Below, piece after piece: positions 1 through 33,523 of a stretch of 33,523 nt of DNA. A program made the translations under genes and the position numbers. Source of the DNA: a virus; the IMG/VR virus record IMGVR_UViG_3300020172_005026, positions 1 through 33,523 of that record, one strand, 5' to 3'. How positions within the stretch are numbered: the first letter of the stretch is position 1; each line of letters opens with the position of its first letter. The notes under the pieces are model-generated. The model was not told the origin of the DNA, did no database searches, and saw only the letters and a program-made list of their open reading frames with translations.

Positions 1-3
1 ACA

Positions 4-999
4 TTATTTTGTTCCAACCCAAATATTCTTTGGATTTCCTTTTAATGCAGAAACCATGTTTTCTATCCAAATATTCTTTACATTAGCTCTTGATTCATCA
101 CTATCATAAGAGCATGGAGAAATATGAACTTCAGGATACTTCTCTAGTTTTTCAGTAATTTTTCTTCCAGGCTCAACGCTATATCCAATGATTTTTTTAC
201 TTTTTATCGCGTCAACTAAATCTTCTGTGTCAACGATTATATCTGTCGCAAGATTTATTAAAATTGTTTCATTGCAAAGTTGAAGTAATTTTTTATCTAT
301 AAGATTGATGTTTGAAGTATTATCTTTATTATTTTTAATTGCAGGTATATGAATGGAAATAACTTTTGATTGCTTGAATATTTCTTCCAAAGATGCAGTG
401 CTATTTTCTAAATCATGAATAAGAACTTTCATACCTAAAGCTTTCAATGCTTTAGCTACTTTTTTACCAATATTTCCATAACCTATAATTCCAGCAGTTT
501 TTCCTGTCAGATCAATACTTTTTCTGCACTCTTGATCTTTTCCATCAATTAAATCTTGATAAGCTAAATGTCTGTTTCTTGCATGAAGAAGTATTTCTGT
601 AACTGTTGATTCAGAGACACTATCAGTAACTGCATTAGGACATGTTTGCAATAAAATATTTTTTTGCTTACATATTTCTGGACTGAAAAAATCAGCATCA
701 GTCATGTCAACATTTATTAATTTCAGATTTTTGATATTTGGGTTGTTGTAAAATTTTTCAGTTAACTTTTCCATCTTATTAGGATAAGATGAAAGGAAAT
801 CCATGTTTAACATCAAATAATCAAAATCTTTGCAATTATCCGCAAGTTGATTTTCTGTCATTGATTTTAAATTCAAGACAGTTAAATCTGATAATTTTTT
901 AATTGGCTCAAGGTCTTTTTCACTAATATCCCAAAGATTTGCATCTAGTTGTGCAAATAATACTTTTGGCAATTTATTTTGAGCTATTCTGTACCACAT
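4..999 (-). CDS. D-2-hydroxyacid dehydrogenase-like NAD-binding protein, catalytic residues altered
   Basis: The 331-residue protein resembles the D-isomer-specific 2-hydroxyacid dehydrogenase family (phosphoglycerate or formate dehydrogenase type). The Rossmann core is clear near residues 165-196: GIIGYGNIG gives G173, G175 and G178, and D196 ends the second strand where NAD ribose is bound. The segment ILINLATDIIVDTEDL corresponds to the family's INTARGGLVDEEAL stretch, but the catalytic Arg is Thr252. The usual TPHIG catalytic His is Cys296 (SPCSYDSDESR). The catalytic Glu may survive as E276. Length is normal for the family. I infer a cofactor-binding protein that has lost or changed its dehydrogenase chemistry. 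It starts with MWYRIAQN, a tag also seen on the proteins at 23575 and 26534. No SD is visible, and the start lies back to back with the promoter of the gene at 1038. Confidence 0.75.
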   Translation of the reverse strand: MWYRIAQNKLPKVLFAQLDANLWDISEKDLEPIKKLSDLTVLNLKSMTENQLADNCKDFDYLMLNMDFLSSYPNKMEKLTEKFYNNPNIKNLKLINVDMTDADFFSPEICKQKNILLQTCPNAVTDSVSESTVTEILLHARNRHLAYQDLIDGKDQECRKSIDLTGKTAGIIGYGNIGKKVAKALKALGMKVLIHDLENSTASLEEIFKQSKVISIHIPAIKNNKDNTSNINLIDKKLLQLCNETILINLATDIIVDTEDLVDAIKSKKIIGYSVEPGRKITEKLEKYPEVHISPCSYDSDESRANVKNIWIENMVSALKGNPKNIWVGTK

Positions 1000-1002
1000 A
1001 AG

Positions 1003-1031
1003 TTTACTTTTACTAGATTTTATGGTAGAAT
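1003..1031 (+). promoter_or_regulatory. Sigma-70-type promoter for a leaderless transcript
   Basis: TTTACT at 1003-1008 and TAGAAT at 1026-1031 are separated by 17 bases. The TG dinucleotide one base before the -10 box also makes it an extended -10. The ATG at 1038 comes only six bases after the -10 box, which is where transcription should start. No SD is present, so the mRNA is probably leaderless. Confidence 0.55.
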
Positions 1032-1037
1032 CCTTTT

Positions 1038-1355
1038 ATGGCAAAAGCAGTGGTAAGAGAAGTAAAAATTTTAGATGCTGTATTGAAAGAAGATGAAGGT
1101 ACAGAGGATGAGCCAAAGATTGAGCAATATATTTGGCTTCAACTCTTAGATGTAAAATCAGAAAAATCTTTCACAACATCATTGTCTCTTGAAGATATCA
1201 AGGAATTGACAGGAATGTCTAGATATTTAGAAGGCAGAGAGCTTGTAAACTTCACTGTCAATCTAAAATCAAGAGAAGCCCCTTTATTTATGGTATTCAA
1301 TCCAGATGATGAAGAAATTACTGCAGAAATGATTAAGAACGAGGAAGGTATTTAA
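1038..1355 (+). CDS. Small acidic protein, unknown function
   Basis: This is a 105-residue acidic protein that I do not recognise. It has an alternating strand-rich pattern (VVREVKILDAVL, IWLQLLDVKS, LVNFTVNL), a central SLEDIKELTGM helix and an acidic C-terminus, and no cysteine motif, signal peptide or membrane segment. It is the first gene of a short cluster. The dUTPase start follows its stop by one base, and the dUTPase SD (GGAAGG) lies inside its last codons, so the two are probably co-translated. The likely leaderless start at 1038 depends on the TAGAAT box just upstream. A role in nucleotide metabolism is suggested only by position. Confidence 0.7.
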   Translation: MAKAVVREVKILDAVLKEDEGTEDEPKIEQYIWLQLLDVKSEKSFTTSLSLEDIKELTGMSRYLEGRELVNFTVNLKSREAPLFMVFNPDDEEITAEMIKNEEGI

Positions 1356-1356
1356 T

Positions 1357-1878
1357 ATGGCTACATCAGGTAGTGGGCAAGCAACAGTCAATGTCACTAA
1401 TACAAACAAAGCAACAGTTGAGATCAAGGCATTTCGTGAAGATGCTGTAATTCCAAAGAAGGCAACAGAAAGTGCTGCTGGATATGATCTTTGTGCCTGG
1501 CTCAAGGATTCTTATGATGAGCAAACTCTTATCTCTCCACATTCAACTATGATTGTGCCTACAGGTTTAAATGTGAATATTCCCAATGGATATGAAATTC
1601 AGATTCGACCTCGATCTGGTCTGGCTGCAAAGTTTGGAGTATCTGTTTTAAACACTCCAGGTACTATTGACAGTGATTATTGTGGTGATGGAGAAGATTT
1701 TGAACTTAAGGTTATTCTTATCAACCACAACAAGATTCCATTTTCAATTAAACATGGCGACCGAATTGCTCAAATGGTAGTTGCAAAGTTAGCAGCCCAT
1801 GAGCTAGTTGAAGTAAAAGAATTTGGTTTAACTGACAAGACTTCTCGTAAGGGTGGATTAGGCAGTACAGGCAAGTAA
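1357..1878 (+). CDS. dut: dUTP diphosphatase (trimeric dUTPase)
   Basis: dUTPase hydrolyses dUTP to dUMP and pyrophosphate, which keeps uracil out of DNA and supplies dUMP for dTTP synthesis. All five motifs of the trimeric family are present in order: AAGYDLCA (about 40-47), RPRSGLA, the uracil-binding strand with GTIDSDYCGD, HGDRIAQMVV, and the glycine-rich C-terminal arm RKGGLGSTGK. The catalytic Asp is in the IDSDY motif. The 173-residue length is slightly above the usual 140-155. The excess comes from a Ser/Thr/Asn-rich 20-residue N-terminus and a small insertion (DGED) in motif 3. It overlaps the next start by one base (taATG). Only the exact active-site geometry around the DGED insertion is uncertain. 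Confidence 0.95.
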   Translation: MATSGSGQATVNVTNTNKATVEIKAFREDAVIPKKATESAAGYDLCAWLKDSYDEQTLISPHSTMIVPTGLNVNIPNGYEIQIRPRSGLAAKFGVSVLNTPGTIDSDYCGDGEDFELKVILINHNKIPFSIKHGDRIAQMVVAKLAAHELVEVKEFGLTDKTSRKGGLGSTGK

Positions 1879-2210
1879 TGTATCCAGAATTCAAAAAATT
1901 TGTGAATCTTATTGGACATGATATTACAATTTCGGGACATGCCACATTACCAAAATGTGATAATCCTTGTTATGTAGAAACACAGCAAATGATTATTGGA
2001 AAGTTGTCTGGAGTTCCTATTGCCAAAACAGAATTCATGAAAATAATGAATCTTCCTGATCCAGAAGATGGAACATATTACATTGTAAGTAGAATTGCAA
2101 TGGATTATGTTCCATTTAAAAGAGAGGATGTATTTTGTGTGGATACAGGCCCAACTGCTATTAGAGATGAAAATGGCCAAGTAATAGCAGTTACACAACT
2201 AAGCATATAA
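1878..2210 (+). CDS. Small conserved phage-type protein, unknown function
   Basis: This 110-residue protein starts FKKFVNLIGHDITI, continues VPIAKTEFMKIMNLPDPEDG and TYYIVSRIAMDYVPFKRED, and ends with DTGPTAIRDENGQVIAV. The layout recalls a widespread small phage/bacterial family that begins with an NLTPHxI motif and ends with a conserved RDExGxIIG segment. Its function is not known to me, and the match is from memory of the pattern. The start overlaps the dUTPase stop, so translation is coupled. It ends just before a strong intrinsic terminator at 2215-2240 and closes the first short operon. Confidence 0.7.
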   Translation: MYPEFKKFVNLIGHDITISGHATLPKCDNPCYVETQQMIIGKLSGVPIAKTEFMKIMNLPDPEDGTYYIVSRIAMDYVPFKREDVFCVDTGPTAIRDENGQVIAVTQLSI

Positions 2211-2214
2211 AAAT

Positions 2215-2240
2215 AAAACCCATCGATTTCGATGGGTTTT
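2215..2240 (+). terminator. Intrinsic terminator after the dUTPase cluster
   Basis: The arms AAAACCCATCGA (2215-2226) and TCGATGGGTTTT (2229-2240) pair perfectly and the arm ends in a T run. A close copy with one compensatory base-pair change lies at 26438-26461. The SD of the next gene (AGGAGA) starts only about six bases later, so some read-through is probably needed to express that gene. Confidence 0.85.
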
Positions 2241-2256
2241 ACAATTAGGAGAGACA

Positions 2257-2733
2257 ATGAGTGCACCAGATTTCATAGAGTCAAAAGAAAACTACGATAT
2301 AGCTTTAGCTCTTCAAGAAAAATATTATCAATTCATTGGAAATATAGATTTATCATTAATTTATTTTGCTGAAATGGATGGGTATAGATCAAAAAATGCT
2401 CCAATTTATCAAATGACTGGAATGACACAAGAATGGGCTAGAAATCTTTTATCAGGTTTAGGTGAAAGAAAAACTTATTGTTTGGCTGTGTGGTCTGAGC
2501 CTTGGAGTGAACTGGAAAAATCCAAAAAAGAGTGGATAATTTTCAAATGCTTATTTATGGTAAGTCCTCAAGGAAATGGTAAAATAAGACCGTTTGATGT
2601 TATTGATTATGGTTTTATTGTTGAATATTTCGTCCGTTTAGGATTTGGACCATATTGGGAAGTTAAAGAAGGTTTACCATCTTTGCTAAGTGGAGATGTA
2701 TTGCCTTTAGTTCTGCCATTGAATGAGGAATAA
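2257..2733 (+). CDS. Phage metallopeptidase-like fold lacking the metal-binding histidines
   Basis: The 158-residue protein follows the layout of the small phage putative metallopeptidases. It has an N-terminal helix (ALALQEKYYQFIG), a strand DLSLIYFAEMDGYRSKNA, the strand CLAVWSEPWSELEKSKKEW, and a C-terminal part (GKIRPFDVIDYGFIVEYF) that parallels the family's HDVxEFxxxxxxxG region. Where the family carries HELxH, this protein reads FKCLFMV, and the downstream HD is FD. All visible zinc ligands are therefore missing. I infer a non-catalytic relative, perhaps a structural or inhibitory protein. The start has an AGGAGA SD and follows the terminator at 2215-2240. The stop lies inside the SD and start region of the clamp-loader gene. 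The homology call is by pattern only. Confidence 0.5.
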   Translation: MSAPDFIESKENYDIALALQEKYYQFIGNIDLSLIYFAEMDGYRSKNAPIYQMTGMTQEWARNLLSGLGERKTYCLAVWSEPWSELEKSKKEWIIFKCLFMVSPQGNGKIRPFDVIDYGFIVEYFVRLGFGPYWEVKEGLPSLLSGDVLPLVLPLNEE

Positions 2734-2734
2734 G

Positions 2735-3775
2735 ATGAGTTTTTACAATAAGTATAGGCCTAAGAACTTTCAAGATATAAAAGGCAAATCAGCACAGATT
2801 CTTGATAAGCAAATTAAGCTTGGTAAATCAACTCATGCATACATTCTTTCTGGTCCTCCTGGAACTGGTAAAACTACATTAGCTAGAGTGGCAGCAATAT
2901 CTCTACTATGTGATGAAAATGATATTGATGCAAAAAACTCTATTATTAACGATGCACATCCAGATGTATTTGAAATCAACTGTGCTGTTAATAACGGTGT
3001 AGATCATGTAAGAGAAAATATTGTTCAATTTTCAAGATTAGCACCAACATCAGGAAAGTATAAGATATTTATCCTGGATGAGTGTCATATGCTTACTACA
3101 CAAGCTCAAACTTCATTAATTAAGCTTACGGAAGAACCACCACCATTTGTCAAGTTTTTCTTTTGTACTACTGACCCAAATAAAATTCTAAGAGCTATTC
3201 AAACTAGATGCCAAACATTTGTGATGCAAAAGCTTTCTATCAAAGATTTATCTGAGATACTGGAAGATGTTTGCATCAAAGAAAATTTACCATTTGAAGA
3301 AGAAGCTATCATCATGATTGCAAAAGAAGCTAATGGTAGTGCTAGAACTGCATTATCTTTGCTAGAACAAGCCTCAGTTGATGATATATCTGAAGATAAC
3401 TTAAGAGAATTGTTGAATAGATCACCTAAAAATGTAGCTAAAGATCTTTGTTTTGCAATTGTTAATTCAGAAAGAACTGAAGCTTGTAGGATAATTCAAG
3501 CTGCACATCTTGAGGGACGAGATATAGGAAATCTCTTATTGGAGGCTTCTTATGTATTTATGTCAGCTTTGAAGTATTGTGTACTTAAAATTAAGAAGGT
3601 AGATAGAGACCCTGACATCGAAATTATCGCTAAGAATGTTCCAACTTCTAAAATTGTTGAAATAACAGAACATTTGTATAATATCTCAAGTAGTATAAGG
3701 CAAACTGTCTCAGAGGATCTTGTTGCAATAACAGGAATACTCAAAATTATCGATAAGTGCACTAAACAGGTGTAA
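2735..3775 (+). CDS. dnaX: DNA polymerase III gamma/tau-like clamp loader ATPase
   Basis: This AAA+ ATPase is expected to load the sliding clamp onto primed DNA. It opens MSFYNKYRPKNFQDIKG, like the bacterial DnaX start. Walker A is GPPGTGKT (40-47), Walker B is ILDECH (D115, E116), sensor 1 is in FFCTTDPNKI, and the arginine-finger motif is TRC (157-159) instead of SRC. LIKLTEEPP matches the LLKTLEEPP helix, and GSARTALSLLEQA is the sensor 2 region. About 347 residues cover domains I-III, with no tau-specific tail. The cysteine zinc module usually found after Walker A in DnaX is missing. I chose the ATG at 2735 over 2723 because GAGGA sits just before it and the conserved start fits. A DnaN-type clamp follows at 5525. 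Confidence 0.9.
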   Translation: MSFYNKYRPKNFQDIKGKSAQILDKQIKLGKSTHAYILSGPPGTGKTTLARVAAISLLCDENDIDAKNSIINDAHPDVFEINCAVNNGVDHVRENIVQFSRLAPTSGKYKIFILDECHMLTTQAQTSLIKLTEEPPPFVKFFFCTTDPNKILRAIQTRCQTFVMQKLSIKDLSEILEDVCIKENLPFEEEAIIMIAKEANGSARTALSLLEQASVDDISEDNLRELLNRSPKNVAKDLCFAIVNSERTEACRIIQAAHLEGRDIGNLLLEASYVFMSALKYCVLKIKKVDRDPDIEIIAKNVPTSKIVEITEHLYNISSSIRQTVSEDLVAITGILKIIDKCTKQV

Positions 3776-3793
3776 ATGTTTTAAAAAAGTTAA

Positions 3794-4480
3794 ATGCCTT
3801 CGGTAATTTTAATGGCAACCGAAGATCCAAAAATAGTTAGAATAGTTAATAAAGCAAAAAGCGGAGATGAAAGATCATTTAAGCAATTACTTAAGCTTGT
3901 AGAGTCAGATCTACGAAAAATTGCAGGACACTTCTATATCTTGGGCGGTGATAGAGAAGATGTAATGCAAGAGCTTAGACTTGGTGTTTTCAAAGCTATA
4001 AATTCATATGACTGCACAAAAGATACAACATTTAAAAACTTTTGTGTAAATCTTGTCTGTAAAAGGCATTTAGCCACAGCAATTTCATCAGCTAAAAGAA
4101 TGAAGAATTCAGTGTTGAATGATTCGATTTCTTTAGATGCTCCTATTATCTTAGGAGATGATGGAAATTTACAAACTTTGGCTGACTTCATTCCTGAAAA
4201 ACAAAATCCATATGATGAATCTCCGGAATGTGATTTAGTGCGAGATATTATAGTGAGAGAAGAGTTCGACCTGAATTCTAAAAGACTTATTGAAAGACTT
4301 ACTCCTTTAGAGGCTGAAATATTTCATGAATATAATCATAATTCTTCCTATAAAGAAATTTCAATAACATTAAATGTTCCAGCCAAGTGTGTTGATAATG
4401 CACTGACTAGAATAAGAAAAAAAGCTAACGAAGTGTACATCCAATTCAAAAGGGATGAATACAACGATAGCAAGAAATAA
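3794..4480 (+). CDS. SigH-like alternative sigma factor
   Basis: The protein is expected to direct host RNA polymerase to phage promoters. Region 2 is clear (GGDREDVMQELRLGVFKAI followed by TFKNFCVNLVCKRHLATAI). Region 4 holds LTPLEAEIFHEYNHNSSYKEI, cut here by the linker, and then VDNALTRIRKKA. The order, the SLDAPI linker and the DNALTRIRKK helix closely parallel Bacillus SigH. The 228-residue length is also near that of SigH. No region 1.1 or 3 is visible. The start is uncertain: ATG 3794 and ATG 3812 (MATEDPK) are both in frame and neither has an SD. The gene lies between the clamp loader and the adenylosuccinate synthetase, 52 bases before the latter, in a gap that contains its own promoter. 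Confidence 0.85.
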   Translation: MPSVILMATEDPKIVRIVNKAKSGDERSFKQLLKLVESDLRKIAGHFYILGGDREDVMQELRLGVFKAINSYDCTKDTTFKNFCVNLVCKRHLATAISSAKRMKNSVLNDSISLDAPIILGDDGNLQTLADFIPEKQNPYDESPECDLVRDIIVREEFDLNSKRLIERLTPLEAEIFHEYNHNSSYKEISITLNVPAKCVDNALTRIRKKANEVYIQFKRDEYNDSKK

Positions 4481-4498
4481 TAAACAACATTTACAATA

Positions 4499-4527
4499 TT
4501 GACTAAGCTTCTACAATGCAGTAGAAT
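4499..4527 (+). promoter_or_regulatory. Strong sigma-70-type promoter for a leaderless transcript
   Basis: TTGACT at 4499-4504 and TAGAAT at 4522-4527 are separated by exactly 17 bases. The ATG of the adenylosuccinate synthetase gene starts at 4533, five bases after the -10 box. No SD lies in between. The transcript should begin at or within a base or two of the start codon. Confidence 0.7.
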
Positions 4528-4532
4528 GTGTT

Positions 4533-5528
4533 ATGGAAAAATCAATTGTAGATGTTGTAATCGGTATGCAGTATGGAGATGAAGGCAAAGGTAAAATTGC
4601 CAATCAAATGGCTGCATCTGGTGATTATGACTTTGTATTTCGATTCAATGGTGGAGGAAATGCAGGTCATACAATTTACCTCAATGGAGAGAAAATTGTT
4701 ACACATCTTGTTCCTTGTGGTATTCTGCATGGCATTCCTAGTGTCATCGGTAATGGTTGTGTTATCAATACACAAAAATTATTTGACGAACTTGAGTATC
4801 TTGAAGGATTTGGATTCGATACATCAATCCTTAAAATAGCAGAAAACGCACATATAATTACTAAAGAACATATTGACGAAGATTCCAAAGATACTAAAAT
4901 TGGAACTACTCGCACTGGTAATGGCCCTTGTTATAGAGACAAAGTGGCTCGTACTGGAATTCGTGCCAAAGATGTTCCAGAATTAGCACCATATCTTGTT
5001 GATATGCATAGTCTTATTCATTCTTCCCCAAAGAAATTTTTAGCTGAAGGAGCTCAAGGTTATTGGCTTGACATTGACTTCGGCGATTATCCTTACGTCA
5101 CATCATCAAATACAGGAGTAGGAGCAGTACTAAATAATGGTTTCAATTTTAGGCAAGTTCGGAATGTTGTCGGGGTTATCAAATGTTATTCTACCTATGT
5201 TGGAGCTAAAGGATATCAAAAACACGACGAGCGATTTGAAAAGCTGCGTGAGATTGGTCAAGAATATGGAGCCACTACTGGTAGACCAAGACAAATAGAT
5301 TGGCTAAATCTTGATGAAGTAAATACTGCTTGCCAAATGAATGGAATCACTAAACTGATTGTAAACAAAATGGATGTTTTAGCTCAAGTTGAAAATGGCT
5401 GGGACTGGTATCAAGATGGTAAATTGCATTTTGTTGATGATGAAGGTTCGTTTATGCTTTGCATAATGAATCAAATTATGAAATATAATCCAGGTATCGA
5501 AATTGAATTCCAGGGGCAATTACATTGA
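4533..5528 (+). CDS. Short adenylosuccinate synthetase, archaeal PurA or PurZ0-like
   Basis: PurA joins aspartate to IMP using GTP. PurZ-type phage enzymes act on dGMP in the pathway to 2-aminoadenine. The P-loop GDEGKGK is at 15-21, and D16 matches the PurA catalytic Asp. H46 in NAGHT matches the second catalytic residue. The IMP-site segment GTTRTGNGPCYRDKVAR and the aspartate loop ATTGRPRQIDW (R251 and R253 kept) follow. The 331-residue length is about 100 less than bacterial PurA and fits archaeal PurA and phage PurZ. The segment DVPELAPYL also looks archaeal. Classical PurZ replaces the Asp with Ser, and this protein does not, so it resembles the PurA-like intermediate forms called PurZ0. 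No DatZ, MazZ or DpoZ is in this window. Its stop (TGA) overlaps the clamp start. Confidence 0.88.
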   Translation: MEKSIVDVVIGMQYGDEGKGKIANQMAASGDYDFVFRFNGGGNAGHTIYLNGEKIVTHLVPCGILHGIPSVIGNGCVINTQKLFDELEYLEGFGFDTSILKIAENAHIITKEHIDEDSKDTKIGTTRTGNGPCYRDKVARTGIRAKDVPELAPYLVDMHSLIHSSPKKFLAEGAQGYWLDIDFGDYPYVTSSNTGVGAVLNNGFNFRQVRNVVGVIKCYSTYVGAKGYQKHDERFEKLREIGQEYGATTGRPRQIDWLNLDEVNTACQMNGITKLIVNKMDVLAQVENGWDWYQDGKLHFVDDEGSFMLCIMNQIMKYNPGIEIEFQGQLH

Positions 5529-6646
5529 AATTTAAGCTTAAGAAATCTGAACACCTAAATAAGTTTCAGCTTGTAAGTAGACTTTCTAAATCAGGTGTTT
5601 CTACTCACGAAAATAAGTCAATAAACTCTGACTCATTAGTTTTCTACCATACTGATGAAAAATTGTATTTATATACATCAAACAATGTATCTTCAATATT
5701 AATATTTCTTTGTGATATGCCTATTGAGTTTAAGAACTTTGCACTAGAAACAAAATTATTTACTCAGGCATTTGGAAACTTCCCAACAGATGATGTTCAA
5801 TTTGCTTTTGTAGAAGAAGAAAATCAACTTGTTTTTGGCAACAAAAAAACAAGAGTTGCACTCAAAACTTCTTTGGCAAATGATATCGACGACAGATTAT
5901 CTAATGAGTTTAGTATTGATAAGAAGTTAGAGTTCAATAAATTAGATACAAAAGATTTACATAACGCATTCAAGTTCACTTCTTTTTCTTGTGCGCCAGA
6001 TTTTGATGAATACCCATATACATCAATAATGTTTTCTATAGAAGATGATAAATTTAATGCTCAATCTTCAGACAAACATCGTATTTCTATTTATGGAAAA
6101 CAGGACAGTGAACAATTTAATTACTGGATATCTAAGCACCAAGCTGAGTTATTGAGTGGATTATTGAATAAAGATTCTGAATACACATACTGTATTTCCA
6201 AAAATAAAATCATCATTAAGTGGGATGACAATATATTTGTTACGTCATTGGAATCAAATGCATATCAGTCTGTTTTCAATAGCTTCAAGAAGTTTTTCTT
6301 AGATTCAAAGTTTATATCTTCTGCTGTGATTGACAAGAATGAGATGACTAAAACTATCAAGTTTATTTCAGGTATATCTGGCTCTCATATATTTCATATA
6401 AAAACAGATGGCACAGAAATGACAATTTCAAGTTCTAGTAATGATAAAGGTGCAGTAGCAGACAAAATAACATTAGATGAAGAAATGAAACCATTTGAAG
6501 TGTCATTTTTAGTTTCTCACTTTATCAAGGTGTTTGAAATATTATCTCATGACAATATAAAACTTTCTTTTCATGATTACAACGGATATACTATTTGTAT
6601 AGTTCAAGAACAAAGTTTCAATCACATCATGTTCCCAATGGAGTAA
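5525..6646 (+). CDS. dnaN: DNA polymerase III beta-type sliding clamp
   Basis: The 373-residue length and layout match bacterial DnaN, a ring-forming processivity clamp of three similar domains per subunit. Recognisable points are the second-domain segment SIMFSIEDDKFNAQSSDKHR, which corresponds to the TDGHR motif. In the third domain, FEVSFLVSHFIKVFEIL parallels the bacterial FNVxYLLDxLxxL helix, and the C-terminus NHIMFPME parallels the YVVMPMRL ending. Sequence identity is low, so the call rests on layout and the termini. The start is TTG at 5525, overlapping the previous stop, with AGGGG about nine bases upstream. The next gene starts four bases after its stop. Together with the DnaX-like loader it implies a phage-encoded bacterial-type processivity system. 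Confidence 0.82.
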   Translation: MKFKLKKSEHLNKFQLVSRLSKSGVSTHENKSINSDSLVFYHTDEKLYLYTSNNVSSILIFLCDMPIEFKNFALETKLFTQAFGNFPTDDVQFAFVEEENQLVFGNKKTRVALKTSLANDIDDRLSNEFSIDKKLEFNKLDTKDLHNAFKFTSFSCAPDFDEYPYTSIMFSIEDDKFNAQSSDKHRISIYGKQDSEQFNYWISKHQAELLSGLLNKDSEYTYCISKNKIIIKWDDNIFVTSLESNAYQSVFNSFKKFFLDSKFISSAVIDKNEMTKTIKFISGISGSHIFHIKTDGTEMTISSSSNDKGAVADKITLDEEMKPFEVSFLVSHFIKVFEILSHDNIKLSFHDYNGYTICIVQEQSFNHIMFPME

Positions 6647-6649
6647 AGA

Positions 6650-7642
6650 ATGTCTAGGATTTATTATGGAGCAAAATTTGAAGTTGTTTCAGCGTTGAAA
6701 AACCAGAATCCTAACACTAATATCGTTTTAGTTCAAGATTCCATTCAGCAGCTTAAATCATACTCAAGATTTATTGATGCTGATAAAATTTTCTTACATG
6801 ATAATCCTGACAATGATTGCATTAAAGCTATACAAAATCAACTTGAAAAGAATTTAGGTATTCATTATCTATTTTTTGATGATGATAATTTCGATGGTAG
6901 ATTGTCTCTAGTTCAAAAGATAAAAAAAGAGAATAATATCTTTGATTTTTCTTATCCAGTCTTTGGTGATTCAAATTTACTAAGAAGAAAAATATCAAAC
7001 TATATCCAACTTCAAGATTATCAACTGCACAATAGTTGCTTTGATTGGATAATAAAATATTGTCCCTCATTCAAGATAAAATCTAAAGCTACCAAAAAAG
7101 AAAAGATTTGTTATGATCTTGATTTATTGTTTAGAGAACTAGACAAAATAGGTAGTGTCAATTTTGTAATATTGCCTGAACATTTAGAAGATAGTATATT
7201 TACCACTGAAGAAGATATATTTATTTTCTTATCTTATCTATTTGAAAAGCAATCAGCCCCTGCATTTATGGTATTTGACAATCTTATATTAAATCTAGGA
7301 GAACAAGCTTTACTTCTAATAACACTGTCTCAATTGCTATTTTTATTGTCGGTTTCTAACTGCAAAGAACAAAACATATTTGATTCTGACTCAATAGTAA
7401 AGCATACAGAGTTGAGAGATTTATTAGGTAAATATTTGGGTGATGATTGGCAAGATACAAAATACACAGTTAAACCGCAGAATCCTATAAGAATCAAAAT
7501 TGAATTAGGCAAACAAACTCCATCTACAAAGTCTATTTCTAAAATGATTCAATTTACAATAGATTCAATAGTAAGCACAAGAAACAACAAAGACATATAT
7601 CTTACTATGGATATGTGGTTGAACAAAATGCTAACTGTATAA
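6650..7642 (+). CDS. Unknown protein, possible delta-like clamp-loader subunit
   Basis: The 330-residue protein is not clearly recognised. It follows the clamp gene with a GGAG SD at the end of that gene, so the two are probably translated together. Its length is close to HolA (delta, about 340), and the fold order could fit. It has an N-terminal alpha/beta part (NTNIVLVQDSI, ADKIFLHDNPDND, GIHYLFFDDDN), a helical middle, and a helical C-terminus with LLITLSQLLFLL and a final SKMIQFTIDSIVST stretch like the delta collar domain. No Walker A is present, as expected for delta. The delta assignment is an inference from neighbours and length. The hydrophobic stretch at about residues 220-240 could also be read as a membrane helix, but flanking residues fit a buried helix better. 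Confidence 0.4.
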   Translation: MSRIYYGAKFEVVSALKNQNPNTNIVLVQDSIQQLKSYSRFIDADKIFLHDNPDNDCIKAIQNQLEKNLGIHYLFFDDDNFDGRLSLVQKIKKENNIFDFSYPVFGDSNLLRRKISNYIQLQDYQLHNSCFDWIIKYCPSFKIKSKATKKEKICYDLDLLFRELDKIGSVNFVILPEHLEDSIFTTEEDIFIFLSYLFEKQSAPAFMVFDNLILNLGEQALLLITLSQLLFLLSVSNCKEQNIFDSDSIVKHTELRDLLGKYLGDDWQDTKYTVKPQNPIRIKIELGKQTPSTKSISKMIQFTIDSIVSTRNNKDIYLTMDMWLNKMLTV

Positions 7643-7643
7643 A
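7638..7643 (+). promoter_or_regulatory. Candidate -10 box for a leaderless GTG start
   Basis: TATAAA lies six bases before the GTG at 7650, at the end of the previous gene. No SD is visible. The spacing equals that of the TAGAAT boxes at 1026 and 4522. No convincing -35 box was found, so this is a weaker member of the set. Confidence 0.35.
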
Positions 7644-7649
7644 TTTTAT

Positions 7650-8213
7650 GTGAATGACAAGTATCAACATATCAATGAACTTATAGCTAAGATCAAAAAT
7701 AAAAACACTGACGCCTTATCTGAGCTTTTTGATTTCTATAAGCCTTTATTTTTATCTTCTATAAAAAGATGTATTGCTAAAGAGCCTAAATTTTCTGAAT
7801 ACAGAGAAGATATGTTGCAAGAAAGCTTTTTTGTGTTGGAAAAGCTTGTCAATGATTATGATCCAGATCTAACTTACTTCTCTTATTTTATATCTACAAG
7901 AATAGATATAAATTTATTTAGAAAATGTCAACATTTGATTGAATCAAATGAAATCATTGAAATCTGTGAAAAATATGAAGCAGTTGACAATGACCCTTTC
8001 AATACGTTAGAAACAAAGATAGTTTTAGATGATGCTATTGATATGCTTAATGAGAAGCAAAAAGAAGCAATTCAACTTTATTTCTTTGAAAATTTAGATC
8101 AAAATAAGGCTGCTGAAATATTGGGAATTAAACAAGCAGCCTTTTCAAAAAGATTAGCTAGAGCTTTAGAAAATTTAAAAGCAATTTTAGGAGAAGATTT
8201 CTTATGCTTTTAG
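7650..8213 (+). CDS. Second sigma-70-family RNA polymerase sigma factor
   Basis: This 187-residue protein has an ECF-like two-domain architecture. Region 2 contains EYREDMLQESFFVLEKLVNDY followed by YFSYFISTRIDINLFRK, where the quoted core is REDMLQESFF. Region 4 is a helix-turn-helix: LNEKQKEAIQLYFFENLDQN, then KAAEILGIKQAAFSKRLARAL. It is distinct from the SigH-like factor at 3794. The start is GTG, because the ATG two bases earlier reads straight into TGA. The stop overlaps the 3-prime end of the convergent gene at 8202 by 12 bases, with no terminator between them. As the last gene of the early block it could switch transcription to the structural genes, but that is inference. Confidence 0.85.
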   Translation: MNDKYQHINELIAKIKNKNTDALSELFDFYKPLFLSSIKRCIAKEPKFSEYREDMLQESFFVLEKLVNDYDPDLTYFSYFISTRIDINLFRKCQHLIESNEIIEICEKYEAVDNDPFNTLETKIVLDDAIDMLNEKQKEAIQLYFFENLDQNKAAEILGIKQAAFSKRLARALENLKAILGEDFLCF

Positions 8214-11039
8214 TCTTCTTTGATTGAAAACTTTTGCTTTCTTTTCAGGAGTGAAAGGATCGGTATTTTCTTCTTCTTCAGATTCAAGAGTAATATTTGA
8301 TTGTGGTTCAGGCTTTAGGGGCTCAAGACCAGGGAAATAACCTTTAGGTCTTTTTCTACTCTCTGCTGGATTAGGGTCTGAGCCTTGTTGAAATGTCCAA
8401 CTATCTTGAGGTAATTCTTTTCCGGTAAATACTGGAAACACAGTATCAAGCTTTCTCCCACCAGGTACAGGTTCTGTTTGCCCAATCATCCATTCTGAAA
8501 TATTGGAAATATCTTCAGCGGATGGTGGTTCTGGTTCAATAGGATGTTTAGCAAATGTTTTAGGAGTATTGGGGTCATCAGTGTCTATGACATCAGAATC
8601 CAATAAGCCTTGAGCTATGGCATCTGTTATTTTTGTAAAATAATTTTTCAAATATCCTTTTAGAACTGATGTTGAAACATCTTCAATATCAAAAATTAAT
8701 TCATGGCCTACTCTGATGATATCAGTTTCAGCTTGTTTTAGTTGTTCTTCCAAATCTATTTTTCTTCTGAAATCTAGTGGATCTATACTTTCTAGTTCTC
8801 TCTTTAGACTATTCTTTCTTGAAATTAGACTTTTTCGTTTATCTCTTTTAGCAAAAGTTGAAAATAAATCATGAAAAAGCATTTCAAGTTTTATTCTTTG
8901 TCTTTCTAATATTTTGCCAATAGCTTCATATGGATCTGGTATTTCAATTTCAGTTCCATCCTTCTTGATAATCTTTCCAAAGTTATCGGCTCTAAATTCA
9001 GGAGTAGCATCTTCCATCATTAATCTTTGGAAATTTGTACCACCTGACATTAAGTGCACTTTTTCATAAACAATGTCATGAATCCATTGTTCTTTGGCAG
9101 CTTCATATATTTTTTTGGACATTGTAAGTCCTTGAATTCTTGAATCAAATAAAGATTTTAAATATGGAATGTCACCATGAATTCTTGCATACAATTCAGG
9201 TGGGCTCATTACATAAGCTTCTGATTCAGTGAGTTCAGGGTTTAATGCTATAGGCTGTATCATCATAGAATCACCCACTGCCAAGTAATGTAAGGCATGA
9301 GCTATTTCATGTCTTCTTGTTGACTCAGTAAATCTGTATGCATCAATACCTAAACTAGAAGCTAATCCTTTATGATGTTCTAAAGAATCATATGCATCGG
9401 TTCTTATAATAATTGCTGGTAATGGTTGACCTGATTCTGTAGGAAATCTTGGAACAAAAACTCCTCTCCATAAACCACTAGTAAAATCAATAGTTTCAAT
9501 TTGCAACTTTGTAACTTTGTTTCTTTTTAGAAAATCTTGTAAGCTATTAGCATCAAATTCAAGAATAATCATATTTGATGCATATTTTTCTAAATCTTCT
9601 TTTGGTACTGTAGAATAAATTCTTTCTTGTTCCATTCTTTGAAGATAACTAGTTTGCCAATTTGTAAATGTTTGTGCAGCTGACATTTGCAAATCATATT
9701 TTTTTCTTTCTTCTGGAGTTGGATTATCCCCTAACACAGGTTCTCTATAGCTGTTATCCTTATCAGGGTTCATAACCATTTCAAAAGCATTTATTTTTCG
9801 AATAACATTTTCTGAAATTGCCTTTTCTAAAAGTTTCAATCCACTTTTTAAAATAGATTTTTGTGCTTGAGTGCTTTGTTGAGTTGCTTGTTGTACTTTA
9901 ACTTGTCCAAGCCTATCTATTGCTTTTTGAGTAAAATTAGTTAATCTTTCAGGATGTTTTGTAAGATACTCTTCCATTACTTCAACAGTAGAAAATCCTC
10001 TATACATCCATTTATCAGCAAGTTTGTCGCCTTGCTTATGGCACCAATCTACAAATAATTCATCATTCAATAATCGATCAACAATATCATTTTTTAAGTC
10101 GGTTGAACTTATGTATTCTTGAAATGAATATAGTAAGACACTATCAGTATAATCACTTTCATTATTAGTGGCACCAATTTTGTTTCTAAAATACAAATAA
10201 AGTTGTATATCTTCTTTAGCACCTGTCAATAGAAAAATATTACGCAACTCATCATTGAAAAACATATTAGTGTTAATGATAGCTTCATACAATTCAACTA
10301 ATTTTTCAAAAGACAAACCTGATCTTGAAAGAAAGCTAATTTTTTGTTGATTAGCCTTAAGTACATCTTTAGAAGGTGTTTCATTATCAATATATTCTAC
10401 TAATGTTTCAACAGACGAATATCTATCATAGTTTGGATCCTGTTCTAAAGCACGTCCAATAATTTCTTGTCTTGCATAATTATTTTCATTTTGTCCATTA
10501 TTTTTAACATCATCGCCTCTGATAATGTACATTAATGACGCTGGATCAATGCCTATTCCACTTGCATTTAATAGATTCAATGTGTTATAGCCAATAGCAA
10601 ATAATTCCTTAATTTCATATTGCATCGCTTTTGGATCAGAGGTATGACCACCCAATAAAATTGAAAGTGCACCAAGTCTTTTTTCACAAATTTTAGCAGC
10701 TTTTGACATAAATGTTAATATGACTGAAGTGTCATCATCTGGCGTTCCTATATGTCTAAGGTGAGTATTTACAAATTTTACTAGATATTCTATGAAAACT
10801 CTTAAATCGTAAGCACTGTTTTCCTTACTTGATTCATATAACTTAAGTATTCCAGAATTATTTATAAATCTTATAAACTCACGCAAGTCATAAATGCTTG
10901 GCATTTTATCTTCATTACTAAAATTATAATCTTTGAATGTTTCCCTAAAAGTGCCTTTCCAATCAATGGATTTGCCTTTTAAAACATCATAGGCTTCAGC
11001 GGCTTCGACAATCTTCTTATATCTTTTAAAATTCCACAT
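8202..11039 (-). CDS. Large zinc-metallopeptidase-domain protein, possibly virion-associated
   Basis: This 945-residue protein is the only long - strand gene in the interior. Residues 1-400 are helical with no recognised domain. A polar Gln/Thr-rich linker lies near 410-425 (QQATQQSTQAQ). The only motif I recognise is RRHEIAHALHYLA (H577, E578, H581), a HExxH zincin signature. It is followed by SPPELYARI, where E615 could be the third zinc ligand. A charged coiled-coil-like region lies near 745-810, and a Pro/Glu-rich disordered tail is at 850-945. The start MWNFKRYKKIV is aromatic and basic like the MWYRI tags elsewhere. Its length, disorder and position beside the structural block suggest a virion or ejected enzyme, which is inference. 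The role and substrate are unknown. Confidence 0.7.
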   Translation of the reverse strand: MWNFKRYKKIVEAAEAYDVLKGKSIDWKGTFRETFKDYNFSNEDKMPSIYDLREFIRFINNSGILKLYESSKENSAYDLRVFIEYLVKFVNTHLRHIGTPDDDTSVILTFMSKAAKICEKRLGALSILLGGHTSDPKAMQYEIKELFAIGYNTLNLLNASGIGIDPASLMYIIRGDDVKNNGQNENNYARQEIIGRALEQDPNYDRYSSVETLVEYIDNETPSKDVLKANQQKISFLSRSGLSFEKLVELYEAIINTNMFFNDELRNIFLLTGAKEDIQLYLYFRNKIGATNNESDYTDSVLLYSFQEYISSTDLKNDIVDRLLNDELFVDWCHKQGDKLADKWMYRGFSTVEVMEEYLTKHPERLTNFTQKAIDRLGQVKVQQATQQSTQAQKSILKSGLKLLEKAISENVIRKINAFEMVMNPDKDNSYREPVLGDNPTPEERKKYDLQMSAAQTFTNWQTSYLQRMEQERIYSTVPKEDLEKYASNMIILEFDANSLQDFLKRNKVTKLQIETIDFTSGLWRGVFVPRFPTESGQPLPAIIIRTDAYDSLEHHKGLASSLGIDAYRFTESTRRHEIAHALHYLAVGDSMMIQPIALNPELTESEAYVMSPPELYARIHGDIPYLKSLFDSRIQGLTMSKKIYEAAKEQWIHDIVYEKVHLMSGGTNFQRLMMEDATPEFRADNFGKIIKKDGTEIEIPDPYEAIGKILERQRIKLEMLFHDLFSTFAKRDKRKSLISRKNSLKRELESIDPLDFRRKIDLEEQLKQAETDIIRVGHELIFDIEDVSTSVLKGYLKNYFTKITDAIAQGLLDSDVIDTDDPNTPKTFAKHPIEPEPPSAEDISNISEWMIGQTEPVPGGRKLDTVFPVFTGKELPQDSWTFQQGSDPNPAESRKRPKGYFPGLEPLKPEPQSNITLESEEEENTDPFTPEKKAKVFNQRRLKA

Positions 11040-11093
11040 AGTATCAATATTATTTTACAAGTACGCTCAGTTTACCTATGGAATATTTTCCAG

Positions 11094-11116
11094 ATATCTA
11101 TGTACTATATAGATAT
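11094..11116. repeat. Inverted repeat in the divergent intergenic region
   Basis: ATATCTAT (11094-11101) and ATAGATAT (11109-11116) form perfect 8-base arms around a seven-base centre. It lies between the - strand zincin gene and the + strand gene at 11185, about 15 bases before the TTGACA box. It could be an operator for the divergent pair, but no regulator is identified. Confidence 0.4.
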
Positions 11117-11131
11117 GTTCCACAAAAACCC

Positions 11132-11163
11132 TTGACATTCTATAAACACGTCTAGGGTATTTT
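11132..11163 (+). promoter_or_regulatory. Candidate promoter with perfect -35 box
   Basis: TTGACA at 11132-11137 is a perfect -35 consensus in an otherwise non-coding stretch. The -10 box is unclear: TAGGGT (15-base spacer) and TATTTT (20-base spacer) are the candidates. It would drive the gene at 11185, which has an AGGGGAGA SD. The 145-base gap 11040-11184 holds this and the inverted repeat at 11094-11116. Confidence 0.4.
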
Positions 11164-11184
11164 TTATTTAAGGGGAGAATCACT

Positions 11185-11898
11185 GTGGTTGAAAAAAATA
11201 TATCCGATGACATGATTTATAATTGGCGCAATGAATTACGCGCTCATAGTGATGGCGTATATGTTGTGGCTAATTCCCAAGCAACTAAATATAGAAGTTT
11301 AGGTTATGGAAAGTCAGAAGTAGTTGAGCTTTTAGCAGCTGACAATTTTGATTTAGATGTGGCCAATAGAGTAGCATCAAAACTATTCGATACTCCAGAG
11401 ACTGCTACAAAAGTTTCAGTACAAGTTGCTGTTGTTCCTACTAGATACGAAGACTGTGTTCCAGTTATTGAAAAAAGCCTTGAGAAATACAGTGCTAGAG
11501 AATTTGTAAAAAGACTTTGCACAGGTTCTCATGCAGTTGTAAAAACTGATGAAAAGGGTTTAGGATTTTGGCAGAGAGTTGCTGATATTGCTAAATCTAC
11601 TTCACAAGGTAAAAATCACTTACATGCTGCTCTTAAGCCTTTTGTTGAAGAAGCATTATTGAATTCAGTGTTGATTGCTCAATCTGAAAAGTCTGAAATC
11701 AAAACTGCTTCCAAAAATAAATATGTTGTCAGCATGAGAAAAGGTACAGCTGAAGTTGATTTAAACAATGGAACTTCCACAAGTGCTAAATATACAGAAG
11801 GCAACTATGCTGACTTTGGTTTAGCTGATGAATTTATGGTTAGTGCAGTTGAAACTGTTTCTCCGTATGAAAGACTCAAAAGAGCTTTAAAAGATTAA
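11185..11898 (+). CDS. Unknown protein in its own transcription unit
   Basis: The 237-residue protein is not recognised. It begins with a GTG preceded by the very strong SD AAGGGGAGA. Helical segments are at about 8-60 (NWRNELRAHSDG, SEVVELLAADNFDLDVANRV) and 85-160, with YEDCVPVIEKSLEKYSAREF and GFWQRVADIAKSTSQGKN. The C-terminal part is polar and probably flexible. There is no zinc motif, signal peptide or membrane segment. A candidate promoter lies upstream and a strong terminator directly downstream, so it appears to be a single-gene unit. The strong SD predicts high expression, compatible with a virion or DNA-binding protein, but no specific function can be supported. Confidence 0.75.
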   Translation: MVEKNISDDMIYNWRNELRAHSDGVYVVANSQATKYRSLGYGKSEVVELLAADNFDLDVANRVASKLFDTPETATKVSVQVAVVPTRYEDCVPVIEKSLEKYSAREFVKRLCTGSHAVVKTDEKGLGFWQRVADIAKSTSQGKNHLHAALKPFVEEALLNSVLIAQSEKSEIKTASKNKYVVSMRKGTAEVDLNNGTSTSAKYTEGNYADFGLADEFMVSAVETVSPYERLKRALKD

Positions 11899-11914
11899 TC
11901 ATAATCTAGAACTT

Positions 11915-11946
11915 AAACAAGCCGCTTTTTCAAGCGGCTTGTTTTG
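11915..11946 (+). terminator. Intrinsic terminator
   Basis: The arms AAACAAGCCGCTT (11915-11927) and AAGCGGCTTGTTT (11932-11944) are perfect over 13 pairs around the loop TTTC, followed by further T residues. It closes the single-gene unit at 11185 and precedes the terminase cluster. Confidence 0.9.
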
Positions 11947-11966
11947 CTTTGTATAAGAAGATTAAC

Positions 11967-12647
11967 ATGGCTGATGAATCTGAAGAAATTGTAGGGAATA
12001 TAATCCCTGCGCAAGAGATAGCTAAACCTTCCAGAATGTTTAGTATGCTCAAAGAGGGTGAAAAACCTTTAGCACCTGTTCCTCCCGATAATATGAGTGA
12101 TATTTCTTATCCTCAGTTTATAGAACCAAGGTGCTCTATTTGCACATCTGCATTTCGTGATATAGCTGAGCATGTTTACCTTGAGAGTGGAAAGAAACCT
12201 CAAGCAGTAATTAACTATTTCTTTAAATACTATGATGCTAAATTAAACTGGGTTCAAATCAACACTCATATGGAAAACCATTGTGATTTTAAGAAAATCG
12301 CAACATCAGGTTTAAAAAACTATGAGCAGAGAGAAGAACTTATTGCACCATGGATTTTTAGAGAACATCAATTGGCTCTCACTGCTCTACTAGTTGAACT
12401 TGATGATATTAGAGGTATGGACTGTACTAAAAATAATGACATGAAGCTTCGAAGAGCTGCTATGGTTGAGAAACTTATTTCTAAAATTCTCAATCTTAAA
12501 GAAGCAAGAGACAATCAAGGTATTTTTGCCATTAATGTTTTTGAAATATTGATGGATTTACACGAAGATATGGAATCAGAAACTGATAAAAGAAAAATTC
12601 GTGACAAAATCGTTCAATTGAAAGCTAAGATACAACAGGACAACTAA
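11967..12647 (+). CDS. Possible small terminase subunit with a CxxC...HxxxH zinc-like motif
   Basis: Small terminase subunits recognise the packaging site and pass DNA to TerL. This 226-residue protein has a flexible N-terminus (1-50). A candidate zinc/DNA-binding module follows with RCSICTSAFRDIAEHVYLES, where the cysteines are spaced CSIC, and NTHMENHC. The module resembles the CxxC-helix-HxxxH modules often found in phage small terminase-like proteins. The C-terminal half is helical and charged with coiled-coil character (DMKLRRAAMVEKLISKILNL, KIRDKIVQLKAKIQ), suited to oligomer formation. I chose ATG 11967, with AAGAAG six bases upstream, over TTG 11949. Its stop overlaps the methyltransferase start, and TerL is one gene away. 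The function is inferred from position and layout. Confidence 0.5.
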   Translation: MADESEEIVGNIIPAQEIAKPSRMFSMLKEGEKPLAPVPPDNMSDISYPQFIEPRCSICTSAFRDIAEHVYLESGKKPQAVINYFFKYYDAKLNWVQINTHMENHCDFKKIATSGLKNYEQREELIAPWIFREHQLALTALLVELDDIRGMDCTKNNDMKLRRAAMVEKLISKILNLKEARDNQGIFAINVFEILMDLHEDMESETDKRKIRDKIVQLKAKIQQDN

Positions 12648-13396
12648 TGAATTTTTCACTTAATTTTGACACAGTAAATATTGACCAGTACTTGAAGATG
12701 TTAGTGGCTGAACATCATTTAGGAACTAATGATTATTGTATGCACGATAGGAACTCAGATTATTGGGATATTCTTATAGCTCCCGCCAAGAATTCAGATT
12801 ACAAGGTTGCATTAGATTTTGGAACTTCATTAGGGAGAAATGTTACCAACTTATCAGAGCTTGGTAATTTTCAAGAAATTTATGCCACAGACTTAAGCAC
12901 CAAGAACATAGATAAATGTACCAATAGCTTTCCATCAAATTGTCATTTTGTATTATCTGATGGTCAGAAAATGCCTTATTTTGAAGATAACAAATTTGAT
13001 TTCATTATATCTACTCTTGTTTTTCAACATATTCCGGTAAGAGATTTAAGAAATATGTGGTTTAAGGAAATTTACAGAGTATTGAAGCCTGGTGGAACAT
13101 TTACTTTTCAAATGGGCTTTGGAAAATCTTTAAATGAAAGAGCTTTTCCTAATCATTTTTTCTGCTTGATGAGAACTGGAACTCTCACTGTTCCTAGCGC
13201 TTTACCATGCGCAAGCTATTTTGAAAATATTACTGATGCAATTGGTTCTAATGGTGAATACGATGTCAAAGTTACAAATCCAGTTCCTTTAATGGATGAT
13301 TTAAAAAGATTTGGTTTTAAAGCAGAATATCAAATTAAGGATGCATTTGACGATTATATTCACACTCAATGGATTTATGTAACTTGTACTAAATGA
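12647..13396 (+). CDS. Class I SAM-dependent methyltransferase
   Basis: The 249-residue protein has a class I methyltransferase core. Motif I is VALDFGTSLGRNV, motif II ends IYATDLS with an acidic residue for the SAM ribose, DGQKMPYFEDNKFDFIIST matches the motif III-IV region, and the post-IV helix FQHIP is followed by YRVLKPGGTFTFQM. This is the Methyltransf_11 pattern, seen with small-molecule, lipid, sugar and protein substrates. There is no DPPY or PCQ motif of DNA methylases, so a DNA target is not supported. It sits between the small and large terminase candidates, with overlaps at both ends (stop/start at 12647 and ATGA at 13393), so it is made with the packaging proteins. The substrate is unknown. 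Confidence 0.85.
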   Translation: MNFSLNFDTVNIDQYLKMLVAEHHLGTNDYCMHDRNSDYWDILIAPAKNSDYKVALDFGTSLGRNVTNLSELGNFQEIYATDLSTKNIDKCTNSFPSNCHFVLSDGQKMPYFEDNKFDFIISTLVFQHIPVRDLRNMWFKEIYRVLKPGGTFTFQMGFGKSLNERAFPNHFFCLMRTGTLTVPSALPCASYFENITDAIGSNGEYDVKVTNPVPLMDDLKRFGFKAEYQIKDAFDDYIHTQWIYVTCTK

Positions 13397-15513
13397 GAAA
13401 GCCTAACCCTATAAAAGCGCAACAATTTGATGTGAAAAATCAAATGTTGCAAAAAGCAAACGAGGTATCAAAATTCCTCAAAGATCAAGGATATGCGTCT
13501 GAGTTTAGTGATGACATTATGCCATCAGCTAGAGTTGAAGTTCCTCCACCTCCAAAACCAGAAAAAACAAATTTCAACCCTGACCAAAATGTTGACATTA
13601 TTACTTTTATAGAACATCCATATTTTTGTAATTTGAAACCACACCCTTGGCAAAGACTCATTCTTAAATGTTTTTATATGGGTCAAGAAGGCAATACAAA
13701 TATAGAAATTGAAGATGTTCCTGAAGAAAATAGAACATCTTGTGAAGGTTGTGTATGGGAGCACATTAGAGACAATGAAATAGATGTGCTTCAAAAGAAA
13801 AGACAAGGCAAAATTGTCAAAGCTTTATTCACTGTAGACAATTCACCGTGTTTACAATGCTCTCATTTTGATGAGCAAGTTAGAAAAGAAAGATATGAAG
13901 ATGCAAAGTTAGGTGCTACAAACTTTGATGCCTTGAGATTAATTGACACACTCATTGAGAGACCAATCATAAATGCATTTCAATCAGAAAAAGATTTATT
14001 ATTTTCTGAAGAATTTGATACTAAGCTTAGAATGCAAGTTATGGAAAAATGTACAAAACGATTCAAATTTCAAGAATTAGTTTTAGTACTTGGAAGACGT
14101 TCTGGCAAATCATTCCTTGTATCAGCTATTGCACTGTATGAACTTTATAGATTAATTATGATGGGCCATCCACAAGCTAGATATGGCCTTATGGAATTTG
14201 ACCAGATTGTTCTTCTTAATGTTGCTAGAAATGAAGAACAGGCTAAGAACGCTATCTTTTCAAAAATAAAACAAACTGTTTTATCTTCTCCATTTTTCCA
14301 ACCATACATTGGCAAAGATACTGAATTGGAGATGAGATTTCTTACTGACAACGATATCAAGGAAAATGAAAGAAGAACTGTTCAGGGATTAAATCCTTTT
14401 GCTGGATCTTTAGTTTTAAAATGTGGTTCAAGTAGTGCATCAGGTCTTGTTGGTTTAACTTGTTGGTGCATAATCATGGACGAAATTGCTGCTATGGCAG
14501 GTGATAACCCTGATTCAGGATTAGATTATGCCCTTTATGATGAACTAAAGCCATCTTTAGCTACCTTTGGCAAAGATGGAAAGATGATGATGCTTTCCAA
14601 CCCTAAAGGCCCTATTGGATTATTGTATGATCTTCATGAAAACAGACAAGAAGATCCCACTACATTGGTTATGAGACTTCCTACTTGGTTGGCTAATCCA
14701 AACATTGCAAAAGAATTTCTTGATAATGAAAAGAAGAAAAATCCTACAGAATTTCAAATGCAATATGGTGCTGAGTTTGGAGCATCATCATCTGATCCAA
14801 TGTTTACCCCTGATTCTGTCAATAGCATGTTTAACAGTATGTCAATGGTTCCAAGAAGAGAATTTGGACAATCATTGACAGAATATTTTTGTCATCTAGA
14901 CCCTGCAAGAACTAGTGACTATTATGCTTTAGTTATTGCCCACACAGAAAATATTATGGGCATGTATGGGCCTGACAAGCAGCCCATGAAAAGAGTTGTA
15001 ATTGACCATATCCATTTCTGGAATCCAATGACAAAAAATCAACCAGTTTCAGAAAGAGAAGTAGAAGATTATGTTATTGACTTGCACCAAAGATTTAAGT
15101 TCACACAAGTTTCAATTGATCAATGGCATTCACAATCTTCAATACTCAAATTAAAATCAAATGGAGTAAATATTGTTGAAAGACAATTCAATAAAGAATA
15201 TAAAGAAAAAATATACACTGAACTTTCACAACTTATCAGAGAGGAACGCATTGATATTTATGATTTGTCAGGCGGAGCTTATCTTGATTCTGTTGGCAAT
15301 AAGATACCACTAAATGAAATCCAAGAAGCAAAAACTCAGTTTTTGTTTTTGCAAAAGAAATGGAAAGGTAAAAGATACTATATCGAATCCCTTTCTGGTT
15401 ACAAAGATGATATTTGTGATGCAGTAGCTGCTGTCTCTTATGAATGTCTGACAAATAGAATACAATCTAGATTACCTTCATCAAAATTTGTAAGTATAGG
15501 AAGGTTTAAGTAA
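13393..15513 (+). CDS. terL: Terminase large subunit
   Basis: TerL is the ATP-driven packaging motor with a C-terminal nuclease that cuts concatemeric DNA. Walker A is GRRSGKS (234-240), Walker B is CIIMDE (D363, E364), and the coupling motif is MMLSNPKG near 400. The RNase H-like nuclease is seen as HLDPARTSDYYALV (D503), VSIDQWHSQS and DDICDAV (D672, D673, D676). The 706-residue length exceeds the usual 450-600. An extra N-terminal part carries CEGC (117-120) and CLQC (153-156), which could bind zinc, in front of the ATPase. The start is ATGA-coupled to the methyltransferase gene. Confidence 0.95.
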   Translation: MRKPNPIKAQQFDVKNQMLQKANEVSKFLKDQGYASEFSDDIMPSARVEVPPPPKPEKTNFNPDQNVDIITFIEHPYFCNLKPHPWQRLILKCFYMGQEGNTNIEIEDVPEENRTSCEGCVWEHIRDNEIDVLQKKRQGKIVKALFTVDNSPCLQCSHFDEQVRKERYEDAKLGATNFDALRLIDTLIERPIINAFQSEKDLLFSEEFDTKLRMQVMEKCTKRFKFQELVLVLGRRSGKSFLVSAIALYELYRLIMMGHPQARYGLMEFDQIVLLNVARNEEQAKNAIFSKIKQTVLSSPFFQPYIGKDTELEMRFLTDNDIKENERRTVQGLNPFAGSLVLKCGSSSASGLVGLTCWCIIMDEIAAMAGDNPDSGLDYALYDELKPSLATFGKDGKMMMLSNPKGPIGLLYDLHENRQEDPTTLVMRLPTWLANPNIAKEFLDNEKKKNPTEFQMQYGAEFGASSSDPMFTPDSVNSMFNSMSMVPRREFGQSLTEYFCHLDPARTSDYYALVIAHTENIMGMYGPDKQPMKRVVIDHIHFWNPMTKNQPVSEREVEDYVIDLHQRFKFTQVSIDQWHSQSSILKLKSNGVNIVERQFNKEYKEKIYTELSQLIREERIDIYDLSGGAYLDSVGNKIPLNEIQEAKTQFLFLQKKWKGKRYYIESLSGYKDDICDAVAAVSYECLTNRIQSRLPSSKFVSIGRFK

Positions 15514-15522
15514 ACTTTTTTA

Positions 15523-15528
15523 TATAAT
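15523..15528 (+). promoter_or_regulatory. Candidate -10 box close to start codon
   Basis: A perfect TATAAT at 15523-15528 ends eight bases before the ATG at 15537, in the short gap after TerL. No SD is visible for that ATG. It fits the leaderless pattern with a slightly longer gap. The -35 box is not clear. Confidence 0.4.
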
Positions 15529-15536
15529 AAACAAAT

Positions 15537-16553
15537 ATGTCTTCAAATATTAAAACAGCTCAATTTGGTGGTGTAGGTGGTGGATATTCTAATTCATATT
15601 CACCTGGCGCTAGTCCATTGACCAAAGGCTCTGGTAGTGGACCTGGTGGAGTCAACATTAACAATGATGATAACAATACCCTAAATAGACAAATTGAACG
15701 CACTCATCTCGATATGGATATGAGTGATGACAATATGGAATCTAGGTTAACTCATCAGCACAAATATTATGAAGAAAATAAAAATTACAAGCTAACTCCC
15801 GAAGAGAGACTGCGCGAAAAATTCAGAGCTAAATTGCATCAAATGCATGAGGAAATGCAAAAACATGCAGATTCACTATACAAAAATAGCCCTGAATATA
15901 TAAATAAGAATTTCCAACCTAAGCCTGAACATATTGAAACATACGAAACTCAGTTAGAAAAAAGACATCTGTACAAGGCAAAACAAAAATTTGATTTTGA
16001 AGATGAAATAGTTCCACAGATAAAACCATCAAGAGTTCATTACTCTATTTCAGAAAATGACATAATTAAAGTTGCTCAAGAAATTCAAAAAACAAGAAGA
16101 AATAGACTTACAGATTTTGAAGAGCCAACTTATGAAAGTGAAGACCCAATTCCAGAACAAATGGGTGATTATTCTCCTATAGGCAAAACTCCTACATTGA
16201 AAAATTTTGTTCGTCCATCAGATTTAAATGATTATTTTCAAGCACAAATGAATGAAAAAACTCCTGATGCAGATGGATTTAATGAATATCAACTTAAAGA
16301 TACAATATTAGATTATCCTGATAGAGATACTTTACCAAATGTCTACCCTAGAAGTGAAATAGCTAACGAACCAGCGGACAATGGTATTTTGAAAATGAAT
16401 CCTGGTGTTTCTATTGAGGGAAATTTAAATCCTGAAAGAAATAAGACAACCAGGTTTGACAGAAACAATATCACCAAAGAAGATGGTGGTGTTGAAGAAG
16501 TTTATGATGGTTCTGCCTTCTTTGGAATACATACACCATCTACATACTCATAA
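15537..16553 (+). CDS. Unknown head-module protein with Gly/Ser-rich start
   Basis: The 338-residue hydrophilic protein is not recognised. Residues 10-45 are low-complexity Gly/Ser/Asn. Residues 60-150 form a charged helical region (EERLREKFRAKLHQMHEEMQ), and the rest is polar with many Pro, Asp and Asn and no clear domain. There are no cysteine motifs, membrane segments or signal peptide. It lies between TerL and UDP-galactopyranose mutase, possibly read from a leaderless mRNA using the TATAAT at 15523. The composition suggests an extended or partly disordered virion protein, but that is weak inference. Confidence 0.7.
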   Translation: MSSNIKTAQFGGVGGGYSNSYSPGASPLTKGSGSGPGGVNINNDDNNTLNRQIERTHLDMDMSDDNMESRLTHQHKYYEENKNYKLTPEERLREKFRAKLHQMHEEMQKHADSLYKNSPEYINKNFQPKPEHIETYETQLEKRHLYKAKQKFDFEDEIVPQIKPSRVHYSISENDIIKVAQEIQKTRRNRLTDFEEPTYESEDPIPEQMGDYSPIGKTPTLKNFVRPSDLNDYFQAQMNEKTPDADGFNEYQLKDTILDYPDRDTLPNVYPRSEIANEPADNGILKMNPGVSIEGNLNPERNKTTRFDRNNITKEDGGVEEVYDGSAFFGIHTPSTYS

Positions 16554-16570
16554 TATGTAAAAACATATTA
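16551..16570. repeat. Hairpin bridging stop and next start
   Basis: TAATATGT (16551-16558) and ACATATTA (16563-16570) are perfect 8-base arms around AAAA. The left arm includes the stop codon of the previous gene, and the right arm ends on the A of the mutase ATG. The AT-rich stem is weak but could limit start-codon access, or serve as an operator. Confidence 0.45.
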
Positions 16571-17688
16571 TGTATGATTATTTGATTATAGGAGCTGGAT
16601 TATTTGGCTCTATATTTGCATACGAAGCAAATAAAGCTGGTAAAAAAGTATTAGTTATTGATAAAAGAAATCATATAGGTGGAAATTGTTATTCAATTCC
16701 ATTTGACGATTATCATATTCATCGATATGGCCCACATATTTTTCATACATCTAAAAAATATATTTGGGATTATATCAATCAATTTTCTTCATTCAATAAT
16801 TATTCCCATAGAATAAAAGCTCATACTGATGATAGATTATATTCTATACCTATAAACTTGAATACATTTAATCAAGTTTGGCCTGATGTAAATACTCCAG
16901 AACAAGCTAAACAAAAATTATCTCAAGAAATTATCCCATGTCAAAACCCTGAAAATCTTGAAGATCATATATTGTCTCAAGTTGGCCCTACATTATATAA
17001 AAAATTCATTTATGGATATACCAAAAAACAATGGGGCAAAGATCCAAAAAAATTACCAGCTTCAATTATAAAAAGGCTACCAATAAGATTTACTTTTAAT
17101 GATAGATGGTTTCATGACAATGATGTTTATGAAGGCATTCCTACAAATGGCTACACACCCATATTTGAAAAACTTTTATCAGGTATAGAAGTGCATCTAA
17201 ATACTGATTATTTTGCAGATAGAACATACTTTGATTCATTAGCTAAAAAAATAGTTTATTCAGGGCAAATTCAACAGTATTTTGACTACATGTATGGGGA
17301 TTTAGAATACAGAACATTAGAATTTAAGGATTTCAAGATACAAGCTGAAGATTATCAGGGTGTATCAATTATAAATTATCCCTCTAATGATGTAGCTTGG
17401 ACAAGAATTATCCAGCATAAACATTTTCATTTTAGTAAATCACCAATGGATTTTATTACATATGAATATTCAAAGCAATACAATAAAAATGATCCAAATC
17501 AAATTCCTTATTATCCAATCAACACTGAAGAGAATAATCTTATATACAAACAATACAAACTTTATGCTGAAAAAGAACATTCAAAATTGATTGTTGGTGG
17601 AAGATTAGGTAACTATAGATATTATGATATGGATATGACTATAGGAAATGCCTTGACTACTGTCAAGAAAGAACTTGAAGGAATTTAG
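16570..17688 (+). CDS. glf: UDP-galactopyranose mutase
   Basis: This flavoenzyme interconverts UDP-galactopyranose and UDP-galactofuranose, the donor for galactofuranose glycans. The FAD-binding start is YLIIGAGLFGS (G8, G10, G13), with VIDKRNHIGGNCY binding the FAD ribose region. Family segments follow in order: YGPHIFHT, KKQWGKDPKKLPASIIKRLP, FNDRWFHDNDVYEG, INYPSNDVAWTRIIQHKH, and C-terminal GGRLGNYRYYDMDMTIGNAL. At 372 residues it is full length. The enzyme appears intact. It lies inside the structural block, and no galactofuranosyltransferase is visible in this window. No SD is visible before the ATG, and an 8-base hairpin overlaps the start. I infer a role in decorating virion or host surface with galactofuranose. 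Confidence 0.95.
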   Translation: MYDYLIIGAGLFGSIFAYEANKAGKKVLVIDKRNHIGGNCYSIPFDDYHIHRYGPHIFHTSKKYIWDYINQFSSFNNYSHRIKAHTDDRLYSIPINLNTFNQVWPDVNTPEQAKQKLSQEIIPCQNPENLEDHILSQVGPTLYKKFIYGYTKKQWGKDPKKLPASIIKRLPIRFTFNDRWFHDNDVYEGIPTNGYTPIFEKLLSGIEVHLNTDYFADRTYFDSLAKKIVYSGQIQQYFDYMYGDLEYRTLEFKDFKIQAEDYQGVSIINYPSNDVAWTRIIQHKHFHFSKSPMDFITYEYSKQYNKNDPNQIPYYPINTEENNLIYKQYKLYAEKEHSKLIVGGRLGNYRYYDMDMTIGNALTTVKKELEGI

Positions 17689-17714
17689 CTTCATTACCAG
17701 TAAAGAAGTTTATT

Positions 17715-18152
17715 ATGGACTTTGTCAAATTACAAAAACTTGTGAAATTAGCTCACAATTTAGACTTGAATGGTGAGTATAAAAAAGCTGATAAAGTTTT
17801 TGTAAAATTATCTTCGTATTTACCAGAACAGTCAGTCACACAAGTTCAAAATGTTCAACAAGTTGATTTAAGTGAAGACAGTGTTCTTCTAGATGAAATT
17901 AATGAAAACTGGAAAAATTATTTTGATAAACATCCTCCTTTAGTTGTTAAAGAAACTAAAGGTAGACCAGCTGCAAAAGATGATATGAGCCAAGAAGCTC
18001 AAATGCATGGTTCTCAAACAGATGGTGCAGCAGCATATGACCCTGGCAATCCAGCATCAAGTCCTAGTATGCAAAATGATTTATCGAGATTTGAATGGGA
18101 CAATATGCGTGATGAAAATCACCCAGAGTACGACAGAATCCCAGTTAGATAG
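17715..18152 (+). CDS. Unknown head-module protein with amphipathic N-terminal helix
   Basis: The 145-residue protein starts MDFVKLQKLVKLAHNLDLNG, then EYKKADKVFVKLSSYL. This LxKLAxxLDxxGxYxxADKV helix pair is a pattern I recall from N-termini of large-phage virion proteins, where it may serve as an assembly or packaging tag; this is memory, not a search result. The rest is a polar, probably flexible tail rich in Gln, Asp and Pro (SQEAQMHGSQTDGAAAYDPG). AAGAAG six bases upstream may be the SD. It precedes the gene at 18164 by 11 bases. The function is unknown. Confidence 0.65.
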   Translation: MDFVKLQKLVKLAHNLDLNGEYKKADKVFVKLSSYLPEQSVTQVQNVQQVDLSEDSVLLDEINENWKNYFDKHPPLVVKETKGRPAAKDDMSQEAQMHGSQTDGAAAYDPGNPASSPSMQNDLSRFEWDNMRDENHPEYDRIPVR

Positions 18153-18163
18153 AGGAAAAGAAT

Positions 18164-18655
18164 ATGCCAATTCCAATTAAACCAGTACACAGCTTAGATT
18201 TACATGCCGAACTATTTGATGGACCTTCTATGGAGGGTTTAGGATTGTCTGATATCCAAATTCAAATGCTTGGTATTTCAAATGCTCCTAAGAAAGAAGC
18301 ATCTGTAAAGCTAAGCGACAAGTATATTACTATGCTTAAAGCTATTGACCAAAATATTAATGAAATTGTAACTGCTGCTAATATTTTTGTCAACAATCCT
18401 GAAACTAAATTTTGCAGTGTGCCAAGTGAAATTTCTGATAATGATTTACTTTCTCTTAAAACAGCTGGCTTAATTTCAGGCAATGGAAGAACAGTGAATC
18501 TTACAGAAAGAGGCAAGCTAACCCTTAGAGATTTTTATCTTAGCACCGAAAATACTAATGAATTTAGAAAAGCACGTACTAAAGATAAATTTGATTTAAA
18601 TGAAGCTCGCGAAGTCAAAGTAGCTAATACTAAGTTTAAAAAAGTAGCTTCATGA
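18164..18655 (+). CDS. Unknown head-module protein with winged-helix-like segment
   Basis: This 163-residue protein has a GAGGA SD. After a polar N-terminus (1-45), residues 46-75 are helical (LSDKYITMLKAIDQNINEIV). Residues 85-125 (DLLSLKTAGLISGNGRTVNL, then TERGKLTLRDFYL) look like the helix-turn-helix and wing of a winged-helix fold, where LKxxGLI plus LTxxGKxxL is typical. The C-terminus is basic (AREVKVANTKFKKVAS). It could bind DNA or a partner in the capsid. Its TGA stop is in frame with the following DUF192 reading frame with no intervening stop, so read-through would fuse the two (see the entry at 18652). Confidence 0.65.
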   Translation: MPIPIKPVHSLDLHAELFDGPSMEGLGLSDIQIQMLGISNAPKKEASVKLSDKYITMLKAIDQNINEIVTAANIFVNNPETKFCSVPSEISDNDLLSLKTAGLISGNGRTVNLTERGKLTLRDFYLSTENTNEFRKARTKDKFDLNEAREVKVANTKFKKVAS

Positions 18656-18727
18656 CTCACTAGTTTTGACAATCAGTTTGATGTCAGATTTGTAGCAGAT
18701 ACAGAAAAAACTAGAAGAAAAGGCTTG
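18652..18727 (+). other. Recoding or frameshift site at the start of the DUF192 gene
   Basis: An ATG at 18652 overlaps the previous TGA as ATGA, the typical coupling form. It reads Met-Thr-His and then TAG at 18661. Skipping the single T at 18661 gives an open frame (SFDNQFDVRFVADTEKTR) that runs into the DUF192 frame. The same frame is also reached by reading through the TGA at 18653. No ATG, GTG or TTG lies in that frame before TTG 18725. The options are a real +1 frameshift, UGA read-through, or a one-base insertion. Confidence 0.6.
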
Positions 18728-19033
18728 ATGTTTGCTAAGCCTTTAAAAGAATATGAAGTAGTTTACTTCATATTCGATTACCCAGATGGATATTCGTTTT
18801 GGAATAAAAATGTAGATTTTCCATTAACTTTAGCTTTTTGCGATGGTGATGGAAAGATTTTAGACTTCAAAGATTTGGATGCTAACAGTGAAAAATCTGT
18901 TGGTCCTGATTCTAACAAAGTAAAAATTGTTGTAGAAGCTAATAAAGATACATTTGAAAAACTAGGAATTAAAGTGGGTGACAAGTTAATTTTGAAGGAT
19001 AGAAAATTAATTCTAGATAAAAAAACTAAATGA
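18725..19033 (+). CDS. DUF192 (UPF0127) family protein; true start probably upstream
   Basis: The family signature is clear: RKGLMFAKPL, then FIFDYPDGYSFWNKNVDFPL (the FWMKNTxIPLD motif), LAFCDGDGKIL, and C-terminal FEKLGIKVGDKL. DUF192 is a small beta-rich fold of unknown biochemical role. The in-frame starts, TTG 18725 and ATG 18728, would drop the conserved first strand VRFVADTEKTRR that is encoded immediately upstream without a stop. The annotated start is therefore likely too short, and full expression needs recoding, or the gene carries a one-base lesion. AAGG four bases before ATG 18728 could support a shorter product. It lies among head genes between a winged-helix-like protein and an abundant-looking charged protein. 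Confidence 0.8.
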   Translation: MMFAKPLKEYEVVYFIFDYPDGYSFWNKNVDFPLTLAFCDGDGKILDFKDLDANSEKSVGPDSNKVKIVVEANKDTFEKLGIKVGDKLILKDRKLILDKKTK

Positions 19034-19082
19034 ATACATTAAAGGTTATAAACCAAAAATTTTAGAAGGTTTTAATGTATTC
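19032..19082. repeat. 12-base inverted repeat in a 5-prime leader
   Basis: GAATACATTAAA (19032-19043) and TTTAATGTATTC (19071-19082) are perfect 12-base arms. The 27-base centre contains a smaller GGTT/AACC hairpin. The structure ends about seven bases before the GAGGAG SD of the gene at 19106. It has no T run after it, so it looks like a leader structure or operator, not a terminator. Confidence 0.55.
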
Positions 19083-19105
19083 TTTCTTGAGGAGAAAAAA
19101 TAATT

Positions 19106-20080
19106 ATGGCAGATAGAATCTTCCCAAATACCTTCAAAGAGGAACCATTGGATTCTGATTTGGTTTTCAAAGGTATCGATTGGGACAATTTCAACACCAA
19201 GCTTGCAGAAGTTAAGAATGGTGAGCACAACAACGAGCTTCCAGAAGAATTCAGAGAAATTCTTGCTAAAAAGAATTCTGAAGACATGCCTAAAGAAGTT
19301 GAAGAAAAGTTCGAAGAGAAGAACAAAGAAAATGACAAAAAAGATGGCAATCTTTCTAATGTTCCTGAAGGTCTTCGCGATCATGTAAGAAAAATGCAAG
19401 AAAAAGCTAAAGGCAAGAAATCTGAAAAATCTGAAGAAGAGTCAGAAGATCACGATGAAGCAAGTGAAAAGGGCAGCATGAAGAAGAAAGCTTATCACTT
19501 TACTCATCCTGCACAACTCACAGCTGAAGCTATTGAAGCTGCTCAGTCTTCAGGTAATGAAGAATTAGTAAAAGCTATTGTTGCAGCTAGACATGAGAGA
19601 AGAGTTAGATTAGCTAGCAAAATCGAAGAAAAGGTCGCTGAAGAAGTTGAGATTAACGAAAAGTTAGCTCAAAGAAAAGCTTACAGAGAATCTTTGGTAA
19701 ACAAAGTAGTAAAAGCTGAATCATCAAAGCGAACCAGAACATCTTCTTCTGATGATTTTGTAAAGGTATCAAACATGTCAAATTCATCCAAAAAAGTATT
19801 TGCTGCTAAGGCAATTGCTCAAGGCTTCCCACAAGAATATGTTGAAGCAATGCTTGGCAATAATGAAACCATTAAAGCTGACAACACTGAAGAAATCAGA
19901 AATGTTATGTCTTCAGAACTTTCACTCAACATCAAGAAGTCCGCTGTTTCATCAATGGTCAAGGTTGCTAAGCTTACCGATGCTGATTATTCTAGATTAG
20001 TTAGCTATTGGAAGAATGAACTTGGCTATGGTGACCAAGAGTGGATTGACGCATTATTCACCAAAAAGTACGACAAATAA
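19106..20080 (+). CDS. Highly charged head-module protein, unknown function
   Basis: The 324-residue protein has a strong GAGGAG SD. Residues 40-130 are extremely Lys/Glu/Asp-rich (EKFEEKNKENDKKDG, KSEKSEEESEDHDEA). Residues 135-200 are helical (LTAEAIEAAQ, EELVKAIVAARHERRVRLAS), and the C-terminal 100 residues form a more globular helical part ending SYWKNELGYGDQEWIDALF. The AARHERRVRLA segment resembles ARRAKREEVLRKYA in the protease fusion and ARRAEREDILRRLA in the scaffold-like protein. The composition fits a scaffold or internal head protein. It is closed by a hairpin at 20093-20119. Confidence 0.7.
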   Translation: MADRIFPNTFKEEPLDSDLVFKGIDWDNFNTKLAEVKNGEHNNELPEEFREILAKKNSEDMPKEVEEKFEEKNKENDKKDGNLSNVPEGLRDHVRKMQEKAKGKKSEKSEEESEDHDEASEKGSMKKKAYHFTHPAQLTAEAIEAAQSSGNEELVKAIVAARHERRVRLASKIEEKVAEEVEINEKLAQRKAYRESLVNKVVKAESSKRTRTSSSDDFVKVSNMSNSSKKVFAAKAIAQGFPQEYVEAMLGNNETIKADNTEEIRNVMSSELSLNIKKSAVSSMVKVAKLTDADYSRLVSYWKNELGYGDQEWIDALFTKKYDK

Positions 20081-20092
20081 TCCTCAAGAATA

Positions 20093-20119
20093 ATCCCAGG
20101 GAGATTTTCTCCCTGGGAT
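20093..20119 (+). terminator. Strong hairpin, terminator-like but without T run
   Basis: ATCCCAGGGAG (20093-20103) and CTCCCTGGGAT (20109-20119) are perfect 11-base GC-rich arms around ATTTT. AAAA follows on the + strand, not T residues, so it may act as an RNA-processing or stability element or a factor-dependent terminator. Confidence 0.6.
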
Positions 20120-20159
20120 AAAACTGTGGAAAAATATATTACCAGGAAAATTATATAAC

Positions 20160-20975
20160 ATGAGCAAGTTCAGAAAAGTAAATGAAACTGAAAATATACC
20201 AAGTTTCATAGAAAAAAGATTTATTGGAGCTTCAGTAGAAATTGACGAAGATCCATATGCTGAATTAAAAAAGAACTCTACCGAAAATAGAATGAAAATT
20301 TCTAAGCAACAAATCGGTATGGAAAAAGAAGCTACAAGTCTTGCAAAATCCTGGGAGAAGATTTCTGGTGCTTCTATGTATGATGATCTTCGACCACAAT
20401 CTTTTGAAGAAAGACTTGCTAACCTTGAACCAGGTTCAATTAGAAGATCAGACTATGCCACTGATAATGGCGACAATGTAAGAACAACCACAAGCGGTTT
20501 GAAGGCATTCTCCTCTGAAGATTACATGAATGCAATGCTTTCAAGATCTGCTTCTATTTTCAACCCAGATATGATTGCTATTACAGAAGAATTTTTGAAT
20601 AGCCAAGCTGAAACTTCTAACCAAGCTGTTGCTGATTTAGCACAAAAAAGAGAAGCTAAAGCATCAAGACATAATACTTGGGAAGAGAAGCAACTCAATA
20701 CTATCAGAAAATCTAATGTTGTTAATTCTAGAGCTCATTCTATTTTGAGAACTTCTAACGATACAGAGTCAAATTCCCAATTTGGAATGATTGATCCTAA
20801 TCTTCTTGATGCAAGAGAAAATATGAGATTTGCTAATCAAGAAAAGAATAGAATGGACAGATTAGCAATTAAGAAAAACAATGAAGAGAATATGAATTAC
20901 AATTCTCAACAAAGAGCTAAGACAGTTTCTGAAATCTATAGCTCTATTGATTTGAATTTTGACGATTTAGACTAA
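20160..20975 (+). CDS. Unknown hydrophilic head-module protein
   Basis: The 271-residue protein is not recognised. It is mostly predicted helical and polar, with repeated Asn/Ser/Arg-rich stretches (FLNSQAETSNQAVADLAQKR, TIRKSNVVNSRAHSILR) and an acidic C-terminus IYSSIDLNFDDLD. It contains no cysteine, so it lacks the zinc motifs seen in its neighbours. The start lies after the hairpin at 20093, with AGGA about 11 bases upstream; TATATT at about 20135 could be a -10 box. The next gene starts two bases after its stop. A scaffold, core or connector-associated role is possible from position only. Confidence 0.7.
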   Translation: MSKFRKVNETENIPSFIEKRFIGASVEIDEDPYAELKKNSTENRMKISKQQIGMEKEATSLAKSWEKISGASMYDDLRPQSFEERLANLEPGSIRRSDYATDNGDNVRTTTSGLKAFSSEDYMNAMLSRSASIFNPDMIAITEEFLNSQAETSNQAVADLAQKREAKASRHNTWEEKQLNTIRKSNVVNSRAHSILRTSNDTESNSQFGMIDPNLLDARENMRFANQEKNRMDRLAIKKNNEENMNYNSQQRAKTVSEIYSSIDLNFDDLD

Positions 20976-20977
20976 TA

Positions 20978-21919
20978 ATGGAACCAAATGCTAATAGCGA
21001 TATCCCTTTAGCCTCAAATCCAGCCACAGCTGAGAAATTGGGGCTAAATAACCAGCTTTTGAATGGCTCTGATGAAACTAATGGTCTTTCACCAAAAGAA
21101 TTATCAGGGTTTCTTACTAAAGTTGTAAATGGTTATAAGGGGGAAGCGATGACTTCAGAGCTAGAGCAGTTTCTTGCTAAAGCAAAAAATGATGAAGTTA
21201 TCGATGCTTTAAAGAAAATAGGAAATGCAGAAAAGTTTTACGAAACTAATGAAACACCTATTACAGATCCATCTACTGGTAAACAAGATCCTAAAGCATC
21301 AGAATTAGCAACAAAGTTATTAGAAAAAATTAAACCACTTATAGAGGCTAAGAGAATGTACAATCACAGAATTGCTCAAACAGTTCAAAAGAAAAAAAAG
21401 AAAACTAGAGGCAACCCTTTTAGAGTTTTAATGGGAAAAGTTGGAAAACTTTTAGACCATGGAATTGAAAAGACTGATATTGTACGTTACTTAGCTAAAT
21501 TGAAGTATTGGAATGGCGAAACAATTGAAAGAGCTGTTGATATTGTTCGTGACTACAATAAGAAAAAGAAAACTAAAGAAACTAAAACTAAATCTACTTC
21601 CAAAAAAGAAGTGGTAAAAGATGTTATTGAAGACACTAAGAATCATAAAGAATCTTCATACAACAGTAATATTAAGGTAGCAGCTTTGGATTATGACAAA
21701 GCTCCCGATTTTACTAAAAGATCTACTCCTGAACTAATTATGAGAGTATGTTATCTTCTTGATGTAGTAGAAGATAATAAATCTACTATTCAAGTCAAAG
21801 ATATGGACAAAAATGTAGATAAGAAATCAGCAAAATCACAACTCAAGGAAATTAGAACAGCTCTTGAAAAGCGTGGTTTTGATAAGGATGATTTATCAAA
21901 CTTAGGATTGGGTATATAA
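20978..21919 (+). CDS. Unknown head-module protein with Lys-rich basic region
   Basis: The 313-residue protein is not recognised. The N-terminal 130 residues are acidic and helical (GFLTKVVNGYKGEAMTSELE). A basic helix (QTVQKKKKKTRGNPFRVLMG) starts near 135, followed by helices through 190. A Lys/Thr-rich linker (KKKKTKETKTKSTSKKE) lies near 195-212. The C-terminal 70 residues form a helical domain (TPELIMRVCYLLDVVEDNKS). The alternating acidic and basic segments could bind DNA or the portal. It overlaps nothing but sits two bases after the previous gene and one base before the next, so it is part of a tight operon. Confidence 0.7.
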   Translation: MEPNANSDIPLASNPATAEKLGLNNQLLNGSDETNGLSPKELSGFLTKVVNGYKGEAMTSELEQFLAKAKNDEVIDALKKIGNAEKFYETNETPITDPSTGKQDPKASELATKLLEKIKPLIEAKRMYNHRIAQTVQKKKKKTRGNPFRVLMGKVGKLLDHGIEKTDIVRYLAKLKYWNGETIERAVDIVRDYNKKKKTKETKTKSTSKKEVVKDVIEDTKNHKESSYNSNIKVAALDYDKAPDFTKRSTPELIMRVCYLLDVVEDNKSTIQVKDMDKNVDKKSAKSQLKEIRTALEKRGFDKDDLSNLGLGI

Positions 21920-21920
21920 A

Positions 21921-23573
21921 ATGAGCGATGGATATAAATTAAAAATAACAACTGAAAGTCCTAAAGCAATTAAAGAATTGGGCGGTGATAGCTTATTTTC
22001 TATGCTTGGTGACGTGATTCACTCTATCAAAAACCAAATGATGGATATGCCTTTTATGCCATCAGAATCCCCTTTCTTTAGTTTGAAAAAAGCTGATTTT
22101 GATATTGATGACCCAATAGTTAATAAGTTTTTTGGTGATGGTGGTTTTGATCTAGTTAATAAAGCAAAGGGCATGGATTCAAACAAAGCTCATGCTCATT
22201 TTGTAATGTGTTATCAAAATCTTAATAACTTTAGATTAGCAAATTTAAGAAACAATATTAGAACTGCATACAATAACTTACAAAATGCTTCAAACAATAA
22301 GAATGATGCAGTTAAGATGGAAAGAATTGCTAATAATGTAGAAAATAAATCTACTGGTTATTGGCAAATAGAATCCTTAAAAGCAATTGATAGTGCTGTT
22401 AAATTTGCATCTGTTTCTGAAAAGAAAACTCTAAGATTTGCTAGAGCTTTAACACTTAGAGGCGAAAAAGTTTATCTTGAGACAGCTTCTGAACTAATCA
22501 AAGATATTTTTGAATTAAACACACCAAAAAATAACACTAGATTAGCTTACACAACTCTTTCGACTCAAGACAATGAACCATATTTACTTTGTCCTAAAGG
22601 CAACTTTCAGGGCAAAGGAGCTGTTCCAATGGAAATTAGCAAATGTAGAGATAACTGCATTGACTCTAGAGTAGCTAAAGATGGAACTGTTTCATGTGCT
22701 TATCAAGATTGGCTCAAGGTAGCATTTGAACCTCATGCTAAAGTTATGAGTAGATTAGATGTTCATCATAGCCCAGATAATGAAGAAAATGCTCTTGAAC
22801 TTAAAGAAGGCGAAAGAAGCAAGAAACTTACTGAAGGTGAGTTTGGCTACGAAGCAAGATTTGATAAAAGCAATCAAGGTGCCAATGCTATGAGAGGAAA
22901 ACAAAACCTCACAGAATCAACAGAGAAACAACTTTCTGATAATAAGTCAGCGCAATGGGGTCATCAAGAGAAAGAAACAGCTAAAAGACCTAAGCAAGCA
23001 CAAACTGACCATACAAAAGTCATCAATGATCAATTGCCAAGAGAAAATCAAAAAGGCGAATCTTATTTATCTGAATTGCTAGATATGCTTAATAGGAAGA
23101 ATAAGAAATCTGATTATGACAATGTTAGAGAATATCAACTAGAACATGATGGATTACAATCTCATAGAGAAGAAATGAAAGAAAGCTATTCTGACCAACT
23201 AAATGCAGATTGGGATGAAGAGCCTGTCAACTACAGAGATGTTCTCAATGAAGAAAAAGAAGAACCAAAAGATTCAATAAGCAATCAGTTAAATAAAAAT
23301 ATTTCAACAGCATCAAAGAAAAAAGAACTTTCTCAAGAAGAAATTTTAGAAGATAGTAGAAGAAATGTCAAAACAGATGACACAAAAGAGATGCAACTGA
23401 AAGAAAAAAGAACATACAAATCTGATAAAGATATTGACAAAACTATCCAAGCATTATTAGAAGATGATGATTATCAGCAATTTTCTGATGAAGATTTAAA
23501 AGAATTTGCATCTGAATTAGGATTAGACTCTTATTTGGAAGATAAAAGAAACACATACAAGTTGGAGCCATAA
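21921..23573 (+). CDS. Unknown 550-residue head-module protein with Cys4 motif
   Basis: The protein has an N-terminal helical half (1-215) and a cysteine cluster at C224, C241, C245 and C257 (LCPKGNFQG, SKCRDNCIDS, GTVSCAYQDWL). The spacing suits a zinc site. The C-terminal 270 residues are highly charged and probably extended, with repeated short segments (NDQLPREN, SDQLNADW, SNQLNKNI) and a final acidic helix (DEDLKEFASELGLDSYLEDK). It starts one base after the previous stop. I do not recognise the family. Together with the next gene and the portal it may form the head-vertex complex, which is inference from position. Confidence 0.7.
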   Translation: MSDGYKLKITTESPKAIKELGGDSLFSMLGDVIHSIKNQMMDMPFMPSESPFFSLKKADFDIDDPIVNKFFGDGGFDLVNKAKGMDSNKAHAHFVMCYQNLNNFRLANLRNNIRTAYNNLQNASNNKNDAVKMERIANNVENKSTGYWQIESLKAIDSAVKFASVSEKKTLRFARALTLRGEKVYLETASELIKDIFELNTPKNNTRLAYTTLSTQDNEPYLLCPKGNFQGKGAVPMEISKCRDNCIDSRVAKDGTVSCAYQDWLKVAFEPHAKVMSRLDVHHSPDNEENALELKEGERSKKLTEGEFGYEARFDKSNQGANAMRGKQNLTESTEKQLSDNKSAQWGHQEKETAKRPKQAQTDHTKVINDQLPRENQKGESYLSELLDMLNRKNKKSDYDNVREYQLEHDGLQSHREEMKESYSDQLNADWDEEPVNYRDVLNEEKEEPKDSISNQLNKNISTASKKKELSQEEILEDSRRNVKTDDTKEMQLKEKRTYKSDKDIDKTIQALLEDDDYQQFSDEDLKEFASELGLDSYLEDKRNTYKLEP

Positions 23574-23574
23574 A

Positions 23575-24075
23575 ATGTGGTATAGAATTGTCAAAGCACA
23601 AACACAAGGCTTACCATCTAGTGAGTTGGAATCTCATGCTCAAGAAATTGGTGTAGTTCCAGAGAGATTCTATCCTGAATTGCAACAAGTTCTTGAAGAA
23701 ATTGGAATGTCACCTGAGCATTACAATGACCTTCCGGAACACGCACAGAAAAGCATATGGGATATTATTGTTCACAAATTAGATAAAAATACATATAATC
23801 CTGTAAATGATAGCGACACTCCAGGATTAGATGCAGAGCAGGCAAGAAGACATTCCCCTTATCACACGAACCCAACTTTTACAACCCTAGAAGAGCAATT
23901 AGATGCAACCAGGCATGACACTGTTGATAGTGTTCCAAACAATATGCAACAAGCTGAAAAGGGCAAGGGTGGAGAATTTTTACTCAATGGTAATGGATAC
24001 CCACAAAGAGCTAAGGGTTATGGTAACCCTGCAATCTTTATGGATAATCTCTCATCCATCAAAACAATGGTATAA
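23575..24075 (+). CDS. Unknown protein with MWYRI N-terminal tag
   Basis: The 166-residue protein begins MWYRIVKAQTQGL, close to the start of the dehydrogenase-like protein (MWYRIAQN) and the protease fusion (MYRIAKGG), although the rest is unrelated. Residues 20-75 are helical (SELESHAQEIGVVPERFYPE, LPEHAQKSIWDIIVHKL). The second half is polar and His/Asn/Pro-rich. It has no zinc motif or membrane segment. It starts one base after the previous gene and ends eight bases before the portal start. The last codons contain the TATAAT promoter of the portal gene. The function is unknown. Confidence 0.65.
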   Translation: MWYRIVKAQTQGLPSSELESHAQEIGVVPERFYPELQQVLEEIGMSPEHYNDLPEHAQKSIWDIIVHKLDKNTYNPVNDSDTPGLDAEQARRHSPYHTNPTFTTLEEQLDATRHDTVDSVPNNMQQAEKGKGGEFLLNGNGYPQRAKGYGNPAIFMDNLSSIKTMV

Positions 24076-24076
24076 T
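24068..24076 (+). promoter_or_regulatory. Extended -10 promoter of the portal gene
   Basis: TGGTATAAT at 24068-24076 is a perfect extended -10 element. The portal ATG at 24084 follows after seven bases, with no SD, so a leaderless or nearly leaderless mRNA is likely. No -35 box is evident, as is common with extended -10 promoters. Confidence 0.6.
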
Positions 24077-24083
24077 ATTTGTT

Positions 24084-26414
24084 ATGGCAAAACGAACATC
24101 TCTAGCACAAGCAATTAGAACTTCAGCTCATCAAGTGACTGGAGAAACTAGTAAAGGTCGTGAATTTGCTCAACAAGATAGAAATTATGCCAACAGTAGA
24201 ATAAATGCAGGTTTAGGACCTAGTGTTAGAACTTCTAGTGTAAACTCGATAACAACATCTCCTAACTTTTATTCACCATTCTTAACACCTTCATCATTTC
24301 AAATTCCAAATGCTCGACGTGAAGTATATCTTTGGGCTAACTGGTGGAGAAATAATGAGCCAAAAGTAGCAGCTGCTATGAACTTCTATACAAACTATCC
24401 TTTTTCGGGATGGAAATTAGATTGTTCCTCTACATATGTCAAGGACTACTTTGAAAAACTTATTGAAAAACTTAATTTTCAAAAATGGCTTCCTGAAATT
24501 TCCAAAGTTTATTATTTACTTGGTGATGCATTTGTTTTACTTTCCATAGAATGCCCAAATTGTGGTGGTAGTGGATGGAATGAAGATAAGAATGAAGAAT
24601 GTAAGCATGATGGAGCTTCTTGGAAATCTATATCTATCTTAAATCCTGATGCTGTTCTTAAAACACCAGGCATGATTGACCAACCAGGTTCTTATTCCTA
24701 TAGACCATCTGCTGAAGAAGTTAGAATTGTAAACGAAAGACAACCTAAAGAAGTTTATGATTCTATTCCAGACAGTATCAAAAGAATGATTATAAAGGGT
24801 GAACCAATCAAGTTGAACCCTATTTCAATCCACCATTTTAAACATGGCTCTAATCCATGGGAAGACTACGGTACATCCTTAATTAGACCACTTTTCCCTG
24901 TGCTTACTTACAAGGATAAGTTAAGACAATCTCAGTTTCTTATTGCTGAAAGATTAGTTTTACCAATCAAGGTAGTAAAAATTGGTAGTGATACAAGACC
25001 AGCATCTCAAGAAGATATTGATAATGTACAGGATGAATTGGCATCTTTAGCCAACGATCCAAACCTTACATTAGTTACACACCATAATTTTGATTTGGAA
25101 TGGTATGGAGCAACTGGAAAGATTCATGCTTTAACTGGTGAATTTGAAATTATTGATGGTGAAATTTTAGATGGTCTTATGCTTTCAAAGGCATTATTAA
25201 ATGGAGAAGGCCCAACTTATGGTAATGCTCAAGTTGGTCTTCTTGCTATGCAACAAAGACTTGAAACATTTAGAAGAGAAGTTGCCCACTGGATTGAACA
25301 ACAAATTTTTAAACCAGTAGCTGAATGGAATGGATTTGTTGTTGAAGGCGAAAGAGGCCAAGACGAGATTGTATTTCCTAAAATTTCTTTTGATGACTTA
25401 AATCTTAGGGATGATTCTCAAAAACTTCAAATTATGGCAACTGCTAATCAGCAAGGTGTTATTTCCAATACTTCATTAATCGAAGCTTTTGGACTTGATG
25501 TTGACCAAGAAATTGAAAGATTGAGATACGAGCAGGGTTCATCCTTTATGAAGGAATCTAATTTTGGAAATCCTAGCTTTAGCATGAACATACAATCAGG
25601 ACCAGTTACAGGTATGGGCTTTGGTGCTGCTCCTATGGGAGCACCAGGCATGGCTCCTGGAATGGCACCTCCAGCTGCTGAAGCAACAATGGGTCTCACT
25701 CCTCCAATAGCTTCAACCAAAGAACAAAACTATAGATTAGCTTCAACTATCATAAACGAATTATATGATGAAGCTGTTCAGCATAAAAATAATACTATAG
25801 GTAAGAGATTTGCTTCTAAAAGATTCAAATCAGCTGCACATGAAGATTTTATTAAGTCAATCATGCCTGTCACTGGTAGAGGAATGCACGGACCAATTCC
25901 TGAGAATTATGATGGTTTGGGTGGCAATTTGTATGTTCCATTTTTAGGTGGAGATGCAAGTGAGCCATTGAACTTTGAAGCACATTTTGAGCTAAGAAGT
26001 ATACATGCATCTTCAGATGAAGAAGTGAGAAAAGTCATAGCTGCTAAAACTGAAAAGCAAACGCCAAAACTTTATACTTCATTAGAAAAGAAACTTTATG
26101 CTTTATTGATGTCACTCAATATGCCTCATCCTCTATATGCTCAATATTCAGCTGGACCAAATTTTGATTATCAACTTGATGCAGCTATTCCATCTTTAGG
26201 TATTGGTATTGAAGCTGATGGTGAAATATGGCACAACAATTTTGACAAAATTACTAAAGATAGAAAAAGAGATTCTGAATTAGCTAACAATGGCTGGATT
26301 ATTGTTAGATTTACTGATAAAGAACTAAATGATCATCCTAACGATTGTATTAAAGTTTTAACTAATGCAATTCAAAAAAGGACAAATCATACAAAAGAAA
26401 AAATTACTTTATAA
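24084..26414 (+). CDS. Portal protein fused to a C-terminal PD-(D/E)XK-type nuclease domain
   Basis: Residues 70-490 have the tailed-phage portal layout: YLWANWWRNNEPKVAAAMNF, wing and stem helices, IHHFKHGSNPWEDYGTSLIR, LRQSQFLIAERLVLP, and SKALLNGEGPTYGNAQVGLL before the crown. A CPNC (157-160) plus CKHDG cluster may bind zinc. A Gly/Ala/Met/Pro-rich linker lies near 510-540. The last 110 residues resemble DUF559/Vsr-like nucleases: LDAAIP (D699), GIGIEADGEIWHN (E710, D712), RKRDSELANNGWIIVRF, then a basic tail. The catalytic acidic residues are kept, so the nuclease may be active. The 776-residue total is well over the usual 450-550. The terminator at 26438 follows. The portal call is strong and the nuclease call is by motif. 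Confidence 0.9.
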   Translation: MAKRTSLAQAIRTSAHQVTGETSKGREFAQQDRNYANSRINAGLGPSVRTSSVNSITTSPNFYSPFLTPSSFQIPNARREVYLWANWWRNNEPKVAAAMNFYTNYPFSGWKLDCSSTYVKDYFEKLIEKLNFQKWLPEISKVYYLLGDAFVLLSIECPNCGGSGWNEDKNEECKHDGASWKSISILNPDAVLKTPGMIDQPGSYSYRPSAEEVRIVNERQPKEVYDSIPDSIKRMIIKGEPIKLNPISIHHFKHGSNPWEDYGTSLIRPLFPVLTYKDKLRQSQFLIAERLVLPIKVVKIGSDTRPASQEDIDNVQDELASLANDPNLTLVTHHNFDLEWYGATGKIHALTGEFEIIDGEILDGLMLSKALLNGEGPTYGNAQVGLLAMQQRLETFRREVAHWIEQQIFKPVAEWNGFVVEGERGQDEIVFPKISFDDLNLRDDSQKLQIMATANQQGVISNTSLIEAFGLDVDQEIERLRYEQGSSFMKESNFGNPSFSMNIQSGPVTGMGFGAAPMGAPGMAPGMAPPAAEATMGLTPPIASTKEQNYRLASTIINELYDEAVQHKNNTIGKRFASKRFKSAAHEDFIKSIMPVTGRGMHGPIPENYDGLGGNLYVPFLGGDASEPLNFEAHFELRSIHASSDEEVRKVIAAKTEKQTPKLYTSLEKKLYALLMSLNMPHPLYAQYSAGPNFDYQLDAAIPSLGIGIEADGEIWHNNFDKITKDRKRDSELANNGWIIVRFTDKELNDHPNDCIKVLTNAIQKRTNHTKEKITL

Positions 26415-26437
26415 GCATAATATGCTTCTATTTTTCT

Positions 26438-26465
26438 AAACCCGTCGATTTCGACGGGTTTTGTT
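26438..26465 (+). terminator. Intrinsic terminator after the portal gene
   Basis: AAACCCGTCGA (26438-26448) and TCGACGGGTTT (26451-26461) are perfect arms followed by a T-rich run. It is nearly identical to the terminator at 2215-2240, with one G-C pair in place of A-T. A 7-base palindrome (AAGCATA/TATGCTT, 26413-26427) lies just before it. The gap 26415-26533 holds these two structures and the AAGGA SD of the next gene. Confidence 0.85.
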
Positions 26466-26533
26466 TTGTAGGTTTTAAAGGAATAAATCCAGAACATAAA
26501 AAATTAGTTCGTATATTCATAAGGAATAAAAAT

Positions 26534-29500
26534 ATGTATAGGATTGCAAAAGGTGGCGCTATAACTATCAATAGTTTCTTGAATGAAGCAGATAGGAAAG
26601 TAGCTAGAGAACATATGTTAAGAACAGCTTCTACAACTATGAGAGAGGCTGCAAAAATTGGCTTGCAATCATTATATGCAGATCCAAAAGAAGTACTTGA
26701 AAAGTATAAAGATTTTGACATTGTTAAAGAAATGCAAGCTCGTAAAGGTGCAAAACTTTTATGGGTTAGAGCTAGAGCTATAGATGCTGACACTGTAAAT
26801 GCAAATGGTGACTATTTCTCCAAAGAAGAACTACTCAAAGAAGTAGAAATCAAAGGGGAGAAAATTCCAGCTTATAAAACTTTTGAAGGCGTACCAATTT
26901 ACACCAACCACAAGAATGATGACATAGAACAAGCCAAAGGTATGGTTGTTTATGCTGAGTGGAATGAAGAACAAAATTGTGTTTACTGTACTTTTTTTGT
27001 AGATGAAGAAGCATATCCTGACATTGCCAGAAACATTAGAACTGGTGTTATCCATGATGTATCAATGGGTTGTTCTGTTGACTATGGTATTTGTTCAAAA
27101 TGTGGAAATAAAGCTTTTACTGAAAAAGATTATTGTGAATGTTTGAAAAAGTACAAGGGCAAAACACACCCTGAAACATCAAAGAAGATTTACGAAGAAA
27201 ACTATAATCTTAAATTTATCGAACTTTCTTGTGTTGGTGATGGAGCTTTTGAAGCTTGCGAAATTCAAGAAATATACGATGTTGATGATGTATTGAGCAC
27301 TGCTGAAAGCTTAGAGAAAAAAGCTAACGAAATTGTAGCCAATATTGTTCTTGCATATGAAGGCGCTCCAGTAACAAATAATGAGAGAGCTGCATATGAA
27401 AATTGTTTAAGAGTTGCCCAATCAACATCTTTATCAGCACTTAGACTAGCTCAAAATGCTGGAACACTTGTAGGTGGACCACTTTTAGCTGGTCCAGGAT
27501 CTAATCAAAATTCAACTGTTGCAGCAATTCTGCAAGCTTTAGGTATTGATCCAAGATCAGGACTAAATATCTTAGACTTAATCAATCTTTCTCTTAACTT
27601 CTTAGAAGTTGCAGTTATGAATTTATTTGCAAGAAAAGACAATGTTGATCTAACACACGTTGGCAAAATCACTAAAGGTATGGCTGATTTACAAAGTGTT
27701 ATGCAAGACATGATTGACGATGGTGTTGATGTTGGAAGTGGACAAAGACCACAACCAATTAATCAAGGACAAACTCCACAAGCTCAACAAGCTTCAGCAC
27801 CTGTAAATACTCAGGTTGGTCTTGCAAATTATGCTCCTACAGGTGGTGTTGGAAAGATTATGGAGCTTAATTCTCCAACTCAACAAGAACAACCAGTAGG
27901 TTCTGGTGTTGCTTTAGCATCATCAAATATAAATTTTGTTTGGGCATCTAGGGATGGCAAAAGAGAAGTTTTTGCTAGTACCTCGTATAACAAACATGAA
28001 GATTCTAGTAAAATTTTGAATTTCACAAAAAGTATTTTAAACCTTAAGCAAGTCTTAGGTGCTTCAAAAGATATTCAAAATGGCATAGATAACGTCATTA
28101 GAGTAGCTAATGAGAGAAATAAAAACATAAAAAATAATGCGCCTATCAAGGCGGAGGGCAGAAATCAAATGGATCATTTTGCAAAAATCGCACAAGAGCA
28201 GAGAAAAAAGCTTGCTGCTGCTGTAACTATCGATTTTAAAGTTGAAGACAATTCTGGCAACAGAGTGGTTCTTTCAACAGATGGCTCTATCATAGGTTAC
28301 ACTAATGGCAAAAGAACAAACTGGGAACCAATTTTGTCTGAAACTCACATCAATATGATGGAAAGTGGACAAGGGACCAGAGTTGCTGCTGAACTTCTTG
28401 GCGAATATGGAAAATTTGTCAAGACTGCATTACTTGATGTCAAAGAAAGACTTGATGACAGACAAGAACAACTTGAAGAAGTAAGAACTGGCGAAGGCTA
28501 CGATGGAAAAAGTGTATCGGATGCATTATCAGTTCAACATAAAGGCTTTTCTGACAAAACTAATGAAGAAAAGCTTGAATCATCAAGAACTGGTGCTGGC
28601 GCTGGTGATGTAAAAGAAAAACTTCTTGCTGATGCTGGACTCTATGGCCATAAGGTCAAGGATCTTGAAGTTAAGCAAGCACTTTCTGAACTCATCGATA
28701 GTGTAAATCATGGTGTTCCAACTGAAGTTTTAGAAAAGCAACTTGCTGCTTGTAGAACTGAAGGTTCAGCATCTGCTCATGAAGTTATGTCAGCAACCAT
28801 CAATGCATTAGGTAAAGCTGTAGTATTAGCAAAAGAAACTCCTAAGCGCATTCTTAAGGTTGCTCAAATGCTTTCAGAAGATGAAAAGCTTCCTGAAATG
28901 GTTGGCGCTGCTGCTGCAGATATGCCAAATCAAATGGAAAGAGCTGAGAAGACTGAGTTCTTCAAGGATGAAGAGGCTCCAGTATCAGGTGCTTCTGCTA
29001 TTCTCAAATCAATTGCTGCTCAAGTTTCTGATTCAGTCACTGCAAAAGATTTAGCTGATGCTTTAGCTGTTGCACTTGATGAGCAAGAAATCACCATTGA
29101 AGGTGTTACTAGAATCGCAGAACTTATGCTTGCATCATCACCAGCTCCTGAAGAAGGACTTGATGTTGAAGCTCCTGCATCTGATAAATCTGAAGAATTG
29201 AGACAAGCTCTTCAAGATTCACTTTCACAAGATAAGAATTATATTACAAAAGAAGCTCTTCAATCAGCTATCTCAGCTATGGCAATGTCATCTCAAGAAA
29301 CTCAAACTGCACCAGGAGAGCCTGTTGAGGCAGTTGACAGTATGACTGATAGAGAACTTGTTGCAGCTATCAATAGAGCTAAAACTGCTTCTGCAACAGA
29401 ATCCAGATTAAGAGCAAGAGAAAGAAGAGAATTCTGGGGTGTTAAAACTGCATCAGCAAAGACTCTTGAATCAAATGTAATTGGCTGGCTTGCTGATTAT

Positions 29501-30712
29501 TCTACCAACTTTGGTATTCCAACAACTAAAATTGCTTTAGCTGCAAAGAGATTGGCTGAAGATTACGATCTTGCTGAGAAGTTAGTTGCAAAAGCTATCG
29601 AAACAAAGCAAAATCTTGAAAAAACAGCTGGTATGTCAGTCACACACCACAAGTCAGATTGCTTGACATTTATGTGCACAAAAGAAGATTTAGGTGGTAT
29701 GGACCCAGCTGATCAAGGCTTTGAAGATTCATTCAAGCAAAAAGCTATTGAAGTTCTTCAATCAAACAACTTCCAAGTTGATCCTGGCACATTCTCATTT
29801 ACAAATCTTACAGTTTCTTCAAGTGGACAAATCACAGCAACAGTTTCAACATCTGTTTCTAAATCATTTGATGTTGATGGCGATGAAGTTGAATCAGATG
29901 TAGATGTTGTTGTTGATGCTGGTGAAGAACTCCCAGTTATAATGACCGAATCAGCTAAATTTGCAAGAAGAGCTAAAAGAGAAGAAGTCTTAAGAAAATA
30001 TGCTCAAGCAGTTCCTGGAGTTGCACCAGCTGGACCTGCTGCTGGTCCTGTAGATCCAATGGCTGGAATGGCAGCTCCTGCAGCTGAAGATCCAGGTGCG
30101 CTTGGATTGACTGGTATGCCAGCTGAAATGGGTGATATGGGCGACATGGATGCTGTTTCAGAACCAGGACAAAAGAAGCCTTGGGGTTCAGTATGTCCAG
30201 TTTGTGGATCTGATGATGTAAATATATCAGAAGGTAATGCAGACTGCCAAAGTTGTGGAACAAACTACAAGATTCTTCAATCACTTGAACTTATTTCTGA
30301 AGGAGATAAGGGCAAATCAATGGATGAATCGGGTGACATGGGCTTAGGACTTGACATGGGCTTGGGAGCTGCTACAGCTCCTACTGAAACTGCTCCAGCT
30401 ACACCAGGAGCACCTCCTGCACCAGCTGGCGGAATGGCACCTATGGCTAATTCATCTGCAAGAGCTATGTTTAGATTAGCTACCACAGTTGACTCAGATG
30501 TTTATCTTAGAACTGCTATGCCAGACTTTGATAAGACAAATGAAAAGAGATTACCAGTTGGTATGATCTGCCCAAGTTGTGGTTCAAGAGAAGCTCATAA
30601 AGTCAAAAATAACACATTCTGCTATGATTGTGGTACTTATGCGAAGACTAAAGTGGCTTCAAATAAGAATAATCCATCAAAATTGGATATTACTATCACT
30701 TGGATTGACTAA
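26534..30712 (+). CDS. Prohead protease fused to a long scaffold-like region and two zinc ribbons
   Basis: The first 270 residues match phage prohead core serine proteases: LLWVRARAIDADTVNANGDY, H126 in YTNHKNDDIEQAKG, and S177 in HDVSMGCSVDYGICSKCGN, followed by a second cysteine pair (DYCECLKK). H126 and S177 are the likely catalytic pair. Residues 280-1210 are Ala/Gln/Glu-rich and mostly helical, like a scaffold, with one beta-rich patch (1050-1120). Two zinc ribbons end the protein: CPVCGSDD/CQSCGTNY at about 1221-1241, and CPSCGSRE/CYDCGTYA at about 1346-1365. At 1392 residues it is several times the normal protease length. It begins MYRIAKGG and has an AAGGA SD. Self-cleavage into a protease, scaffold pieces and ribbon modules is a plausible inference. 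Confidence 0.82.
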   Translation: MYRIAKGGAITINSFLNEADRKVAREHMLRTASTTMREAAKIGLQSLYADPKEVLEKYKDFDIVKEMQARKGAKLLWVRARAIDADTVNANGDYFSKEELLKEVEIKGEKIPAYKTFEGVPIYTNHKNDDIEQAKGMVVYAEWNEEQNCVYCTFFVDEEAYPDIARNIRTGVIHDVSMGCSVDYGICSKCGNKAFTEKDYCECLKKYKGKTHPETSKKIYEENYNLKFIELSCVGDGAFEACEIQEIYDVDDVLSTAESLEKKANEIVANIVLAYEGAPVTNNERAAYENCLRVAQSTSLSALRLAQNAGTLVGGPLLAGPGSNQNSTVAAILQALGIDPRSGLNILDLINLSLNFLEVAVMNLFARKDNVDLTHVGKITKGMADLQSVMQDMIDDGVDVGSGQRPQPINQGQTPQAQQASAPVNTQVGLANYAPTGGVGKIMELNSPTQQEQPVGSGVALASSNINFVWASRDGKREVFASTSYNKHEDSSKILNFTKSILNLKQVLGASKDIQNGIDNVIRVANERNKNIKNNAPIKAEGRNQMDHFAKIAQEQRKKLAAAVTIDFKVEDNSGNRVVLSTDGSIIGYTNGKRTNWEPILSETHINMMESGQGTRVAAELLGEYGKFVKTALLDVKERLDDRQEQLEEVRTGEGYDGKSVSDALSVQHKGFSDKTNEEKLESSRTGAGAGDVKEKLLADAGLYGHKVKDLEVKQALSELIDSVNHGVPTEVLEKQLAACRTEGSASAHEVMSATINALGKAVVLAKETPKRILKVAQMLSEDEKLPEMVGAAAADMPNQMERAEKTEFFKDEEAPVSGASAILKSIAAQVSDSVTAKDLADALAVALDEQEITIEGVTRIAELMLASSPAPEEGLDVEAPASDKSEELRQALQDSLSQDKNYITKEALQSAISAMAMSSQETQTAPGEPVEAVDSMTDRELVAAINRAKTASATESRLRARERREFWGVKTASAKTLESNVIGWLADYSTNFGIPTTKIALAAKRLAEDYDLAEKLVAKAIETKQNLEKTAGMSVTHHKSDCLTFMCTKEDLGGMDPADQGFEDSFKQKAIEVLQSNNFQVDPGTFSFTNLTVSSSGQITATVSTSVSKSFDVDGDEVESDVDVVVDAGEELPVIMTESAKFARRAKREEVLRKYAQAVPGVAPAGPAAGPVDPMAGMAAPAAEDPGALGLTGMPAEMGDMGDMDAVSEPGQKKPWGSVCPVCGSDDVNISEGNADCQSCGTNYKILQSLELISEGDKGKSMDESGDMGLGLDMGLGAATAPTETAPATPGAPPAPAGGMAPMANSSARAMFRLATTVDSDVYLRTAMPDFDKTNEKRLPVGMICPSCGSREAHKVKNNTFCYDCGTYAKTKVASNKNNPSKLDITITWID

Positions 30713-30721
30713 TTGTATGTA

Positions 30722-30750
30722 TAAATGGGGAGAGTATATCTCCCCATTTA
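30722..30750 (+). terminator. Strong hairpin after the protease gene, no T run
   Basis: TAAATGGGGAGA (30722-30733) and TCTCCCCATTTA (30739-30750) are perfect 12-base arms around GTATA. No T run follows at once. It lies ten bases after the stop and just before the promoter at 30757. Confidence 0.6.
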
Positions 30751-30756
30751 CTAATT

Positions 30757-30786
30757 TTGAAGGAATTTTTAGCACTAATTTAGAAT
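30757..30786 (+). promoter_or_regulatory. Promoter of the capsid operon
   Basis: TTGAAG (30757-30762) and TAGAAT (30781-30786) are separated by 18 bases. The TAGAAT hexamer is the same as at 1026 and 4522. Transcription should start near 30793, just before the inverted repeat at 30798-30815, and would cover the scaffold-like, decoration-like and major capsid genes. Confidence 0.6.
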
Positions 30787-30797
30787 AAAAAAACAGT

Positions 30798-30815
30798 TTC
30801 TTGTAGATACAAGAA
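30798..30815. repeat. Palindrome at the start of the capsid-operon leader
   Basis: TTCTTGTA (30798-30805) and TACAAGAA (30808-30815) are perfect 8-base arms around GA. The position a few bases after the likely transcription start suits either an operator or an mRNA 5-prime stabilising hairpin. Confidence 0.5.
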
Positions 30816-30846
30816 TTTGTATTTTGTAAGGGAAGCAGCAAAAAAA

Positions 30847-32472
30847 ATGAATGAAAAAATGAAGAAAGCCACTAATCAAGACACATTGAAGGCTCTTCGT
30901 ATTGCTGAAATTAAAGCTACTGATAAGGAAGATTTCAACAATTGCGTTAGTGATCTCGTTAAGACAGCATCATTAGATACTGACGAAGCAAAGATTATTG
31001 CAAACGCTATTAGGTCAAAATTTTTACCTAACATACTCAGAGAAGCTGGTTTCGAAGACGATGAGATTAAAGATCATGTAAATCTTGATTCTGAGGCAGA
31101 ACAGACTGCAGACTTCGCAAATGATTTTTCCAATGATGATGAAGAAGATATGCTTGATGATGAAGATGATCAAGAAGACGATGATTTTGAAGATTTAAAT
31201 ATGGACGAAGACGAAGTAGACGATGAAGAAGAAACGGCTACATTTGAAATAGAAGTTCCCGCTGATATGGTTGACGCCGCAAAGCAAGCAGTGCAAGAGG
31301 CGCTCGACAATCTTCTTGGCGGAGAAGATGCTGACATTGATACTGATATGGAAGATGATGATGATATGGACTCTGACATGGAATCTGATGAAGATTTAGA
31401 CATGGAAGATGATATGGATGATGATTCTGATATGGAAGAAGATATGGAAGATGACGAAGACATGGAAGAAGATTCCGAGCCAGAAATGCACAAAACAAGT
31501 AAGGTGAATAATATGACTAAGCAAGCATTGGCTGCTCGCCGTGCAGAAAGAGAAGACATCCTTCGCAGATTAGCTGCTGAGGAAGAACATGTACAGGCGT
31601 CAGCAAGTTTCAAATATAACAACGAGATGGCAAATATGCCAGGTGAAGTTGACTATCCAACAATGAAGTTACAAGGCGAGAACTCAATGAAGGGTGAAAA
31701 CCCTAGTTGGTCCGATCAAAAGGTTCCTACTAAGAACCCAGGAAGCCTTCAATTTCCAGATGTTACCAAGCCTTCAAACTTTGAAGGTGCAGGGGATGGA
31801 TCTTTAGAGTATACAGTTGATTGGGATTCATTAGAAAATCCTTCAGAAGGTTCCGAATACGATATGTTCGAAGTTCCAACTGAAATGGCTGGAATGCCAC
31901 ACAAAACTACTGTAGCAAACTCCAAAACAGCTTCTTATGCGATGGAAGCTGAAGCAAAACATGCTGTCCAGTGCTCAACATGTGGGTACAAGACAATGAT
32001 GACACAAGCAGAGATGGACAATCCTGATACTGATTGTGAAAAATGTAATGAAAAAGAAGATCGCGATGTTGATTCAGCTGTCAACATCAAGCCAGATGGA
32101 AACATCACGGTAACGTCAAGCTCATTAGATCTTGAAAGAGCAAGAATTAAGACTGCTTATTCATGTTCTAATAAGTTAGCTTTAGCTGGAATTATTGAAG
32201 CAAGTGAAGTAGATGCTTATTCTGAGCAAATGCTTAACGACAATCTCAAGGCTGATGCAATGGTCAGACAAACAAAGCTTTTGCTTAAGTCTGCTCAAGC
32301 AAGTTCTGAAAGAGTTGCTGCAGCTGCTGCAGACAGAATGACTCGTACAGCTTCTTCAAATGGTATTTCAACATCTCCTGCATTTAGTGGTTCTTCAATC
32401 ACAAACAATGCAGCTCTTGATATCCAAGCTGCCCTTAAGGGTACTTGGTCTATGCCACAAATCGAGGACTAA
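30847..32472 (+). CDS. Very acidic scaffold-like protein with zinc ribbon
   Basis: The protein (541 residues from this ATG) is helical for the first 80 residues. It then has long Asp/Glu runs, with an acidic Met-Glu-Asp repeat region (DSDMESDEDLDMEDDMDDDS) at about residues 165-215. The segment MTKQALAARRAEREDILRRL follows. A possible zinc ribbon (CSTCGYKTM, then CEKCNEKED) is near 375-400, and the C-terminus is helical and Ala-rich. Position directly before the decoration and capsid genes and strong acidity suit a scaffolding or assembly protein. I chose ATG 30847, with GGAAG 11 bases upstream; TTG 30817 is also in frame and would add a 10-residue start, MYFVREAAKK, but it lies right after the leader palindrome. 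Confidence 0.72.
   Translation: MNEKMKKATNQDTLKALRIAEIKATDKEDFNNCVSDLVKTASLDTDEAKIIANAIRSKFLPNILREAGFEDDEIKDHVNLDSEAEQTADFANDFSNDDEEDMLDDEDDQEDDDFEDLNMDEDEVDDEEETATFEIEVPADMVDAAKQAVQEALDNLLGGEDADIDTDMEDDDDMDSDMESDEDLDMEDDMDDDSDMEEDMEDDEDMEEDSEPEMHKTSKVNNMTKQALAARRAEREDILRRLAAEEEHVQASASFKYNNEMANMPGEVDYPTMKLQGENSMKGENPSWSDQKVPTKNPGSLQFPDVTKPSNFEGAGDGSLEYTVDWDSLENPSEGSEYDMFEVPTEMAGMPHKTTVANSKTASYAMEAEAKHAVQCSTCGYKTMMTQAEMDNPDTDCEKCNEKEDRDVDSAVNIKPDGNITVTSSSLDLERARIKTAYSCSNKLALAGIIEASEVDAYSEQMLNDNLKADAMVRQTKLLLKSAQASSERVAAAAADRMTRTASSNGISTSPAFSGSSITNNAALDIQAALKGTWSMPQIED
31346..31475 (+). repeat. Imperfect short tandem repeats encoding Asp/Glu/Met runs
   Basis: The DNA repeats units like GATATGGAAGATGAT with small variations, giving runs of ASP, GLU and MET codons inside the scaffold-like gene. 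The opposite strand reads as a Ser-rich open frame for the same reason, and I treat that as a shadow. Confidence 0.6.
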
Positions 32473-32501
32473 TCCTCACAATATTTTAGGAGAATATAAA
32501 A

Positions 32502-33152
32502 ATGGCTATTCGCGCATTAAATTCATTAATTGTTGCAAACTATGACACAGCAGCAACTGCATCCTGGTTAGCAGGTGCAGCTCTTGTTAGAGACATAAGC
32601 AACGCAGGACGTGTAGTAATCGGTACAAGATCAGCTCTTGGGTCATCAACAGGCTTTGTTGGCTTTTCAGCTGATGACACTGCAAGAACTGGTAACACCA
32701 TGATTCTTGCTGACCCTGTAGGTTCTTCATATGTCGATTCCTCAGGCGTTCTTCAAGCAAACAACAACGGTTTCTATGTTGTTTCAAAGAGAGCTATTGG
32801 CGATTACTTAGCAGAAAACGTCAATACTGTCACCAACCCAACTGCAGGTTCTTCTGGATATGAAGGTCCAAGAAGAGGCGTTGGAGTTTACAACACCCCA
32901 GGTGCACAATTTATTACAGACCAGTTCCTTACTGGTGCTGGTAGCTCTGCAAACAATATCTTCACAGATACTCAATCTGCTGTTTACAACCCAGGCACTC
33001 CATTAACCTTTGCTGCTAATGGTTCTGGAAAGCTTGTCGAAGCTGGTAGCTTGTTCCAGGGTGGATTTGCTGGTACTCATCCTAACCTCGTTGTTGGTGT
33101 CGTAGACAGATACGATTCAGCTGCTGGATTGCTCTACTTCACACAAAGATAA
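32502..33152 (+). CDS. Capsid decoration or head-stabilising protein-like
   Basis: The 216-residue protein is Gly/Ser/Ala/Thr-rich and mostly beta-like, with few charged residues. It starts MAIRALNSLIVANYDTAATA and ends VVGVVDRYDSAAGLLYFTQR, an ending style common among phage head decoration proteins. An AGGAG SD precedes the ATG closely. It lies between the scaffold-like gene and the major capsid gene, the usual place for decoration or stabilising proteins. There is no signal peptide; residues 21-45 are only mildly hydrophobic. The assignment is by position and composition, so a minor capsid or tail component is also possible. Confidence 0.65.
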   Translation: MAIRALNSLIVANYDTAATASWLAGAALVRDISNAGRVVIGTRSALGSSTGFVGFSADDTARTGNTMILADPVGSSYVDSSGVLQANNNGFYVVSKRAIGDYLAENVNTVTNPTAGSSGYEGPRRGVGVYNTPGAQFITDQFLTGAGSSANNIFTDTQSAVYNPGTPLTFAANGSGKLVEAGSLFQGGFAGTHPNLVVGVVDRYDSAAGLLYFTQR

Positions 33153-33181
33153 TAAGCTAGGACTTTAAGGAGAAAAATAAA

Positions 33182-33523
33182 ATGTCAATGATTAAGAGAA
33201 ATACAAATGAGCAAAGAGAAGCTATCATTGCGATGGCTCTCGAAACTCCAGAAGGAAGAACAGCATTAGCTCAAGCTATGGTTGAGCCAATCAAGACTTC
33301 CCTCATGTACCAAGCAATTGGTAGAAAACTTCTCATGGTAGATGAGCTCCCACAAGGCGCTCTTGCTAGATATGAGAGAGATGTGGCTGTAAAGTCCTAT
33401 GTTATCCCTAAGAGAGGCGCTGTCCCATCAGCAGAAGTTGAAGCAGAAGAGCTTTTAGTTCCAACCATTGAATTGGCTGCTCATCCTCAAATTAGATTGA
33501 ACGAAATCAGAGCTAGAAGATTC
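33182..33523 (+). CDS. Major capsid protein, N-terminal part (truncated by window end)
   Basis: The visible 114 codons read MSMIKRNTNEQREAII, PEGRTALAQAMVEPIKTSLM, GRKLLMVDELPQGALARYER, VPSAEVEAEELLVPTIELAA and PQIRLNEIRARRF. The pattern of a helical N-arm, an MVEPI helix, a DELPQGA turn and the IRLNEIRARRF strand matches what I recall of N-termini of major capsid proteins in large tailed phages. The fold class (probably HK97-like) cannot be confirmed from this part. AAGGAG at 33167-33172 is a strong SD, ten bases before the ATG, as expected for the most abundant virion protein. The gene continues past the window end. Confidence 0.85.
   Translation, partial: MSMIKRNTNEQREAIIAMALETPEGRTALAQAMVEPIKTSLMYQAIGRKLLMVDELPQGALARYERDVAVKSYVIPKRGAVPSAEVEAEELLVPTIELAAHPQIRLNEIRARRF

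Follow-up and report, generated by a model that had tools for sequence, protein, structure and literature searches.

A phage portal protein with a predicted C-terminal Vsr-fold nuclease domain, conserved in two clades of viral contigs

Known portals and head-associated nucleases

Portals are usually dodecameric rings, and they are usually regarded as DNA gates without an enzyme activity of their own. The nearest named relative of the portal considered here is gp14 of Bacillus phage G, which has a homologous portal core followed by a disordered Gly/Pro-rich tail at the same place; however, the gp14 tail ends at residue 648 without a nuclease, and the phage G genome gives no match to the nuclease profile. 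The DUF559/REase_MTES_1575 nucleases, including NGO0050 (3hrl), share the fold and the D...E-x-D layout of the domain described below, but the known members found either stand alone or are joined to non-virion proteins (in two phages, to annotated helicases). The homing endonuclease I-Bth0305I (3r3p) and the mismatch endonuclease Vsr (1cw0) belong to the same fold family as the portal nuclease, which is itself without an intron or homing context.

According to PMC7824862 (citing Benler 2020), T4 gp4 is a virion-associated head-completion nuclease of the REase fold that is needed for packaging; it is a possible functional analogue, although it is a separate TnsA-like protein that is not fused to the portal. 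T4 gp49 (endonuclease VII) is a nuclease acting at the portal gp20 (PMC9958956, PMC4870245), but it is bound non-covalently and has a different fold. MuF proteins are head proteins encoded beside the portal with C-terminal toxin or nuclease domains (PMC5576092); they are, however, a different protein of temperate phages with variable domains, whereas here the portal itself has one fixed domain. A portal with a nuclease domain was not found described in the full-text literature searched, which lay mostly outside subscription papers, and the first-pass annotation of this DNA had likewise known of no such description. Portal and nuclease are each of a known kind; as far as can be told, it is their combination and its conservation that are new.

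A portal core, a flexible tail and a Vsr-fold nuclease in one reading frame

On the evidence of sequence profiles and predicted structures, a single ORF encodes a phage portal, a flexible tail and a C-terminal PD-(D/E)XK nuclease of the Vsr fold and the DUF559/MTES_1575 type. The window, the whole 33,523-nucleotide stretch analysed (a 33.5-kb virus record), carries this gene intact and uninterrupted on the plus strand at 24084..26414, encoding 776 aa from ATG to TAA, with Portal_Mu and DUF559 both scoring over their Pfam cutoffs. It lies in a packaging/head module together with the terminase large subunit (TerL) and a protease-like gene, and all of its parts named below are on the same strand.

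The portal core spans residues ~70-490 (24291..25553) and comprises the wing, stem, clip, long wing helix and crown helices (445-490). The Portal_Mu match covers residues 236-470 at 40.4 bits against a Pfam cutoff of 23.9, phage G gp14 is matched by tblastn at 4e-60 with 29% identity over residues 20-488, and the predicted portal fold (residues ~72-469) matches tens of solved portals, including T4 gp20, with Z scores of 16-20; model residues 76-494 align to residues 70-515 of T4 gp20. The full-length model, built on 26 sequences, runs in the order of wing, stem helix, clip, stem, long helix, crown helices, disordered linker, middle region and nuclease, with good confidence for the portal wing and nuclease core and poor confidence for the crown, linker and middle region. 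The portal fold had been placed as ending near residue 500, and in the model the crown helices indeed end at ~490 and give way to the disordered linker. The flexible Gly/Met/Pro linker of the first reading is likewise present as a Gly/Met/Pro/Ala-rich segment at residues 491-545 (25554..25718), with a pLDDT of about 26-30 over most of it and a length that varies among relatives. The ensuing middle region (residues 546-660; 25719..26063) is poorly ordered, with low model confidence; within the window's clade, its KSAAHEGF...PV[TS]GRG...LPEEYDG stretch is conserved in the alignment.

The nuclease domain occupies residues 661-770 (26064..26393) and was recognised by both profile and structural matches. 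DUF559 (PF04480) matches residues 695-763 with 21.9 bits (full length) and 24.8 bits (domain) against a cutoff of 20.6, rising to 37-40 bits in relatives, while REase_MTES_1575 (PF18741) scores 35.4 (full length) and 37.7 (domain) bits in the window (E 1e-8) against a cutoff of 38.2, which is passed by the relatives L209 (39.6 bits) and L282 (41.4). An AlphaFold2 model of residues 546-776, made with 17 family members, has a nuclease core with confidence of 80-89 over most of its length and one block at 72. Among the PDB chains preselected by Foldseek, which define the scope of the ranking, VIA-align placed 3hrl (NGO0050) first (Z 13.2, rmsd 1.6, 92 residues), followed by 3r3p (I-Bth0305I; Z 13.0) and Vsr 1cw0 (Z 10.7), all three above the PD-(D/E)XK and mitochondrial RAP-domain-like rows. 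The family sequence profile independently matches 3r3p at 1.4e-5 and 3hrl at 2.5e-5, with its D...E-A-D aligned to the motif of 3hrl. The DUF559/Vsr-type fold proposed at the outset, together with its three acids and the GWIIVRF stretch, is consequently borne out by Pfam and by these structure matches.

The predicted catalytic acids are D699 (codon 26178..26180), on one model strand (151-157), and the E-x-D pair of E710-A-D712 (26211..26219), on the neighbouring one (162-167); the three align with the same acids of 3hrl. A conserved histidine, H717 (26232..26234), follows, and a helix-1 acid, E668 (26085..26087), is invariant in the window-clade alignment, an E being read by eye at the matching helix position of the divergent members. 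The intact active-site residues suggest that the domain is catalytically active. No conserved start with a ribosome site from which a separate nuclease could be made was found inside the gene, but the native start is likewise without one, which leaves the absence uninformative.

In the portals of T4 (crown residues 451-524), SPP1 and P22, the crown is the part that lies furthest inside (PMC4493910). Since the nuclease follows the crown helices 445-490, the domain is predicted to lie inside the head, on the lumenal face. By this inference, which draws mainly on topology, the crown model being of low confidence, the tethered nuclease should sit on the lumenal side inside the capsid and not at the clip where terminase cuts. 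The earlier suggestion of a nuclease at the DNA channel therefore holds only loosely, the predicted place being the lumenal face.

Distribution, conservation and inheritance of the fusion

Both domains were found in one ORF, in the same frame, at 187 overlapping loci from three viral-contig scans, which correspond to 59 distinct fusion sequences; a frame or assembly artefact is ruled out by this recurrence. The fusion, which the first-pass annotation had proposed looking for in related portals, falls into two clades of viral contigs, with one relative on a 476-kb contig, and is present in every complete portal of both clades except on one contig (L051). The divergent clade (L205-L211, L213-L215, L282) keeps it at ~43% portal and 30-38% nuclease identity. 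Portals without the nuclease comprise contig-end truncations, the phage G clade (L056/L287, L283, L286, L291), the distant L057 and L058, and L051. In the last of these (the same contig as L203 and L271), an in-frame TGA at 7651-7653, in the Gly-rich linker, splits the portal from an otherwise intact nuclease frame, which could be a sequencing error, read-through or a real separation.

No record in the isolate-phage collection searched has the fusion, portal matches there covering at most about 60% of the query, and its nuclease matches are annotated helicases (two phages) or genes that overlap or adjoin methylases. Among the cellular nuclease relatives, ten ORFs were read and none is a portal. 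Each of nine carrier records holds exactly one nuclease of this type, always within the portal ORF, and no stand-alone copy elsewhere in the genome.

Conservation was assessed on 31 dereplicated rows, or 30 without the window's own second copy. Q687, D699, E710, D712, G713, H717, D726, R729, D730, G737, W738, R742 and F743 are invariant in all dereplicated members, and the invariance of the active-site residues holds down to ~33% nuclease identity. Portal and nuclease distances from the identity matrices are correlated (Mantel r 0.94, reached in 0 of 1000 permutations). Over 40 close pairs, which are not independent and in some of which dS is near saturation, the nuclease has a median dN/dS of 0.023 and the portal one of 0.028, against 0.089 for linker plus middle region. 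By these sequence measures, the nuclease evolves as slowly as the portal and is under strong purifying selection. A trait so widespread and so slow to change is easier to reconcile with a core virion function than with a patchy accessory one, and because the key nuclease residues never change, the domain probably serves a central purpose in genome packaging or delivery. Since two clades of uncultured huge phages share the trait, it is probably important for the packaging or delivery of very large genomes.

Two kinds of insertion or extension were also observed in related portals. The divergent-clade portals L205, L207, L208, L211, L214 and L282 carry in-frame intein-like insertions, several at a conserved LNGEGP motif, the one in L282 matching LAGLIDADG_3. 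The phage-G-type portal at L283:3698-6745, of about 1000 aa, has a long unrelated C-terminal extension without a nuclease match.

Possible roles of the tethered nuclease

With a conserved and apparently intact nuclease turned towards the packaged genome, the questions arise of what is cut, when, and how the phage's own DNA is protected. The fusion, the predicted fold, the intact active site, the purifying selection and the co-inheritance of the two parts are supported by sequence and prediction. As to function, the reading tentatively preferred, with somewhat less than even confidence, is that of a head-morphogenesis nuclease which processes the genome at the portal, by analogy with the unfused precedents of T4 gp4, the REase-fold head-completion nuclease needed for packaging (PMC7824862, citing Benler 2020), and the portal-bound resolvase gp49 (PMC9958956, PMC4870245). 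Each portal subunit would carry a tethered Vsr-fold endonuclease, giving perhaps twelve or so copies per virion if the ring is the usual dodecamer, and each domain would be joined to the portal crown, inside the capsid, through a long disordered tether. There, while the genome is being packaged or the head completed, the domains would act on genome DNA at the portal, the exact step being a guess, for example end trimming or the removal of a DNA irregularity, with the outcome that packaging can finish or that the genome can later exit. The end trimming and end-of-packaging use put forward in the first reading would survive in this form, as the best guess, and not as a substitute for the terminase nuclease, whose motifs are kept.

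Several observations temper the morphogenesis role. A lumenal nuclease cannot easily reach the end cut by terminase outside the head. The carriers also appear to have a RusA-like resolvase, two of five matches passing the cutoff, so that a debranching role is not obviously vacant; the proposal of a vacant resolvase niche was dropped in view of these matches, RuvC and Endonuclease_7 being not found in the five carriers searched. The T4 gp4 families phrog_218 and PF08722 (TnsA-like) gave no match in the carrier records, portal ORF included, while T4 itself was detected. This absence says little, because gp4-like proteins were not detected in phage G either, which lacks the fusion, and displacement of a T4-gp4-like protein is for the same reason not supported.

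Ranked second, and decidedly less probable, is that the nuclease is an ejected effector: released from the portal or still on its tether, it would pass into the cell alongside the genome and cleave the DNA of the host, of plasmids or of rival phages, while some modification or site preference spared the phage's own DNA. The predicted lumenal position and long flexible tether would suit such a path, and the next gene downstream (26534..30712, plus strand; 1392 aa), whose N-terminal part resembles a head-maturation protease (phrog_18299, 3.5e-17, residues 86-241), leaves room for release. Nucleases related through the Vsr fold often recognise particular sites or structures, and one that faces its own genome in the virion must have some way of sparing it. 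A known analogy is offered by the MuF toxins with nuclease domains encoded beside portals (PMC5576092). Attack proteins, however, are usually patchy and fast-evolving, whereas this nuclease is carried by almost all complete members and changes no faster than the portal; nor was any phage DNA-modification system identified in the window. A short adenylosuccinate synthetase is encoded there at 4533-5528 (331 aa), with PurA-type models best, and Z-base protection of phage DNA was rejected since its score of 122.8 is far under the PurZ cutoff of 300. The attack on host or competing DNA raised in the first-pass annotation could take place, but conservation this extreme is more in keeping with a core virion function. 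That the portal is a virion-borne weapon in the full sense, with some twelve lumenal nuclease domains that, once released or borne into the cell along with the genome, would destroy resident DNA, is judged unlikely.

Improbable, in turn, is a catalytically inactive or barely active tail that organises or grips DNA at the portal. The fold alone would permit DNA binding, and in P22, too, a long C-terminal extension of the portal lies within the head (PMC4493910), but the invariance of E710, D712, D699, H717, R729 and D730 down to ~33% identity would be difficult to account for if there were no catalysis. A captured, self-spreading homing endonuclease with no role for the phage is very improbable: I-Bth0305I is among the close structural matches and inteins with homing domains occur inside related portals, yet no intron or intein surrounds the domain, no Rfam match was obtained at the gathering threshold, and the domain is fixed at the C-terminus, co-inherited with the portal and strongly conserved, whereas homing enzymes come and go. 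Least credible of all is the replacement of a lost terminase nuclease, since the lack of a Terminase_6C match in ten carrier records looks like a profile limit (the ATPase profile Terminase_6N missed them too), and the window's TerL (13393..15513, plus strand), recognised by phrog_2 at 2.2e-26, keeps its own RNase H-type nuclease motifs (D503/D509, D576, D672/D673/D676, conserved in 77 TerL sequences), so that the packaging cut has its own enzyme.

Elsewhere, the window encodes a clamp loader, a sliding clamp and sigma factors. A 945-aa ORF on the minus strand (8202-11039) was unmatched in PHROGs, Pfam and NCBIfam at the thresholds applied, and a 551-aa ORF (30817-32472) has a weak zinc-ribbon match, under the Pfam cutoff, to Cas12f1-like/transposase TNB domains. 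The packaging region also contains a UDP-galactopyranose mutase-like gene at 16570-17688 (GLF, 3.3e-67).
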